In this document: positions 1 through 64,000 of the stretch, in pieces
Layout of the letters: each line of letters begins with the position of its first letter
Position numbering within the stretch: position 1 is the stretch's first letter
Assembly (NCBI RefSeq): GCF_003710105.1
Contig: NZ_CP033325.1
Location: 62,001-126,000 of the forward strand
Source of the DNA: Georgenia faecalis
GTDB taxonomy: Bacteria > Actinomycetota > Actinomycetes > Actinomycetales > Actinomycetaceae
Reading direction: 5' to 3'
Length of the DNA stretch: 64,000 bases
Notes under the pieces: model-generated
Told to the model about the DNA's origin: nothing
The model's database searches: none
What the model saw: only the letters and a program-made list of their open reading frames with translations
Program-made: the position numbers and the translations under genes

Positions 1-134
1 CCGTCGGCACCCGCGGTGCCCTCGGCGACGGTCTCGGCGTCGGGGTCGGGTGCGTCGTCCGACGGCGCGCACGCGCTGACCAGCAGCAGCGCGGACAGCG
101 CGGCCGCGGACTGGGCGATCGTTCTGCGGTGCAT
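1..134 (-). CDS. Partial lipoprotein, N-terminal 44 residues only
   Basis: Only the start of this gene lies in the window; it runs off the left edge. The visible part is a lipoprotein signal peptide: MHRRTIAQ, a hydrophobic Ala/Leu stretch, then the lipobox LVSAC with the lipidated Cys near residue 20, followed by an acidic linker rich in Asp, Pro and Ala. Its ATG shares one base with the murQ stop codon (TGATG), so it is probably translationally coupled to murQ. In other bacteria murQ neighbours often act in cell-wall recycling (NagZ-type glycosidases, amidases, binding proteins). That makes an exported wall-sugar hydrolase or binding protein plausible, but the catalytic part is not visible and no function can be assigned. 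Confidence 0.75.
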   Translation of the reverse strand, partial: MHRRTIAQSAAALSALLLVSACAPSDDAPDPDAETVAEGTAGAD

Positions 135-1096
135 CAGTGTGTCCCTTCGGGGGATGGGGCGGGGCTTGCGGGGGTAGGGGTGGCGACGTCGACGGCGACG
201 CGGACGACGCCGTCGGCACGCGCGAGGGCCTCACCGGCAGCGCGGGCGTCGACGTCCGCGAGCAGCATGACGAGCGCGACCTTGAGGTCACCGTCGGCGA
301 GGTCGAGGGTGCTCTCGCACTCCTCCCGGGAGCGGCCGGTGGCCTGGTGGAGGATCGTCACGGTCCGCGCGCGCAGCTTCGCGTTCGTGGCCACCATGGA
401 GACCATGAGGTTCGACCACGTGCGTCCGAGGCGGACCATGAGCGCGGTGGAGAAGGTGTGCAGGACGAGCTTCTGAGCGGTCGCCGACTTCATCCGGGTG
501 GACCCGGCCAGGGCCTCGGGGCCGGTGTCGAGGATGATCTCGACGTCGACGCCCTCACGCAGGGCCGAGCGCGGGTTGGACGTCACGAGCGCCGTGAGGG
601 CCCCGACCTCGCGGGCGTGGGCCAGCGCGCCGGCGACGAACGGCGTGCGGCCGGACGCGGCGATCCCGATGACGACGTCGCCCGCGGTGACCTCGGCGAC
701 GTCGGCGGCGCCGGCCTCGGCGTCGTCCTCGACGTTCTCCGCGGCGCGGACGAGGGCAGCCTCGCCGCCGGCGTGGTGGGCGACGACGACGCCCGGCTCG
801 AGGTTGAACGTGGGAAGGAGCTCGGCGGCGTCGATGACGCCGATGCGTCCGCTCGTCCCGGCACCGACGTAATGGATGGCCCCGCCGGCGCGGACCCGCT
901 CCGCGGCGCCGTCGACGAGCCGGGAGAGCTCCGGCAGGACCGAGGCGACGGCGTCGGGGACGAGGCGGTCCTCCGCGTTGATGAGGCGCAGCAGCTCGAG
1001 GGTGGGGACCGTGTCCATGTGGACGGTGCGCTCGTTGCGCTCCTCGGTGGGAGAGTCGACCACCACCCCGTATCGGTGGTCGCTCGGTGCTGACAT
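134..1096 (-). CDS. murQ: N-acetylmuramic acid 6-phosphate etherase MurQ
   Basis: This 320-residue cytoplasmic enzyme cleaves the lactyl ether of MurNAc-6-phosphate to give GlcNAc-6-phosphate and D-lactate during peptidoglycan recycling. The sequence opens with the family signature SPTEERN, then a SIS sugar-isomerase fold: GAGTSGRIG at about residues 78-86, DAAELLPTF with the presumed catalytic Glu at about 92, GIAASGRTPFV at about 144-154, and the GSTRMKSATAQK block. The second of two adjacent ATGs was chosen as start because AGGAGG lies 6 nt upstream of it. The gene is divergent from the RpiR-type regulator, the usual arrangement for MurR control, and is coupled to a downstream lipoprotein gene. 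Identification is firm. Confidence 0.95.
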   Translation of the reverse strand: MSAPSDHRYGVVVDSPTEERNERTVHMDTVPTLELLRLINAEDRLVPDAVASVLPELSRLVDGAAERVRAGGAIHYVGAGTSGRIGVIDAAELLPTFNLEPGVVVAHHAGGEAALVRAAENVEDDAEAGAADVAEVTAGDVVIGIAASGRTPFVAGALAHAREVGALTALVTSNPRSALREGVDVEIILDTGPEALAGSTRMKSATAQKLVLHTFSTALMVRLGRTWSNLMVSMVATNAKLRARTVTILHQATGRSREECESTLDLADGDLKVALVMLLADVDARAAGEALARADGVVRVAVDVATPTPASPAPSPEGTH

Positions 1097-1145
1097 CATC
1101 GGCCTCCTTGACGGCGTCGCCCGGGAATACGAGCGCGCTGGGCAG

Positions 1146-1174
1146 ACGATGCCTGGAATCCGGGTGGATGTCAA
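1146..1174 (-). promoter_or_regulatory. Predicted murQ promoter
   Basis: On the minus strand TTGACA (1174-1169) is separated by 17 nt from CATCGT (1151-1146), about 50 bp upstream of the murQ start. The -35 is a perfect match and the -10 a weak one. Assigned by eye only. Confidence 0.5.
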
Positions 1175-1199
1175 CACTTTTCATCTACGATTGACGACG

Positions 1200-1217
1200 G
1201 CTGAAGAGATTTTCAGC
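1200..1217. promoter_or_regulatory. Candidate MurR/RpiR operator
   Basis: An inverted repeat GCTGAA-N6-TTCAGC lies in the murQ-murR intergenic gap, 35 bp before the regulator start. The hexamer TTTTCA occurs both at 1178-1183 and inside this repeat at 1210-1215. Position and symmetry fit autoregulation by the adjacent SIS-domain regulator. This is inference, with no binding evidence. Confidence 0.4.
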
Positions 1218-1252
1218 GGCACCGGCCATGAGGCCTGACGAGAGGGGACGAC

Positions 1253-2140
1253 ATGGGGGCTGCACCCACGGGCGACGGGGCCGCCGCGGAGCCCGGTCTC
1301 GTCAACCGCGTACGGGCGTCCCTGACGGACCTGCGGCCCGCCGAGCGGCGGGTGGGGGAGGCCGTCGTCGCCGACCCCAGCCTCGTCGCACGGGAGTCGA
1401 TCACCGCGCTCGCCGCCCGCTGCCGCACGTCGGCGCCCACGGTCGTGCGCTTCGCCAAGCGCATGGGCTTCTCGGGCTACCCCGACCTGCGCCTGGCCCT
1501 GGCCATGGCGGCGGGGATCGAGGAGGGGCGCAGCGCTCGCGGCCCGGTCTCCGGCACGCTGGAGCCCTCGGACACGCTCGAGGACCTCGTCGCCAAGATC
1601 GGGTACGCGGACGCCCGAGCCGTGGAGGACACCGTCTCCATGCTCGACGTCGCCCAGCTGGCCCGGGCCGTCGACGCGCTCGCGGAGGCCCGGCACGTCG
1701 ACGTCGTCGGGGTGGGCGCCAGCGGTCTCACCGCCGCCGACCTCTTTCAGAAGCTCGCGCGCCTGGGTATCAACGCCGCCGCGCACGTCGACCGGCACGC
1801 CGCCATGACGGCGATCTCGCTGCGGGGCAAGGGCGACGTCGTCGTCGCCGTCTCCAACTCCGGGGCGACCTCCGACGTGCTCGAGCCGGTCCGGCTCGCC
1901 AACGCCGGCGGGGCGACGACCATCGGCCTGACCAACCACCCCAGCTCCCCGCTCGCCACGCTCGCCCAGGTGGTGCTCGTGACGACGACCCGGGAGACCA
2001 CGTTCCGGACCGGCGCGATGGCCAGCCGCATCGCCCAGCTCACCGTCATCGACTGCCTCTTCGTCGCCGTCGCCATGCGCAACACCGGGGCCACGCGCAA
2101 GGCGCTGGACGCGACGTTCAAGGCGGTCGCCGACCTCTGA
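1253..2140 (+). CDS. MurR/RpiR-family transcriptional regulator
   Basis: This 295-residue DNA-binding protein has an N-terminal RpiR-type helix-turn-helix (about residues 15-80, with LRPAERRVGEAVV and the CRTSAPTVVRFAKRMGF recognition segment) and a C-terminal SIS phosphosugar-binding domain. The SIS domain shows VGVGASGLTAADLF at about 150 and VSNSGATSDVL at about 200. It is divergent from murQ, so its likely effector is MurNAc-6-phosphate or a related sugar phosphate and its likely targets are murQ and itself. The start is supported by GAGGGGACGAC ahead of the ATG. Whether it represses or activates cannot be read from sequence. RpiR family membership is firm; the MurR role rests on context. 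Confidence 0.88.
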   Translation: MGAAPTGDGAAAEPGLVNRVRASLTDLRPAERRVGEAVVADPSLVARESITALAARCRTSAPTVVRFAKRMGFSGYPDLRLALAMAAGIEEGRSARGPVSGTLEPSDTLEDLVAKIGYADARAVEDTVSMLDVAQLARAVDALAEARHVDVVGVGASGLTAADLFQKLARLGINAAAHVDRHAAMTAISLRGKGDVVVAVSNSGATSDVLEPVRLANAGGATTIGLTNHPSSPLATLAQVVLVTTTRETTFRTGAMASRIAQLTVIDCLFVAVAMRNTGATRKALDATFKAVADL

Positions 2141-2175
2141 GCCCCCTCCCCTCTTCTTCCCCGTCCCCTCTCTGG

Positions 2176-2221
2176 TGATCGTGCAGAGATGCCGGCGCCC
2201 CCCGGCGTTTCGGCATGATCA
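2176..2221. repeat. Imperfect palindrome related to the 23,479 repeat
   Basis: The left arm TGATCGTGCAGAGATGCCGG and the reverse complement of the right arm (TGATCATGCCGAAACGCCGG) match at about 16 of 20 positions. Both resemble the arm of the perfect palindrome at 23,479-23,528 (TGATCTTGCAGAAACGC). It lies in the 195-bp gap after the regulator gene and may serve as a terminator or be a degenerate copy of a dispersed palindromic repeat. Confidence 0.55.
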
Positions 2222-2335
2222 TGAGGGCGGGGCGACGCGCCCGCCTGGACACCGCCCGGCGCCCTGCGCAAGGGTGGGCGTGCGACGCCCCCTCGACGAC
2301 GAGGACGACTGGCGGGCTCACAGCGAGGAGCGAGG

Positions 2336-3199
2336 ATGAGGATCGCGGGAGCGCCGATCAGCTGGGGTGTGTGCGAGGTGCCCGGGTGGGGGTACCAGAT
2401 GAGCCCCGCGCGGGTGCTCGCGGAGATGGCCGCGGTGGGCCTGGAGGCGACCGAGGTCGGACCACGCGGCTGGCTGCCCGAGGAGCCGGCCGAGCGGGCA
2501 CAGACCCTGTTCCCGTACGGCCTCGACGTCGTCGGCGCGTTCGTGCCCGTCGTCCTCCACGACCCGGACCACGACCCCGTCCCCGAGGTGGAGCGCGAGC
2601 TGATGAACTTCGAGGCTGCCGGCGGGGACGTCCTCGTCCTCGCGGCCGCCTCCGGCCTCGTCGGCTACGACGAGCGCCCGGTGCTCGACGAGCGGGGGTG
2701 GCGCACGCTCCTGCGCAACCTCGACCGGATCACCGGCCTCGCCGCGGTCCAGGGCGTGCGGACCACGCTGCACCCGCACGTCGGCACCATGGTCGAGAAC
2801 GGCGAGGAGGTGCGGCGGGTGCTCGAGGACTCGGTGGTAGGGCTGTGCCTCGACACCGGGCACCTCCTCATCGGCGGGACGGACCCCGTCGCGCTCGTCC
2901 GGAGGCATGCCGACCGGGTCAACCACGTCCACGCCAAGGACGTGCGCGCCGACCTGGCCGCGCGGGTCCGCGCCGGCGAGCTCACCTACACCGACGCCGT
3001 CCGGGCCGGCATCTACGTCCCGCTGGGGGAGGGGGACGTCGACTTCGCGGCGATCGTCGCCGACCTCGGGGAGGCGGAGTTCGACGGGTGGTTCGTCCTC
3101 GAGCAGGACACGGTCCTCGCCGGGGAGCCGGTCGACGAGGGCCCGGTGGCGCAGGTCCGCGCTTCGCTCGCCTACCTGCGCGGGCTGGCCGGCGCCTGA
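2336..3199 (+). CDS. Sugar phosphate isomerase/epimerase, IolE/MocC-like TIM barrel
   Basis: This 287-residue protein belongs to the AP-endonuclease-2/xylose-isomerase-like TIM-barrel superfamily and most resembles inosose dehydratases (IolE). Visible signatures are APISWGVCEVPGWG at the N-terminus, TLHPHVGT, CLDTGHL, HVHAKDV and PLGEGDVDF, and a final LEQD. These supply the Glu, Asp and His metal ligands expected at the barrel mouth. IolE members dehydrate 2-keto-myo-inositol, but relatives act on other keto-sugars, so the substrate is uncertain. The start is backed by GAGGAG and AGG just upstream of the ATG. It faces the convergent GH4 gene with an 10-bp gap, and no other inositol genes are present. 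Confidence 0.8.
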   Translation: MRIAGAPISWGVCEVPGWGYQMSPARVLAEMAAVGLEATEVGPRGWLPEEPAERAQTLFPYGLDVVGAFVPVVLHDPDHDPVPEVERELMNFEAAGGDVLVLAAASGLVGYDERPVLDERGWRTLLRNLDRITGLAAVQGVRTTLHPHVGTMVENGEEVRRVLEDSVVGLCLDTGHLLIGGTDPVALVRRHADRVNHVHAKDVRADLAARVRAGELTYTDAVRAGIYVPLGEGDVDFAAIVADLGEAEFDGWFVLEQDTVLAGEPVDEGPVAQVRASLAYLRGLAGA

Positions 3200-3209
3200 C
3201 CCCGCCCCC

Positions 3210-4574
3210 TCAGTCGAACGCCGCCGCGACGCCGGGGATGTGCTGGCGGTAGTCCTCGAGCAGGCGCCGGCCGACGGCGATCGAGTCGACGAGCGGGTGG
3301 GAGGCGAACGCCCGCCACGCGAGCTCGGCGGAGCGCTCCGCCGACGCGCGCAGGATGAGCTGCTCGCACGCCTTGACCTGCAGGAGGAGCCCGGCCATCT
3401 CGCTGGGCAGCGGCGCCACGCGGCGCGGGTGGACGCCGTACCGGTCGACGGTGCACGGCACCTCGAGGACGGCGTCGGCCGGGAGCTGCGGGACCAGGAG
3501 GTCACCGCCTGCCGCGTCGTTGCCGACGTCGAGGATCATCGCCGCCCCCGAGCCGGCGCCCGTGACGAGGGCGGTCATGAGGTCGAGCGCCACCTGCTGG
3601 TAGCCGCCGCCCTCGACGTCCTCGGCGCGGCGGCCGAAGCGCTCCTCCTCCGCGCGCGACTCACCCATGTAGCTCGACTCGCGCTCGTGACGCGCGCGGT
3701 CCCACGCCTCGAGGGAGTGCGCCGGGTCCGCGGCGGCCGTGGCGTAGAAGGCGTTCTGCTGGGCGTCGAGGTACTCCCCGCGGGTCGGGCCGCCGCCGCT
3801 GATCCGGGCGACGGCCTCCCGGTTGAAGTAGTAGTAGAAGAGGTACTCGTTGGGCAGGGCGCCGATGGCGCGGACCCAGTCGAACCCCACGAGGCGGGCC
3901 TCCTCGATGCCGTCGAGGAGCTCGTCGTCGGCGAGGAGGTCCGGCAGCACATCGCGGCCGTCGACGGTGAGGGTGCGTAGCCAGCCGAGGTGGTTGAGCC
4001 CGACGTAGTCGAAGTCGACGTCGCGGGGGTCGCGGCCGAGGACGCGGGCCACCCGGCGGACCAGGCCGATCGGGGTGTCGCAGATGCCGATGACCCGGTC
4101 CCCGAGAATCGCGCGCATCGCCTCGGTGATGATGCCGGCGGGGTTGGTGAAGTTGATGACCCACGCCTGCGGCGCGACGGCGCGGATCCGCTCGGCGAGC
4201 GCCCGGGCGTGGGGCAGCGTGCGCAGCGCGTAGGCGAGCCCGCCGGGGCCGATGGTCTCCTGGCCGAGGACGCCGAGCGCCAGCGCGACGCGCTCGTCCT
4301 GGATGCGCCCCGCCGTGCCGCCGATCCGGATGGCGGAGAAGACGAAGTCCGACCCGCGCAGCGCGGCGTCGAGGTCACCCGTCGCGGTGATGGTGGGCGG
4401 GTGGCTCAGGGCGGGCGTGAGCTGGTCGAGGACCGCCGCCATGACGCCCAGGCGCTCGGCCGAGGTGTCGTACAGGCTGATCTCGTCCACCCGGATCCCG
4501 GCGTCGGCGGAGGAGACGGCCTCGACGATCTGCGGCACGCGGAACCCGCCGCCGCCGATGATGGTGAGCTTCAC
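3210..4574 (-). CDS. Family 4 glycosidase (NAD- and metal-dependent), 6-phospho-glycosidase-like
   Basis: This 454-residue GH4 enzyme would hydrolyse a glycoside or phospho-glycoside by the family's redox-elimination mechanism, using NAD+ and Mn2+. The N-terminus MKLTIIGGGG is the dinucleotide-binding loop. QETIGPGG (about 105-112), INFTNPAGIITEA (140-152), GICDTP with metal-ligand Cys165, GLNHLGW with ligand His195, and a Tyr cluster near 244-249 match the family active site. A GTG start was chosen because GGAGG lies 10 nt upstream and because the next residues begin the Rossmann fold directly. It diverges from a PfkB kinase and sits beside a sugar importer. Whether it prefers alpha or beta phospho-glucosides is not decided by what I can see. 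Confidence 0.9.
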   Translation of the reverse strand: MKLTIIGGGGFRVPQIVEAVSSADAGIRVDEISLYDTSAERLGVMAAVLDQLTPALSHPPTITATGDLDAALRGSDFVFSAIRIGGTAGRIQDERVALALGVLGQETIGPGGLAYALRTLPHARALAERIRAVAPQAWVINFTNPAGIITEAMRAILGDRVIGICDTPIGLVRRVARVLGRDPRDVDFDYVGLNHLGWLRTLTVDGRDVLPDLLADDELLDGIEEARLVGFDWVRAIGALPNEYLFYYYFNREAVARISGGGPTRGEYLDAQQNAFYATAAADPAHSLEAWDRARHERESSYMGESRAEEERFGRRAEDVEGGGYQQVALDLMTALVTGAGSGAAMILDVGNDAAGGDLLVPQLPADAVLEVPCTVDRYGVHPRRVAPLPSEMAGLLLQVKACEQLILRASAERSAELAWRAFASHPLVDSIAVGRRLLEDYRQHIPGVAAAFD

Positions 4575-4619
4575 GCGAGAAGAACCTCCGGGTCGTGGGG
4601 CGGGCGGGTCGTGCGGCCG

Positions 4620-4633
4620 CGGCACGAGTGCCG
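4620..4633. promoter_or_regulatory. Palindrome in the GH4/kinase divergent gap
   Basis: CGGCAC-GA-GTGCCG is a perfect 6-bp-arm palindrome about 45 bp upstream of the GH4 start and just downstream of a possible minus-strand -10 (TAGGGT, 4657-4652). It could be an operator; no dedicated regulator is adjacent. Confidence 0.3.
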
Positions 4634-4758
4634 TGGTCGTCGATGACGTCGACCCTATGGGAGGTGCGACGGGCCACGCCTGGTCACACCGGTGCCCACG
4701 AGCAACGACGGAGCCGGGAACGCCCGGGGACCGCCCGGGCGCCCCGCCGTCGGCGATG

Positions 4759-4787
4759 TCCACAAGCGGGACAGAAGTGGGCATACT
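4759..4787 (+). promoter_or_regulatory. Possible promoter of the PfkB kinase and ABC operon
   Basis: TCCACA (4759-4764), 17 nt, CATACT (4782-4787) lies about 40 bp upstream of the kinase GTG. Both hexamers match consensus only in part. Confidence 0.35.
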
Positions 4788-4825
4788 GGCGGCTGTCCGG
4801 CACCATCCACGACCGCGGAGGACCC

Positions 4826-6013
4826 GTGAGCACACGCGGCGAGAACGACTGGCCGCTGCCCGCGATGGACACCGCCGCCCGTCCGGACACCGGGCCGGCT
4901 CCCGGTTCGCCCGCCGAGGGTCACGCGGACGCCAGCGCGGCCGCCAGCGCGGACGGCACCGCCGCCGCACCGCAGCTCGACGTGTTCCTCTCCGGCCCAC
5001 TGTTCCTCGACATCATCTTCTCCGGCCTGCCCAGCGACCCGCGCCCCGGCACCGAGGTGTGGGCCGCCGGGATGGGCTCGCTGCCGGGCGGCATCGCCAA
5101 CCTCGCCGTCGCGACCAGCCGGCTCGGCCTGACGACGGGCCTGGCCGCGGGGTTCGGTGGCGACGTCTACGGCCAGTGGTGCTGGCAGCTGCTCGCCGAG
5201 GAGGGCATCGACCTGCGGTGGTCCACCCGCCTGCGCGGCCAGCACACCTCCGTCACGGCGTCCTTCGCCTACGGCGATGACCGGTCCATGGTGACCCACG
5301 GCCACGACCTGCCCATGACGGTCGACGAGCTCATCGGCGACCCGCCGGCGACCCGCGCCGTCATCACCGATCTCGGCGGCCACCGGGCGGAGGAGCAGTG
5401 GTGGCGTCGCGCCGCCGAGCGGGGGGCGCTGGTCTTCGCCGACGTCGGCTGGGACCCCACGGGTGTCTGGGACCGCGCCGCCCTCGAGCCCCTACGGCAG
5501 TGCCACGCGTTCCTGCCCAACGAGGTCGAGGCCATGGCCTACACCCGCACCGACGACCCTCGCGCCGCGCTGAGCGTCCTGGCGGAGCTGGCGCCCGTCG
5601 TCGTCGTCACGCGGGGGCCCCGCGGGGCGATCGCCGTCGACAGCCTCACCGGGGAGGAGGCGGAGGTGCCCTCGCTCGCCGTCGACGCCATCGACCCCAC
5701 GGGCGCGGGCGACGTCTTCGCGGCCTCCTTCGCCAGCGGCACCCTGTGGGGCTGGCCGCTGGCCGAGCGGATGGCGTTCGCTGCCCTGTGCTCCTCCCTC
5801 GCCGTCCAGCAGTTCGGCGGCTCCCTCGCCGCCCCCGGGATGGGGGACATCCACGACTGGTGGGCGCGCGTGGCGGCGGCCGCCGACGGCGGTGACCCCC
5901 GTGCGGCGGAGCTGCGCGCCCGGTACCGCTTCCTCGACGAGGCGCTGCCGGCCCGCCCGGCCGGCGCCGCCCGCCGCGCCGAGGCGACGTTCGCGCTGGA
6001 CGCCGATCTGTGA
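4826..6013 (+). CDS. PfkB-family carbohydrate kinase
   Basis: This 395-residue predicted ATP-dependent sugar kinase has the first PfkB signature around LPGGIANLAVATSRLG (residues 86-101) and the second at DPTGAGDVFAASF (from about 290). Asp296 in the latter is the expected catalytic base. The first 50 residues are a low-complexity Ala/Asp/Pro leader. The GTG at 4826 was chosen because GGAGG ends 4 nt upstream; an ATG at 4865 is an alternative and would drop 13 residues. It sits upstream of a sugar ABC importer and divergent from a GH4 glycosidase, suggesting it phosphorylates the imported or released sugar. The substrate is unknown. Its stop codon lies inside a 19-bp tandem duplication. Confidence 0.85.
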   Translation: MSTRGENDWPLPAMDTAARPDTGPAPGSPAEGHADASAAASADGTAAAPQLDVFLSGPLFLDIIFSGLPSDPRPGTEVWAAGMGSLPGGIANLAVATSRLGLTTGLAAGFGGDVYGQWCWQLLAEEGIDLRWSTRLRGQHTSVTASFAYGDDRSMVTHGHDLPMTVDELIGDPPATRAVITDLGGHRAEEQWWRRAAERGALVFADVGWDPTGVWDRAALEPLRQCHAFLPNEVEAMAYTRTDDPRAALSVLAELAPVVVVTRGPRGAIAVDSLTGEEAEVPSLAVDAIDPTGAGDVFAASFASGTLWGWPLAERMAFAALCSSLAVQQFGGSLAAPGMGDIHDWWARVAAAADGGDPRAAELRARYRFLDEALPARPAGAARRAEATFALDADL

Positions 6014-6039
6014 CGCGCGCGCCGATCTGTGACGCGCGG
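6002..6039. repeat. 19-bp tandem duplication across the kinase stop codon
   Basis: The unit GCCGATCTGTGACGCGCGC (6002-6020) is followed directly by a copy with one mismatch (6021-6039). The first copy contains the real TGA stop (6011-6013); the second places another TGA 19 bp on, in the +1 frame. Confidence 0.85.
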
Positions 6040-6110
6040 GGCGGGCGCAGCAGCACAATGAGTACCGGCCGGGCGTTCGCGCAGTGTCGCCCATCACAGG
6101 AGGAACGACC

Positions 6111-7490
6111 ATGAACCCATCACCACGCCGCACGAGGATCGCCGCAGGGACCATCGCCATCGCCGCGCTGGCACTCGCGGCCTGCACCCCCGGGTCGGGC
6201 GACGGCGGGGAGACCGACGACGCCACGTCCGCGCCGAGCGGCGAGGTGAGCACCGACGTCGCCGCGATGGGCGAGCAGACCCTCGTCGTGTGGGACCAGG
6301 AGGTCCGCGGCGGGCAGGCCGAGCAGATGGAGCGCCTCAACGAGGCGTTCGAGGCCGAGTACGAGAACGTCAGCATCGACCGCGTCACCCAGTCCAACGA
6401 CGACCTCACGGCGACCCTGCGCCTGGCGCTCACGGGCGACGACGCCCCGGACGTCACGCAGGCGAACAACTCGCGCTCGCAGATGGGCCAGTTCGTCAGC
6501 GCCGGCCAGATCATCTCGCTCGACCCCTACGCCGAGGCCTACGGCTGGGCCGACCGGTTCTCCGAGTCCGTCCTGCAGAACACCAGCTACAGCGCCGACG
6601 GCGTGACGTTCGGCGAGGGGGAGCTCTTCGGGCTCCCGCAGGTCGGCGAGGTCGTCGGCGTCTACTACTCCAAGGCCAAGCTCGACGAGCTCGGGCTCGA
6701 GGTGCCGCAGACCTGGGCGGACTTCGAGGAGCAGCTCGGCACGATCGCTGAGGCCGGGGAGACGCCCCTGGTCCTCGGCAACCTCGACCAGTGGCCGGCG
6801 CTCCACGTCTTCGGCCCGGTGCAGGGCGCGTTCGTCGACCCCGAGGAGGTCCGCGCCCTCGGCTTCGGCAACGCCGGCGCCAGCTGGACCACCGAGGAGA
6901 ACCTCGAGGCCGCGACGACCATCGCGGACTGGGCCGAGGCCGGCTACTTCAACGAGGGCTTCAACGGCGCCGACTACGACGCCGTGTGGCAGTCCTTCAC
7001 CGAGGGCACGGGCGTGTACCTCATCGGCGGGTCCTGGCTCGCCGCGGACATCGAGGCCGCGATGGGCGAGGACGTCGGCTTCTTCGCCCCGCCGCCGGTG
7101 GAGGAGGGCGCCGGCCGCGTGACCACGGGGGGCATCGGCATCCCGTTCGCCATCACCTCCCAGGCCGAGAACCCCGACCTGGCCGCCGCGTACATCGACT
7201 TCATCACCAGCGAGGAGGCCATGGCGATCCTCGCCGAGACGGGCAACATGCCGGTCGTCGAGACCGCCGACCACATGCCGGAGGCCGGCCTGCAGGCGGA
7301 CATCTACGGCGCCTACGCCGACGTCACGGAGAACGGTGCGCTCCTGCCCTACCTCGACTGGGCGACGCCCACGATGGGGGACACCCTCGGGCAGGCCCTC
7401 CAGGGTCTCCTCGACGGCCAGATCGACGCGCAGCAGTTCGCCGACACGGTCGAGACGGACTATGCCGAGTTCGTTGCCGCCAACGAGTGA
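6111..7490 (+). CDS. ABC transporter extracellular sugar-binding lipoprotein
   Basis: This 459-residue family 1 extracellular solute-binding protein has a lipoprotein signal peptide with lipobox ALAAC and Cys25 as the anchored residue. A Gly/Asp/Ser linker follows, then the mature domain beginning with TLVVWDQEVRGGQAEQMERLNEAFE, the usual first strand and helix of MalE-type proteins. AGGAGG is 7 nt upstream of the ATG. It is followed by two MalF/MalG-type permease genes and no ATPase, so energy must come from a shared ATPase encoded elsewhere (MsiK-like), as is common in actinobacteria. The substrate is probably a mono- or oligosaccharide related to the adjacent GH4 and kinase; exactly which cannot be read from sequence. 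Confidence 0.92.
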   Translation: MNPSPRRTRIAAGTIAIAALALAACTPGSGDGGETDDATSAPSGEVSTDVAAMGEQTLVVWDQEVRGGQAEQMERLNEAFEAEYENVSIDRVTQSNDDLTATLRLALTGDDAPDVTQANNSRSQMGQFVSAGQIISLDPYAEAYGWADRFSESVLQNTSYSADGVTFGEGELFGLPQVGEVVGVYYSKAKLDELGLEVPQTWADFEEQLGTIAEAGETPLVLGNLDQWPALHVFGPVQGAFVDPEEVRALGFGNAGASWTTEENLEAATTIADWAEAGYFNEGFNGADYDAVWQSFTEGTGVYLIGGSWLAADIEAAMGEDVGFFAPPPVEEGAGRVTTGGIGIPFAITSQAENPDLAAAYIDFITSEEAMAILAETGNMPVVETADHMPEAGLQADIYGAYADVTENGALLPYLDWATPTMGDTLGQALQGLLDGQIDAQQFADTVETDYAEFVAANE

Positions 7491-8454
7491 CGAACCGGTG
7501 CGGGGCGGCGTCGCCAGCCCCGCACCGGGCTCGTCCCCGACCGGGATCGCGCCATCGGCGCCCCGATCGAGGACCGCTCGTTCGCGTCGTCGCCGCGGGG
7601 GCGGGTGGGCGCCGTACGGCTTCCTCCTGCCCGGCTTCGTCGTCTACGCCGTCTTCCTCCTCTACCCCCTCGGCCGGGCCGTCCAGATCTCCCTGTACGA
7701 CTGGGACGGGCTGTCGCTGGCGACCTTCGTGGGCCTGGCCAACTACGCCGACGTCGTCACCGACCCGGCCCTGCGCGACGCCTTCGCGCACGCCCTCGTC
7801 CTCATCTTCTTCTTCTCCGTCCTCCCGCTCGGGATCGGCCTCGTCCTCGCCGCGCTGCTCACCCGCGCGCGCGTGCGCGGCATGGCGTTCTTCCGCACCG
7901 TCGTCTTCCTGCCGCAGGTCATCGCGATGGTCGTCGTCGCGGTGGCGTGGCGGCAGATCTACGCCCCCGACGGGCAGCTCAACACCGCGCTGCGCGCCGT
8001 CGGCCTCGACGCGTTGACCCGGACCTGGCTGGGTGACTACACGCTCACCCTGCCCGCCGTCGGGTTCATCGGGACCTGGGTCTCCACCGGCCTGGTCACC
8101 GTGCTCCTCATGGCCGGGATGGCCCGCATCCCCGGCGAGCTCTACGAGGCCGCGACGCTCGACGGCGCCGGCCCGGTGCGGACGTTCCTGTCCATCACGG
8201 TGCCCTCGGTCCGGGCGGAGGTCGTCGTCGCCCTCACCCTGACGATCATCGCCGCGCTCAAGACGTTCGACCTCATCTACGTCACCACGTCCGGCGGACC
8301 GGGGACGTCGACGACGGTGCCGAGCTACGAGGTCTACCGCCGGGCGTTCGAGCTCGGCGAGGTGGGGTCGGCGGCGGCGGTCGCCGTCGTCCTCACCGCC
8401 CTCATCTTCCTCATCAACGTGGGGGTCAACCGGATCGGGGAGCGTGAGCGATGA
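7462..8454 (+). CDS. ABC transporter permease, MalF type
   Basis: This predicted 330-residue inner-membrane permease of a CUT1-type sugar importer has a basic, Ser/Pro-rich cytoplasmic N-terminus ending in an Arg cluster. About six transmembrane segments follow from WAPYGFLLPGFVVYAVFLLYP onward. The EAA loop GELYEAATLDGAGP that contacts the ATPase is intact. The start is uncertain: ATG at 7462 overlaps the binding-protein gene by 29 bp, while GTG at 7498 would begin 8 bp after its stop; neither has a strong ribosome-binding site. The next permease overlaps its stop by 4 bp, so the three genes form one operon. Confidence 0.9.
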   Translation: MPSSLPPTSDEPVRGGVASPAPGSSPTGIAPSAPRSRTARSRRRRGGGWAPYGFLLPGFVVYAVFLLYPLGRAVQISLYDWDGLSLATFVGLANYADVVTDPALRDAFAHALVLIFFFSVLPLGIGLVLAALLTRARVRGMAFFRTVVFLPQVIAMVVVAVAWRQIYAPDGQLNTALRAVGLDALTRTWLGDYTLTLPAVGFIGTWVSTGLVTVLLMAGMARIPGELYEAATLDGAGPVRTFLSITVPSVRAEVVVALTLTIIAALKTFDLIYVTTSGGPGTSTTVPSYEVYRRAFELGEVGSAAAVAVVLTALIFLINVGVNRIGERER

Positions 8455-9269
8455 GGGTCTCTCCCGTGGAGCGGGCGTGGAACTACGCCATCCTCATCGT
8501 CTTCGCGCTCATCGCGCTGGCGCCTGTGGTGACCATCCTCCAGAGAGCGCTGGCGCCCGAGACGCCCGCAGACGCCGAGGCCGGTGGCCCCCTGCACTGG
8601 GAGAACTTCGCCCGCGCCTGGGAGCAGGGACGCTTCAGCGAGTACATGGGCAACTCGCTGCAGGTCGCCGTGGTCGTCGTCGTCCTGGCGACGCTCTTCT
8701 CCATCATGGCCGGGTACGCCTTCGGCGCCTTCGAGTTCCGCGGCTCGCGTGCCCTCTTCTACGTGTTCCTCCTCGGCATCATGGTGCCCACCGAGGCCAT
8801 CGTCGTGCCGCTCTTCTTCGACCTGCGGGCCGTGGGCCTGACCAACACCATCTGGGCCATCGCCCTGCCGCAGGTGGCCCAGTCGGTCGCGTTCGGGACC
8901 TTCTGGATGCGCTCGTACTTCCGGGGCGCGAACCGCTCGATCATCGAGGCCGCGCGCCTCGACGGGGCGGGGCACTCGCGCGTGCTGTGGCAGGTCCTCG
9001 TGCCGGTCGCCCGCCCGGCGGTCGTCACCCTCGTCCTGCTCACCTTCATGTGGACGTGGAACGAATTCCTCATCCCGCTGGTGATGTCCCCCAACGCGCA
9101 GCTGCGGACCGCGCCCCTGGGCCTCGCGCTCTTCCAGGGCCAGTACGTCCAGGGCACGACGCTGCTCGCCGCCGGCGCCGTCCTCGTCGCGCTGCCGATG
9201 GTGATCCTCTACCTCTTCCTTCAGCGGCACTTCATCCAGGGGATGCTCGAGGGCGCGGTCAAGGACTGA
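8451..9269 (+). CDS. ABC transporter permease, MalG type
   Basis: This 272-residue integral-membrane permease is the second pore subunit of the sugar importer. It has the N-terminal membrane segment WNYAILIVFALIALAPVVTIL, a periplasmic-type loop, and about six segments in total. The EAA motif IIEAARLDGAGHSRVLW is well conserved. The ATG overlaps the preceding stop codon (ATGA), which indicates translational coupling to the MalF-type subunit. No ATPase gene follows; the next gene is a wall-anchored deacetylase with its own promoter. Confidence 0.93.
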   Translation: MRVSPVERAWNYAILIVFALIALAPVVTILQRALAPETPADAEAGGPLHWENFARAWEQGRFSEYMGNSLQVAVVVVVLATLFSIMAGYAFGAFEFRGSRALFYVFLLGIMVPTEAIVVPLFFDLRAVGLTNTIWAIALPQVAQSVAFGTFWMRSYFRGANRSIIEAARLDGAGHSRVLWQVLVPVARPAVVTLVLLTFMWTWNEFLIPLVMSPNAQLRTAPLGLALFQGQYVQGTTLLAAGAVLVALPMVILYLFLQRHFIQGMLEGAVKD

Positions 9270-9288
9270 CCAAGCCGTGGGAAAGCCC

Positions 9289-9317
9289 TTGTCTGGGGGC
9301 GTCGCCCTGGCTAGGTT
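9289..9317 (+). promoter_or_regulatory. Predicted promoter of the wall-anchored deacetylase
   Basis: TTGTCT (9289-9294), 17 nt, TAGGTT (9312-9317), about 70 bp before the GTG start. A sequence resembling half of the window's LacI-type operator (GGGAAAGCCCTTG, 9279-9291) overlaps the -35, but its centre lacks the CG step of the other sites. Confidence 0.55.
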
Positions 9318-9391
9318 GGCGATCGTGGGGCAGCGGCGCCCTACGGCCGACGGCGGACGTCGATGTCCGCAACCCCACCTGGAGGTCGTTC

Positions 9392-12300
9392 GTGAAACGA
9401 AGAGGTCTAGTGGTCCCCGCGCTCCTCGCGCTCATCCTCGGTAGCGGCGTCTCCGCCGCGACCGCCCAAACGGCGCCGCCACCCCTGGAGGTGGGCGAGC
9501 CGTCGATCGCCACCGAGGTCGACCCGACGAAGGTCGACATCATGGGCATGTGGGCCCACCCGGACGACGACGCCAGCTTCACCACGCCCTGCGGCGTCTG
9601 GCACGACCTCTACGACGTGCGCTGCGGCATCATCATGCAGACCCGCGGCGAGGGGGGCAGCAACTCCGTCGGTGAGGAGGCCGGCCCCGCGCTCGGCCTG
9701 CGCCGGGAGAACGAGGACCGGGCGTCGCACTGGCGCTCCGGGACGGTCGACATCTACAACGTCGACCGGGTCGACTTCTTCTACAACACGAGCGCGCCCC
9801 TGACCGCCGAGGTGTGGGACGCCGAGGAGGGCCTGCGCCAGAGCGTGCGGATCATCCGCGAGACCCGCCCCGAGATCCTCATCGGCTTCTCCCCCGCGCC
9901 CGCCGGGCACGGCAACCACCAGTACGCCGGCCGGCTCATCTGGGAGACCGCGGCCGCCGCCGCGGACCCGACGATGTTCCCCGAGCAGCTCGTCGGCCCC
10001 GACGCCGTCGAGACCTGGCAGGTGAAGAAGATCGTCTCCGGCGCCAGCAACCAGGGCGAGGGCGGCACCGCCGGGCCGAACTGCACCGTCGGCTTCACCC
10101 CCGCCGCGACGAACCCCTTCACCGTCCACGGCGTGTGGACCGGCTACGAGTCCCCGTACACGTGGGCCGAGGGCAACGTCCAGGGCCAGGAGGCCGGCAC
10201 GCCCAAGACGTGGGCCCAGGTCGGCCGTGAGGGCGCACGCGCGCACCCCACGCAGGCCCGCTCCATGGAGATGGGCGTCGTCGAGCCGGGCTGCCTGCGC
10301 TACGGCGTCGCGCAGTCCTTCGTCCCCTTCCAGCCCAACAGCGCCCCCGAGGGCGGCAACGACGACGCGCTCTTCTACGGCGCCTCGATCCCCGACCCCG
10401 GCGGCATGCCGCTCGGGTCGCTGCTCTACCTCACGACGGACGAGTACTTCAACGCCGCGGGCGAGCCCTTCGAGGTCACCGTCCACGCCCGCTCCGGCGA
10501 GGGCACGCTGCCCGCCGGCGCCGTCGAGCTCGACGTCCCGGACGGCTGGACCGTCTCCGCGGCCGCGGACATCGGGCCGATCACGGCCAACGCCGAGGCG
10601 ACGGCGACCTTCACCGTCACGCCGGGTGAGGACGCCGCGCCCGGTCGCTACCGCCTCGCCGCGAACCTCACCACCGGTGAGATGACCGGCTACACGGACT
10701 CGCGCGTCGAGCTCGCCGCGCCGGTCGAGGGCCGCTTCGAGCGCTGGGGCAACTTCGTCGAGTACGAGGAGTGGGCCGCGGCCAACACCTACGTCTCCGG
10801 CCGCGCGCCGGCGGTCGAGCAGATCGGCGCGGGCGAGACGAAGACGCTGCCCGTCGTCGTGACGAACCGGACGTCGTCGGCCCAGGACGGCGAGGTGAGC
10901 ATCACGCTGCCGGAGGGCCTCACGGCCGAGGCGACGACGCTGCCGTACACCGGGCTCGCCGGTGGCGCGTCCACGACCGTGACCTTCGAGGTCACGCACA
11001 CCGACCCGGCCGCGCCGGGCGGGGCGACCGTCGAGGTCCCCATCATGACGTCGTTCGACGGCGGGTCCGCGACCGAGACCCTCCAGCTCTACGTCGTCCC
11101 GTCCGCGGTCATCCCCGAGCTCCCCGCGGCACCCGCCGTGGACGCCGTGGACGACGACGCGTACGGCGACGCGCTCGACCTCGCCCGCCTCTGGGAGGGC
11201 GACGAGTGCGAGCCCGACGGCACCGACTGCGGCACCGGCAGCTACGCGAAGATCGGCTGGCACGGCGACGACCTGTACGCCGTCGTCCGCGTCGTCGACG
11301 ACACCGCCAGCGCCGCCGCCCCGCCGGAGCGGTGCTTCGGCCACTGGCTCGTGGACTCCGTCGAGGTGCTCCTCGACCCCCGCGGGAACTCGGTCGACAC
11401 CTCGACGACGTTCAAGTCGGGCATCTTCCCGTTCACCGACGACCCGACCGGCAGCGCCGGCAACGGTGAGGACGGGCCGTGCTGGACGCGCGACGCCGAC
11501 AACCACCAGGGGTTCTCCTCCGGGCCGCTGGCCGACACCGTCGAGGGTGGCCCCAACGCCCCGGGCATGGAGGTCGACGTGGACGTCGAGGTGACGCCCG
11601 AGGGCACCTACGCCGGGGGCGGGTACACCGTCGAGATGAAGATCCCGCTCGACGTCCTGCCCGCCGCCGTCGGCCCGACGAGCACGCCGCCCACGGGCGA
11701 CGCGGCCACCAACGACGTCGACCCCAGCTACCTGGGGCTCAACGTCACGCCGTACGACTCGGACAACCAGGTCTTCATCGGGGAGACCCGCACCGCCTGG
11801 TCGCCCTTCGGCAGCCAGCAGTCCGAGCCCTACCGCTGGGGCCACGCCTACCTCGACGGGTACACCCCGCCGGCGGGCCGCTCGACGACCCCGGACGCGC
11901 CGCGTATCCCCGACACCGCGCTCAGCGGCGTGGAGTCGCCGCAGACCGTCCACCAGTCCGCGACGCGGGGCGTGACGATCTCCGGGCTCCAGCCCAGCCG
12001 CGCCATGACCGTCGACGACGTGACGATCGACGGCGACTCGGTCGACCTCGCCCTCAGCTCGACCGAGGCCGGGACGGCGCGTGCCTTCCTCTGGCACGGC
12101 GAGCACGGGTTCATCCCCGTGTGGGAGTCGAGCTGCCCGGGTGACACCGACGGGTTCGACGCCTGCTCGCCCGAGGACGGGACCGCGCCGCCGTGGAGCC
12201 CGGACATGGGTGGGCGGCTGCTGGGCGCGGCCACGGCGGAGATCGGCGTCGGCGACAGCGGCATGACGCTGCCGATCGACGACGCCACCCGTGAGGCGCT

Positions 12301-12628
12301 GCGCGAGGACGGCTCGATCCTCGTGTCGTTCTCCACGGCCGACGAGGAGGTCAACGCCTGGTACTTCCCCGTGGTCGAGGGTGAAGTCCCCACCGACCCG
12401 CCGACCGATCTGCCGACCGACCCGCCGACCCATGAGCCCACGGTCGACCCGACGACGGACGCCCCGACGGTCGCGCCGACGACGCCGGGGGCCGGTCCGA
12501 CGGCGCCGGGCGGCGGTCAGCTCCCCAACACGGGTGCCCCGATGGGTGCGCTCGCGCTGGTGGCGCTCGCGGCGGCGGCGCTCGGCCTTGGGGCGCTGCG
12601 AGTGCGTCGGGCGGGGGCGGGCGGCTGA
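9392..12628 (+). CDS. Cell-wall-anchored PIG-L deacetylase with NEW3-like and CBM9-like domains
   Basis: This 1,078-residue exported protein starts with a Sec signal peptide ending near residue 26. A PIG-L/LmbE-type zinc deacetylase domain follows (about 45-330) with the metal motif HPDDD at 56-60 and HGNH at 173-176. Two beta-sandwich NEW3-like segments (about 350-445 and 475-570) and a CBM9/DOMON-like domain (about 580-825, with SVEVLLDPRGN) come next. The tail is a Thr/Pro repeat spacer, then LPNTG at 1044, a hydrophobic segment and Arg-Arg: a complete sortase signal. The usual family motif is HPDDE, so the last Asp is a conservative variant. GGAGG is 6 nt before the GTG. PIG-L enzymes remove N-acetyl groups from amino sugars; the true substrate is unknown. 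Confidence 0.88.
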   Translation: MKRRGLVVPALLALILGSGVSAATAQTAPPPLEVGEPSIATEVDPTKVDIMGMWAHPDDDASFTTPCGVWHDLYDVRCGIIMQTRGEGGSNSVGEEAGPALGLRRENEDRASHWRSGTVDIYNVDRVDFFYNTSAPLTAEVWDAEEGLRQSVRIIRETRPEILIGFSPAPAGHGNHQYAGRLIWETAAAAADPTMFPEQLVGPDAVETWQVKKIVSGASNQGEGGTAGPNCTVGFTPAATNPFTVHGVWTGYESPYTWAEGNVQGQEAGTPKTWAQVGREGARAHPTQARSMEMGVVEPGCLRYGVAQSFVPFQPNSAPEGGNDDALFYGASIPDPGGMPLGSLLYLTTDEYFNAAGEPFEVTVHARSGEGTLPAGAVELDVPDGWTVSAAADIGPITANAEATATFTVTPGEDAAPGRYRLAANLTTGEMTGYTDSRVELAAPVEGRFERWGNFVEYEEWAAANTYVSGRAPAVEQIGAGETKTLPVVVTNRTSSAQDGEVSITLPEGLTAEATTLPYTGLAGGASTTVTFEVTHTDPAAPGGATVEVPIMTSFDGGSATETLQLYVVPSAVIPELPAAPAVDAVDDDAYGDALDLARLWEGDECEPDGTDCGTGSYAKIGWHGDDLYAVVRVVDDTASAAAPPERCFGHWLVDSVEVLLDPRGNSVDTSTTFKSGIFPFTDDPTGSAGNGEDGPCWTRDADNHQGFSSGPLADTVEGGPNAPGMEVDVDVEVTPEGTYAGGGYTVEMKIPLDVLPAAVGPTSTPPTGDAATNDVDPSYLGLNVTPYDSDNQVFIGETRTAWSPFGSQQSEPYRWGHAYLDGYTPPAGRSTTPDAPRIPDTALSGVESPQTVHQSATRGVTISGLQPSRAMTVDDVTIDGDSVDLALSSTEAGTARAFLWHGEHGFIPVWESSCPGDTDGFDACSPEDGTAPPWSPDMGGRLLGAATAEIGVGDSGMTLPIDDATREALREDGSILVSFSTADEEVNAWYFPVVEGEVPTDPPTDLPTDPPTHEPTVDPTTDAPTVAPTTPGAGPTAPGGGQLPNTGAPMGALALVALAAAALGLGALRVRRAGAGG

Positions 12629-12680
12629 CCCCGCCGACGGCGGACGCCTCCGGCCACGCGGCCTGAGGTTGCAGGTGTGA

Positions 12681-12713
12681 AGGGCCCCGGCAGCCGACGG
12701 CTGCCGGGGCCCT
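12681..12713 (+). terminator. Terminator hairpin after the deacetylase gene
   Basis: A perfect 15-bp stem (AGGGCCCCGGCAGCC / GGCTGCCGGGGCCCT) closes a GAC triloop. No U-tract follows, as is typical for high-GC actinobacteria. Confidence 0.85.
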
Positions 12714-12747
12714 CCCGCGTGCCCCCCCGTGTGGGTACCGTGCGTCG

Positions 12748-13068
12748 ATGGCGCTGGAGCTCTGCGTGCTGCTGTGGTCCCACGGTGACGACGACGCGCT
12801 GTCCGCGTACGAGGACCGCGTCCTGGCCCTCATGCCGCGGTACGGCGGGCGGGTGGTGAGCCGCGTGCGCCGGGTCGACGAGGGCGGCGAGGGCGGCGGG
12901 CCGGCCGAGGTGCAGGTCATCCACCTCCCCGACGACGCCGCTGTGCAGGCGTACCTCAAGGACCCGGACCGCCTGGCCCTCGCCGAGACCCACCGCCAGG
13001 TGGTGGCGCGGACCGAGGTGATCACCGTCCGTACGCTCACCGGGCACCTGCCCCCGACGGCGCCCTGA
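12748..13068 (+). CDS. DUF1330-like small protein
   Basis: This 106-residue cytoplasmic protein has the look of a dimeric alpha-beta barrel. It opens with LELCVLLWSHGDDDALSAYED, has a central GGRVVSRVR strand and ends with EVQVIHLPDDAAVQAYL. These match the general pattern of DUF1330 and related ferredoxin-like stress or monooxygenase-like proteins. A -10-like TACCGT sits 6 nt before the ATG with no ribosome-binding site, so the mRNA may be leaderless. Its end overlaps the convergent SprT-like gene by 32 bp. The biochemical role is unknown. Confidence 0.7.
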   Translation: MALELCVLLWSHGDDDALSAYEDRVLALMPRYGGRVVSRVRRVDEGGEGGGPAEVQVIHLPDDAAVQAYLKDPDRLALAETHRQVVARTEVITVRTLTGHLPPTAP

Positions 13069-13633
13069 CCCCGGGCGCCGCCGTCGTCCCGGTCGTCGCC
13101 ACGCCGAGGAGGCCGGGGAGGGGCAGCGGGGTGCTTTGACGCAGCTGGCGCATCGCTTTCTGGTAGGCGGCCGACATCGGCACCTCGCGGCCGTGGAAGA
13201 GCCAGGTGAAGAGCGCGTCGGGGTCGAAGCCCGGCCGGCACCGGGTGCAGGACCCCGGGCGCGAGGGCTGGCGGTGGCGCGTGACGGTGTGCCCGGCCGG
13301 GCAGGTGCCCAGCCAGGGCGCCGGGGTGCGGGGCGCCTCCGGGGCGACGCAGCGCTCGCCCGTCGAGCCGATCCGCTGCGCGACTACGCGCCAGGTGTCG
13401 TCATGTCCGTGGCGGGGACCGACGAGGGCGTGGGCGATCTCGTGGAGGATCGTCTCGCGGACCTGCTCGGCGGTGTAGAGCATCGTCAGCGGCCGGCTGA
13501 GGCTGATCGTGCGCCGGGAGAACCGGCACACGCCCGCGCGCACCTTCGCGTCGTCGAAGTCGAGCAGCCAGCCGCTGAGGCCGTGCTCGGCCATGAGCGC
13601 GGCACCCAGCTGCCGTGTCTCGGAAAGGTCCAT
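13037..13633 (-). CDS. SprT-like zinc metalloprotease domain protein
   Basis: This 198-residue protein carries the SprT-like domain: the zinc motif HEIAHAL (about residues 65-71) within RETILHEIAHALVGPRHGHDDTW. Further on, a Cys-rich stretch (TCPAGH with SCTRCRP) looks like the C-terminal zinc ribbon of this family. SprT-family proteins are related to the DNA-protein crosslink protease Spartan, but most bacterial members are uncharacterised. AGGAGG lies 4 nt before the ATG. The gene is convergent with the DUF1330-like gene and divergent from the flavin monooxygenase. Confidence 0.85.
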   Translation of the reverse strand: MDLSETRQLGAALMAEHGLSGWLLDFDDAKVRAGVCRFSRRTISLSRPLTMLYTAEQVRETILHEIAHALVGPRHGHDDTWRVVAQRIGSTGERCVAPEAPRTPAPWLGTCPAGHTVTRHRQPSRPGSCTRCRPGFDPDALFTWLFHGREVPMSAAYQKAMRQLRQSTPLPLPGLLGVATTGTTAAPGVRAPSGAGAR

Positions 13634-13746
13634 CTCGCCTCCTCTGCCCGTCCTGGTCGACGGTACGAGGCGCTGCCGACACCCCCGCGCCGACATCCAC
13701 AGGCACCGGCGGGAAGCCCGGGCGCTCGGCCGGTGTTGCCACCGTC

Positions 13747-14934
13747 GTGCCGGCCACCTTCCCGTCCCCCGACCCGTCGGACGTCGACGTCGTCGTCATC
13801 GGCGCCGGTCAGGCGGGGCTCTCGGCGGCCTACCACCTGGCCCGGAAGGGGTTCGTGGCGCCGTGGGCGCGGGCGGGCGAGGCACCGACGTACGTCGTGC
13901 TCGACGGCGAGGCGGGGCCGGGCGGTGCGTGGCGGCACCGGTGGCGCTCGCTGCGGATGGCGACCGTCAACGGCATCCACGACCTGCCGGGCATGGCCCT
14001 GCCCGAGCCGCCGGCGTCCGCCCCGGCCAACGAGGCCCTGCCCGCCTACTTCGAGCGTTACGAACGTGAGCTCGGCCTGCCGGTCGTGCGCCCCGTGCGG
14101 GTGCGGGCGGTCCGGCGCGACGGCGGCTCAGCGCCTCTGCACGATCACGAGGCGGGGGTGGCGCACGAGGGCGGCGCGGCGCACGAGGGGGGCGTGGGTG
14201 CGGGGCGGCTGGTGGTCGAGACCGACGCCGGCACCTGGTCGGCGCGTGCGGTCGTCAACGCCACGGGCACGTGGACCAAGCCGTTCTGGCCCGTCTACCC
14301 CGGCCAGGAGACGTTCCGCGGGCGCCAGCTCCACACCGCGGACTACGGGCGCGCCGCGGACTTCGCCGGGGCGCACGTCGTGGTGGTCGGCGGAGGCATC
14401 TCCGCCGTCCAGCTCCTCGACGAGATCTCGCAGGTCGCCGCGGGGACGACCTGGGTGACCCGCCGCGAGCCGGTGTTCCGGGACGGCGCCTTCGACGCCG
14501 AGGCCGGGCGTGACGCCGTCGCCCGCGTCGAGGAGCGGGTGCGTGCCGGGCTGCCGCCGCGCAGCGTCGTCGCCGTCACCGGGCTCCTGTGGACCCCGGC
14601 CCTGCGCGCCGCGGCCGCGCGCGGCGTCCTCGTGCGGCACCCGATGTTCACCCGGATCGAGCCCGACGGCGTCCGGATGGCCGACGGGTCCTTCCGGCGC
14701 GCGGACGTCATCCTCTGGGCGACCGGCTTCCGCGCCCAGCTCGACCACCTCGCGCCGCTGCACCTGCGCAACCACGGGGGCGGGATCACCATGGACGGGA
14801 CTCGGGTGGTCGCCGAGCCCCGCCTGCACCTCGTCGGGTACGGCCCCTCCTCGTCCACGATCGGCGCCAACCGGGCCGGGCGGGACGCCGTGCGGGAGAT
14901 CGTCGCCGCCCTCCGCGTGCACGCGGCCGCCTGA
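13747..14934 (+). CDS. Flavin-dependent monooxygenase/oxidoreductase (CzcO-like)
   Basis: This predicted FAD- and NADPH-binding protein of about 395 residues has a first Rossmann motif VVVIGAGQAGLSAAYHL near the N-terminus, the flavin-monooxygenase motif GPGGAWRHRWRSL, and NATGTW. A second dinucleotide motif VVVVGGGISAVQLL is near the middle, followed by WATGFR. This layout matches class B flavoprotein monooxygenases and CzcO-type oxidoreductases. The start is uncertain: the GTG chosen has no clear ribosome-binding site, and upstream in-frame starts would overlap the divergent SprT-like gene. A segment with repeated His-Glu-Gly (about 135-155) is an unusual low-complexity insertion. The substrate is unknown. 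Confidence 0.82.
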   Translation: MPATFPSPDPSDVDVVVIGAGQAGLSAAYHLARKGFVAPWARAGEAPTYVVLDGEAGPGGAWRHRWRSLRMATVNGIHDLPGMALPEPPASAPANEALPAYFERYERELGLPVVRPVRVRAVRRDGGSAPLHDHEAGVAHEGGAAHEGGVGAGRLVVETDAGTWSARAVVNATGTWTKPFWPVYPGQETFRGRQLHTADYGRAADFAGAHVVVVGGGISAVQLLDEISQVAAGTTWVTRREPVFRDGAFDAEAGRDAVARVEERVRAGLPPRSVVAVTGLLWTPALRAAAARGVLVRHPMFTRIEPDGVRMADGSFRRADVILWATGFRAQLDHLAPLHLRNHGGGITMDGTRVVAEPRLHLVGYGPSSSTIGANRAGRDAVREIVAALRVHAAA

Positions 14935-14945
14935 GGTGGACCGGG

Positions 14946-17900
14946 TCAGCGCGCCTCGGCGAGGAGCTTGCGGATCCGCTTCTCCGACACCTTGACCGGC
15001 GTGCCCAGCTGTTGGGCGAACAGGCTCACGCGGAGCTCCTCGATGAGCCAGCGCACCTCGCTCAGACGCGCGTCACGCGCGGGGTCGGGGGCGCCGCGCT
15101 CGGCCGCGGCCGCGTCCGCGGCGTACTCCTCCTCGATCGAGCGGACCTGCCACGCGAGGGCGGCGTCCTGGTGGACGTTGTCCCGCGCGCGCAGCACCCG
15201 GCGGGTCGCGGCGCGCAGGTACCGGGGCAGGTGGACGAGGCGGTCGGGCGGGGTCGCGGAGATGAAGCCCGGGTAGACGAGCCGGGCCGCCTGGTTGCGG
15301 ACGTCGGTGAGGGTGTCGAGCAACGAGATCGACGTCGACTCCTTGATCGTCACCTCGAGGTCGCGGTAGGCCTCCAGCGCCGCGACCACCTGCCCGGCCA
15401 CCTGGTGCACCCGCTCCTCGAGGTCCGCGCGGACGGCGGCGACGAGGGCGCGGTAGGCCGCGGCGTCGCGCACGAGGTCGCCCCCGTGGTCCGCGGTCCA
15501 GGCGTCGACGAGGGCGCCGACGGCGGCGAGCTGGATGTCGGCGACGAGCGCGGGGGTGCTGGCGTAGGGGCTGGTCGCCAGCGCGAGCGCCTCGCGCCCC
15601 GTCCACCGGGTGGTCACCCGCTGGTTCCCCAGGGCCGTCTCGCCGAGCACGAGCCGGCGCAGGCCGATGCGGTGCGCCCGGGCCTGCTCGCCGGCCCCGG
15701 CGAGGATGCGCAGGTCGACCCGCGGCGGGGGCCCGGCCACCTCGACGAGCGCCGGGTACCCGCGCACGAGGAGCCCGTGGGGACCGACGGACTCCACCTG
15801 GCGGGGCAGGACGCCGTCGGGGAGCTCCGGCCAGGTCTTCAGGTTCTCCTGCTCGGCGAGCAGCGGGCCGGTCGGGCGTGCCGGGGCGGGCGCGGCACTT
15901 CCGTCGGGGGCGGGGCCGGCGGCCGGGGGGCCGGGGACGACGGGGCGTCCCAGCCGCCCCTGCGCCTCCTCCATGGCCTGGGCCACGGCGCCCCGGACGA
16001 CGGAGCGGACCGCGTCCGCGCTCTCGCGGGCCAGGCGGCGCTGGAGGACGGCGAGGCTCTTGCTCTCCCCGAGCACGTCCCCGTTCTCGGAGACCACGCG
16101 GAAGGTCATCCGCAGGTGCGCGGGCAGGCGCTCGACGTCCCAGTCCTCGTCGGTGACGATGACGTCGCGCAGGCGCCGGACGGCGTCGGCGAACGCCTCG
16201 GCGAAGGAGGGCGCACCGGGGGGCGCGGGGGCGACCTCGTGCCAGTCCGGCAGGAGGGCGAGCACCTCGCGGGCGACGTCGGGGGCGGGGACGAGCTGGA
16301 CCCGCACCCGCTTGGGCAGCGCCCGGATGGACGCCGTCGTGAGCTCGGCGAGGAGCCCGGGGACCATCCAGTCGAAGCCGTCCGGCCGGAGCCGCGCGAG
16401 CACGCTGATCGGGACGTGGACGGTGACGCCGTCGGCCTGCGTGCCGGGCTCGAACTGGTAGGTGAGGGGGAGGGTGAGGTCCCCCTGGCGCCAGGTGTCC
16501 GGGAAGTCGGCGCCGGAGACGGTGCCCGCCTCGGGGACGAGGAGCTCGCGGGTGAAGGTGAGCAGGTCGGGCGTCTCGCGGCGGGCCTTCTTCCACCAGG
16601 AGTCGAAGTGCCGGGCGCTCACCACGGAGTCGGGGATGCGCTCGTCGTAGAAGTCGAACAGCGCATCGGGACCGACCACCAGGTCGCGGCGGCGGGTGCG
16701 GTTCTCCAGCTCGGCCGCCTCCGCGAGGAGCGCGCGGTTGCGGGCGAAGAACTCGTGGTGGGTGCGCCACTCGCCCTCGACGAGCGCGTGGCGCAGGAAG
16801 AGCTCGCGCGCGAGGGCGCGGGCCTCGTCGGTGCCGACACGGGCGAGGAGCACCGGCCGGTCGGCGGCCAGGGTCATGCCGTACAGGAGCACCTTCTCCC
16901 GGACCATGGCCGCGCCCTGCTTGGTCGACCAGTACGGCTCGGAGTAGGTCCGCTTGACGAGGTGGCCGGCGACGGGCTCGACCCACTCCGGCTTGATCCG
17001 GGCGACGGTCCGGGCGAACAGGCGGGAGGTCTCGACGAGCTCGGCGGCCATCACCCAGTCGTAGGTGCGCTTGGCCAGCCCGGACCCGGGCCAGACGTAG
17101 AACCGTGTACCCCGGGCGCCGAGGTAGTCGCGCTTGCGCTCGTCGTAGGTCCCCAGGTTCGACAGGAGGCCGACGAGGAGGGACTGGTGGACGGCGTCGG
17201 CGCTCGCGGCGTCCGTGGAGCGCCCCACGGCGACGGCGGCCGCGGCCGGGTCCGCGCCCACCTCCTCGGGGTGGGGCAGGGCGAGCGGGTGCATCGTCAG
17301 GCCCAGCGGCTTGGCGAGCTGGCGGAGCTGGGCGACGACGTCCTGCCACTCCCGCACCCGGAGGTAGTTGAGGTACTCCGACCGGCACATCCGGCGGAAC
17401 GCGGAACCGGACAGGTCGCGCTGCTGGGTGCGCAGGTAGCGCCAGAGGTTGAGGTAGGCGAGGAAGTCCGAGGTCGGGTCGGCGAACCGGCGGTGGGCGG
17501 CGTCGGCGGCCTGCTGGTGCTCGGCGGGGCGCTCGCGGACGTCCTGGACGCTGAGCGCGGCCACGATGATCATCACCTCGGCGGCGCAGCCGTTGGTCTG
17601 GGCCTCGAGGAGCATCCGTCCCAGGCGGGGGTCGATGGGCAGCTGGGCGAGCCGGCGCCCCACCTCGGTGAGGGTGGGCTGGGCCGCCTCCGGGTCGAGG
17701 GCGCCGATCTCGTGGAGGAGCTGGACGCCGTCGCGCACCGCGCGCGTCTCGGGCGGGTCGACGAAGGGGAACGCCTCGACATCGCCGAGGCCGAGGGCCG
17801 CCATCTGGAGGATGACGGCGGCGAGCGAGGTCCGCAGGATCTCGGGCTCGGTGTACTCCGGCCGGGAGGCGTAGTCGGCCTCGGAGTACAGGCGGATGGC

Positions 17901-19271
17901 GATGCCCTCGGCCACCCGGCCGCAGCGCCCCGAGCGCTGGTTGGCGCTGGCCTGGGAGACCGGCTCGATGGGCAGGCGCTGGACCTTCGTCCGGTTGGAG
18001 TAGCGGGAGATCCGGGCCGTGCCGGGGTCGACGACGTAGCGGATCCCCGGCACCGTCAGCGACGTCTCCGCGACGTTGGTCGCCAGCACGACCCGCCGGA
18101 CCGTGTGGGGCTCGAACACCCGGTGCTGCTCCGCGGCGGACAGCCGGGCGTACAGCGGGATGACCTCGACGGCGCCGACCGCCCCGGCGGCCGAGCGGCC
18201 CTCCCCGGGGGCGACGTAGCGGTTGCCCAGGTGCTCACCGAGGGCCACGTGCGTGTCGCGGATCTCGCGCTCGCCGGAGAGGAAGACGAGGATGTCGCCC
18301 GGTCCCTCGGCCATGAGCTCGTCGACGGCGAGGCAGATCGCGGTGGGCTGGTCGATCGGGTCGGCCTCCCGGCCGGGACCGGCCTGCGGTGCCGCGTCCT
18401 CGTCGCCGTCCTCGTCGGCCGGCTCGTCGTCGGGGACGAGGGGGCGGTAGCGGATCTCGACCGGGTACGTGCGGCCGGAGACCTCGATGACGGGTGCGGG
18501 TCGGACCGGGTGCGCCGGGTCCTCCGTCGGCGCGCCGAAGTGCGCGGCGAACCGGGCGGAGTCGATGGTCGCGGAGGTGATGATCACCTTGAGGTCCGGG
18601 CGCTGGGGGAGCAGCCGGGCGAGGTAGCCGAGGATGAAGTCGATGTTGAGCGACCGCTCGTGCGCCTCGTCGACGATGATCGTGTCGTACCGCGTGAGCA
18701 GCGGGTCCCGCTGGATCTCCGCGAGCAGGATGCCGTCCGTCATGAGCTTGACGAGCGTCGTCGGGCCCACCTCGTCGGTGAACCGGACCTGGTAGCCGAC
18801 GGCGCCGCCCAGCGAGACGCCGAGCTCGTCGGCGATCCGCTCGGCGACCGTCCGGGCGGCGATCCGCCGGGGCTGCGTGTGGCCGATCGTGCCGGTGATC
18901 CCGCGCCCGAGCTCGAGGCAGATTTTGGGGATCTGGGTGGTCTTCCCGGAGCCGGTGGCGCCCGCGACGATGACCACCTGGTGCTCGGCGATGGCGCGGG
19001 CGATCTCCTCCCGGTGGGCCGAGACCGGCAGCTCCTCGGGGTAGCTGATGACGGGCAGCGCCGCGCGGCGCGCCTCGATCTGCTCCGGGGTGAGCGGCCG
19101 GGGCGTGCGGCGTCGACCGCCGTTCCCCGAGCCGTTCCGCGAGCCGTCGCGGGTGCCGTCCCGGGTGCCGTCGCGGGAGCCGCTCTCCGCGCCGTTCCGG
19201 GCGCCGTCGCGCCCGCCTCGCCGGCCCCGACGGGGCGGCGCGGCCGTCCCGTCCTGCGCGTCCCGGCTCAC
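14946..19271 (-). CDS. hrpA: ATP-dependent RNA helicase HrpA (DEAH box)
   Basis: This roughly 1,440-residue helicase matches the full HrpA layout. Walker A is GATGSGKTTQIPK, the DEAH box is DEAHERSLN, motif III is SATID, and motif VI is QRSGRCGRVAEG. These are followed by the helicase-associated and OB-fold regions and a long HrpA-specific C-terminal domain. HrpA unwinds RNA and resolves stalled translation complexes. The first 60 residues are an Arg/Gly/Asp/Asn repeat tail, encoded by near-tandem GGGTGCCGTC-type DNA repeats. The GTG at 19271 lacks a ribosome-binding site and could be leaderless, so the exact start is uncertain. It ends 11 bp from the convergent monooxygenase gene. Confidence 0.93.
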   Translation of the reverse strand: MSRDAQDGTAAPPRRGRRGGRDGARNGAESGSRDGTRDGTRDGSRNGSGNGGRRRTPRPLTPEQIEARRAALPVISYPEELPVSAHREEIARAIAEHQVVIVAGATGSGKTTQIPKICLELGRGITGTIGHTQPRRIAARTVAERIADELGVSLGGAVGYQVRFTDEVGPTTLVKLMTDGILLAEIQRDPLLTRYDTIIVDEAHERSLNIDFILGYLARLLPQRPDLKVIITSATIDSARFAAHFGAPTEDPAHPVRPAPVIEVSGRTYPVEIRYRPLVPDDEPADEDGDEDAAPQAGPGREADPIDQPTAICLAVDELMAEGPGDILVFLSGEREIRDTHVALGEHLGNRYVAPGEGRSAAGAVGAVEVIPLYARLSAAEQHRVFEPHTVRRVVLATNVAETSLTVPGIRYVVDPGTARISRYSNRTKVQRLPIEPVSQASANQRSGRCGRVAEGIAIRLYSEADYASRPEYTEPEILRTSLAAVILQMAALGLGDVEAFPFVDPPETRAVRDGVQLLHEIGALDPEAAQPTLTEVGRRLAQLPIDPRLGRMLLEAQTNGCAAEVMIIVAALSVQDVRERPAEHQQAADAAHRRFADPTSDFLAYLNLWRYLRTQQRDLSGSAFRRMCRSEYLNYLRVREWQDVVAQLRQLAKPLGLTMHPLALPHPEEVGADPAAAAVAVGRSTDAASADAVHQSLLVGLLSNLGTYDERKRDYLGARGTRFYVWPGSGLAKRTYDWVMAAELVETSRLFARTVARIKPEWVEPVAGHLVKRTYSEPYWSTKQGAAMVREKVLLYGMTLAADRPVLLARVGTDEARALARELFLRHALVEGEWRTHHEFFARNRALLAEAAELENRTRRRDLVVGPDALFDFYDERIPDSVVSARHFDSWWKKARRETPDLLTFTRELLVPEAGTVSGADFPDTWRQGDLTLPLTYQFEPGTQADGVTVHVPISVLARLRPDGFDWMVPGLLAELTTASIRALPKRVRVQLVPAPDVAREVLALLPDWHEVAPAPPGAPSFAEAFADAVRRLRDVIVTDEDWDVERLPAHLRMTFRVVSENGDVLGESKSLAVLQRRLARESADAVRSVVRGAVAQAMEEAQGRLGRPVVPGPPAAGPAPDGSAAPAPARPTGPLLAEQENLKTWPELPDGVLPRQVESVGPHGLLVRGYPALVEVAGPPPRVDLRILAGAGEQARAHRIGLRRLVLGETALGNQRVTTRWTGREALALATSPYASTPALVADIQLAAVGALVDAWTADHGGDLVRDAAAYRALVAAVRADLEERVHQVAGQVVAALEAYRDLEVTIKESTSISLLDTLTDVRNQAARLVYPGFISATPPDRLVHLPRYLRAATRRVLRARDNVHQDAALAWQVRSIEEEYAADAAAAERGAPDPARDARLSEVRWLIEELRVSLFAQQLGTPVKVSEKRIRKLLAEAR

Positions 19272-19390
19272 GATGGACCATTGTCGCCGATCGGGCCGAT
19301 CAGCGGCACCGGTGTTCGCCCGCGGCGGCACCAGCGGCCCGCCCGGACAGCGCGCAGCGGGGCCGGGCGGCCCCGCCACCGCGTGCGGGA

Positions 19391-19585
19391 TCAGGTGGGC
19401 CGCAGCCCCGGACGGTGGGGCCGGAGGAGGTCCCGGTCGCCGGCGCGGACCCGGCGGTCGATCTCCTCCGCCAGCTCGACCAGCTGTTTGCCCAGGTCGT
19501 CCCGGGTCTCGGCGCCCACATCGGCTTGGAGCGCGGCGGCCCAGGCCCGTCGGAGCTCGTCATTGGTCGCGGTCTGCAAAGACAT
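19391..19585 (-). CDS. Small hypothetical protein
   Basis: This 64-residue, mostly helical charged protein reads as MSLQTATNDELRRAWAA and then continues with repeated Leu/Glu/Arg. It has no membrane segment. Codon third positions are strongly G or C, as in real genes of this genome, and a G-rich stretch (GGGGGG) lies 9 nt before the ATG. I do not recognise the family. It lies alone between hrpA and another small gene on the same strand. Confidence 0.6.
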   Translation of the reverse strand: MSLQTATNDELRRAWAAALQADVGAETRDDLGKQLVELAEEIDRRVRAGDRDLLRPHRPGLRPT

Positions 19586-19627
19586 CGTCGTGCACCCCCC
19601 CGTGCGCGGCCGGAGCCGCCTGCGTGC

Positions 19628-19798
19628 CTAACGGAACAGGCGTGACCTCCAGGTGGCGTAGGTGGTCTCCGCCTCGACGGCGAGGACCTCGTCCAGGCTC
19701 ATGACGCCCGGGAGCTCGGCGGGTACGGGCGACCGCTGAGGCGGGCTGTCGATCCCGGTCAACACCCTGGTGACGACGCTTGACGAAGCCATTGCCAT
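19628..19798 (-). CDS. Possible small protein
   Basis: A 56-codon open frame ends in PGVMSLDEVLAVEAETTYATWRSRLF. Its second half has the GC-rich third positions of coding DNA, but the first half is less convincing and the start (ATG at 19798 or 19792) has only a weak G-rich stretch upstream. I cannot assign a family. Confidence 0.4.
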   Translation of the reverse strand: MAMASSSVVTRVLTGIDSPPQRSPVPAELPGVMSLDEVLAVEAETTYATWRSRLFR

Positions 19799-20024
19799 CA
19801 CCGCCCATCCCACCGGTCGGCCGCGGCACCAGCGCCACGGTTCTCCAGTCTCGACCCGGGCGAGGTGGCCCGCAAGGGCTGATCGTCGGCTCCCGACGAT
19901 CGTCAGGACCGGGGGATTACCCGGCGGGGGAGCGCGAGGCGGCGCGCGGAGGGCCGAGCGCCGCCTCACGTCTCGTCAGGCGGACGACGATTGATCACAC
20001 GTCGATCACCCGTCAAGATTCGGG
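19799..20024. other. Gene-free stretch upstream of the SAM riboswitch
   Basis: No gene or clear repeat is visible here. It should contain the metF promoter, but I could not pick a convincing -35/-10 pair. Confidence 0.4.
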
Positions 20025-20118
20025 CAACCATCCAGAGCGGCCGAGAGTCCTGGCTCGTCGACGCCGCAGCAACCCCCCGTGACAACGGGCGAGGGTGCTT
20101 CCGCCAGGGTCGATGGGG
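20025..20118 (+). ncRNA. SAM riboswitch (S-box/SAM-I type) controlling metFE
   Basis: The core reads CAGAGCGGCCGAGAG, TGGCTCG, GACGCCGCAGCAACC, and later GGGTGCTTCCGCC. This is the order of conserved blocks in SAM-I aptamers (the GCAACC and GGTGC...TCC pieces are diagnostic). P1 can form between CCATC (20028-20032) and GATGG (20112-20116). The latter overlaps the GGGGG (20115-20119) that precedes the metF ATG. SAM binding should therefore hide the ribosome-binding site and shut off translation. It sits directly upstream of metF and metE, the expected targets. Confidence 0.82.
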
Positions 20119-20124
20119 GTTCTC

Positions 20125-21060
20125 ATGAGCACCGCTAGCCTGGTGAAGGTGCCAACCGTGCGCCCGACCGTGTCCTTCGAGGTCTATCCGCCCCGCACGC
20201 CCGCCGGGGCGGCCGCGGCCTGGGAGACGCTCACCCGCCTCGCTGCGGCCGCGCCCGACTTCTTCTCCGTCACCTATGGCGCGTCCGGGTCCTCGCGGGA
20301 CGCCTCGCGCGCCGTGATCCGGCGCATCCTCGCCGAGACGACGGTGACGCCCATCGCGCACCTCACCTGTGTCGCGGCGAGCCGGGCCGAGCTCACCGAC
20401 CTCGTGGAGGACCTGCTCGACGACGGCGTCCGGGACTTCCTCGCGCTCCGGGGCGACCCACCCGCCGGCCAGGCGGAGTGGGTGCCGCGCCCCGACGGCC
20501 TCAACCGGGCCGGGGAGCTCGTCGCCCTCATCCGCGAGGTCGAACGCCGGCGCTTCGGCGGCCGCGGCGCGGTGAGCGTCGCCGTCGCCGCCTACCCGGC
20601 CGGCCGCTCGCACACCCGCGCGCAGGACGTCCAGGCCCTGCGGGCGAAGCAGGACGCCGGTGCCGACTTCGCCATCACCCAGGTCTTCTACGACGCCGCC
20701 GACTACGTCGACCTCGTCGCCGACGCGCGGGCCGCGGGCATCACCCTGCCCGTGGTGGCGGGCATCATCCCCGCCACCGACCCCGCGCGCCTGACCCGGC
20801 TCGCGGCGCTCACCGGGGTGCCCGTGCCGGCCGTGCTCGGGGACCTCCTCGCCGTCGACGACGCCGAGGAGCGGCACCGGCGCGGCATCGCCGCGACCGT
20901 CGACCTCGTCGAGGCCGTCCTCGCCGCCGGCGCCCCGGGCCTGCACCTGTACACCTTCAACCAGTACCGCCCGGCCCTCGACGTCGTCGAGCGCCTCCGC
21001 CGCCCGACCCCGTCGGCCGCGCGCACCACCGCCCTTGCTCGTCCCATCCCGACCGTCTGA
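20125..21060 (+). CDS. metF: Methylenetetrahydrofolate reductase
   Basis: This 311-residue TIM-barrel flavoprotein reduces 5,10-methylene-THF to 5-methyl-THF, the methyl donor for MetE. Visible family motifs are [12 protein letters not shown] near the start, [32 protein letters not shown] and [10 protein letters not shown]. The ATG chosen lies 5 nt after GGGGG, which is also part of the riboswitch P1 stem. metE begins 8 bp after the stop, so the two form an operon supplying the last steps of methionine synthesis. Expression should fall when SAM is plentiful. Confidence 0.95.
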
Positions 21061-21068
21061 GGACACCC

Positions 21069-23444
21069 ATGACTGACTCGACCATCCCCCGCCTGTCCAC
21101 GGCCACGATCCTCGGCTACCCGCGGATCGGCCCGGACCGCCAGCTCAAGCGCGCCATCGAGGGGTACTGGGCGGGGCGGCTCGAGCTCGACGACCTCGAG
21201 GTGGCAGCCCTGGAGCTGCGGCGCAGCACCCGCGCGCGGCTGCTCGCGCTGGGGCTGGGCGCCGACGACGGGTCGATCCCCGGCGACTTCTCCTTCTACG
21301 ACCAGGTGCTCGACGTCGCGCTCACCGTCGGCGCCGTCCCGCCGCGCTTCGAACGCCTGCTCGACGCGGACGGCCGCCTCGACCTGCCCGGGTACTTCAC
21401 CGTCGCCCGCGGCGAGGGCGACCTCGCGCCCCTGGAGATGACCAAGTGGTTCGACTCCAACTACCACTACCTCGTCCCCGAGATCGGCCCGACGACGCCG
21501 TTCCGGCTGGCGGACGACCGGGTCGTCTCGCTCTTCCTCGAGGCCGCCGGTGACGGCATCACCACGCGCCCCGTGGTCCTTGGGCCGGTGAGCTTCCTCC
21601 TCCTCAGCAAGGCGGTGGCGGACGACGCGGACGGCGCCGCGGCGCCGTCGGACTTCACCCCGCTCGACCGGCTCGAGGACCTCCTGCCCGTCTACACCGA
21701 GCTGCTCCACGCGCTCGGACAGGCCGGGGCGCCCTGGGTGCAGCTCGAGGAGCCGGCCCTGGTGGCCGACACCTGGGACGTCCCGCGCGAGCGCGTCCTC
21801 GCCGCGGCCGCCCGGGCGTACGAGGTCCTCGCCGACGAGCTCGCGCGCCCCGAGCGGCCGGCCATCCTCGCGACCCTGTCCTACGGCGGCGCCGACGACG
21901 CCGTCGACGTCCTCTCCGGCACCGGCGTCGAGGCGGTGGGCCTGGACCTCGTCCGGGGTGACGTCCCGTCGGCTGCGACGCTCGCCGCCCTGGGGGACAA
22001 GGTCGTCGTGGCGGGTGTGGTGAGCGGACGCAACGTCTGGCGCACCGACCTCGAGGCTGCGCTCGCCGTGCTGGGCGAGCTCGACGCCGGCCTCGGTGGC
22101 CGCGCCGTCGCCGAGGGTCGTCTCGCCGTCACGACGTCGACGTCGCTCTTCCACGTCCCGCACGACGTCCGGGTCGAACGGGGGCTCGACCCCGAGCTGC
22201 GGAGCTGGCTGGCCTTCGCCGACCAGAAGATCGGCGAGGTCATCACGCTGGCCACGGCCCTCACCCGAGGCCGTGACGCCGTCGCCGGCGAGCTGGACGC
22301 CGCCGCCCAGGCGCGGCGCACCCGGCTTGAGCACGCCGGGGTGGTCCGGCCCGAGGTCCGTGCCCGCGTGGCCGAGGTCGCCGAGGCCGACTACCGCCGT
22401 CCGCCCTTCGCCGACCGCGCACCGGTGCAGGCCGCCGCGCTCGGCCTGCCCGAGCTGCCGACCACGACGATCGGCTCGTTCCCCCAGACCACCGAGATCC
22501 GCCGCGCCCGGGCCGCCCGCGCGCGCCGCGAGCTCAGCGAGGAGGCGTACACCGACGCCATGCGGACCGAGGTTCGCGGCGTCGTCGAGCTCCAGGAGCG
22601 CCTCGGCCTCGACGTCCTCGTCCACGGCGAGCCCGAGCGCAACGACATGGTCCAGTACTTCGCCGAGAACCTCGACGGCTTCGCCGTCACCGAGCACGGC
22701 TGGGTCCAGTCCTACGGCACCCGGTGCACGCGACCGTCGATCCTCTGGGGTGACGTCACCAGGCCGGCGCCGATCACCGTGGGCTGGACCCGCTACGCGG
22801 CGTCGCTGACGACCCGCCCGGTCAAGGGCATGCTCACCGGGCCGGTGACGATCCTCGCGTGGTCCTTCGTCCGCGACGACCAGCCGCTGGCGGACACGGC
22901 GACCCAGGTCGCCCTCGCCCTGCGGGACGAGGTGGGCGACCTGGAGGCCGCCGGGACCGGCATCATCCAGGTCGACGAGCCCGCCCTGCGCGAGCTCCTC
23001 CCGCTGCGGGCGGCGGACCGGGACGCCTACCTCACGTGGTCGGTCGAGGCGTTCCGGCTGGCCACCTCCGGCGTGCGCGACGAGACCCAGGTGCACACCC
23101 ACCTGTGCTACTCCGAGTTCGGTGAGGTCATCGGCGCCATCGACGCCCTCGACGCCGACGTCACGAGCATCGAGGCGGCCCGGTCGAAGATGGAGATCCT
23201 TCCGGCGATCGCCGAGGAGGGCTTCTCCCGCGGCATCGGACCGGGCGTCTACGACATCCACTCGCCGCGCGTGCCGAGCGTGGAGGAGATCGCCGAGCTC
23301 CTCGCGGCGGCCGCCGCCGTGGTCCCGGGCCGGCTCCTGTGGGCGAACCCCGACTGCGGGCTCAAGACCCGCCGGTACGAGGAGGTCGTCCCGGCGCTCG
23401 AGAACCTCGTGGCCGCAGCCCGGCAGGTCCGCGCCACGCTCTGA
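21069..23444 (+). CDS. metE: Cobalamin-independent methionine synthase
   Basis: This 791-residue zinc enzyme transfers the methyl group of 5-methyl-THF to homocysteine. The N-terminal half starts [18 protein letters not shown], the standard MetE opening. In the C-terminal catalytic half the zinc ligands are visible in HTHLCYSEF (His and Cys) and NPDCGLKTR (Cys), along with [10 protein letters not shown] and the DEPALREL block. Its ribosome-binding site GAGGA overlaps the metF stop, consistent with coupled expression. It needs no vitamin B12. A perfect 24-bp palindrome follows the gene. Confidence 0.96.
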
Positions 23445-23478
23445 CCCGCCCGCCCTCTGACCCTCGCCACCTCCTCCC

Positions 23479-23528
23479 CCTCGTGATCTTGCAGAAACGC
23501 TGACCAGCGTTTCTGCAAGATCACGAGG
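23479..23528. repeat. Perfect 24-bp inverted repeat between convergent genes
   Basis: The arm starting CCTCGTGATCTTGCAGAAAC and ending GCTG (23479-23502) is mirrored exactly at 23505-23528, with only AC between. It lies between metE (+) and the CAP-domain gene (-), so it could act as a bidirectional terminator. Its arm is shared in degenerate form at 2176-2221, which suggests a dispersed palindromic repeat. There is no U-tract. Confidence 0.85.
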
Positions 23529-23571
23529 ATTGGGGCGGGGACGGACGGGCTGGGGCCGGAGCCGAGGTGGG

Positions 23572-24822
23572 TCAGATGACGGTGGTGAAGCCGGCCCAGC
23601 CGTTGCCGATCTGCACACGCGGGGCAAACCCGCTCCGCCCCGTCCCGGGGTAGAGGTAGGCGCGTCCGGTGCTGGCGCTCACGGCGAAGTAGTCGGTCGC
23701 GCCGTCGCCGTTGAAGTCCCCGACGGAGGCGAGCTGGCGAAAGTCGGTCCAGCCGTTGCCGATCTGGACGCGGCTGCTCATCGTGCTGCCGCCGCGGTTG
23801 TAGTACGCGAAGAGCCGTCCGCTGGCGTCCTTGGCGAAGAGGTCGGCGCGGCCGTCGCCGTTGAAGTCACCGCCGGGCAGGACGTCGTTGTAGATCTGCC
23901 AACCGGTGCCGATCCTGGCGGACCCGCTGACCCGCCCGGCGCCGGTCCCGTAGTAGAGCGTCATCTCACCGTTCGGCCGCACGCCGATGACGTCGGCGCG
24001 GCCGTCGCCGCTGAAGTCACCGGGAGAGAAGACGTGCGTGAAGACCTGCCAACCGGTGCCGATCTGCACCCGCGCGGCGAAGCCGTTGGTGCGTCCGGCG
24101 TAGAAGTACAGCTGACCACCCGGGGCGACGGCGAGCAGGTCGGAACGTCCGTCACCGTTGAAGTCACCGGGGGCGACGAGGTCGTGCCCCTGCCACCCGT
24201 TGCCGATGGTGCGGGCGCTCTGCCAGCCGCCGCGTCCGTTGCCGGGGTAGAGCAGGAGCTGCCCGGAGCCGTTGACCGCGAGGACGTCGGCGCGCCCGTC
24301 ACCGTTGTAGTCGTGCCGGCCGATCGACGTCGCCGGGACCGGGGAGCCCGGGTATGCCGCGAAGTTCTGGGTGGCGTAGTACCGGCCCGACGACGACCGC
24401 GCGTAGCCCACGCCGATATCGGTGAGCTCCGGGTTGAGGATGTTGGCTCGGTGCCCGGACGAGTTCATCCACGACGTGACGATGGCGCGCGGGTCGTCGG
24501 CGGAGTACCAGGCGACGTTCTCCGCGGCGCGGGTCCACCCGGCGGGGTAGTTGGCCGTGAAGTTGGGGCGGTGCGACATCGCATCGGCGGCCGCCTGCCG
24601 CTGCGACCAGTCCTGGGCGATGCTCGTCAGCGCGGCGTTGACGCGCAGCGGGCGCAGTCCACGCTGGGACCGCTCGGCGTTGACGAGCGAGACGATGGTG
24701 TCGGCCTGGGCGGGGGCCGCCTGGGCGGCGGGGGCAGCCGCGACGAAGTACGCCGCGAGGAGCGAGAGCGCCAGTGCGACGGCAAGAGCGAGTCGCGGGG
24801 ACAAGAGGTGTGATCGAGTCAT
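23572..24822 (-). CDS. Secreted CAP/SCP-domain protein with five FG-GAP repeats
   Basis: This 416-residue exported protein has a signal peptide (about residues 1-36, cleaved after AAQA). A CAP domain follows (about 40-160) with VNAERSQRGL, AENVAW and the bacterial signature SWMNSSGHRANIL. Then come five FG-GAP/VCBS-type repeats about 47 residues apart, each with a calcium-binding loop: DYNGDGRAD, DFNGDGRSD, DFSGDGRAD, DFNGDGRAD and DFNGDGATD. The repeats should fold as a beta-propeller or propeller-like adhesion unit. AGGGA precedes the ATG. CAP proteins are secreted and widespread, but their bacterial role is poorly known. Binding to wall or surface glycans is inference. Confidence 0.88.
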   Translation of the reverse strand: MTRSHLLSPRLALAVALALSLLAAYFVAAAPAAQAAPAQADTIVSLVNAERSQRGLRPLRVNAALTSIAQDWSQRQAAADAMSHRPNFTANYPAGWTRAAENVAWYSADDPRAIVTSWMNSSGHRANILNPELTDIGVGYARSSSGRYYATQNFAAYPGSPVPATSIGRHDYNGDGRADVLAVNGSGQLLLYPGNGRGGWQSARTIGNGWQGHDLVAPGDFNGDGRSDLLAVAPGGQLYFYAGRTNGFAARVQIGTGWQVFTHVFSPGDFSGDGRADVIGVRPNGEMTLYYGTGAGRVSGSARIGTGWQIYNDVLPGGDFNGDGRADLFAKDASGRLFAYYNRGGSTMSSRVQIGNGWTDFRQLASVGDFNGDGATDYFAVSASTGRAYLYPGTGRSGFAPRVQIGNGWAGFTTVI

Positions 24823-25092
24823 GGGGAGTCCCTGGGAAGTCGGTGTCGTGCCGGACAACGCGACCGGGGACTTCGGGGAGCAGCCGACCCGTTCGCGGGG
24901 CCTTCCGCGTCGACGGCGGCACGGGGCCAGTCCCGCCGTGGAGCATCGACCGCCGGGACTTCTCGACGTGCGGCCGACCCTACTCGCCGCCCCCCGCGGC
25001 CGCACCGTGACCCCTCTGTCCCCGCGCGGGGACGACGACGGGCCCATAGGCTGGCGGCGAGAAGATCAGAACTCACGGAAAGGCGGATCTTG

Positions 25093-25443
25093 ATGGGCAA
25101 GTTTTCGTTCGTCATCGGCGCCGGCGTCGGCTACCTCCTCGGTGCGCGCGCTGGACGTCAGCAGTTCGAGAAGATCAAGCGTGCCAGCAAGAACGTCTGG
25201 CAGGACCCGCGGGTCCAGCAGGGTGTGCAGAAGGTCGAGGGCAAGGTCAGCGAGGTGGCTCGCGAGCAGGGCTCGGCGGTGACCGACAAGGTCGCCGGCA
25301 TGGTCAAGGGCAAGCTCGGCTCCGACGGGCGCCACAGCAGCCCGTCGACCAGCACCCCCTCCTCGTCGACGACGTCCCAGGGCATCCCGGACGGGCCGGC
25401 TCCGGCCCCGACGCCGCCGCAGCCGGACATCGACGCTCGATAA
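25093..25443 (+). CDS. YtxH-like small protein
   Basis: This 116-residue protein starts with a short hydrophobic Gly-rich segment FVIGAGVGYLLGARAGR, typical of YtxH-family proteins, and continues with a charged helical region (FEKIKRASKNVWQDP, VQKVEGKVSEVAREQG). It ends in a disordered Ser/Thr/Pro tail. It probably lies at the membrane by its N-terminal segment. A -10-like TAGGCT at 25047-25052 and AAAGGCGGA before the ATG support the start. Some relatives are stress-induced, but no function can be assigned here. A terminator follows. Confidence 0.75.
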   Translation: MGKFSFVIGAGVGYLLGARAGRQQFEKIKRASKNVWQDPRVQQGVQKVEGKVSEVAREQGSAVTDKVAGMVKGKLGSDGRHSSPSTSTPSSSTTSQGIPDGPAPAPTPPQPDIDAR

Positions 25444-25479
25444 CTCGATCGACGCGCGGTAGCACCTTCGCCGTGCCAT

Positions 25480-25513
25480 GACGCCGCACCCTCGTGACCG
25501 GGGGTGCGGCGTC
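25480..25513. terminator. Terminator between convergent ytxH-like and ohr genes
   Basis: A 12-bp stem (GACGCCGCACCC / GGGTGCGGCGTC) with a 10-nt loop sits midway between the two genes and may serve both. Confidence 0.75.
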
Positions 25514-25549
25514 GTCGTTCGTGGACCGGACGGCGGGGGCCGCCGTCCC

Positions 25550-25987
<438 letters not shown>

Positions 25988-26081
25988 CTGCCCACCAGAT
26001 CACCCCTAAGCCGGAGCCACCACTGGAGCGAGCCGGCGTCCGGGTTTCCCACCCCGCCGCGGGCCTGAGACCCTGTCCACC

Positions 26082-27194
26082 GTGACCGACACGGGAGGGC
26101 CCGCGGAGCGCGAGCTCGGGCAGGACCGGCCGACGCTCGCGCCGACGGGCGCGCAGGTGCGTCGCTGGCGCCGGTATCTCGCCGACGAACGCGCCGAGGG
26201 CGCGGTGTACCGGGACCTGGCGAGCCGGCGCTCGGGGGAGGAACGGGAGATCCTCCTCGCGCTCGCCGAGGCCGAGCGTCGCCACGAGGACCACTGGCGC
26301 GAGCTGCTCGGGGACCACGTGGGCCGCCCGCTCCGGGGCGCCTGGCGCACCCGGATCCTCGGGTGGCTGGCGCGGCGGTTCGGGTCCGTCTTCGTCCTCG
26401 CGCTCGCCCAGCGCGCCGAGGCCCGGTCGAGCTACGGCACGGACGACGACGCGACGTCGGCGATGGCGGCGGACGAGCGGATCCACGGCGAGGTGGTGCG
26501 CTCGCTCGCCACCCGGGGCCGCAACCGGGTGTCGGGGATGTTCCGGGCTGCTGTCTTCGGGGCGAACGACGGCCTGGTGTCCAACCTTGCGCTCGTCCTC
26601 GGGATCGGGGCGACGGGCGTCGCGCCCCAGACCGTGCTGTTCACCGGCGTGGCGGGCCTCCTCGCCGGGGCGCTGTCGATGGCGGCCGGGGAGTACGTCT
26701 CGGTCCGTTCACAGCGGGAGCTGCTCGAGGCGTCGATGCCGGATCCGGAGGCGGAGCAGGCGATCCCGCACCTCGACGTCGACGCCAACGAGCTGGCCCT
26801 GGTCTACCGCGCCCGGGGGATGGGCGCGGCCGAGGCGGCAGAGCACGCCGCGGAGGTGCTGCGCGACCAGGACACCCCGCGCCGCACGACGCCGGTGGCC
26901 CAGGACTACGAGGCCATCGGCTCCCCGTGGCACGCGGCCCTGTCGAGCTTCGCGTTCTTCGGCTCGGGCGCCCTCCTACCGGTGCTGCCGTACATGTTCG
27001 GCCTCAGCGGGGTGGCCGCCGTGGTGGTGGCGACCGCCGTCGTCGGGCTCGCGCTCCTGGCCACCGGCGCCACCGTGGGCATCCTCTCCGGCGCGGCGCC
27101 GTTGCGTCCCGCGCTGCGCCAGCTCGCCATCGGGTACGGCGCGGCGGGCGTCACCTACGTCCTCGGTCTCGCCTTCGGGACGACGGTGACCTGA
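26082..27194 (+). CDS. VIT1/CCC1-type metal transporter with N-terminal ferritin-like domain
   Basis: This 370-residue protein joins a rubrerythrin-like helical domain (about residues 22-145, with metal-ligand patterns AEAERRHEDHW and DERIHGEVV) to a CCC1/VIT1 membrane domain. The membrane domain opens with AAVFGANDGLVSNLALVLG and has about five transmembrane helices. Such fusions (sometimes called MbfA/VIT-like) move Fe2+ or Mn2+, with the soluble domain sensing or feeding metal. The GTG start fits the beginning of the conserved soluble domain. Its stop codon overlaps the ATG of the TRIC-like gene (TGATG), indicating coupling. Direction of transport cannot be read from sequence. Confidence 0.88.
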   Translation: MTDTGGPAERELGQDRPTLAPTGAQVRRWRRYLADERAEGAVYRDLASRRSGEEREILLALAEAERRHEDHWRELLGDHVGRPLRGAWRTRILGWLARRFGSVFVLALAQRAEARSSYGTDDDATSAMAADERIHGEVVRSLATRGRNRVSGMFRAAVFGANDGLVSNLALVLGIGATGVAPQTVLFTGVAGLLAGALSMAAGEYVSVRSQRELLEASMPDPEAEQAIPHLDVDANELALVYRARGMGAAEAAEHAAEVLRDQDTPRRTTPVAQDYEAIGSPWHAALSSFAFFGSGALLPVLPYMFGLSGVAAVVVATAVVGLALLATGATVGILSGAAPLRPALRQLAIGYGAAGVTYVLGLAFGTTVT

Positions 27195-27928
27195 TGGTGC
27201 TCGACCTCGCGCTGCCGGACCTGCCCAGGCTCGGGGACCTCTTCCGGGTCCTCGACCTCGTCGGGGTCTTCGTCAACGGGGCCCTCGGCGGGATCATCGC
27301 CCGGCGCAAGCGGTTCGACATCGTCGGCTTCGGGATCCTCGCCATCGTCTCGGCGCTCGGCGGCGGCATGCTGCGCGACACCTTGCTGCAGGCGGGGACC
27401 CCGGTCGCCCTCACCGACCCGTTCTACCTCGGCACGGCGCTCGCGGGCGCCGTCGTCGCCTACCTGGTGCGTCTCGACAACCGATGGTGGAGCCGGACGT
27501 TCATCGTCGCGGACGCCCTCGTGCTGGGCTGCTGGGCGGCCACCGGGGCGGGCAAGGCCCTCAGCGTCGGTCTGGGCCTCACCCCCGCCATCCTCCTCGG
27601 GGTGATCACGGCGGTCGGCGGCGGGATGATCCGGGACATCTCCGTCGGACAGGTGCCGGCGGTCTTCGGGGGGAACACCCTGTACGCCACCGCCGCGATC
27701 GCCGCCGCCGCCGTCATGGTCGCCTTCGAGCGCGCGGGCTACTTCGATGCCGGGATGCTCGTCGCAACCGTCGTGGGCGCCGGCCTGTGCATCCTCGCCC
27801 GGTGGCGCAACTGGCGGCTGCCGCAGCACGGCGACTGGTCGATCACCATGAGCTCGTCCCAGCTCCGCAAGCTCGTCAAGTTCCGCGGGAAGGGCGAGGA
27901 CGGCAGCGCCGAGCAGCAGTCGGCCTGA
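27194..27928 (+). CDS. TRIC-like cation channel / UPF0126 membrane protein
   Basis: This 244-residue integral-membrane protein is built of two homologous three-helix halves, each carrying the family signature GGG-x-x-RD: GGGMLRDTLL in the first half and GGGMIRDIS in the second. About seven transmembrane segments are visible. Prokaryotic relatives form trimeric potassium-permeable channels, while some UPF0126 members have been linked to amino-acid uptake. It is translationally coupled to the VIT1-type transporter upstream, so ion counterflow during metal transport is possible, but that is inference. Confidence 0.88.
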   Translation: MVLDLALPDLPRLGDLFRVLDLVGVFVNGALGGIIARRKRFDIVGFGILAIVSALGGGMLRDTLLQAGTPVALTDPFYLGTALAGAVVAYLVRLDNRWWSRTFIVADALVLGCWAATGAGKALSVGLGLTPAILLGVITAVGGGMIRDISVGQVPAVFGGNTLYATAAIAAAAVMVAFERAGYFDAGMLVATVVGAGLCILARWRNWRLPQHGDWSITMSSSQLRKLVKFRGKGEDGSAEQQSA

Positions 27929-27981
27929 GCGGGGACATCAGGGCGCGGTCGGTGCCCATGCCACCGAGCCGCCCTCCGCGC

Positions 27982-28632
27982 TCACGATGGGTGGGCTAGC
28001 GCGTCGGCGGCGACGGCGTCCTCTCTGACCACCTCCACAGTGATCGCCTCCATTTCGGTGCGGCGATCGATATCGGGTTGCGGTGGGAGGCCTGTCCCCC
28101 CGTACCCGAACAGGTGGACGCTGAGAACGTCGACCTCGCGTCTCGGGTCCCCGAAGAAGGCGCCCACCCTCCTGGCGACTGCGGTGAATGGCTTCTCACG
28201 TGCGGTGCCATCAGCGCGCCAGTTCGCCATCGGCACGACGAGAAACAAGTGGTGCGCGTAGGGAGATATGTGCGCCTTCCACATGTCCTTGAGGTCGTGA
28301 TTGTTCGTTGTCGTGCCGCCTCGCTCGACTTCGGCGATGACGCCGCGACCGGGACCCAGCTCGAAGTAGAAGTCCGGCCGCGCAGACGTCACCAAGCCAT
28401 AGGCGCGGGGAATGACGGCCTCCTCCTCGAATCCGAGCAGGTCGAGCAGAAGCTCAGAGACGATGCTCTGGACTGCGCCGCTCCTTGCGTTATGAACATG
28501 GACGGCATCGATATCGGCCGACCGTCGCATCAGGAACCGATGGAGCTGCTCCGCAAGGCCGGCGACGCGGTCGCACTCTGCCTGTTCTTCGTCCGTCAGG
28601 CGGGAACGCGTGAAGTGCACGTAACTCGACAC
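27982..28632 (-). CDS. Hypothetical protein with PD-(D/E)xK nuclease-like motif
   Basis: This 216-residue protein is of no family I can name. Residues 86-103 read PDFYFELGPGRGVIAEVE, in the shape of a PD...ExE restriction-endonuclease-like core, with Glu60 in a preceding helix and Lys115 following. The stretch ISPYAHHLFLVVPM then resembles the buried strand after the active site. The codons are visibly more A/T-rich than those of its neighbours, suggesting recent acquisition. It stands alone, convergent with the TRIC-like gene, with no methylase or other defence gene beside it. It could be a solitary nuclease or a non-catalytic relative. Confidence 0.6.
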   Translation of the reverse strand: MSSYVHFTRSRLTDEEQAECDRVAGLAEQLHRFLMRRSADIDAVHVHNARSGAVQSIVSELLLDLLGFEEEAVIPRAYGLVTSARPDFYFELGPGRGVIAEVERGGTTTNNHDLKDMWKAHISPYAHHLFLVVPMANWRADGTAREKPFTAVARRVGAFFGDPRREVDVLSVHLFGYGGTGLPPQPDIDRRTEMEAITVEVVREDAVAADALAHPS

Positions 28633-28935
28633 GTGCGCAGCTTGTCAGGGATGGCACGCACGAGCTAGTTCGACGGCTCATAAGTCCCCTCTGCCGAGTT
28701 CACGTGCGGGTCACCAGATGTGCGACCCATTCATGCGCGAAGGGTGAGCGGCGAAGTGTGAATCGGTCCCGCGGCGCCGCTTCTTCATGGTCACTGGAGC
28801 GACCAGGCCGCTCCCCGAGGCGGTCCCGACGGCCACGCTCCCGGTGATCACGGTGCCGCACATGACTCCGCCGTCGACCACCACGCGCCCGGGGCGGGGA
28901 GCGGCACGATGCCCTGAATCCGAGCGTTGTGACCA
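28633..28935. other. Gene-free stretch, somewhat A/T-richer
   Basis: No convincing gene, hairpin or repeat is visible between the nuclease-like gene and the promoter at 28,936. Open frames on the minus strand here are Arg-rich and look like shadows. Confidence 0.4.
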
Positions 28936-28964
28936 TTGCCACACCCGGGCTCCGACGCTATCGT
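28936..28964 (+). promoter_or_regulatory. Promoter of the secreted sugar dehydrogenase gene
   Basis: TTGCCA (28936-28941), 17 nt, TATCGT (28959-28964). The LacI-type operator starts 6 bp downstream of the -10, where a bound repressor would block initiation. Confidence 0.65.
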
Positions 28965-28970
28965 TCGCCG

Positions 28971-28984
28971 TGAAAGCGCTTCCC
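28971..28984. promoter_or_regulatory. LacI-type operator, site 1
   Basis: TGAAAGCGCTTCCC, a palindrome centred on GC|GC, 20 bp before the dehydrogenase ATG and overlapping the expected transcription start. Confidence 0.7.
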
Positions 28985-29004
28985 AACGAAGAGGAGCAGG
29001 GCCG

Positions 29005-32000
29005 ATGGGCGTACCACGCTTGGCTGGATCCAGACGGGCGGGCCTCGCGCTCGCCCTCACGACGGCGCTGTGCGCCCCGATGCTCGGCGTACCGGCGGGC
29101 GCCCAGGTGGTCGACGAGCCGACCGGCTTCACCGAGCACCTCGACTTCGAGGGCTACACCACCGGCACGCTCAACGGACAGGACGGCTGGACGGCCTCGC
29201 CCGCCGCCGTCGTCATCCCCGACCCGGTGAACCAGAACAACCGGGTCCTGGAGATGACCGGGAACCGCAACGCGGCGCACCGGGCGGTCGCGGCCATCGC
29301 GGACGGCGACACCGGCACGGTCTTCTTCCGGATCCGCCGCGACGCGAACGCGGACACCTCCTTCGGCATCACCGACAACGACAACCCGTCCGACTACCCG
29401 CACAGCCGGGCCTACGTCAACAACCAGAACAACGACGCCCTCCTCGTGCGCGACGGCGGGCAGTTCCGGCCCGCGGGCACGTGGTCCGAGGACGTGTGGC
29501 AGTGCGTGTGGATCGTCGCGGACAACGCGACCGACAAGGTGGCGGTGTACAGCCAGGGCGGGATCTACCAGGAGCAGACCCGGCTGCCGGAGGGCGCCGA
29601 GACGCTCTTCAACTTCCGGGAGCGCGTCAGCGGGCCGCTCGACCGGTTCTTCTGGATCAACGGGGCGAACAGCGCCGGGCGCCTCATGCTCGACGACGTC
29701 GCGATCGACCCCACCGCCGCGAACCTCGACCTGCCCACGGGCAACGTCGCCGACTGCGAGACCGTCGAGGACCCCTCGGCGCCGCTCCTCAACCCGCTGC
29801 CCGACCCCGCGCCGTCGGCCCTCGGCATCGAGGTCGAGGAGCTCGTGCAGCTGCCCGAGTCGCAGACGACCCCGGCCACGCAGGACCAGCGCCTCATCCG
29901 CCACAACCGGATCACGCACCTCGACGAGGTGCCGGACGGCTCCGGCCGCCTGGCGGTGCCGGACATGAACGCGATCCTCTACATGGTCGACGAGGAGACC
30001 GGCGACTACGTCAACTACCTCAACGTCCGCGAGCAGTTCATCGACAACTTCCACAACCACGCCGGCCTGGGCACCGGGTTCGGCTTCGTCGAGTTCCATC
30101 CCGAGTTCGCCGAGAACGGCATCTTCTACACCGTCCACACCGAGGCCGGGAGCGCCCTCACCGAGGACACCCCGGACTTCCCGGCGTTCGGCAACACCGG
30201 CTTCCACAGCGTCATCACCGAGTGGACGGCCACCGACCCCGCCGCCGAGACCTTCGCCGGGACGAGCCGCGAGATGATGCGTGTCCCGTTCGGCGGTCGC
30301 GTCCACACCGTCCAGCAGATCGCCTTCAACTGGACCGCCGAGGAGGGCGAGGCGGACTACGGGATGCTCTACGTCCTCGTCGGCGACGGTGGCAACGGCG
30401 TGGGCAACAACAACCCGCAGAACCTCGCGACGCCGCAGGGCAAGATCTTCCGGATCGACCCCATGGGCGACAACAGCGGGAACGGGGAGTACGGCATCCC
30501 GGCGGACAACCCGTTCGTCGGCACGCCGGGTGCCCTGGGCGAGATCTACGCCGTCGGCATGCGCGACCCGCACCGCATCAGCTGGGACACCGAGACCGGC
30601 AAGATGTACCTGGGCCACATCGGCGAGTGGCAGGTCGAGTCGATCTACGAGGTCCAGGCCGGCGACAACTTCGGCTGGTCCGTCCGCGAGGGCCCGTTCC
30701 TCGCCGAGAACCGGCAGATCTACCCCCTCCCGGCGAACGACGCCGAGTTCGACTTCACCTACCCCGTGGCCGCGTACGACCACAACCGCGACCCCGGCCA
30801 GACGGGTGACGCCGGCGTGGCGGTCAACGGCGGCTACGTCTACCGCGGTGAGATCGCGGCGCTGCGGGGCAAGTACCTGTTCACCGACATCGTCCGCGGC
30901 ACCGTGATGGCCACCGAGGTCGACGAGATGGTCCGCAACGACGGTGACCTCGAGGACCTCGCGCCCATCGCGTCGCTCAAGGTCTTCCACAACGGTGAGG
31001 AGACGACCTTCCAGGAGCTCGTCGGTGACGCCCGGGTCGACCTGCGCTTCGGGGCCGACGCCGAGGGCGACCTGTACCTCATCTCCAAGGCCGACGGGAA
31101 GATCTGGAGGGTGACGGGTGCCCGGCACACCGGCGCGTCCTCGCCCCACGCCCTGCCCGAGCTCACCCCCAACCTCGTCGCGCACTACGACTTCGACCAC
31201 CCGGTGGCGGGGAACCCGACGTGGGAGGACGACCAGGGCTGGTCCGGCACCGACATCCAGCTCGTCAACGGCGGCGTCGAGATGCGCGTCGCGGACCGGG
31301 CGTACCCCGGTGCCGGTGAGGCGCTGCAGACGCAGCAGATGAGCCCGACGGCGTCGTCGAACGACGACTGGAAGGCCGGCATCTACGACGCCAACGGCGT
31401 CGAGTCGCTCGGGGCGTTCGCCGAGGCCGACGAGATCTCGATCATGGGGTGGTTCAAGCCGACCGGCGAGCACCCCGCGCTCAACTCCGGCTCGGCGAAC
31501 GCGACCGACCGGTACAACGCGATCGGGCTGGCCGGCGTGCTCACCGGGGACTCCGACGGGCACGCGGTGCGCGCCCTCCTCGAGGTCATCACCGTCAACG
31601 GCGAGCTCAAGCTCGTCGCCCTCGGGCGCCGGGTGGACGGGGCAGGGTCGTGGACCTTCGCGGCGGACATGCCGTGGGACCAGATCCTCCAGCGCAACGA
31701 GTGGGTCCACCTGGCCGCGACGTTCGACTTCGCCGGCGGGGAGATGAAGCTCTACATGAACGGCGAGGAGCTCGAGGGGGAGTACACCAACGCGACGAAC
31801 CCCTGGGGGACTGGATCGACCTCGGCGACGGACCCCGCGGGCATCAAGATCGGTGGCAGCTACCCGCAGGACACGCGTGAGGCCAACCCGTTCCACGGGC
31901 GCATGGACGACCTCATGTTCCTCGACACCGTGCCGACGGCCGAGCAGATCGCCGCTCAGTACGCGCTGTTCGCGGCCGAGCCGGTCGAGCCGCCGGCCGA

Positions 32001-32895
32001 CCCGAGCTGCTCACCGGCGGGCGAGGTCATCACCGACGTGATGGCCGGGGAGAACTGGGCACCGCGGACGCCGAGCAAGTGGCAGTTCCCGGGCGAGGAG
32101 ATCATCCTCGCCGAGGCGGGCACCAACCCGAACGACGGGATCCGCCGCCCGTTCGAGTACGCCATCCTCACCGAGGGTCCGGAGCTCGGGTCCGTCGAGA
32201 TCGAGGCGGAGGTCCGGCTCGACGCCCCGGCGTCGGTGAACAACCGGGACGTCATCATCGTCTTCGGCTGGCAGTCCGACACGGAGTACTACTACGCCCA
32301 CCTCTCGCAGGACAACACGATCTACGCCCACAACGGCATCTTCAAGGTGAACAACGCCGACCGGGAGCGGATCGAGGACCAGTGGGACGGGACGGTCGGG
32401 GCTCCGCCGGCGGTCACCGACGAGGAGTGGCACGACGTGCGCCTCGTCCACTGCGCCGACACCGGAGAGATCGCCGTCTACGTCGACGGGCTCGACACCC
32501 CCCTCATGACGGCCACGGACGACACGTTCGACGGCGGCCGGGTCGGGTTCGGGTCCTTCGACAACACGGGCCGGATGCGCAACCTCACCGTGACCGGGAC
32601 CCCCGTGGCGACCGGCCCGGAGGTCGCCGTCACGGCCGACACCCGGTGCGTCGCCGGGAAGGTCGTCCAGACCGTGCGGGTGGCGAACGAGTCGGCAGCG
32701 CCGGCGGAGGTCGTCATCACGACGGCGTACGGGACGCGGACGGTCACGGTCGCCGCCGACCGCGCGTCCACCGTCACCTTCAGCACGCGGCAGGCTTCCG
32801 TGGCCGCCGGCGAGGTGAGCGTGACGGCGACCGCCGGCGGGATCGCGGGGAGCCGGACGGTCACCGCGCCGTACGCGGCCCGCACCTGCGGGTGA
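29005..32895 (+). CDS. Secreted PQQ-dependent sugar dehydrogenase with LamG/DUF1080-like modules
   Basis: This 1,296-residue exported protein has a signal peptide (about 1-33, ending AGAQ). An N-terminal ConA-like sandwich (about 40-255) comes first, then a glucose/sorbosone-dehydrogenase beta-propeller (about 285-705) with HNHAGLGTGFGFVEFHPEF, LYVLVGDGGNGVGNNN, GMRDPHRISWD and FGWSVREGPF. A LamG domain follows (about 725-995), then another ConA/DUF1080-like domain (about 1010-1210) and a beta-sandwich tail. The propeller family oxidises aldoses with PQQ or acts on other glycosides. There is no LPxTG, so it is released or non-covalently bound. GAGGAG precedes the ATG. Transcription appears to be under the LacI-type operator at 28,971. 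Confidence 0.85.
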   Translation: MGVPRLAGSRRAGLALALTTALCAPMLGVPAGAQVVDEPTGFTEHLDFEGYTTGTLNGQDGWTASPAAVVIPDPVNQNNRVLEMTGNRNAAHRAVAAIADGDTGTVFFRIRRDANADTSFGITDNDNPSDYPHSRAYVNNQNNDALLVRDGGQFRPAGTWSEDVWQCVWIVADNATDKVAVYSQGGIYQEQTRLPEGAETLFNFRERVSGPLDRFFWINGANSAGRLMLDDVAIDPTAANLDLPTGNVADCETVEDPSAPLLNPLPDPAPSALGIEVEELVQLPESQTTPATQDQRLIRHNRITHLDEVPDGSGRLAVPDMNAILYMVDEETGDYVNYLNVREQFIDNFHNHAGLGTGFGFVEFHPEFAENGIFYTVHTEAGSALTEDTPDFPAFGNTGFHSVITEWTATDPAAETFAGTSREMMRVPFGGRVHTVQQIAFNWTAEEGEADYGMLYVLVGDGGNGVGNNNPQNLATPQGKIFRIDPMGDNSGNGEYGIPADNPFVGTPGALGEIYAVGMRDPHRISWDTETGKMYLGHIGEWQVESIYEVQAGDNFGWSVREGPFLAENRQIYPLPANDAEFDFTYPVAAYDHNRDPGQTGDAGVAVNGGYVYRGEIAALRGKYLFTDIVRGTVMATEVDEMVRNDGDLEDLAPIASLKVFHNGEETTFQELVGDARVDLRFGADAEGDLYLISKADGKIWRVTGARHTGASSPHALPELTPNLVAHYDFDHPVAGNPTWEDDQGWSGTDIQLVNGGVEMRVADRAYPGAGEALQTQQMSPTASSNDDWKAGIYDANGVESLGAFAEADEISIMGWFKPTGEHPALNSGSANATDRYNAIGLAGVLTGDSDGHAVRALLEVITVNGELKLVALGRRVDGAGSWTFAADMPWDQILQRNEWVHLAATFDFAGGEMKLYMNGEELEGEYTNATNPWGTGSTSATDPAGIKIGGSYPQDTREANPFHGRMDDLMFLDTVPTAEQIAAQYALFAAEPVEPPADPSCSPAGEVITDVMAGENWAPRTPSKWQFPGEEIILAEAGTNPNDGIRRPFEYAILTEGPELGSVEIEAEVRLDAPASVNNRDVIIVFGWQSDTEYYYAHLSQDNTIYAHNGIFKVNNADRERIEDQWDGTVGAPPAVTDEEWHDVRLVHCADTGEIAVYVDGLDTPLMTATDDTFDGGRVGFGSFDNTGRMRNLTVTGTPVATGPEVAVTADTRCVAGKVVQTVRVANESAAPAEVVITTAYGTRTVTVAADRASTVTFSTRQASVAAGEVSVTATAGGIAGSRTVTAPYAARTCG

Positions 32896-32898
32896 GGT

Positions 32899-32933
32899 TC
32901 GCCCGCCGCGCGACGAGGTAGCGCGGCGGGCGA
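32899..32933 (+). terminator. Terminator after the sugar dehydrogenase gene
   Basis: A 13-bp GC-rich stem (TCGCCCGCCGCGC / GCGCGGCGGGCGA) with a 9-nt loop, starting 4 bp after the stop codon. Confidence 0.8.
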
Positions 32934-32948
32934 GACCGCCGATGGTGT

Positions 32949-32990
32949 GACGACGAGGGGGTGCGCGGTGTGCGCACCCCCTCGGTCGTC
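32949..32990. terminator. Second terminator hairpin
   Basis: CGAGGGGGTGCGC pairs with GCGCACCCCCTCG around GGTGT. After a single bulged G the stem continues with GACGA/TCGTC. It lies between the convergent dehydrogenase and glycerate kinase genes and may serve both. Confidence 0.78.
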
Positions 32991-33030
32991 TGGTCGGCGT
33001 CGGCCCGTCCGGGGGCGGGGCTCCGCCGGG

Positions 33031-33068
33031 CGCTCAGCGGGGAGCCGGGCGCTCAGCGGGGAGCCGGG
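33031..33068. repeat. 19-bp tandem duplication across the glycerate kinase stop codon
   Basis: CGCTCAGCGGGGAGCCGGG occurs twice without a gap (33031-33049 and 33050-33068). The second copy holds the gene's real stop (TCA at 33053-33055, read as TGA on the minus strand). Confidence 0.9.
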
Positions 33069-34252
33069 CGCTGCGGCGTGGTGAGCAGGCGGCACACCAT
33101 CGTCACGGCCCGCTCGAGGTTCGCCGGGCCCTGTGCGAGGGCGGTCGGCAGGTCGCTCACCCCGGGAACGATGGGGACCAGGGCGAGGAAGTGGCCGGCC
33201 AGCGCCGGTCCGGCATCGGCGTGGACCTGCCCACCGAAGGCGACGGCCGGGACGCCGGCCGCGGCGGCCACCCGCGCGACCCCCACCGGCGCCTTCCCCA
33301 TGGCCGTCTGGGCGTCGATCGAGCCCTCACCGGTGAAGACCCAGTCCGACTTCGCGACCGCCCCCGCCAGGTCGGCGGCCTCGACGACCAGCTCGACCCC
33401 GGAGCGCAGGCGGGCGCCGAGGACGGCCCTGAGGGCCCAGCCGATGCCGCCGGCGGCGCCGGCGCCGGGTGCCTCGGTCGACGCCCCGTCCGGCTCGCCG
33501 GGCGGCGTGCCGGGACTAGCCCCGGGCCGTGCGCCGGGGAGGCCGGCCGCGGCGACGCGGGAGGCGAGGCGGGCCAGGACGGCGTCGAGCGCGGCCACGG
33601 CGGCCGGGTCGGCCCCCTTCTGCGGCCCGAAGGTCGCGCTCGCGCCGCGCGGCCCGAGGAGCGGGTTCGTCACGTCGGTCGCCGCCTCGATCACGGTCGC
33701 GCCCAGGCGCGGGTCGAGCCCGGCGAGGTCGACGGACGCGAGCCGGTGCAGGTGCCTCGGCTGCGGCTCGAGCGGGGCGCCGGCGTCGTCGAGGAAGCGG
33801 ACGCCGAGCGCGTGGAGCAGGCCCGCCCCGCCGTCGTTCGTCGCGCTGCCGCCGAGCCCGACGACGATGTGGCGGCACCCGAGGTCGAGGGCGGCGGTGA
33901 TGAGCTCCCCGACGCCGCGGCTGTCGGCCGCCCGGACGTCGCGCTCGGCCGGGGCCACCGCGGCCAGCCCGACCGCCTCCGCCACCTCGACGACGGCGAG
34001 GCCCTGCGCCGGGACGTGCCCGAGGTGCGCCGTCGTCGGCCGCCCGAGCGCGTCGTGCACGGTGACGGGGACGAGCTCGCCCCCGAGCGCGGCGGTCAGC
34101 GCGCGGGCGAACCCCTCGCCGCCGTCGGAGAGGGGGACCTCGACACACTCGGCGTCGGGCAGGGCGGCGAGGACGCCGCGGCGCATCGCGGCGGACGCCT
34201 CGGGCGCGGTCATCGACTCCTTGAACGAGTCGGGGGCGAGCACGAACCGCAT
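33053..34252 (-). CDS. Glycerate kinase
   Basis: This 399-residue kinase of the GlxK/GarK family phosphorylates D-glycerate. It begins MRFVLAPDSFKESMTAPEA, followed by PLSDGGEGFARAL, GSATNDGGAGLLHALG and VFTGEGSID, all family hallmarks. AGGAGG lies 5 nt before the ATG. Between RLASRVAAAG and GGIGWALRAVLGA there is an unusual Gly/Pro/Ala/Ser-rich insertion of about 25 residues. The gene is divergent from the KDPG aldolase operon, with the LacI-type operator at 34,371 in the shared gap, so it may belong to the same regulon. Glycerate could arise from sugar-acid breakdown. Confidence 0.93.
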   Translation of the reverse strand: MRFVLAPDSFKESMTAPEASAAMRRGVLAALPDAECVEVPLSDGGEGFARALTAALGGELVPVTVHDALGRPTTAHLGHVPAQGLAVVEVAEAVGLAAVAPAERDVRAADSRGVGELITAALDLGCRHIVVGLGGSATNDGGAGLLHALGVRFLDDAGAPLEPQPRHLHRLASVDLAGLDPRLGATVIEAATDVTNPLLGPRGASATFGPQKGADPAAVAALDAVLARLASRVAAAGLPGARPGASPGTPPGEPDGASTEAPGAGAAGGIGWALRAVLGARLRSGVELVVEAADLAGAVAKSDWVFTGEGSIDAQTAMGKAPVGVARVAAAAGVPAVAFGGQVHADAGPALAGHFLALVPIVPGVSDLPTALAQGPANLERAVTMVCRLLTTPQRPAPR

Positions 34253-34370
34253 CCGGCCCTCCTCGGCCTCGCGTGTCGCGGGTGCGAACGGTCCCAGGGT
34301 AGGACGGGGCACGCGGCGGACGACCCGGGGCGGGAGGAGCGCCCCGGTGGCGACGCGGGGACCTCCCCGG

Positions 34371-34384
34371 CGGGAAGCGCTTTC
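34371..34384. promoter_or_regulatory. LacI-type operator, site 2
   Basis: GGGAAGCGCTTTCT lies in the gap between glycerate kinase and the KDPG aldolase operon, 86 bp before the aldolase ATG. A -10-like TACGGT (34387-34392) follows 2 bp downstream, so the site would cover the promoter spacer. Confidence 0.68.
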
Positions 34385-34470
34385 TGCTACGGTCGGCACG
34401 GACTCGCAGCGTCGCGACGCTGCCGCTCACGGACGAGGGCCCCGGGCACCGGGGAGACAGGGGATCGGCG

Positions 34471-35094
34471 ATGTCCGAGACGCTTGACCAGCTTGCCGCG
34501 GCCCGGCTCGTGCCCGTCGTCGTCCTCGACGACGCCGCGCACGCCGGCCCGCTGGCCGCCGCGCTCGCCGAGGGCGGGTTGCCCGTCGCCGAGGTGACGT
34601 TCCGGACGGCAGCCGCTGCCGAGGCGATCGCCCGGATGGCGGCGGACGGGCGCGTCCTCGTCGGCGCCGGCACCGTCCTCACCCCCGCCCAGGTGGACGA
34701 GGCCGTCGACGCCGGCGCCCGCTACGTCGTGTCCCCCGGCTTCTCCCGCGCCGTCGTCGACCGCTGCGCCGAGCGCGGCGTGCTCGCGCTGCCCGGCGCC
34801 GTGACCGCGACCGAGGTCCAGGCGGCCCTGGAGGCGGGGCTCTCCACGGTGAAGTTCTTCCCGGCGGAGACGTCCGGCGGCGCCGCGGCGATCAAGGCGC
34901 TGTCCGCCCCCTTCGCCGGGGTGCGGTTCGTGCCGACCGGTGGCATCGGCCCGGCGAACCTCGCCGAGTACCTCGCTCTGCCCGCCGTGGTGGCGGTCGG
35001 GGGGAGCTGGATGGTCCCCCGGGACGCGATCGCCGAGGGCCGTTTCGACGACGTCGCCGCGCTCGTGGCCGACGCCGTCGCCCTCACCCGCTGA
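34471..35094 (+). CDS. eda: KDPG/KHG aldolase (2-keto-3-deoxy-6-phosphogluconate aldolase)
   Basis: This 207-residue class I aldolase cleaves KDPG to pyruvate and glyceraldehyde-3-phosphate. The Schiff-base Lys128 is in the conserved STVKFFPAE, and the general acid/base Glu41 is in AEVTFRT. Other family blocks are VGAGTVLT, SPGFS and PTGGIG. AGGGGATCGGCG precedes the ATG. It heads an operon with a KDG-type kinase (35 bp downstream) and the LacI-family regulator, giving the last two steps of an Entner-Doudoroff-type route. No KDPG-forming dehydratase is in the window. Confidence 0.93.
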   Translation: MSETLDQLAAARLVPVVVLDDAAHAGPLAAALAEGGLPVAEVTFRTAAAAEAIARMAADGRVLVGAGTVLTPAQVDEAVDAGARYVVSPGFSRAVVDRCAERGVLALPGAVTATEVQAALEAGLSTVKFFPAETSGGAAAIKALSAPFAGVRFVPTGGIGPANLAEYLALPAVVAVGGSWMVPRDAIAEGRFDDVAALVADAVALTR

Positions 35095-35129
35095 CGCCGT
35101 CGCCGTCCCGTCGTTGCCGAAGGAGAACC

Positions 35130-36230
35130 GTGAGCCTGACCATCCGTGACGCGGCCGAGTGCCGGTACGACGTGCTGTCCCTCGGCGAGGTGATGCTGCG
35201 GCTGGACCCCGGCGAGGGCCGGATCCGGACCGCGCGCAGCTTCCGCGCCTGGGAGGGCGGCGGCGAGTACAACGTCGCCCGGGGCCTGCGCCGCGCCTTC
35301 GGCCTGCGCGCCGGCGTCCTCACCGCCCTGGTGGACAACGAGGTCGGCCGACTGGTGGAGGACTTCATCCTCACCGGCGGCGTGGACCCCTCCCTCATCC
35401 ACTGGGTGCCCTCCGACGGCATCGGCCGCAACGTGCGCAACGGCCTGAACTTCACCGAGCGCGGCTTCGGGGTGCGCGGGGCGGTGGGAGTGTCCGACCG
35501 CGGGCACACCGCCGTGTCCCAGCTGCGTCCCGAGGACCTCGACCTCGACCACATCTTCGGCGAGCTCGGCGCGCGCTGGCTGCACACCGGGGGGATCTTC
35601 GCCGCCCTGTCGGACCGCTCGGCGGAGGTCGCGCTCGCGGTGATCCAGGCCGCCAAGAAGCACGGCACCGTTGTGTCCTACGACCTCAACTACCGGCCCT
35701 CGCTGTGGAAGGACATCGGCGGGCAGGCCCGCGCGCAGGAGGTCAACCGGGAGATCGCCCACCACGTCGACGTCATGATCGGCAACGAGGAGGACTTCAC
35801 CGCCTCCCTCGGCTTCGAGGTCCCCGGCGTGGACGAGGACCTCACCGACCTCGACGTCGCGAGCTTCCGGGCGATGATCGAGGAGGTCCAGGCCGCCTAC
35901 CCGAACTTCGAGGTCATCGCCACGACGATGCGCGGCGTGCACACCGCGACGATCAACGACTGGGGCGCCATCGCCTGGTCCAAGGACGAGGGCTTCGCGC
36001 AGGCCACCCACCGCGAGCGGCTGGAGATCCTCGACCGCGTGGGCGGCGGCGACTCCTTCGCCTCCGGCCTGGTCTACGGCCTCATCACGGGTGAGCCGCT
36101 GGCGACGGCAGTAGAGTACGGCGCGGCGCACGGGGCGCTGGCGATGACGACACCCGGGGACACCTCGATGGCGACCAAGGCCGAGGTCCTCAAGCTCGCC
36201 ACCGGCGGCAGCGCCCGAGTGCAGCGCTGA
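35130..36230 (+). CDS. 2-keto-3-deoxygluconate kinase-like PfkB sugar kinase
   Basis: This 366-residue kinase has an N-terminus VLSLGEVMLRLDPGEGRI, a substrate-side signature GGGEYNVARGLRRAFG, and a C-terminal DRVGGGDSFASGL with catalytic Asp308. The DRVGGGD variant is typical of KDG kinases rather than ribo- or fructokinases. AGGAGAACC precedes the GTG start. It lies directly between the KDPG aldolase and the LacI-type regulator, so making KDPG for the aldolase is the natural reading. The protein is somewhat longer than usual KDG kinases, with an acidic segment around residues 225-250 (PGVDEDLTDLDV). Confidence 0.9.
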   Translation: MSLTIRDAAECRYDVLSLGEVMLRLDPGEGRIRTARSFRAWEGGGEYNVARGLRRAFGLRAGVLTALVDNEVGRLVEDFILTGGVDPSLIHWVPSDGIGRNVRNGLNFTERGFGVRGAVGVSDRGHTAVSQLRPEDLDLDHIFGELGARWLHTGGIFAALSDRSAEVALAVIQAAKKHGTVVSYDLNYRPSLWKDIGGQARAQEVNREIAHHVDVMIGNEEDFTASLGFEVPGVDEDLTDLDVASFRAMIEEVQAAYPNFEVIATTMRGVHTATINDWGAIAWSKDEGFAQATHRERLEILDRVGGGDSFASGLVYGLITGEPLATAVEYGAAHGALAMTTPGDTSMATKAEVLKLATGGSARVQR

Positions 36231-36246
36231 CCGCGAGGAGCCTTCG

Positions 36247-37293
36247 ATGACATCCACCGGGACGCCCGGGGGCACCGGGCGGGCGGCGACCCTGAGCCAC
36301 GTCGCCCGTGAGGCCGGCGTCTCCCTCGCCACCGCCTCCCGCGCCATCAACGGCAGCACCAACCGCTCCGTGCGCGAAGACCTGCGCCAGCGCGTCCTCG
36401 ACGCCGCGGAGCGGCTCAACTACTCGCCGAACGCCAACGCCCAGGCGATGGCGCGCGGGCGGACGGCGACGCTCGGGCTCATCGTCCACGACATCTCCGA
36501 CCCGTTCTTCTCGACCATCGCCGCGGGCGTCACCGAGGCCGCCGACGCGGCCGGGCTCGCCGTCACCCTCGCCAACACCCAGCACGACGCCGAGCGCGAG
36601 GTCGGTTTCATCCAGACGCTGCAGAACCTGCGGGCCCGCGCGATCATCCTCATCGGCGGACGCCAGGACGACGACGCGGCGAACGAGCGCCTGCGCGAGG
36701 CCCTGGCCTCCTACCAGGAGCGCGGGGGAGCGGCCGCGATGGTCGGGCAGCCCATCCTCGGCGTCAAGGCGGTGCACGTCGACAACCGCGGGGCGTCCGC
36801 GGCGCTGGCGCGCTCGCTGCACGGGCTGGGCTACCGGCGCTTCGCCGTCCTCGGCGGGCCCGAGCGGCACCTCACCGCGGCGGAGCGGCGCGAGGGCTTC
36901 TGCGAGGCGCTCGCCGAGCTCGGCTGCCCCGTGGCCGACGACGCCGTCATCGCCTCGCCGTTCGTGCGCGACGGCGGGCACGACGCGATGGTCGAGCTCA
37001 TGCGGCGCGCGCTCGACGTCGAGGTGGTCTTCGCCGTCAACGACGTCATGGCCCTCGGGGCGATGACGGCGGCGCGTGAGGCGGGCCTCGACCTGCCCCG
37101 GGACATGGCCTTCGCCGGGTTCGACGACATCTACGCGTTGCGCGACGTCACGCCGACCCTGAGCACCGTGCGGATCGACATGGTCGACATCGGCCGCCAG
37201 GTCACCGCCCTCGCCCTCGGGGAGGAGGACCGCGAGCTCGTCACCGCCTCGGGCGAGGTCGTCCTGCGCGAGTCCACCCCCGGGCCGCAGTAG
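36247..37293 (+). CDS. LacI-family transcriptional regulator
   Basis: This 348-residue repressor-type protein has an N-terminal LacI helix-turn-helix (about residues 15-34: TLSHVAREAGVSLATASRAI), the hinge helix LNYSPNANAQAMARG (58-71), and a periplasmic-binding-protein-like effector domain beginning TLGLIVHDISDPFFS. GAGGAG precedes the ATG. It is the third gene of the KDPG aldolase operon and the only LacI-type gene in the window. The palindrome at five promoters here (consensus GGAAAGCGCTTTCC) is the kind of site this family binds, so it is the leading candidate for their regulator. The effector is probably a sugar acid or its phosphate, but this is inference. Confidence 0.92.
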   Translation: MTSTGTPGGTGRAATLSHVAREAGVSLATASRAINGSTNRSVREDLRQRVLDAAERLNYSPNANAQAMARGRTATLGLIVHDISDPFFSTIAAGVTEAADAAGLAVTLANTQHDAEREVGFIQTLQNLRARAIILIGGRQDDDAANERLREALASYQERGGAAAMVGQPILGVKAVHVDNRGASAALARSLHGLGYRRFAVLGGPERHLTAAERREGFCEALAELGCPVADDAVIASPFVRDGGHDAMVELMRRALDVEVVFAVNDVMALGAMTAAREAGLDLPRDMAFAGFDDIYALRDVTPTLSTVRIDMVDIGRQVTALALGEEDRELVTASGEVVLRESTPGPQ

Positions 37294-37307
37294 GGGCCCG
37301 ACGAGCA

Positions 37308-38165
37308 CTACGGCGTCGGCTCCGTCATCGGCGACGGTGCGGCACCGGCACCGGCACCGGCACCGGCGTCCTCGGCCTGCCGGTTCGCCGGGCTCATCGC
37401 GAGCACCGTGCACGCGGCGAGCGCGGCCAGCACCGCCAGCACCGCCCAGAGCGCCCACCCGGGCCGGACCGTGTCCCCCAGGACGAGGACGCCGATCACG
37501 CCGGGGACGACCACCTCGGTCACCGAGAGCACCGCGGAGATCGTGCCCGCGGCGCCCTGCTCGAGCGCGCGCAGCGACGCGAGCGCACCGCACGCCCCGC
37601 ACACGACGAGTGGGACCGCGAGCGGCTGCAGCACGGTCTCGAGGAGCCCGTCTGCCGCGTGCAGCCCGCGCGCGGCGATCGCCGCGCCGGAGTACCCGAG
37701 CCCACCCGCCAGCGCGAGCACGAGGGCGCCGCCGCGCCGGTACAAGGCGACCGTGACGACCGCGAGCACGAGCGACGCCACCATCATCGCGAGGGTGAAG
37801 CCGGCCGGCGGGGTGGTCGCCGGCTGCTCGCCCGATGCGCGCGCGAGCACGACGAGCGCCCCGACGACGACGGCGATCGCGACGCCGTCGCGGACCCGGA
37901 ACCGCGTCCCCAGGACGAACCGTGCGAGGACGACCACCACGACGACGGACGAGGCCTGGATCGCCTGCACGACGAACAGCGGCAAACGGTCGAGGGCGAC
38001 GAGCGAGAGCAGCCAGCCCACGCCGTCGAGGACGAGGGCGGCCACGACGAGCGGCTGGGCCAGCGCGGACAGGCCGTGGCTGCGCCGGGTGGCGATCGCC
38101 TGCATGATCGTGGTGGTGCCGTAGATGATCGCGGTGGCGGTGACCGCGAGCAGGGCGAGCGTCAT
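37308..38165 (-). CDS. EamA/DMT-type membrane protein
   Basis: This 285-residue membrane protein has about nine to ten transmembrane segments, beginning MTLALLAVTATAIIYGTTTIMQ, with the internal-repeat look of the drug/metabolite transporter superfamily. The C-terminal tail is an Ala/Gly-rich cytoplasmic stretch. Its ATG overlaps the lysX stop codon by 4 bp (ATGA), so it is co-translated with lysX. That suggests a role in lipid or membrane homeostasis, possibly flipping or exporting a related compound. The substrate is unknown. Confidence 0.75.
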   Translation of the reverse strand: MTLALLAVTATAIIYGTTTIMQAIATRRSHGLSALAQPLVVAALVLDGVGWLLSLVALDRLPLFVVQAIQASSVVVVVVLARFVLGTRFRVRDGVAIAVVVGALVVLARASGEQPATTPPAGFTLAMMVASLVLAVVTVALYRRGGALVLALAGGLGYSGAAIAARGLHAADGLLETVLQPLAVPLVVCGACGALASLRALEQGAAGTISAVLSVTEVVVPGVIGVLVLGDTVRPGWALWAVLAVLAALAACTVLAMSPANRQAEDAGAGAGAGAAPSPMTEPTP

Positions 38166-41100
38166 CGCCGGCCTCCGGCCCGCCCGGACGTCCGGCCCGA
38201 GGGACGCAGGAACGGGAAGGCGAGCGTCTCCCGGATCGACGCGCCCACGAGCGTCATGACGACGCGGTCGACGCCGATGCCTACGCCACCGGTGGGGGGC
38301 ATCGCGAACTCCAGCGCCGCGAGGAAGTCCTCGTCGATCTCCATGGCCTCGGGGTCGCCCGCGGCGGCGAGGATCGACTGCTGCGTGAGGCGGGCCCGCT
38401 GCTCGACGGGATCGACCAGCTCGGAGTAGGCGGTGCCGAGCTCAGCGCCGAAGGCGACGAGGTCCCACCGCTCCGCCAGGCGCGGGTCGTGCCGGTGCTG
38501 GCGGGTGAGCGGCGAGGTCTCCACCGGGAAGTCGAGGTAGAACGTCGGCTCCACCGTCTGCCCCTCGACGAACCGGTCGTACAGCTCGTTGACCAGGGCC
38601 CCGTGGGTCTCCTCGACGTCCCACGCGACGCCGCGCTCCTCGCAGACCCGGCGCAGGTCCGCCAGCGGCAGGTCGGGCGTGATCTCGGCGCCGACGGCCC
38701 GGGAGACGGCCTCGTGCACCCCGATGCTCGGCCACTCGCCGTCGAGGCGGACCACCGAGCCGTCGGGGCGGTGCGCGACCGGCTCGCCGTGCACGGCCAC
38801 GGCGGCGGCGACGATCAGCTCGCGGGTGAGGTCGCGCATCGTGAGGTAGTCCCCGAACGCCGCATAGGCCTCGACCGAGGTGAACTCGGGGTTGTGGGTC
38901 GCGTCGACGCCCTCGTTGCGGAAGTTCCGGCCGAGCTCGAACACCCGCCCGGCGCCCCCGACCATGAGCTGCTTGAGGTAGAGCTCCGGGGCGATCCGCA
39001 GGTACAGGTCCATGTTGTACGCGTTGATGTGCGTGCGGAAGGGGCGGGCGTTCGCGCCGCCGTGGATGCGCTGGAGGATCGGGGTCTCGACCTCGAGGAA
39101 CCCCTGGTCGGTGAGCGACCGTCGGATCGACCAGACGGCGACCGACCGGGCGCGCAGCAGGTGCTCGGCGCGGTCGTGCAGGGCGAGGTCCATGTAGCGC
39201 AGCCGCAGCCGCGTCTCGGGGTCGACCAGGCCGCGGTGCTTGTCGGGCGGCGGGGTGAGGGCCTTCCCTGCCATCCGCCACGAGGAGACGACGACGCTGG
39301 GCTCGCCGCTCCGGCTGCGCCCGAGCGTCCCCGTCACGCTGACCTGGTCACCGAGGTCGACGGTGCGACGCCACTGCCCGACGTCGGCGCCGCCGTCGGC
39401 GGTGAGGATCGCCTGGACCTCGTCGGTGCCCTCGCGGAGCACGGCGAAGACCACCCCGCCGAGGTCGCGCAGGCGCACGAGGCGGCCGACCACCGCCACC
39501 TGGCTCACCTGGGCGGGAGCGCCGTCGCCGGCCTCTCCGGCAGAGGTGGCGAGGAGCGCCCGCACCTGGCCGATGCCGTGCGTCCGCGGCACCGCGACCG
39601 GGTACGGGTCCATCCCCGCCTGCCGCAGCACGTCGAGCTTTGCGTGCCGGACCCGCTGCTGCTCGGTGAGGCGCCGGACGGGCGGGGTCACCGCGAGCAG
39701 CTCGTCCTCCTGCGCCACCACCTGGGCGACGAAGGCGGGGGTGTGCCGCTCGGGGTCGGGCGCGTCGCGGTCCTCCGCCCCGGTGAGCCAGCGCGGCGTG
39801 CGGGGAAGGAACCCCTCGGCCTGCCCGAGGGCGAAGACGACCCGCGTGAGCTGGCTGCCCGCCTCGTAGCACAGGAGGCGGGGCTGCCAGTCGGGCAGGT
39901 ACTTCTCGTTGGACCGGTAGAGCTGCTCCAGCTGCCAGAAGTGCGAGGCGAGCAGGAGCACGCGGCGGTTCAGCCGCTGCACGGGCGTGGCCCCGATGCG
40001 CTCGCCCAGCTCGAACGTCTCGCGGAACATCGCGAAGTTCATCGAGATCCGGTCGACCCCGAGGTCGCGGGACGCCGTCGCCAGCCCCGACACCATCGTC
40101 TCGGTGACCCCGCCGACGGCGTCGGGGGACCGGCGCATGACGTCGAGCGAGAGCCCGCGGCGGCCCCAGGGGACGAAGGAGAGGATCCCGCGGCACGCCC
40201 CGTCCGCGTCGTGGGCGGAGACGATCACCACGCGCGGGTCCACGGGGTCGCCCAGGCGTTCGAGCGCCATCGAGTAGCCGCGCTCGTCCCCGCGGCGCCA
40301 GCGGTCGGCGGCGTCGACGAGCTCGGCGAGCTCGGCGGGCGCGATGGCGCTCTGCCGGCGGACCCGGACCTCGTAGCCCGCCGCGCGGACCCGCTCGACG
40401 CTGCGCCGGACCGGGCGCATGGCCGGGTTCGTCAGGTCGAACCGGCGCGTGTCGATGACCGCCTCGTCCCCCATGAGCAGCGGGTGGAGGCCGGCGTCCC
40501 GGTAGGCGCTCGCCCCGGCCTCGCTCGTCGAGGTGACAGCCGGGATCAGCCCGTGGGTGTGCGCGTGGTCGAGCCAACGGCCGATCGCGTCCGGCCAGGC
40601 ATCGGGGTCGCCGACCGGGTCTCCGGCCGCGAGGCTGACCCCGGACACGACCCGGTAGGAGACGGCCGCCCGCTCGTTGGACGCGAACACCGCCGACCGG
40701 TCGTCGCGGGTCGCGAAGTACCCGAGGGAGTCCTCCGCCCCGTCCTCGAGGAGCAGCCGCCGGACGGCGAGCGCGTCCTCCGCGCGGCGAGCGGGGTCAC
40801 CCGTCGACGACCGCAGGAAGATCGCGAGGCCGACCAGGAGGCCGACGGCCGAGATGAGGCTCGCGACGACGCCCACCCAGGCCGGTGCGTCGCCTGCCGC
40901 GCCGCCGGGGTGGATGCCGACGGCGTGGGACGCGCTCCACTGCAACGCGTCGCCCGGCCCGCCGACGGAGTCCGGGACGACCCGCAGGAGGAGGAACGCC
41001 ACGACCGTCGCCAGCACGATCCCGGCGACGGTCACCAGCGCCCCCTGCCACCACGCCCCCGACCGGAGCCGAGCCTGGAACGCCGGCCGCGCCGCGACGA

Positions 41101-41803
41101 GGAGAGGGATGACGACCGCCGCGACCACCGCCCCGATGACGTCGGTGGGGGCGACGTCGAGCGTGCGCACCAGTGGCTCGCCCGTGACGACGGCGACGGC
41201 GGCCAGGACTCCGACGACGAGGCTGGGCAGCTGCCAGACCAGGATGACGAACCACAGGGCCGCGCGCAGCCGGCGCAGGAGACCGGACGCCACGACCCCG
41301 ACGAGGACCACGGAGAAGAACCCGGGCTGGCTCGGCACGTTGAGCACGGACAGCCAGCGACTGACCTCGTGGACGGGGCCGGGAAGGGAGGGCTGGAGGA
41401 CGAGCCCGACGAGGAGCCAGATCGCGATCGCCTGGACCGCCCGTCCCGTCCCCAGTGCGACGCGGTTCGCCCAGGCCGGCCCGCCCCGGCCGCGCGGGGT
41501 GCCGGGCCCGGCCGGTCCGGTCCGGGCGGCCCGGGCGCCTCGGGTACGTCGGGCGGCCCCGGTTCCGGCGGGGGCTCCGGAGCGGGCGGTGGCTGAGCCG
41601 GACGTGCCCTCGGCCGCGGCTGCGGCAGCGCCGGCGGCCGCGGTTTTGGCAGCGCCGGCGTCGGGGGAACCGACCCCGGCTCCGCCGTCGGCCCTCGGGC
41701 CGGACATGGGCGACGCACCCGTTGCGGGGGTGCTCGCGCCACTGCCTGCCGGCTGGCCGGACGGCGCGCGGCGGTGCGGGTGGTTGGCAGGCGTGCGCGT
41801 CAT
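38162..41803 (-). CDS. lysX: LysX: lysyl-phosphatidylglycerol synthase / lysine-tRNA ligase fusion
   Basis: This 1,213-residue protein has a 100-residue Ala/Gly/Pro-rich N-terminus, then several transmembrane segments (about 125-335), an MprF-like transferase domain (about 335-690, with LDVMRRSP and DRISMNFAMF), and a class II lysyl-tRNA synthetase (about 700-1,210). The synthetase part shows an OB fold, motif 2 near FELGRNFRNEGVD, and motif 3 GVGIGVDRVVMTL. It charges lysine to tRNA and transfers it to phosphatidylglycerol, lowering surface charge and giving resistance to cationic peptides. A run of seven G before the ATG acts as ribosome-binding site. It is followed by a DMT-type gene and preceded on the same strand side by an esterase gene. 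Confidence 0.93.
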   Translation of the reverse strand: MTRTPANHPHRRAPSGQPAGSGASTPATGASPMSGPRADGGAGVGSPDAGAAKTAAAGAAAAAAEGTSGSATARSGAPAGTGAARRTRGARAARTGPAGPGTPRGRGGPAWANRVALGTGRAVQAIAIWLLVGLVLQPSLPGPVHEVSRWLSVLNVPSQPGFFSVVLVGVVASGLLRRLRAALWFVILVWQLPSLVVGVLAAVAVVTGEPLVRTLDVAPTDVIGAVVAAVVIPLLVAARPAFQARLRSGAWWQGALVTVAGIVLATVVAFLLLRVVPDSVGGPGDALQWSASHAVGIHPGGAAGDAPAWVGVVASLISAVGLLVGLAIFLRSSTGDPARRAEDALAVRRLLLEDGAEDSLGYFATRDDRSAVFASNERAAVSYRVVSGVSLAAGDPVGDPDAWPDAIGRWLDHAHTHGLIPAVTSTSEAGASAYRDAGLHPLLMGDEAVIDTRRFDLTNPAMRPVRRSVERVRAAGYEVRVRRQSAIAPAELAELVDAADRWRRGDERGYSMALERLGDPVDPRVVIVSAHDADGACRGILSFVPWGRRGLSLDVMRRSPDAVGGVTETMVSGLATASRDLGVDRISMNFAMFRETFELGERIGATPVQRLNRRVLLLASHFWQLEQLYRSNEKYLPDWQPRLLCYEAGSQLTRVVFALGQAEGFLPRTPRWLTGAEDRDAPDPERHTPAFVAQVVAQEDELLAVTPPVRRLTEQQRVRHAKLDVLRQAGMDPYPVAVPRTHGIGQVRALLATSAGEAGDGAPAQVSQVAVVGRLVRLRDLGGVVFAVLREGTDEVQAILTADGGADVGQWRRTVDLGDQVSVTGTLGRSRSGEPSVVVSSWRMAGKALTPPPDKHRGLVDPETRLRLRYMDLALHDRAEHLLRARSVAVWSIRRSLTDQGFLEVETPILQRIHGGANARPFRTHINAYNMDLYLRIAPELYLKQLMVGGAGRVFELGRNFRNEGVDATHNPEFTSVEAYAAFGDYLTMRDLTRELIVAAAVAVHGEPVAHRPDGSVVRLDGEWPSIGVHEAVSRAVGAEITPDLPLADLRRVCEERGVAWDVEETHGALVNELYDRFVEGQTVEPTFYLDFPVETSPLTRQHRHDPRLAERWDLVAFGAELGTAYSELVDPVEQRARLTQQSILAAAGDPEAMEIDEDFLAALEFAMPPTGGVGIGVDRVVMTLVGASIRETLAFPFLRPSGRTSGRAGGRR

Positions 41804-41993
41804 GGACCCCCCCGGGTTCCCGCCCGCACGAACTCCCCGCCCGGGTGGCGCGGCTCCGTGCCGCGACCGCGCCCCCCACGACGCGAGAAGCGGGTGCGCC
41901 CAATGTGCCCGTGCCCGGGTACCCGCGCAATAGGTGGGAAAGGTGGCTCCGCCGTTCTGGTGTCCGCGCCCCGGGGCGCCGGGCGGGCAGCCG

Positions 41994-43286
41994 TCAGCCC
42001 GCCTGCCTCATCTGGTGCTCGAAGAACTCGACGCCGTGGGGCAGGGCGACCAGCGCCATCGTCCACGTGTGGCCCAGGCCGGGCTCGGACCGCAGCAGGA
42101 CGTCGACGCCCCGCGCGCGCAGCCGGGCCGCCAGCTTGCGGGCCGTGGCGCCTTCCTCGTCGTCGGTGACCAGCTCCCCGTAGTCGAGGAAGACCCCGAG
42201 GGGGTGCGGGAGGTCGATCGTGTCCACGTAGACGCCAGGGGAGTGCGCGTCGATCTCGGCCTGCGTCGACAGCTGCCGCGTCCCGCCCTCGCCGGGGTGG
42301 TCGTACGGCAGGATCGCCAGGATCGTCCCGTACAGCTCGGGGTGCCGCAGGCCCTGGTCGAGCGCCCCGTACGCCCCCGACGACATCCCGCCGATCGCGC
42401 GGTAGCGCCAGTGGGACGCGACGGGGTAGTGCGTGTCGACCCAGGGGACGACGACCGAGGTCAGGTACGTCTCGACCTGTGACCCGCCCGTCGAGGAGTC
42501 GAGGCACGAGGACTCGTTGGTGCCGACCGCGTTCGTGTCGGGCGCGACGACGATCATCGGCCGGACGACGCCGGAGGTGATGAGCGAGTCGAGCACACCG
42601 GGCAGCCCGGAGGCCATCCAGTCCACCGCCGAGCCGGGTGACCCGTGGAGCACGTAGAGCGTCGGGTAGAGGGTGCGTCCCGACGGGTCGTACCCGGGTG
42701 GCGTGTAGACCCAGGCGGTGTCGGAGGGGATGCGGAGGTCGGTCGGCGCGGGGATCCGGACCGCACCGGCCGAGCCGCGGCCCTGCGGCGGGTCGGGCGA
42801 GATGGCCGCGAGCCCGGCGCCGGACGACCTGTTCGCCGGTGCGGTCGGCTGGGGGACCACCGAACGGCCGCTCCCGAGGCGCAGGCGGAGGCGCAGGCCC
42901 TCGACGTCCGGGACGAACCCGACATGGGTGTTGACCGCGATGCCCGCGGCGCCGAGGAGGGCCACCGCACCGGCCCCGCGGACGATCCAGCGTCGGCGGC
43001 GGGACCAGCGTCGGCGGGCGCGCCCGACGTCGTGGCGCGCTGCCGTGGGGTGGTGAGGGGCGGGGTGCGGTGCTTGGGCATTCGGGGCGGGGTGCGGATG
43101 GTGCCGGCGCCATGAGGCGACGAGTGCGGCGAGGGCGACGGCCGCAAGCCCGACCGCGGTCCACCAGGACGCGAGGGCGTCGCGGTGGACGTGGTGCCGG
43201 CGGCGTCCCTGGAGCCGGCCGGGCCGCTGCCGCCCCGGGTCGTCGGACGTCGTCCTCGCGTCATCGGTCGTCGTCGTCGCGTCCAC
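41994..43286 (-). CDS. Membrane-anchored esterase, alpha/beta-hydrolase (esterase D/PF00756 type)
   Basis: This 430-residue protein has a charged N-terminus, two predicted membrane segments (around residues 45-70 and 110-135), and an extracytoplasmic hydrolase domain from about 190 on. The nucleophile is Ser302 in GGMSSGAYG, an acid is likely within LDYGELVTDDEE, and the catalytic His406 is in GLGHTW. VYTPPGYDPSGRTLYPTLYV is the usual opening of this esterase family. GTG at 43286 was chosen because GAGGAG lies 5 nt upstream. Its position next to lysX recalls aminoacyl-phosphatidylglycerol hydrolases found beside such synthases, so it may reverse lipid lysylation. That is inference. Confidence 0.85.
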   Translation of the reverse strand: MDATTTTDDARTTSDDPGRQRPGRLQGRRRHHVHRDALASWWTAVGLAAVALAALVASWRRHHPHPAPNAQAPHPAPHHPTAARHDVGRARRRWSRRRRWIVRGAGAVALLGAAGIAVNTHVGFVPDVEGLRLRLRLGSGRSVVPQPTAPANRSSGAGLAAISPDPPQGRGSAGAVRIPAPTDLRIPSDTAWVYTPPGYDPSGRTLYPTLYVLHGSPGSAVDWMASGLPGVLDSLITSGVVRPMIVVAPDTNAVGTNESSCLDSSTGGSQVETYLTSVVVPWVDTHYPVASHWRYRAIGGMSSGAYGALDQGLRHPELYGTILAILPYDHPGEGGTRQLSTQAEIDAHSPGVYVDTIDLPHPLGVFLDYGELVTDDEEGATARKLAARLRARGVDVLLRSEPGLGHTWTMALVALPHGVEFFEHQMRQAG

Positions 43287-43518
43287 GCGGACTCCTCGGA
43301 TCGCCCCCACTTGTCCCGCCATGATGTCGCGGCTGCGCCCGTCGCGCCCGGGCGTGCCTCGGAGCGACGCGGCTCGGGACCCCTGTCTGCGCGCGCTCGC
43401 GGCAGCCACCGCACCTGTGCTGCGCCGTCGACCCGGCCTCCGTGGGAGGCGGGGCGGCACCGGCTCGACGCGCGACGGCTGCGGTTCTCCGGCGCGTCGC
43501 ACGCGATCGCCCGACGCC
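43287..43518. other. Divergent intergenic region, upstream part
   Basis: The 315-bp gap between the esterase and the Gfo/Idh gene shows no gene. The esterase promoter should lie here; I could not choose one. The right-hand part holds the Gfo/Idh promoter and operator described separately. Confidence 0.4.
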
Positions 43519-43547
43519 TTGACAGCGGTGTCGGCCCTCACTAAGTT
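43519..43547 (+). promoter_or_regulatory. Promoter of the Gfo/Idh-isomerase operon
   Basis: TTGACA (43519-43524), 17 nt, TAAGTT (43542-43547): a perfect -35 and good -10. The LacI-type operator begins at the very next base. Confidence 0.75.
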
Positions 43548-43561
43548 GGAAAGCGCATTCC
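43548..43561. promoter_or_regulatory. LacI-type operator, site 3
   Basis: GGAAAGCGCATTCC immediately follows the -10 of the Gfo/Idh promoter, covering the expected transcription start; 40 bp before the ATG. Confidence 0.75.
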
Positions 43562-43601
43562 CATATTTCTGCCAATGTCGGCACGTCTTCCTGGAGAGCA
43601 C

Positions 43602-44765
43602 ATGAGCACGCGCACGCTGCGGATCGCGATGAACGGAATCACCGGCCGGATGGGGTACCGCCAGCACCTCGTCCGCTCGATCCTGCCGATCCGTGACGCG
43701 GGCGGGTTCCTCCTCGAGGACGGCACCCGCGTCCAGGTGGAGCCGATCCTCGTCGGCCGCCGGGAGCACGCGGTCCGGGAGATCGCCGAGCAGCACGGCG
43801 TCGAGCACTGGACCACCGACGTCGACGCGGTCATGGCGGACCCGAGCATCGACATCTACTTCGACGCCCAGCTCACCTCGCTGCGCAAGGCGACGCTCAC
43901 CGCCGCGATGAAGGCCGGCAAGCACATCTACACCGAGAAGCCCACGGCCGAGACGCTCGAGGAGGCCGTCGAGCTCGCCCGCCTCGGCGAGGAGACCGGC
44001 GTGACCGCCGGCGTCGTCCACGACAAGCTCTACCTGCCCGGCCTGGTCAAGCTCCGCCGCCTCGTCGACCAGGGCTTCTTCGGCCGCATCCTCTCGCTGC
44101 GCGGCGAGTTCGGGTACTGGGTCTTCGAGGGCGACGTCCAGCCCGCCCAGCGCCCCAGCTGGAACTACCGCAAGGAGGACGGCGGCGGCATGGTCGTCGA
44201 CATGTTCTGCCACTGGAACTACGTCCTCGAGGGCATCCTCGGACGGGTCGACGCCGTCACCGCCAAGGCCGTGACCCACATCCCGACGCGCTGGGACGAG
44301 GAGGGCCGCGAGTACCCCGCCACCGCCGACGACGCCGCGTACGGGATCTTCGAGGTCACCACTCCCGACGGCGACCCCGTCGTCGCCCAGATCAACTCCT
44401 CGTGGGCGGTGCGCGTCCACCGCGACGAGCTCGTCGAGTTCCAGGTCGACGGGACCCACGGCTCCGCCGTCGCCGGCCTGCGGACCTGCGTGGCGCAGGA
44501 GCGTGCCCACACGCCCAAGCCGGTGTGGAACCCGGACCTGCCGGTGACCGAGCCCTTCCGCGACCAGTGGCTCGAGGTCCCGGCGAACGCCGACCTCGAC
44601 AACGGGTTCAAGGCGCAGTGGGAGGAGTTCCTCCGCGACGTCGTCGCCGGCCGCCCCCACCGCTACGGGCTCCTGTCGGCGGCGCGCGGCGTGCAGCTCG
44701 CCGAGCTCGGCCTGCGCTCGTCGGCCGAGGGGCGGCGCCTGGAGATCCCGGAGATCACCCTGTGA
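43602..44765 (+). CDS. Gfo/Idh/MocA-family NAD(P)-dependent oxidoreductase
   Basis: This 387-residue predicted sugar or polyol dehydrogenase has an N-terminal Rossmann fold with a variant glycine loop NGITGRMGYR and the conserved EKP motif (HIYTEKPTAET, Lys112). A C-terminal alpha/beta domain includes FGYWVFEG, DMFCHWNYVLEG and HRDELVEFQVDG. GGAGAGCAC precedes the ATG. It is translationally coupled to a TIM-barrel isomerase (GTGA overlap) and controlled by a strong promoter with the LacI-type operator. Gfo/Idh enzymes paired with TIM-barrel isomerases are known from inositol and from 3-keto-glycoside metabolism. The exact substrate is unknown. Confidence 0.9.
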   Translation: MSTRTLRIAMNGITGRMGYRQHLVRSILPIRDAGGFLLEDGTRVQVEPILVGRREHAVREIAEQHGVEHWTTDVDAVMADPSIDIYFDAQLTSLRKATLTAAMKAGKHIYTEKPTAETLEEAVELARLGEETGVTAGVVHDKLYLPGLVKLRRLVDQGFFGRILSLRGEFGYWVFEGDVQPAQRPSWNYRKEDGGGMVVDMFCHWNYVLEGILGRVDAVTAKAVTHIPTRWDEEGREYPATADDAAYGIFEVTTPDGDPVVAQINSSWAVRVHRDELVEFQVDGTHGSAVAGLRTCVAQERAHTPKPVWNPDLPVTEPFRDQWLEVPANADLDNGFKAQWEEFLRDVVAGRPHRYGLLSAARGVQLAELGLRSSAEGRRLEIPEITL

Positions 44766-45637
44766 GCGCGGACCTCTCCCGGCTCTCCCTCAACACCGCG
44801 ACGACGAAGTCGCTCACCCTGGACGAGGCGGTGGACGTCGCGGCGCGTGCCGGCCTCGGGGCGGTCGGCCTGTGGCGGGACCGTGTGGCCGAGGCCGGGC
44901 TCGAGCGTGCGGCCGCGGTCGTGCGCGAGGCCGGCCTGCGGGTCTCCTCCCTGTGCCGCGGCGGGTTCCTCACCGCGGTGGACGAGGCCGGTCAGCGCGC
45001 GGCGCTCGAGGACAACCGGGCCGCGATCGTCGAGGCGGCGACCCTCGGGACCCGCGAGCTTGTCATGGTGGTGGGCGGGCTGCCGGCGTGCCCGGAGCCG
45101 GGGACCGCCGCGCTGCCCGACGGCGACCGCGACCTCGTCGCCACGCGCCGGCGCGTCGCCGACCGGATCGGCGAGCTCGTGCCCTTCGCCGCCGAGCACG
45201 ACGTGCGCCTCGTCCTCGAGCCGATGAACCCGATCTTCGCCGCCGACCGCGGCGTGCTGTCGACGCTGGAGCAGTCGCTCGACCTCGCGGCGGACTTCCC
45301 GGCGGAGGCCGTGGGGGTCGTCGTCGACACCTATCACGTGTGGTGGGACCCGAAGCTGGCGTCGCAGATCGCCCGGGCCGGCGCCGAGGGGCGGCTCGCG
45401 GGCTACCAGGTGTGCGACTGGGTGCTCCCGCTCGCGGATGACGCCCTGCTCTCGCGCGGCTACATGGGTGACGGGTACGTCGACTTCGCCACGATCTCCC
45501 GGTGGGTCGGCGAGGCCGGGTACACCGGCGACGTCGAGGTCGAGATCTTCAACCAGGCGATCTGGGACGCCCCCGGTGACGAGGTCGTCGCCACGATCGC
45601 CGACCGCTACGACCGCCTGGTGCGCCCCTACCTCTGA
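44762..45637 (+). CDS. Sugar phosphate isomerase/epimerase (AP-endonuclease-2 TIM barrel)
   Basis: This 291-residue TIM barrel has metal ligands at the expected strand ends: Glu153 in LVLEPMNP, Asp189 and His192 in VVDTYHVWWDP, and Glu261 in VEVEIF. CDWVLPL and GDGYVDF are further family landmarks. Its GTG overlaps the Gfo/Idh stop codon, so the pair is co-translated and should work in sequence, for instance dehydrogenation followed by isomerisation, epimerisation or beta-elimination. It is distinct from the IolE-like protein at 2,336 in the window. The substrate is not identifiable. Confidence 0.88.
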   Translation: MSADLSRLSLNTATTKSLTLDEAVDVAARAGLGAVGLWRDRVAEAGLERAAAVVREAGLRVSSLCRGGFLTAVDEAGQRAALEDNRAAIVEAATLGTRELVMVVGGLPACPEPGTAALPDGDRDLVATRRRVADRIGELVPFAAEHDVRLVLEPMNPIFAADRGVLSTLEQSLDLAADFPAEAVGVVVDTYHVWWDPKLASQIARAGAEGRLAGYQVCDWVLPLADDALLSRGYMGDGYVDFATISRWVGEAGYTGDVEVEIFNQAIWDAPGDEVVATIADRYDRLVRPYL

Positions 45638-45698
45638 GCGCCGCTCGCGCGGGTGCGCCGCCCTCGGCGCGCCCATGCGCCCCGGTCCCATCGGTGAA

Positions 45699-45739
45699 CG
45701 TGCTGGATGTGGACCAACTGGTGGTCCGAACCCAGCACG
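45699..45739. repeat. 41-bp palindromic repeat, copy A
   Basis: Outer arms CGTGCTGG / CCAGCACG and inner arms GGACCA / TGGTCC form a long imperfect palindrome. It matches copy B at 46,971 at 33 of 41 positions in the same orientation, with outer arms identical. It lies between the isomerase stop and the end of the AbiEi-like gene. Confidence 0.85.
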
Positions 45740-45833
45740 TAGCCGGGTGCGAGCGCGGGCGCGGGCGCCGTCGAGGCTGGAGCGCCCACCGCGTCGCGCC
45801 GGGTGCCCGAGTCCCCCGCCGCGCCGCGTGCTT

Positions 45834-46790
45834 CTACCGCGCGGTGCAGTGCGGACTGCATCGCCGCAGTGCGCCGCCCCAGCCGCCGGCCCGCAGCGCC
45901 TCGGCGACCTGGACAGCCGTACGGCACGGGGCTCCCGCGACATGGCTCCACCGGTATCGCAGGGTGATCTCGCCCGACGCGAGCAGCGCGGCGTTGTCTC
46001 GCCACGTGTCCTCGTCGGTGCGCCCGCCCGGGTGCGCCAGCCGACCGTCGAGCTCGACCCGCACCCGGTGCGCGCGGTACCGGCAGTCGGCGCGGATCCA
46101 CGCCTCTCCCAGGCGCTCGCGCACCTGCAGCTCAGAGCGCGGGAGGCCGTGGGCTACCTCGACGCCGCGGCGGTAGCGCAGCTCGAGCGGGGACTCGACG
46201 CCGTGCGCCACCTCGGCGAGGACGTCACGGACCAGGTCCCGGTGCCGCAGCCTGCTGCGTGCCGTGGCGACGGCCCGGATCTCCTCCGGTCGGAGTGTGT
46301 TGGTGGCGCGCGTGAGGATCCCGACGACGTCGTCGAGCCGGTCGGCGCGCGCCACGAGGTCGAGCACAGTCTCGGGTGCCGTGGTCGCCCGCACCGCGCC
46401 CGACCACACCGCCGGCATGAGTCGTCGCCGATGAATGATGAGTCCCGGCTGTGGCTGGACGGTGCGCCTGAAGGGGACGCTCACCTCGATGGGCTCGTCG
46501 GGGCGCAGGCGGCGTGCCGTCGGCTTCTCGAACCACCACATGCTCGCGGCGGTGTGCGACAGTGCCGCGTCCCGGCCGGCGTAGCTCAGCGCGGCGAACG
46601 CGCGGGTCATCCAGTCCAGTGCCGCGTGGTGGTTGACGTACACGCCCGGATGCAACCGGCGCCACCGCCCGGTCACGACCTGGTGCCGCAACCACGTCGC
46701 TGAAGCCCCGAGCTCGAGGACCTGGCGGCGAGTCACGACGAAGTGCTGGCGGCCGGCGAGACGGTCGATCCTGGCGCGGTCCGGCGTCAT
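45834..46790 (-). CDS. AbiEi-antitoxin-like winged helix with C-terminal DUF559 (Vsr-like) domain
   Basis: This 318-residue protein has an N-terminal AbiEi-type winged-helix domain (about residues 5-60: DRLAGRQHFVVTRRQVLELG, GRWRRLHPGVYV), a middle region with AALSHTAASMWW, and a C-terminal DUF559-like domain. The last shows RVRVELDGRLAH, DTWRDNAALLASG and LRYRWSHV, resembling Vsr/PD-(D/E)xK nucleases. Such proteins are common solitary genes in actinobacteria. No AbiEii toxin is adjacent. The gene is bracketed by two direct copies of a 41-bp palindrome. It might act in genome defence, as an orphan antitoxin, or as part of a mobile cassette; none of these is shown. Confidence 0.78.
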   Translation of the reverse strand: MTPDRARIDRLAGRQHFVVTRRQVLELGASATWLRHQVVTGRWRRLHPGVYVNHHAALDWMTRAFAALSYAGRDAALSHTAASMWWFEKPTARRLRPDEPIEVSVPFRRTVQPQPGLIIHRRRLMPAVWSGAVRATTAPETVLDLVARADRLDDVVGILTRATNTLRPEEIRAVATARSRLRHRDLVRDVLAEVAHGVESPLELRYRRGVEVAHGLPRSELQVRERLGEAWIRADCRYRAHRVRVELDGRLAHPGGRTDEDTWRDNAALLASGEITLRYRWSHVAGAPCRTAVQVAEALRAGGWGGALRRCSPHCTAR

Positions 46791-46970
46791 GCGGCCCACC
46801 GTGCTCGACGGCGGGTGCCTGCCGCGGCGTGACGGCACGGAGTTGTGGACGGCGGCGCTCGGACTCCCGCTGTGGAGGCAGGCCCGGGAGGCGGTAGCGC
46901 TCGCGAGGCGCGACGTTGGCGAGGGCGGGAGCGCTGGGCTGGCGCGAGGACGGGGCGCGACGACGTTCAC
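46791..46970. other. Gene-free stretch upstream of the AbiEi-like gene
   Basis: About 180 bp without a gene; it should hold the AbiEi-like promoter but I could not pick out a clear one. Confidence 0.4.
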
Positions 46971-47011
46971 CGTGCTGGATATGGACTCGCAGGTGGTCCT
47001 TTCCCAGCACG
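46971..47011. repeat. 41-bp palindromic repeat, copy B
   Basis: CGTGCTGG / CCAGCACG outer arms with GGAC / GTCC inside, matching copy A at 33 of 41 positions in direct orientation. It lies 180 bp upstream of the AbiEi-like start and 60 bp past the end of the flavoprotein gene. Confidence 0.85.
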
Positions 47012-47070
47012 TTGCGGTGGGGAGCGCGGGGCTGCGCGAGCGTGGGCCGGTGCTCCGCCAACCGCCCTGG

Positions 47071-49137
47071 TCAGCGGATGTTCTGGTCCTCCCGGTACTC
47101 GCGCCAGACGTTCTCGAAGAAGTCGTCGGCCTCCGGGATCGGCCGGCGCGGGCGCCACGCGATGTCGACCTCCCCCGCCTCGCTCGCCGACGCCGGGTCC
47201 GCCGCGCGGTGCGCCGTCCACGAGACCTCCTGGACGGCGTCGTCGAGGGCGCCGTCGTCCAGGGCGAACCGGAAGAGGTCGGGCAGGTCGAGCTCCCGCG
47301 CCGCGTCGGGCCCGTACCCGACGAGCGGCAGCGAGCCGCCCGGGTCGGTGTAGAGGACCGATCCGCGGGAGCGGCCGCCGTTGTCGACGTAGTCGGCCAT
47401 CGCCGTGAGGTAGACCTGGGCGGTGGTGAGGATGTCCCGCACGAGGAAGGCGCGGTTGACCGCACGGCGCGACCCGGCGTCGGCGACGACGAGGTCCCGG
47501 TAGGTGCCGAGCCACTCCTCGACCTGCTCGAGCGCCTCGGCGATCGACCGGCGCGAGCGCACGGGACCGGCCTTGGCGCTCATGAGCTCGCCGGCGGCGC
47601 TCAGCAGGTCACCGGTGTTGTCCTCGGCGCCCTGCGCGGCCCGCGCCGTCGCCCGCCCGACCAGCTCGACGGCGTCCCGCAGGGCCGGCTCGGCGGCCGC
47701 GACGAATGCCGCCTCGGCCACCGGCTCCGCGCCGCGCTGCGCCGCGATGAACTGCGCCGCCCGGGTCGCGCCGACCTGCCCGCTGTTGAGCGCCGCGCCG
47801 CCGGGGCGGTAGACGCCGTGGGCGCCGCCGGCCTCGCCCACGGGGAAGAAGCCCGGCAGGTTCGACTGCCACCAGGCGTCCACGAGCAGCCCGCCGTTGT
47901 TGTGCTGGGCGCACACGTCCACCTCGAGCATCTCCCGCTCGAGGTCCACGTACGGGTTCTTGTTGAGGTAGAACTCGTAGGCGGGCAGGTTCATGTGCTT
48001 GAGCCGCTCGATCGGCGTCCCGAAGAGCACGCCGGCCTTCTCGAGGTAGGCGTACGCCTCGGGGTCGAGGGCGGAGGGGTCGAACTCCTCGCGCACGGGG
48101 TTGCGCCGGAAGTCGAGGTACACGCGCCGGCCGCGCAGCACCGTCTCGCGGTAGACGAGCAGGTCGATGAGCGAGGAGCCGTCGCGGGCCTTGCGCACGT
48201 CGAAGGGCCATTGGTAGCCCTTGAGGAAGGTCAGCGTCATGAGCCGGCCGTAGTCCGGGATCGCCTCGGTGAGGAACTCCCGCTCGTCGCCGCCGTCGTC
48301 GTCGGTGGAGACGAACCGGGGGACGACCTGCATGTACGTGCCCGAGACGTTCCACCGCGGCTTGGTCGAGGCCAGGCCGAACTGCCACTCGGTGACGCCC
48401 TTGCCCCGGACGCCGGCCCGGTAGGCGGCCCCCGACGCGCCCCACTGGCCGTGGGGGAAGACGCGGACGGCGTAGAGGCCGGCCGGCCCGCCCGTGGCGT
48501 AGACGACGTTGGTGCAGCGCACGAGCAGGTAGGGGCTGCGCTCGCCGTCGTGGGGGACGTCGGTGCGCAGGAGCAGCAGGCCGGCGACCGCGCCGTCATG
48601 GTGCAGGACGTCGACGACGCGGCACTCGGAGTACACGCGGGTGCCGTTCGCCCGCACGCGCTTCTCGAGCTGCTCGACCATGCTCCGCGAGGTGTAGGGG
48701 CCCACGGAGGTCGCGCGCTGGCGCGGGTCGTGGTCGGTCTTGTACCCGACGAACTCCCCGTAGCGGTTCTGGGGGAAGGGGACGCCGAGGTCGGCGAGGT
48801 GGAGGAAGGCGCGCGCCGAGAGCGCGGCCTCGGCCAGGGCGTTGTCCCCGTCCATCGCGCCGCCCGCGAAGAGGGTCTGGGCCATCTCCCGCACCGAGTC
48901 GCCCGTGTCGCCGGAGAGTGTGAGCTTGTAGTACGTCTGCTTGTCCGAGCCCGCGTTGCGGCTGGCGCCCGCCCCGACCTTGTCGGTCACCATGACGACG
49001 TCGTCCTGGCCGAACTCGACGAGCCGCTCGGCGGCGCAGTACCCGGCCGAGCCGGTGCCGACGACGACGGTGTTGGCGGTGATGACGGGCACCTCGCGCC
49101 CGGCGATGCGCAGGGTCCGGGGCTCGTGGCTGCTCAC
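47071..49137 (-). CDS. Stand-alone fumarate-reductase-like FAD-dependent oxidoreductase
   Basis: This 688-residue flavoprotein of the succinate dehydrogenase/fumarate reductase superfamily has an FAD-binding motif VVGTGSAG at residues 25-32. GAGASRNAGSDKQTYY comes in the place of the flavin loop, and VVYATGGPAG, CAQHNNGGLLVD and FFPVGEAGGAHGVYRPGGAALNSGQ supply the second FAD-binding region. There is no Fe-S or membrane-anchor subunit gene beside it and no signal peptide, so it is probably a soluble enzyme. GAGGAG lies 7 nt before the GTG. It follows the SDR gene by 17 bp in one operon whose promoter overlaps the LacI-type operator. Its substrate and electron acceptor are unknown. Confidence 0.87.
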   Translation of the reverse strand: MSSHEPRTLRIAGREVPVITANTVVVGTGSAGYCAAERLVEFGQDDVVMVTDKVGAGASRNAGSDKQTYYKLTLSGDTGDSVREMAQTLFAGGAMDGDNALAEAALSARAFLHLADLGVPFPQNRYGEFVGYKTDHDPRQRATSVGPYTSRSMVEQLEKRVRANGTRVYSECRVVDVLHHDGAVAGLLLLRTDVPHDGERSPYLLVRCTNVVYATGGPAGLYAVRVFPHGQWGASGAAYRAGVRGKGVTEWQFGLASTKPRWNVSGTYMQVVPRFVSTDDDGGDEREFLTEAIPDYGRLMTLTFLKGYQWPFDVRKARDGSSLIDLLVYRETVLRGRRVYLDFRRNPVREEFDPSALDPEAYAYLEKAGVLFGTPIERLKHMNLPAYEFYLNKNPYVDLEREMLEVDVCAQHNNGGLLVDAWWQSNLPGFFPVGEAGGAHGVYRPGGAALNSGQVGATRAAQFIAAQRGAEPVAEAAFVAAAEPALRDAVELVGRATARAAQGAEDNTGDLLSAAGELMSAKAGPVRSRRSIAEALEQVEEWLGTYRDLVVADAGSRRAVNRAFLVRDILTTAQVYLTAMADYVDNGGRSRGSVLYTDPGGSLPLVGYGPDAARELDLPDLFRFALDDGALDDAVQEVSWTAHRAADPASASEAGEVDIAWRPRRPIPEADDFFENVWREYREDQNIR

Positions 49138-49154
49138 GGAGTCGCTCCTCGCGG

Positions 49155-49928
49155 TCACAGGGTGGGGATGTGCATGCCGCCGTCGACGTTGATGACGTCG
49201 CCGGTGGAGTAGGGCATCTGGCCGGCGACGAGCTGCGCGACCGCACCGCCGACGTCGGAGGGCCGGCCCCAGCGCGGGATCGGGGCGCCGCCGGCGGCGA
49301 AGAAGGCGTCGTACTTGGCCGAGACGCCCGCCGTCATGTCGGTCGCGATGATGCCGGGGCGGATCTCGTAGACGAGGATCCCCTCCGGCGCCAGGCGCGC
49401 CGCCCACAACTGGGTCGACATCGCCATCCCCGCCTTGGAGAGGCAGTACTCGCCACGGTTGGTCGAGACGGTGACGGCGGACGTCGAGGAGACGTTGACG
49501 ATGGTGCCGACCGGCTCGTCGGGCAGTGCCGTGAGCTCCCCGCGCCGCTCGACCATCGTGCGGGCGACGAGCTGGGTGAGGAAGTAGGGGCCGCGCAGGT
49601 TGATGTCCATGACGCGGTCGTAGCTCTCCGGGGTCGCGACGAGGAGGTCGTCGCGCACCGCGGGGGCGACGCCGGCGTTGTTGACGAGGACCTCGATGCG
49701 TCCCCACCGCTCGAGCGTGGCGTCGACGTAGCGCCGGTGGTCGGCGAGCTCGGCGACGGAGCCGCGGACGTAGATCGCCTCGCCCCGCTCGCGGAGTGAG
49801 GCCATGAGATCGGCGGGCTCCTCCCGGGTGGCGAGGATCGCGACGGCGAAGCCCTCGTCCATGAGCCGGGTGGTGATGCCCAGTCCGATGCCGCGGTTGC
49901 CCCCGGTCACCATCGCTACCTTCGGCAC
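49155..49928 (-). CDS. Short-chain dehydrogenase/reductase
   Basis: This 257-residue classical SDR binds NAD(P) through TGGNRGIG (residues 8-15). It has NNAG at 83-86, catalytic Ser around 147, and the Tyr161-x-x-x-Lys165 pair in YCLSK. The C-terminus ends INVDGGMHIPTL. No basic residue follows the second strand to settle NADP over NAD. The GTG start is preceded by GAGAGGACGAGAC. It is first in an operon with the large flavoprotein and sits about 70 bp from the LacI-type operator at 49,998. A sugar, sugar-acid or polyol substrate is likely from context. Confidence 0.9.
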   Translation of the reverse strand: MPKVAMVTGGNRGIGLGITTRLMDEGFAVAILATREEPADLMASLRERGEAIYVRGSVAELADHRRYVDATLERWGRIEVLVNNAGVAPAVRDDLLVATPESYDRVMDINLRGPYFLTQLVARTMVERRGELTALPDEPVGTIVNVSSTSAVTVSTNRGEYCLSKAGMAMSTQLWAARLAPEGILVYEIRPGIIATDMTAGVSAKYDAFFAAGGAPIPRWGRPSDVGGAVAQLVAGQMPYSTGDVINVDGGMHIPTL

Positions 49929-49972
49929 GTCTCGTCCTCTCCGTCGAGTGCGGGCGCGCGCGCCGCCCGGTC

Positions 49973-50002
49973 ATCATGGCGCAGGGCGGGCGCATGGGGC
50001 AA
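49973..50002 (-). promoter_or_regulatory. Promoter of the SDR-flavoprotein operon
   Basis: On the minus strand TTGCCC (50002-49997), 18 nt, CATGAT (49978-49973). The -35 lies inside the LacI-type operator. Confidence 0.55.
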
Positions 50003-50011
50003 GCGCTTTCC
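49998..50011. promoter_or_regulatory. LacI-type operator, site 4
   Basis: GGCAAGCGCTTTCC in the divergent gap, 70 bp upstream of the SDR start and overlapping its -35. Confidence 0.72.
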
Positions 50012-50248
50012 CCGCGACGGGTCCGCTCGGGTCCGGACCCAGCTGGTCGCGCGCCGGTCGGCGGGGCGCGGGGTGGCTCTCGACCACCGCCACGCCGGCC
50101 GCCGGACAAAAGCGTCCGCCGCCCCCGGGCCGCCCCGGCGTTGCGGTGACGCCCGCCCCGCCCCCGCCGGGAGCCTCGCCGGCGAGCGTGCCGAGCGCGA
50201 CATCCTGCGGCTCCCAGGTCACAACGTGATGTCGATCACGAATCGGCC
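50012..50248. other. Middle of the SDR/Liv divergent region
   Basis: Part of a 397-bp gene-free gap. Apart from the two flanking promoters and operators I see only GC-rich sequence with no clear extra site. Confidence 0.4.
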
Positions 50249-50278
50249 TTGCGCCGCGGGCACCCCAGGCCCTACTGT
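50249..50278 (+). promoter_or_regulatory. Promoter of the Liv-type ABC importer operon
   Basis: TTGCGC (50249-50254), 18 nt, TACTGT (50273-50278). The LacI-type operator starts 2 bp after the -10, as at the Gfo/Idh promoter. Confidence 0.6.
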
Positions 50279-50280
50279 CC

Positions 50281-50294
50281 GGAAAGCGCTTTCG
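50281..50294. promoter_or_regulatory. LacI-type operator, site 5
   Basis: GGAAAGCGCTTTCG, 31 bp before the binding-protein ATG, directly downstream of the -10. Confidence 0.75.
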
Positions 50295-50325
50295 AGCGCG
50301 CCTGAGACCAATGGAGGAGGACGGG

Positions 50326-51558
50326 ATGTCGACGAAGACGTTGGCCCGATGGGGTGGGATGACCGCAGTCGCGGCCCTGGCACTGGGAGCATGCAGCTCC
50401 GGTGGCGGCGGCGGCACGGAGACCGGCGGAGGCGGCGAGGACGACCCGATCCGCATCGGCGTCTCCCTGCCCCTGACGGGTGACTTCGCCGAGCCCGGCA
50501 AGGGCGTCGAGCGCGGCTACGAGGCGTGGGCGGAGCAGGTCAACAGCAACGGCGGTCTGCTCGGGCGCCAGGTCGAGCTCGTCATCCTCGACGACGCCTC
50601 CGACGCCGGCCGCGTGGTCTCCGACTACGAGGCCCTCATCGCCCAGGAGGAGGTCGACCTGCTCTTCGGTCCCTTCTCCACCCGCCTCGTCGTCCCGGCC
50701 TCCCGCGTGGCCTCGGAGTACGGGATGCTCTTCGTCGAGCCGGCCGCCGCGGCCGCCGAGGTCTTCGAGAACGGCTTCGAGAACATCTTCTACGCGGCGC
50801 CCGCCATCGCGCCCGACCACTACAACCACCTCGCCGAGTACATCCTCGCCCTGCCCGAGGACCAGCGCCCGCAGACCATGGCGGTCGCGGCGATGGACGA
50901 CCCGTTCGCCCAGGGCACCGCCTACGGCCTGCGGGACAAGCTCGCCGAGGGCGGCGTGGACGTGGTCGTCGACGAGGTCTACCCGCCGAACGCCACCGAC
51001 ATGAGCGCGATCGCCGCGCAGATCGTCGACGCCGACCCCGACCTGGTCGTCGGCGGCACGCAGTACCAGGACGCGGTCAACCTCATCCTCGCGCTCCAGC
51101 AGCTCAACTACCAGCCGCGGATGGCGGCCTTCTCCACCGCCCCGACCAACCCCGAGTTCCTCGAGGCCATCGGCGGGGCCGTGGACGGGATCCTCTCGCC
51201 GACCGGCTACTCGCTGGCTGCGGAGTGGCCCTCCAACGCCGAGTTCATCGAGGTGCACAACGAGCTGCACGGCATCGACCCGGGCGAGGACGAGGCCAAC
51301 GGCTACACCACCGGCCAGGTGGTCCAGGCCGCCGTCGAGGCCGTGGGCTGCGCCGAGCAGGGCGAGTGCCAGCAGGAGCTCATCGACTGGCTCCACGAGA
51401 ACACCGTGGAGACCGTCGTCGGGCCGCTGGCCTGGGACGAGGCGGGCCGCCCCAACGGCGCGCACATGATCCTGCAGTACGTCGGCGAGGAGATCCAGAT
51501 CGTGCTGCCGGGCGACACCGCGCAGGCCGAGCTCGTCTACCCCAAGCCGGAGTGGTGA
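50326..51558 (+). CDS. Liv-type ABC transporter substrate-binding lipoprotein
   Basis: This 410-residue type I periplasmic-binding-like protein has lipobox LALGACSS with the lipid-anchored Cys near residue 23 and a Gly-rich linker. The mature domain starts DDPIRIGVSLPLTGDFAEPG, typical of LivK/AmiC-like receptors. AGGAGG lies 5 nt before the ATG. It leads a complete operon of two permeases and two ATPases. This family carries branched-chain amino acids, urea, amides and, in some cases, aromatic or other carboxylates. Here the LacI-type operator and the neighbouring sugar-acid genes suggest a sugar-derived acid or glycoside, which would be unusual. Confidence 0.92.
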   Translation: MSTKTLARWGGMTAVAALALGACSSGGGGGTETGGGGEDDPIRIGVSLPLTGDFAEPGKGVERGYEAWAEQVNSNGGLLGRQVELVILDDASDAGRVVSDYEALIAQEEVDLLFGPFSTRLVVPASRVASEYGMLFVEPAAAAAEVFENGFENIFYAAPAIAPDHYNHLAEYILALPEDQRPQTMAVAAMDDPFAQGTAYGLRDKLAEGGVDVVVDEVYPPNATDMSAIAAQIVDADPDLVVGGTQYQDAVNLILALQQLNYQPRMAAFSTAPTNPEFLEAIGGAVDGILSPTGYSLAAEWPSNAEFIEVHNELHGIDPGEDEANGYTTGQVVQAAVEAVGCAEQGECQQELIDWLHENTVETVVGPLAWDEAGRPNGAHMILQYVGEEIQIVLPGDTAQAELVYPKPEW

Positions 51559-51565
51559 CAGACCT

Positions 51566-52453
51566 GTGGTCTCCGGAGCCCTGCTCTTCCAGAGCCTGAT
51601 CCTCGGCATCCTGCTGGGCGGCCTGTACGCCCTGCTGGCCGCCGGCCTCACCCTCTACTTCGGCATCATGCGGGTCGTCATGCTCGCGCACTCCGCCTTC
51701 ATCATCCTGTCGGCGTACCTGGCATGGCGCTTCGCGACGCTGACCGGCCTCGACCCGCTGCTCTCGCTGGTCGTCACCGTGCCGCTGTTCTTCCTCATCG
51801 GGTTCGCCATCCAGCGCTGGCTGCTGTCCCGGCTGCGGCCGGCGACGATGACGATGATGTCGGTGCTCCTCACCATCGCCATCGCCCTCATCATCGAGGG
51901 CCTGCTCGGCATGGCGTTCACCGGCACCCAGCGGCGCATCAACCTGCCCTACGGCTCGAGCAGCGTCAATCTCTTCGGCGCCGCCATCCCCGTCGTCCAG
52001 ATCGTCTCCTTCGCCCTGGCGGCGCTCAGCCTGGCCGCGCTGTACCTCCTCCTCAAGAAGACGCGGTTCGGGCGGGCCCTGCGCGCAACGATCCAGCACA
52101 AGGAGGCGGCGCAGCTCGTCGGCATCGACACCGCCAAGGTGTCCGGGTACGGGTTCGGCCTCGGGCTGGCCACCGCCGCCGTCGGCGGTGCGGCCCTGTC
52201 CCTCCAGGCGACGATCTACCCCTCGCTGCACTGGCACTGGATCGGCCCGCTGATGGCGATCATCGTCGTCGGGGGGCTGGGCAGCATCCCCGGTGCGGCG
52301 CTGGCCGCCCTCCTTCTCGGGATCATGCGCGTCATGCTCGAGATCCCCATGGGGCCGACGTGGGCCCAGACCATCTTCTACCTCGCCCTGTTCCTGACCC
52401 TCATGGTCCGGCCCCAGGGGTTCTTCGGAGGTCGTCTTGCCCAGCGCTTCTAG
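51566..52453 (+). CDS. Liv-type ABC transporter permease, LivH-like
   Basis: This 295-residue membrane permease with about eight transmembrane segments starts LLFQSLILGILLGGLYALLAAGLTLYFGIMR, the standard opening of LivH proteins. VGGLGSIPGAALAALLLG is the conserved C-terminal loop. The GTG begins 8 bp after the binding-protein stop with only a weak ribosome-binding site. It overlaps the next permease gene by 17 bp. It forms the pore together with the LivM-like subunit. Confidence 0.92.
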   Translation: MVSGALLFQSLILGILLGGLYALLAAGLTLYFGIMRVVMLAHSAFIILSAYLAWRFATLTGLDPLLSLVVTVPLFFLIGFAIQRWLLSRLRPATMTMMSVLLTIAIALIIEGLLGMAFTGTQRRINLPYGSSSVNLFGAAIPVVQIVSFALAALSLAALYLLLKKTRFGRALRATIQHKEAAQLVGIDTAKVSGYGFGLGLATAAVGGAALSLQATIYPSLHWHWIGPLMAIIVVGGLGSIPGAALAALLLGIMRVMLEIPMGPTWAQTIFYLALFLTLMVRPQGFFGGRLAQRF

Positions 52454-53570
52454 CCCCGTCACGCTCGCCCCCACCACGCGCAGCCCCGCTGCCGGCGGCG
52501 GCTCGCCCAGCCGGCTGCGGCCGGTGGTCACCATTGCCGTCGTCATCGCGGTCCTCGCCTTCTGGCCGAGCATCGCTCCGAACCCGTACATGCTCAGCGC
52601 CGGGGTGGTCGTCCTCAACTACGCCGTGTTCGCCACCGCGTGGAACATCATGGGCGGCTTCACGGGGTACATCTCCCTCGGTCACGCGGCCTTCTTCGGC
52701 CTCGGCGCCTACGGCACGGCGCTGCTCGTCATCCACACGGAGATCCCGCCGTTCCTCGCGCTCGCGCTGGCGGCGGTCGCCACCGCGGTCATCGCCATCC
52801 CCGTGGGCTTCGCTGCCCTGCGGGTGCGGGGGGCGTCCTTCGTCATCGTGACGATCGCGCTCGTCCTCGTCCTCCAGCTCGTCTTCCAGAGCGCCCGCAG
52901 CGTCACCGGCGGCTCCAACGGGCTCGTCGTCCCGCGGCCCTTCCCGGACCTGCTGCGCCCCGAGCACCACCGGCTGTTCTTCTTCCTCTTCCTCGGGCTG
53001 CTCGCGCTTGTGCTCCTCGCCTGGCTGGTCATCGACTACTCGCGGTTCGGGGCCGGGCTCAAGGCCGTGCGCGAGGACGAGGACAAGGCCGAGTCGCTCG
53101 GCGTTCCCACCGGTCGCCTCAAGCTCGTCGCCTTCATCCTCTCGGCGTTCTTCGTCGCGGTGGCCGGCGGGATGTACGGCCTCTGGTTCGGCGACCTCGA
53201 CCCGATCTTCCAGTTCGACGTCGTGCTCGGTTCGAACATCGTGCTCATGGCGCTCCTCGGGGGCGTCCGCTACCTGTTCGGCCCGCTCGTCGGCGCGATC
53301 GTCGTCGGCGTCGCGCTGGAGTACTTCGTCCTCAACTACGGCGAGACCCAGTTCCACCTCGTCGCCACCGGCCTGCTCCTCGCCGTCGTCGTCCTCTTCC
53401 TGCCTGACGGCGTGCTCACTGGCGTGCACCAGCTGCTGCAGCGGTTCCGGCCGCAGGCGACGTCGATCCGCGAGCTCTCCGCCGAGGACCTGCGCGCCCA
53501 GCAGGACGAGCGCGCCACGGCGGACGCGACGACCGGAGCGGACCCCGCGACCGGAAAGGAAGGCTCATGA
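52437..53570 (+). CDS. Liv-type ABC transporter permease, LivM-like
   Basis: This 377-residue membrane permease has an extra Ser/Pro-rich N-terminus of about 30 residues, then about nine transmembrane segments with the LivM marks NYAVFATAWNIMGGFTGYISLGHAAFFGLGAY and LLGGVRYLFGPLVGA. The start codon is TTG, supported by GGAGG 5 nt upstream. It overlaps the LivH-like gene by 17 bp and the ATPase gene by 4 bp. The C-terminal tail is acidic and Ala/Thr-rich. Confidence 0.92.
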   Translation: MPSASSPVTLAPTTRSPAAGGGSPSRLRPVVTIAVVIAVLAFWPSIAPNPYMLSAGVVVLNYAVFATAWNIMGGFTGYISLGHAAFFGLGAYGTALLVIHTEIPPFLALALAAVATAVIAIPVGFAALRVRGASFVIVTIALVLVLQLVFQSARSVTGGSNGLVVPRPFPDLLRPEHHRLFFFLFLGLLALVLLAWLVIDYSRFGAGLKAVREDEDKAESLGVPTGRLKLVAFILSAFFVAVAGGMYGLWFGDLDPIFQFDVVLGSNIVLMALLGGVRYLFGPLVGAIVVGVALEYFVLNYGETQFHLVATGLLLAVVVLFLPDGVLTGVHQLLQRFRPQATSIRELSAEDLRAQQDERATADATTGADPATGKEGS

Positions 53571-54322
53571 GCACCACCCACGGCACGACGCGGACCGTCC
53601 TCGCCACTCAGGGCCTCACCAAGGCGTTCGGCGGCGTTCGCGCCGTCGACGACGCCACCGTGGAGTTCCTCGAGGGCAAGGTCAACGGGCTGATCGGGCC
53701 CAACGGCTCCGGCAAGACCACCTTCTTCAACTGCGTCACCGGCATGATCAAGCCCGACGCCGGCACGGTGCTCCTCCAGGACCGGGACATCACCCGGTGG
53801 TCGCCCCACCGGATCGCCCGCGCGGGCATCGGGCGCAGCTTCCAGCTGTGCCGCGTCTTCCCGCGGATGACCGTCCTGGAGAACATGCTCGTGGCGGTCC
53901 AGCCGCACGGGCTGCGCGAGTACCTCGGAGGCACCCGCAGCCCCGCCACCGTGGCCAAGGCGCGCCAGATGCTCGCGCGGGTGGGCATCGACCACCTCGA
54001 GAGCGCCGAGGCCCGGGACATCTCCTACGGCCAGCAGAAGCTCCTCGAGCTCGGGTCGACGCTCATGTCCGACCCGCCGATCGTCATGCTCGACGAGCCC
54101 GCCGGCGGGGTGAACCCCTCGCTCATCGAGCGGATCGCCGTGCTCGTCCGCGAGCTCAACGACGAGGGCAAGACGTTCATCATCGTCGAGCACAACATGG
54201 AGCTCATCATGAAGCTGTGCGACCACATCGTCGTGTTCGACCGGGGCCGGCCCATCGCCACCGGCACGCCCGACGTCATCCAGTCCGACCCGCGAGTCCT
54301 GGAGGCCTACCTTGGCGTCTGA
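53567..54322 (+). CDS. Liv-type ABC transporter ATPase, LivG-like
   Basis: This 251-residue ATPase has Walker A GPNGSGKT, the Liv-specific Q-loop region IGRSFQLCRVFPRMTVLENM, a shortened signature motif SYGQQKLLELG, Walker B IVMLDEPAGG and the His switch IIVEHNM. It couples ATP hydrolysis to uptake as one of two ATPases of this importer. Its ATG overlaps the LivM stop (ATGA), and its own end overlaps the next ATPase gene by 11 bp. Confidence 0.94.
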   Translation: MSTTHGTTRTVLATQGLTKAFGGVRAVDDATVEFLEGKVNGLIGPNGSGKTTFFNCVTGMIKPDAGTVLLQDRDITRWSPHRIARAGIGRSFQLCRVFPRMTVLENMLVAVQPHGLREYLGGTRSPATVAKARQMLARVGIDHLESAEARDISYGQQKLLELGSTLMSDPPIVMLDEPAGGVNPSLIERIAVLVRELNDEGKTFIIVEHNMELIMKLCDHIVVFDRGRPIATGTPDVIQSDPRVLEAYLGV

Positions 54323-55049
54323 CGTCGTCCTCGAGCTCACCGACATCGAGGCCGGGTACGGCAAGGCCGCGCTCGTCCTGCGGGGCCTGTCCGTCCAGGT
54401 GCGCCGCGGCGAGGTGGTCTGCCTCGTCGGGCCCAACGGCGCCGGCAAGTCCACGGTGCTCAAGGTGGCCAGCGGCCTCCTCAAGCCCCGGTCCGGGTCC
54501 ATCACCCTCAACGGCACGGACGTCACCGGCCGGTCCCCGCAGGAGCTCCTGCGCGCCGGGCTGTCCCACGTCCTCCAGGGCCACAGCGTCTTCCGCGAGA
54601 TGACCGTCGAGGAGAACGTCATGCTCGGCGGCTACTCGGTGGCCGACCAGTCCTCGCTGCGCGAGCGCTGCGACTTCGTCAAGAGCGTCTTCCCGGTCGT
54701 CGCCGAGCGCTGGACCTCGACCGCCGGGCTGCTGTCCGGCGGCCAGCAGAAGCAGGTGGAGTTCGCCCGCGCGCTCATCGTCCGCCCGGACGTCGTGCTC
54801 CTCGACGAGCCGTCGATGGGCCTGGACCCCAAGCGCACGACGACGGTCTTCGAGCAGGTGGCCCGCATGCGGGACGCCGGGGTGGCGGTGCTGCTCGTCG
54901 AGCAGAACGCCCGCCGCGCGCTGGAGATGGCCGACATCGGGTGCGTGCTCGACCTCGGCCGGGTGTTCGCCACGGGGCCGGCGGCGGAGCTGCTCGCCGA
55001 CCCCAAGCTCAGCGACCTCTACCTCGGTGGGCGGCCGGCGACGGCATGA
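54312..55049 (+). CDS. Liv-type ABC transporter ATPase, LivF-like
   Basis: This 245-residue second ATPase of the importer has Walker A GPNGAGKST, the signature LLSGGQQKQVEFARAL, Walker B VVLLDEPSMGL and the His-loop position occupied by Gln in VLLVEQNA, as in LivF proteins. The start is TTG with GGAGG 6 nt upstream, inside the LivG-like gene. It closes the operon; a strong hairpin terminator follows 4 bp after the stop. Confidence 0.94.
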   Translation: MASDVVLELTDIEAGYGKAALVLRGLSVQVRRGEVVCLVGPNGAGKSTVLKVASGLLKPRSGSITLNGTDVTGRSPQELLRAGLSHVLQGHSVFREMTVEENVMLGGYSVADQSSLRERCDFVKSVFPVVAERWTSTAGLLSGGQQKQVEFARALIVRPDVVLLDEPSMGLDPKRTTTVFEQVARMRDAGVAVLLVEQNARRALEMADIGCVLDLGRVFATGPAAELLADPKLSDLYLGGRPATA

Positions 55050-55053
55050 GCCG

Positions 55054-55082
55054 GCGCCGGGCCCCGGCAAGGGGCCCGGCGC
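55054..55082 (+). terminator. Terminator of the Liv-type operon
   Basis: A 12-bp GC-only stem (GCGCCGGGCCCC / GGGGCCCGGCGC) closes the loop GGCAA, starting 4 bp after the last gene. Confidence 0.85.
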
Positions 55083-55160
55083 GAGGCGAGCGTCAGCGCG
55101 TACGTGGCGGCCGGTGTGGATGCCGCCAGGCCGGGAGTCGGTCCTCCGCGGATGCCGCCG

Positions 55161-56228
55161 TCAGGCCGAGGGCAGCGCGCCGCGCAGGGCGTCGGCGAGC
55201 GCCTCGCCGTCGGGCCCGCTGACCACCGTGACGGCGTGCTCGCGCTGCGCCTGGCGGCTGGTCGCCGGCTCCTCCGGGGCGTTCGGCGTGCCGTGGGCGA
55301 GAACCTGCTCGGCTGCGGTGAGCTCACGGATGGCGATGGCCGCGACGTGGTCCGGGTGCTCCCTGGCCAGCTCCCCGTAGATCAGCGGGTCGTGCTGGCC
55401 GTCGTCGCCGACGAGCAGCCACTGGATGTCGGGGAACTCGATGACGAGGCGCCGCAGCGCGGTGCGCTTGTGCTCCTGCCCGCTGCGGAACCACCCGGTG
55501 TTCGTCGGTCCCCAGTCGGTCATGAGCATGGGGCCGAGGGGGAAGTCGTGCCGGCGCATGAACTTCGTCAGGGTGGGGACGACGTTCCAGGCCCCCGTCG
55601 AGAGGTAGAAGATCGGCGCCCCGGGGTGGTCCGCGAGGACGTCGCGGTAGAGCGCGGCCATGCCGGGGACCGGCTTGCGGGCGTTGCTGTGCCGGACGAA
55701 GGTGTTCCACGCCGCGATGAACGGGCGCGGGAGATAGGTGACCATCACGGTGTCGTCGATGTCGGAGACCAGCCCGAACCGGACGTCGGCGGCGACGACG
55801 AGCACCCGCGCGGACACCGGCTCCGCGGCCTTGGCCTCGATGGTGATGTCGTGCCAGCCGGGCGGGAGGCCGTGGCCGGGCACGAGGAGGTCGATGTAAC
55901 CCCCGCGGTCGGTGCGGGTGTGGAACTCCCGCTCACCGGCGCGGACCACGACGGGCAGGTGCGCCACCTGCGCGGTCATGAAGGACCGCCACCCGCGCTG
56001 CGCCTCCTCGGCCTCGTCGAGCTCGCGTGAGGACGCCGAGACGTCCGCGGACGTGCTGGTCTCCCCGGGCCGGGCGAGCAGGACGCGCCCGAGCACCCGG
56101 AGCGAGTCGGGGGAGCCGTACCCGGTGAAGCTCACCGTGCGCGGCGCCCACCCGCGGCGTCGGAGGAAGGGGACGAGGCGCCGGTTGAGGGCGTCCTCGA
56201 GCGCGGCACCGGACTGCGAGAGCACCAT
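55161..56228 (-). CDS. App1-type phosphatase (DUF2183, LNS2-like HAD fold)
   Basis: This 355-residue protein has an N-terminal beta-rich region (FTGYGSPDSLRVLGRVLLARP) and a C-terminal phosphatase domain. The catalytic HAD loop is SDIDDTV (Asp156 and Asp158), followed by YLSTGAWN and the metal-binding GDDGQHD. App1 of yeast is a phosphatidate phosphatase, and bacterial relatives share its catalytic motif. There is no signal peptide. The ATG has a poor ribosome-binding site but begins 3 bp after the stop of a small membrane-protein gene, so the two are probably coupled. The lipid substrate is inferred from the family. Confidence 0.88.
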   Translation of the reverse strand: MVLSQSGAALEDALNRRLVPFLRRRGWAPRTVSFTGYGSPDSLRVLGRVLLARPGETSTSADVSASSRELDEAEEAQRGWRSFMTAQVAHLPVVVRAGEREFHTRTDRGGYIDLLVPGHGLPPGWHDITIEAKAAEPVSARVLVVAADVRFGLVSDIDDTVMVTYLPRPFIAAWNTFVRHSNARKPVPGMAALYRDVLADHPGAPIFYLSTGAWNVVPTLTKFMRRHDFPLGPMLMTDWGPTNTGWFRSGQEHKRTALRRLVIEFPDIQWLLVGDDGQHDPLIYGELAREHPDHVAAIAIRELTAAEQVLAHGTPNAPEEPATSRQAQREHAVTVVSGPDGEALADALRGALPSA

Positions 56229-56231
56229 GCG

Positions 56232-56462
56232 TCAGCGGGCGGGCGGCGGGTTGCCGAGGTCGCGGCGCTCCACGTACTCGGTGTGGCTCGTCTTGCGGCG
56301 CTGGTTCTGCATGACGAGCGCGATGATGATCGCGAGGACGCCGACGGCCATGCAGATGTACCCGATGGTGTTGAGGTTGAAGACCTCCCACGCGTCCGGC
56401 TCCAGGCCGAAGGCGAGGATCGCCCCGACCACGATGAGGAAGATTCCTCCACCGACACCCAT
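56232..56462 (-). CDS. Small membrane protein (DUF6458-like)
   Basis: This 76-residue protein has two transmembrane segments: GGGIFLIVVGAILAFGL and a second around TIGYICMAVGVLAIIIALV. A charged tail QNQRRKTSHTEYVERRD ends it. The pattern matches a small actinobacterial family annotated DUF6458. AGGGAG precedes the ATG. It lies upstream of and next to the App1-type phosphatase. The function is unknown. Confidence 0.75.
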   Translation of the reverse strand: MGVGGGIFLIVVGAILAFGLEPDAWEVFNLNTIGYICMAVGVLAIIIALVMQNQRRKTSHTEYVERRDLGNPPPAR

Positions 56463-56577
56463 GTGACGCTCCCTTGCTCTGGCACCCGCGAACGCGGGGC
56501 GGATGCCGCCAGTCTGGCGGTGGAGCTGATCATCCGCACGCCGAGACACGCGTCCGCGTCGTTCCTGCGCCGCGCCC

Positions 56578-57813
56578 CTACGCCGCGCCCGGTGGTTCCG
56601 CGGCGCTCGGCACGCGCACCTCCTCGGCGCGCGTCCGGGCGCGCAGGGCGGGGCCTCCCGCCAGCGAGGCGAGGACGGCGGCCGCGCCGGCGACGGCGAC
56701 GGCGGTGAACCCGCCGCGGGAGCCGTACGCGTCGATCGCCGTCCCGGCACCGGTCGATCCCACCGAGACCCCGATGCCCATGGCAGCGGTCAGCCACGTG
56801 AGCCCCTCGGTGAGCCGCTGCGGCGGGACGACCGCCTGGACGAGGGCGTTGCCCGTGATGATCGTCGGGGCGATGGCGAGCCCGGCGACGAACCCCGCGA
56901 CGGCGAGCACCGGCAGGGAACCGACGAGGAAGAAGGTGGAGACGCCCGCGGCGAGCACGCAGGTCCCGACGGTGAACCGTGCCCAGAGCGGGCTCCGCCA
57001 GTGCCGGGCACCGTAGGCCAGGCCCGCGGCGAGCGAGCCGAGCGCGAACACCGCGAGCACGAACCCCGCGGCGCCCTTGGAGCCCTCTTCCTCCGCGAAG
57101 GCGACGACGGCGACGTCGATGCCCCCGAAGATCGCGCCGACGGCGGCGAAGACGCCCGCGACAGCGACCATCGAACCGGAGAGGATGGTGCCCGTGCGCA
57201 CGCCCGGCTCGCGCGGCGCCGGCGGCGGTTCGGTCGCGCGCTGGGCGAGGAACCAGTACCCGCCGACGAAGGCGGCGAGGATCGGCACGACGAGCGCGGA
57301 CCACGGCGCGACGGCCGTCGCGAGCGTCGTCGCGAGCACCGGCCCGACGATGAAGGCGACCTCGTCGAGCGCCGACTCGAGGGAGTAGGCGGTGTGCAGG
57401 TCGCGCGGCGTGCCGAGCAGGGCGCCCCAGCGGGCGCGGACCAGGGCGCCCATCGAGCCGATCGACGAGGCCGCGACGGCGGCGGCCAGGTAGAGCGCCC
57501 ACTCGGGCGCGCCGGCGACGGCCGCGAGCACGAGGGCCGTCAGGCCCGTGCAGGCGACGGCGAGGGCCGGTCGCATGACGGCCGCCTGCCCGCGTCGGTC
57601 GATGAGCTTGGCCAGCTGCGGCGCGCAGATGGCCTGGACGACGACGAAGACGGCGGAGACCCGCCCCGCCATGCCGTACGAGCCGTAGAGCTCGGAGACC
57701 ATGAGGACGATGCCGATGCCCACCATGGAGATGGGAAGGCGGGCCACCAGCCCGGCGGCGGAGAAGCTCAGCGCACCCGGGCGAGCGAGGATCTCTCGGT
57801 AGGGCCGGAACAC
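56578..57813 (-). CDS. MFS transporter
   Basis: This 411-residue major-facilitator protein has twelve predicted transmembrane segments. It starts VFRPYREILARPGALSFSAAG and includes the loop LAKLIDRRGQAAVMRP in the position of the family's first cytoplasmic signature. It has a long central loop with Pro-rich sequence (EPPPAPREPGVRT). The GTG start has no good ribosome-binding site and remains uncertain. Relatives are exporters of unknown substrates. It stands between phosphoglucomutase and the small membrane-protein gene on the same strand. Confidence 0.85.
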   Translation of the reverse strand: MFRPYREILARPGALSFSAAGLVARLPISMVGIGIVLMVSELYGSYGMAGRVSAVFVVVQAICAPQLAKLIDRRGQAAVMRPALAVACTGLTALVLAAVAGAPEWALYLAAAVAASSIGSMGALVRARWGALLGTPRDLHTAYSLESALDEVAFIVGPVLATTLATAVAPWSALVVPILAAFVGGYWFLAQRATEPPPAPREPGVRTGTILSGSMVAVAGVFAAVGAIFGGIDVAVVAFAEEEGSKGAAGFVLAVFALGSLAAGLAYGARHWRSPLWARFTVGTCVLAAGVSTFFLVGSLPVLAVAGFVAGLAIAPTIITGNALVQAVVPPQRLTEGLTWLTAAMGIGVSVGSTGAGTAIDAYGSRGGFTAVAVAGAAAVLASLAGGPALRARTRAEEVRVPSAAEPPGAA

Positions 57814-57878
57814 GGGGACCAGTCTCGCACCGCGCGTCCGCGCCGGTCGACGGCAATACGCCGCCGACCGGCGGGCGC

Positions 57879-59561
<1,683 letters not shown>

Positions 59562-59628
59562 GCCGCCGATCTTGCCACCGCGACGGCGGGGCTGCCCCCG
59601 CGCCACGGGCGTGCCTAGGCTGGTGGGC

Positions 59629-59976
59629 ATGGATCAGACCGACAGCCAGGACCTCACCGTCGCCGACCTCGACCCCAGCGCCCCCGTGCCCGAGGGCTGG
59701 GCCCTCCTCGACGTCCGCGAGCAGGACGAGTGGGACGCCGGCCACGCGCCCGACGCGGTCCACATCCCCCTCGGCGAGCTGCCCGCCCGCGTCGACGAGC
59801 TCCCCGAGGCGGACCTCATCGTCGTGTGCCGGTCCGGCGGCCGGTCCGCCCGGGCCACCGCCTGGCTCGCGCGTGCGGGGTTCGAGGCCCGCAACCTCGA
59901 CGGCGGCATGAAGGCCTGGGAACGCGCGGGGCTGCCGCTGGCCGGCGAGGGCGGTGCGCCGCCCGTCGTCGTCTAG
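59629..59976 (+). CDS. Rhodanese-like sulfurtransferase domain protein
   Basis: This single-domain rhodanese of 115 residues carries the active-site Cys67 in VVCRSGGRS, with [26 protein letters not shown] and [15 protein letters not shown]. It is cytoplasmic and would transfer sulfane sulfur to cyanide or a thiol acceptor. A -10-like TAGGCT (59616-59621) lies exactly 7 nt before the ATG and there is no ribosome-binding site, so the transcript is probably leaderless. Confidence 0.92.
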
Positions 59977-59995
59977 CCCCGTAGGGTGAGGCCCC

Positions 59996-60880
59996 ATGGG
60001 TAAGAAGAGCCGCCAGCGGGCCGCGATCAACGAGAAGCGGTCGACCGAGAAGCGTCAGCGCCCGGCCGAGGTGCCGTTCGTCGAGCGCCCCTTCGAGGGA
60101 CTGCCGGGCGAGACCGACTGGGTCGCCATGCGCGAGGTCGTCCCCGCGGCGACCGCCCGGGTGCGCACCACGCCGGAGTACGGCGCCCGTGACGTCACCA
60201 TCGTCTCCATGCTCCCCGAGGTCTGGCCGGCGCTGCACCGCGAGGACGGGGAGGTGCTCGTCGCGCTGCAGACCGCCGCGAAGTCCGGCGACGCCAGCCG
60301 CGACGTCGCCGCGGCCCTGCTCGCCGCCCTCGAGCTCGAGCCGGGGCAGCCGCTCACCACGGTCGGCATCCTCGAGCCCGGCCCGCGGCTGCAGGACGTG
60401 CTCGACCTGGACGTCCCGTTCGAGCCCGTCCTCCACGAGAACTTCGCCTTCTGGCTGTCCTCCACCGCCGAGCGCACGCCGGAGATGGAGGCGGCCATCG
60501 AGGAGTCCAGCGGTGGGATCGTCCCCACGGCGCAGGTCGAGGGCGTCACCTCCGCGTACTGGTGCCGGATGGGCCGGGAGTTCCTGCGCTGGGCGCGCCC
60601 CGAGGCGCAGGAGGACGTCCTCGACGCCATCGCCCGCCTTCACGCGCGCCGCGAGTCGGCGCTCGACGAGGGCTCGCGCTTCGTCGGGGCCTTCCGCTCC
60701 TGCGGCATCCTCGTGCCCGTGTGGGAGCTCGCCCCGGGCACGGAGGCGGACGAGCTCGCCGGACCGTGCGCGCAGATGGACGCGCGCCTCACCGCGGCGC
60801 TTGCCGAGACCGAGCCGCTCGACGCCGAGGCACGGCGCGCCCGCGCGGGCATCGTGTCCCGCCAGGTCACGCTCCGCTGA
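59996..60880 (+). CDS. Conserved actinobacterial protein, DUF5926-like
   Basis: This 294-residue soluble protein has a basic N-terminus (MGKKSRQRAAINEKRSTEKR) and a compact acidic body with VPFVERPFEGLPGETDWVAMREVVPA, LHENFAFWLSS and LDEGSRFVGAFRSCGILVPVWEL. The pattern matches the actinobacterial DUF5926 family, whose function is unknown. A -10-like TAGGGT is 8 nt before the ATG with no ribosome-binding site, again suggesting a leaderless mRNA. It starts 20 bp after the rhodanese stop. Confidence 0.75.
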   Translation: MGKKSRQRAAINEKRSTEKRQRPAEVPFVERPFEGLPGETDWVAMREVVPAATARVRTTPEYGARDVTIVSMLPEVWPALHREDGEVLVALQTAAKSGDASRDVAAALLAALELEPGQPLTTVGILEPGPRLQDVLDLDVPFEPVLHENFAFWLSSTAERTPEMEAAIEESSGGIVPTAQVEGVTSAYWCRMGREFLRWARPEAQEDVLDAIARLHARRESALDEGSRFVGAFRSCGILVPVWELAPGTEADELAGPCAQMDARLTAALAETEPLDAEARRARAGIVSRQVTLR

Positions 60881-60982
60881 GACCGTCCTGTCCATGTCTG
60901 CGTCCCGCACCGCCCGCCCCCTCGAGGGTCGGCGCGCGGAGCGAGCGACCGGCAGTGGCCGACTGTGACTAGGCTGAGGATC

Positions 60983-61771
60983 GTGGACGGCGACCGGCAG
61001 CCCCAGCGCGTTGCCGTCGTCATCCCTGCGAAGGACGAGGCGGAGCGCATCGCCGCCACGGTCCGGGCGGCCCGGGCCATCCCGCACGTGGACCTCGTGC
61101 TCGTGGTCGACGACGGTTCCACCGACCGCACCCAGCACGTCGCGCGTGCCGCGGGCGCCGTCGTCGTGCGCCACTCGGTCAACCGGGGCAAGGCCTCGGC
61201 CATGGAGACCGGCGCCGCCGTCGTCGCCATGCGTGACGTCGAGGACGGTCCCGCGCGGCTCCTCCTCTTCATCGACGCCGACCTCGGCGAGAGCGCCGTC
61301 GGCGTCACGCCCCTCGTCGGGCCGGTCCTCGCGGGCGAGGCGGACTGCTCCATCGCGGTCCTGCCGCCCCAGCCGGGGGCCGGGGGCCGGGGCATCGTCA
61401 TCGGGCTCGCCCGCCGCTCGATCGCCAAGGCCACGGGCTGGGTGCCCACCCAGCCGCTGTCCGGGCAGCGCTGCATGACCCGCGAGGCGTTCGAGGCGGC
61501 CACGCCGCTCGCCGCGGGCTGGGGCGTGGAGACCGGCATGACCATCGACCTCCTCGTCGCCGGCTTCACCGTCGTCGAGGTGCCGTGCGACCTGCGCCAC
61601 CGGGCGTCGACGAACAACCTCGCCGGGCAGATCCACCGCGCCCGGCAGTACCGCGACGTCGCGCTCGCGGTCAACGTGCGCCGGCTCCGCGGCACCCGGG
61701 TGCCGGAGAACCGGCTCGGGGACCGCCCGAGCGCGCAGCGCCCCGGGCACCCCTACCGCGCCATCGGCTGA
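60983..61771 (+). CDS. Family 2 glycosyltransferase
   Basis: This 262-residue GT-A enzyme opens VAVVIPAKDEAERIAATV and has LVVDDGSTDRT, the metal-binding FIDADLGES, and the acceptor-side PLSGQRCMTREAF. It has no transmembrane segment. Relatives transfer sugars to lipid or small acceptors, including glucosyl-3-phosphoglycerate synthases, but this one is too short to assign. GTG at 60983 was preferred because TAGGCT sits exactly 7 nt upstream, as at the rhodanese gene; an in-frame GTG at 60965 would overlap that promoter. Its stop lies within the arm of the following terminator. Confidence 0.87.
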   Translation: MDGDRQPQRVAVVIPAKDEAERIAATVRAARAIPHVDLVLVVDDGSTDRTQHVARAAGAVVVRHSVNRGKASAMETGAAVVAMRDVEDGPARLLLFIDADLGESAVGVTPLVGPVLAGEADCSIAVLPPQPGAGGRGIVIGLARRSIAKATGWVPTQPLSGQRCMTREAFEAATPLAAGWGVETGMTIDLLVAGFTVVEVPCDLRHRASTNNLAGQIHRARQYRDVALAVNVRRLRGTRVPENRLGDRPSAQRPGHPYRAIG

Positions 61772-61835
61772 GCCGCCGCATCGCGAGGCCGCCTGTTGGG
61801 GGCCCGCGCGGGCCGGCGCCGCGGCCTCGGCTCAG
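61768..61835. terminator. Bidirectional terminator between convergent genes
   Basis: Nested stems: CTGAGCCG/CGGCTCAG outside, GAGGCCGC/GCGGCCTC next, and the palindrome GGCCCGCGCGGGCC (61801-61814) inside. The stop codons of both flanking genes fall within the outer arms. Confidence 0.7.
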
Positions 61836-64000
61836 CGCCGGGCGGGGCGCAGCGGGTCAGGGGCGCGGGGCGATGCGGGCGCCGGTCCCCGGCGGATGCC
61901 CAGCAGCCACGTCGCCAGCACGGAGATGAGCAGCGGGACCGCCACGGACACCCCGATCGCCGGGATCACCACGCCGGAGTCGTTGACGGCGAACCCGATC
62001 CCCAGGCTCACGGCGAGCGCGATGAGCCCCGGGCGGAGCATGACCGCGTCCGCGCCGAGCCGGCTGAGGGAGGACCCCTCCGCCAGCCAGCCGTACGCGC
62101 CCGGGTCCTCCCCGCGGGCGGCGCGCCGCAGCGGCTGGAGCAGGACGAGGATGACGACGGCGATGCCGCCGGCCGCCATGAACGTCAGCGTCGACCCGAA
62201 GAGGTTGTCGAGGTTCTGGGCCAGCTTGCGGCCGACGACGGAGAACAGGCCGCCGTCGAGCACCGTCTCGACGAACCGGCCGAGGTGGGTGCGCTCCGCC
62301 GGTGGGCGGAGCCAGTCGACGACGGAGAACGACACGGCGACGACCACGGTCGCGGCGAGGACGGCGACCACGCGGCGCCAGGTGAGGCGGATCCCGAGCG
62401 TGAGCAGCGTGAGCAGCGCGAAGCCCGGGATGAGGGCGGGCGGGCCGCCGAAGTCGGCACCGATCGTCGGGGCGCCGTCGAGCCCGACGACGACGATCCC
62501 CAGGGCAGCCACGACGGCGGCGGCCGCGCGTCGCCGTCCGCGGCGGACCAGCGGCTCGGCGAGGCACGTGGCGAGGAGGATCGACGCCGCCAGCCAGAGC
62601 GAGAACGAGGAGTTGTTGAACCCGTAGAACCGGCCGCCCACCTGCGGCTGGACCCCCATGAGGGCCGAGAGCTGGAGCCGCGCGCCGGTGAGGACGTCGA
62701 GCGCGAGCGTGAGCACGGTGACGCCCGTGACGATCCCGACCGGGACCATGAGGCGGTCCCGCCACGGCGGCGCGAGCGCCGCGCCGGCGATGAGGGCGGC
62801 GATGCACGCCGTCGCGGTGAAGACCACCAGGCCCGGGGAGCCGGCGCGCCACCAGGGGAGGAGGTTGGCGAGGTAGCTGGCGACGGGGATGGCCGCGACC
62901 GTGACGGCCACCGCCCGCAGCGGCCGTAGGGCCGCCGCCGGCTGGCGGTTGCGCAGGAGCCGGGTGAGGCCGCCCGCCGAGCCGCGGCGCTCGAGCCGCG
63001 CGGAGACCCGGTCGAGGATGCGCCGGTTGAAGCCGACACTGACGGCGGCGTAGAGGAGCAGGTTGACCGCGACGAGGGCGGAGAAGAACGGCGCCACGAG
63101 GGGGCGGATGGCCACGGCGTGGGCGTTCTCGTCCTGGAGGGTGCGGATGCGGCCCGTCGCCGCGGTGCTGCCGGGCTCGGTCGTCATCGGGGAGCCCACG
63201 AGTCCCGCCGGCGCGTCGAGGCCGAGGAGCGAGAGGAGGGTGGGCGTGAGGTCGGTCGACTGGACGATCCCGGGCTGGCGGGTGGAGGTCGAGGAGAGCA
63301 GACCCTCCTCGTAGGGCGGGCCGTCGGCCGCGATCACCTGCATGAGCGGCACCCGGCCGGAGTCGGCGAGCGAGGCGAGCAGGACGGTGGGGGAGCCGGC
63401 GTCGCCGAGGGCGTCGAGCACCGCCGCCACGCGCGCGTCGAGGGCGAGGACCTGCGTGGCCCGGTCCGGGTCCATGAGCGGGTTCTTCTCCTCGCCCGCG
63501 TCCTCGGACACCTCCTCGGTGGGGGCCGGGGTGGGCCGCGGGTCGGCGACGGCGACGAGCGGGCGACCCGGGTCACGGATCGCCCCGAGGTCGACGACGA
63601 CCAGCTCGGCGCCGTCGACGGCCTCCGAGACCCGCGCGGCGAGGGCCGCGTCGTCGGACGGGGCGGAGAGGACCTCGCCGGCCACCGTGCCCGAGGGGGT
63701 CGCCAGGGCGATCGCCGCACCCGGACCCACGGCCACCGCGGGGGTCCCCGCCTCGGCGAGGATCTCCCCCAGGAGGCCCGGGGTCGCGTCGTAGGACGCC
63801 TCGGACGCGGCCTGGAGGTACTCCTCCCAGCCGGGCACGACGCCGGCGTCCCGCACCTCGGCGAGCCGGCGGCACGTCCCGAACTGGCCCGTGGGCAGGT
63901 CCGCCGCGCGCCGGCCCGCGGAGACGGCGAGCCAGCCGTCGGCGGGGCAGCTGCTCGAGCGCACCGACCGCACGACGAGGTTGGCGATGCTGCCGCCCTC
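61832..64000 (-). CDS. Large membrane protein, alkaline-phosphatase-like extracellular region (partial)
   Basis: The gene runs off the right edge, so the N-terminus is missing; 722 residues are visible. The first 300 form a soluble region with STDLTPTLLSLLGL and PPYEEGLLSSTSTRQPG, resembling the end of a phosphatase or sulfatase-type fold. About twelve transmembrane segments follow. The membrane part has NNSSFSLWLAASILLATCL and DNLFGSTLTFMAAGG. Related large proteins are found in many actinobacteria and remain uncharacterised. It faces the GT2 gene across a shared terminator. Surface-polymer metabolism is a guess. Confidence 0.72.
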   Translation of the reverse strand, partial: EGGSIANLVVRSVRSSSCPADGWLAVSAGRRAADLPTGQFGTCRRLAEVRDAGVVPGWEEYLQAASEASYDATPGLLGEILAEAGTPAVAVGPGAAIALATPSGTVAGEVLSAPSDDAALAARVSEAVDGAELVVVDLGAIRDPGRPLVAVADPRPTPAPTEEVSEDAGEEKNPLMDPDRATQVLALDARVAAVLDALGDAGSPTVLLASLADSGRVPLMQVIAADGPPYEEGLLSSTSTRQPGIVQSTDLTPTLLSLLGLDAPAGLVGSPMTTEPGSTAATGRIRTLQDENAHAVAIRPLVAPFFSALVAVNLLLYAAVSVGFNRRILDRVSARLERRGSAGGLTRLLRNRQPAAALRPLRAVAVTVAAIPVASYLANLLPWWRAGSPGLVVFTATACIAALIAGAALAPPWRDRLMVPVGIVTGVTVLTLALDVLTGARLQLSALMGVQPQVGGRFYGFNNSSFSLWLAASILLATCLAEPLVRRGRRRAAAAVVAALGIVVVGLDGAPTIGADFGGPPALIPGFALLTLLTLGIRLTWRRVVAVLAATVVVAVSFSVVDWLRPPAERTHLGRFVETVLDGGLFSVVGRKLAQNLDNLFGSTLTFMAAGGIAVVILVLLQPLRRAARGEDPGAYGWLAEGSSLSRLGADAVMLRPGLIALAVSLGIGFAVNDSGVVIPAIGVSVAVPLLISVLATWLLGIRRGPAPASPRAPDPLRPARR

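Follow-up and report, generated by a model that had tools for sequence, protein, structure and literature searches.

Introduction

REP palindromes are thought to be mobilized by dedicated HUH transposases, and one palindrome family, CGTC, is without a known enzyme (PMC3733652). In the arrangement called REP/RAYT, TnpA-REP, or REPtron, palindromes flank the gene of a DNA-processing enzyme, the two co-evolve, and further copies of the palindrome occur in the genome, as described in PMC3733652 and PMC8266576. The REP/RAYT enzyme is a HUH tyrosine transposase. Other described systems resemble parts of this layout. EDxHD homing endonucleases are Vsr-like, the target of a homing enzyme is normally split by its gene, and such a gene occupies a given site in some genomes and is missing there in others, where the empty allele has a single site. 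In AbiE type IV toxin–antitoxin systems, in which AbiEi is the antitoxin, a winged helix of the AbiEi kind goes together with palindromic repeats upstream, and AbiEi proteins bind inverted repeats, according to PMC3985639. A DUF559 protein has been tied to DNA damage in Caulobacter, and VsrA has been linked to methylase function (both PMC12907096).

In this report, we focused on a locus in Georgenia faecalis, within a stretch of 64,000 nucleotides (contig NZ_CP033325.1, positions 62,001 to 126,000; hereafter the window, whose own numbering is used below), where two palindromes bracket a gene for an AbiEi-type protein with a probable nuclease domain. A literature search covering titles and the beginnings of abstracts, with few subscription journals among them, found no description of such a palindrome-bracketed AbiEi/nuclease gene.

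Results

The two palindromes, each of 41 bp and assigned to neither strand, lie downstream (D, 45699-45739) and upstream (U, 46971-47011) of the gene. A preliminary sequence-only reading of the window had reported these two 41-mers, with 33 of 41 positions identical and the same outer arms (CGTGCTGG/CCAGCACG) in both, and exactly one gene between them; all of this was confirmed, the gene being an open frame on the minus strand (45834-46790) that encodes 318 aa. The repeat search merges both copies into one 52-nt family with 77% identity. Folded as single-stranded DNA and compared with shuffled sequence, the D copy has z scores of -6.1 and -6.8 on the two strands and the U copy of -3.0 and -3.6. 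The pair is not due to chance, because the pattern read backwards has no match in the 3.43-Mb genome. An Rfam search gave a chance miRNA match alone (E 0.65). Judged by eye, the centers of many palindromes, including those of the window's genome, seem to carry a CCWGG- or CCNGG-like sequence. Two convergent genes border the unit, one for a TIM-barrel protein (end at 45637) and one for an FAD-binding protein (end at 47071); with these metabolic neighbors and one gene between the palindromes, an AbiEii toxin gene is absent from the operon.

The protein had been read as a fusion of an AbiEi DNA-binding domain to a Vsr-like nuclease, and it is the first half of this reading that stands firmly. Residues 7-53 (46632-46772, minus strand) form an AbiEi_4 winged-helix domain (Pfam PF13338, E 1.1e-8), scoring 35.5 bits against a cut-off of 25 bits, and PADLOC AbiEi profiles match the window protein and 34/34 of the homologues in our protein alignment. 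Solved structures were matched by the N-terminal part alone (AbiGI and an abortive-infection protein, E ~3e-4). The nuclease half is weaker. A probable PD-(D/E)XK (DUF559/Vsr-like) domain spans approximately residues 200-300 (45891-46193, minus strand), with E203, D235, and E246 invariant in the 34-homologue alignment, along with S200, H214, G249, D261, R264, D265, and three cysteines, among others. Pfam identifies AbiEi_4 in 24 of the 34 aligned homologues, AbiEi_1 in six, and DUF559 in five (E<=0.01, best E 3.2e-4), and the DUF559 model has no match to the window protein itself at E<1. An AlphaFold single-sequence model is weak (pLDDT 42), and its order of helix, three strands, helix, strand, helix would fit PD-(D/E)XK, which we give little weight. 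A PD-(D/E)XK-like nuclease is the likely reading of the C-terminal domain; for the window protein taken alone, this assignment is weak. NCBIfam profiles returned nothing for this protein, a plasmid search matched neither it nor the palindrome, a phage search gave one partial match (43%), and viral contigs contained no confirmed match.

Between the U palindrome and the start codon lies a TCCACA core (46844-46849, minus strand), with a second TCCACA, read from the sequence, at 46871-46876 on the same strand. The actinobacterial DnaA box is TTGTCCACA, which the upstream motif resembles in its letters. Of 61 distinct homologous loci, 60 extend at least 150 bp upstream of the gene. TCCACA on either strand occurs in the 150 bp before the start in 52/60, compared with 3/61 in the 150 bp after the stop and 41/823 control windows; these windows are mostly coding, and the stretch after the stop makes the better comparison. 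The stricter form YYVTCCACA is found upstream in 44/60 loci and in 5/823 control windows. The unit consists of the U palindrome, a DnaA-box-like motif, the gene, and the D palindrome.

The window's genome contains seven copies of the palindrome at up to three mismatches (none for the backwards control): two bracket the gene, two sit 124 bp apart beyond a gene that we take, from its sequence, to be rpsA, and three are single. Four of the five dispersed copies are outside long open reading frames, and the fifth overlaps a doubtful one. The two direct copies that are 124 bp apart (G000:C1:1486708-1486870; L014:6708-6870) lie between the likely rpsA and a convergent gene, and are possibly the remnant of a cassette without its gene. 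A second homologous gene in the same genome, 50% identical, is without this palindrome and has another matched pair. Outside this genome, the palindrome gave three weak single matches in 38 relatives, a number equal to that of the backwards control, and three matches scattered through a set of 84,980 species; the window's genus is represented by this one genome. We treat these few matches as chance and rejected the idea that the palindrome is shared with other genera. The concern raised at the outset, that it might be widespread with no link to DUF559 genes, is thus allayed.

Homologues of the gene occur in the order, a protein search of 198 genomes giving 47 matches in 28, and in many loci there is a palindrome on either side. 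Flanks were compared as 260 bp before the start against 260 bp that include the stop and the sequence beyond it, with cross-family pairs as the null, in 58 loci, that is, 64 homologue loci, including those of one genus, minus duplicates (L062, L121, L128) and truncated loci (L034, L046, L063). In 46 of the 58, the two flanks were at least as similar as cross-family pairs at the 99th percentile, versus 6/111 off-site controls; the other 12 loci stayed below this threshold. Among the 46, L066 appears to be a match of coding sequence. Palindromes do flank homologous genes in related genomes, as the sequence-only reading had proposed to check: at least one matched-flank locus was found in 14 of the 17 genera examined. 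Two homologues with an in-frame stop within the match (L122 in G244, L137 in G221) still have matched flanks and are probably decayed cassettes.

Within a unit the two palindromes are alike, and their sequence varies from lineage to lineage in step with the similarity of the protein. In between-locus comparisons, the share of pairs with a palindrome score of at least 22 is 0.00 (two decimals) among 779 pairs below 45% protein identity, and rises to 4/8 at 70-80% and 4/4 above 80%. The window locus and its counterpart in genome G007 occupy the same chromosomal site and have different palindrome pairs, which have an 11-nt core in common and are alike at up to 28/39 positions. In an alignment of nine copies from these two genomes, two-sided arm changes are seen at 4/11 pairs (six cells); both G007 copies are of the G007 type, and the window genome's version is found in 7/7 of its copies for one pair and 6/7 for the other. 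Similarly, four genomes of a well-sampled genus contribute 25 copies (20 distinct), aligned in 21 rows to which the remaining copies are identical; these show two-sided changes at 5/18 pairs, and G221 has its own arm version in all five copies found. These compensated changes indicate that the palindrome is maintained as a palindrome and that the copies within one genome change in concert. Element boundaries could be read from neither of two further comparisons: flank identity between the window locus and G007 ends just where the neighboring genes have their stop codons, an edge that marks none by itself, and L041 and L062 give none because they share 3942 bp without a difference, on one contig. 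G007 also bears on the expectation that the reading would fail if orthologous loci kept the gene and lacked the repeats. It keeps the gene and lacks the window-type repeat, which is half of that expectation in the letter, and it has a palindrome pair of its own; such a pair per lineage is the rule of the system and not a refutation. At up to three mismatches, the G007 palindrome is confined to the two copies beside the gene, with none in 29 other genomes, the window's included. Dispersal of the palindrome is frequent and not obligatory.

Some genomes of the well-sampled genus have the unit at a given site and others lack it there, and one empty site has a single palindrome. The DNA flanking the locus of G150 was located in 40/40 genomes, and in the 30 loci that were read the gene is present in 12 and absent in 18. 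Where the gene is present, the palindrome type varies from genome to genome, and other terminator-like palindromes are present at these sites. At this site G217 has no gene and exactly one palindrome, whose left flank continues the flank of the U copy in G233 and whose right flank continues that of the D copy; no homologue is detected in the G217 genome at E<=1e-15. The one-copy empty site that the sequence-only reading had told us to look for is thus provided by this genome, and it is the solo palindrome of 1/18 gene-less sites, the remaining 17 having no cassette-type palindrome above the null. The difference between G217 and G233 may be a loss of the gene that left one palindrome, or an insertion of the gene at one.

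The palindrome type of G217 and G233 occurs in 4/40 genomes only, at seven places in G217, five in G221, eight in G230, and five in G233, with no match of the backwards control in any genome. Three of them hold the cognate gene, and the fourth, G217, has the one-palindrome site, so that in the genus tested this type has extra copies only where a genome also has the cognate cassette or its one-palindrome site. We followed one dispersed site across the genus. G230, G221, and G252 carry there the type of their own cassette (the score of G230 ties with the near-identical G233), and G217 carries the type of its single palindrome; G233 is an exception, with the type of the G243 cassette. In G225 and G220 the flanks are alignable and the palindrome is absent. 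The copies followed sit between convergent genes and not at promoters. The present/absent comparison at one dispersed site, in which the intergenic flanks are too divergent for a firm reading, gave no clear target-site duplication of the kind that goes with the terminal inverted repeats of a MITE or insertion sequence, and no transposition event was caught in the act in the genomes compared.

Two side observations concern the followed site. Five genomes have longer palindromes of another kind (AGATCGTGACTT.., AACTCGTCACCC..) there (L155, L156, L158, L159, L164, approximately 2100-2310), and a homologous gene was found in one of the five only (G244); these palindromes are perhaps another family with its own partner. 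In G243 (C14:19900-25758) and G252 (C1:613387-616050), the flanks of the site are separated by 5.9 kb and 2.7 kb, respectively, and therefore it takes larger inserts too.

Discussion

The sequence-only reading had likened the layout to REP/RAYT with a different enzyme, and this comparison holds. Palindromes lie on both sides of the gene and at other places (seven copies in the genome of the window and five to eight in four others, only two in G007), and the enzyme, of a type not known for such a role, is an AbiEi_4 protein with a probable PD-(D/E)XK-like part; the Y1/RAYT transposase model (PF01797), which matches 5/14 controls, has no match in the whole genome of the window. Unlike in REP/RAYT, copy numbers are low (2-8) and there is no constant GTAG tag, which adjoins 1/7 of the copies in the window's genome. 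Membership of REP/RAYT was rejected on the missing transposase and tag, and there is a fair chance that this REPtron-like layout is of its own kind. Unlike AbiE, the locus lacks a partner gene inside the palindrome pair, has a palindrome downstream as well, and encodes a nuclease-like C terminus. Like VsrA and other DUF559 proteins, the protein has a probable DUF559 fold (Pfam match in 5/34 homologues), but it also carries an AbiEi domain and its gene lies between palindromes, whereas VsrA is linked to methylase function (PMC12907096).

On balance, we lean toward a palindrome-bounded nuclease cassette that behaves as a REP-type selfish element. In its favor we count the matched flanks, a palindrome type that tracks the protein, the compensated arms, presence and absence at one site, confined dispersal, the resident types at the followed dispersed site in G230, G221, and G252, and the seven copies in the window's genome, together with the binding of inverted repeats by AbiEi (PMC3985639) and the tie of a DUF559 protein to DNA damage (PMC12907096). 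Against it we count the 12/58 unmatched loci, the undispersed G007 palindrome, the foreign type in G233, the coding-like match of L066, the edge of flank identity at the neighboring stop codons, the lack of a visible target-site duplication, and the weak nuclease assignment of the window protein. The original suggestion of a repeat-associated, possibly mobile cassette is supported by the matched flanks, the one-copy empty site, and the confined dispersed copies. Movement of the palindromes by the protein is a hypothesis, and the genomes compared gave neither a clear target-site duplication nor a transposition caught in the act.

For such a cassette we infer binding, cutting, and transposition by the protein. 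The winged-helix N terminus would recognize the cognate palindrome, as a double-stranded dyad or an extruded hairpin, and the PD-(D/E)XK-like C terminus would nick or cut at it. Because resident palindrome copies survive, cutting would probably be restricted to conditions such as replication or DNA damage. Repair from another copy could spread the cassette, seed or convert palindromes elsewhere, and keep the copies of a genome alike, and recombination between the U and D palindromes would delete the gene and leave a single palindrome.

The co-divergence of protein and palindrome, with its concerted and compensated changes, would also suit a DNA-binding protein and its sites. The protein might be an AbiEi-type autoregulator whose U copy controls its own promoter, the other copies being a small regulon or insulators, so that the two co-evolve without mobility; AbiEi binds inverted repeats at the promoter of its own operon and thereby represses it (PMC3985639). 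We consider this unlikely, though it deserves notice, since the second palindrome comes after the stop codon, the followed dispersed copies lie between convergent genes rather than at promoters, and neither the nuclease-like domain with its invariant acidic residues nor gain and loss at one site would be explained. Gain and loss are what a free-standing homing endonuclease would offer: the solo palindrome would be the target in gene-less strains, and cutting would lead to the gene being copied in from a carrier, with a palindrome on each side. The present/absent polymorphism with its one-palindrome empty allele fits, and homing endonucleases of the Vsr-like kind exist; their EDxHD family is named in PMC6083498. 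Yet the gene does not disrupt its presumed target: in carriers an unbroken palindrome stands on either side of it and more lie elsewhere, and a solo palindrome is found in just 1/18 gene-less sites, making this explanation improbable. Slightly less probable again is that the palindromes are passive hairpins, terminators or REP-like repeats spread by another agent, with the gene swapped at a hotspot by ordinary recombination. Dispersed copies do fold as hairpins, mostly outside long open reading frames, and other terminator-like palindromes share the same sites, but at a given site the type tracks the protein, the pairing recurs in 14/17 genera, and the window's genome has no Y1/RAYT transposase that might be the agent.

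Returning to the REP-type cassette, we put forward, quite tentatively, a wider proposal: a novel class of selfish element in which an AbiEi-winged-helix/PD-(D/E)XK nuclease might recognize and propagate its cognate palindrome and turn intergenic sites into the resident type, its expression being coupled to replication via the DnaA box of the promoter. It would be REP-like without a HUH transposase and present across this actinobacterial order. If true, a partnership between a repeat and an enzyme would have arisen with an enzyme unrelated to HUH transposases, and AbiEi-like genes that lack a toxin partner would have a role. Dozens of naturally co-varying pairs of protein and DNA site are on offer for tests of specificity.
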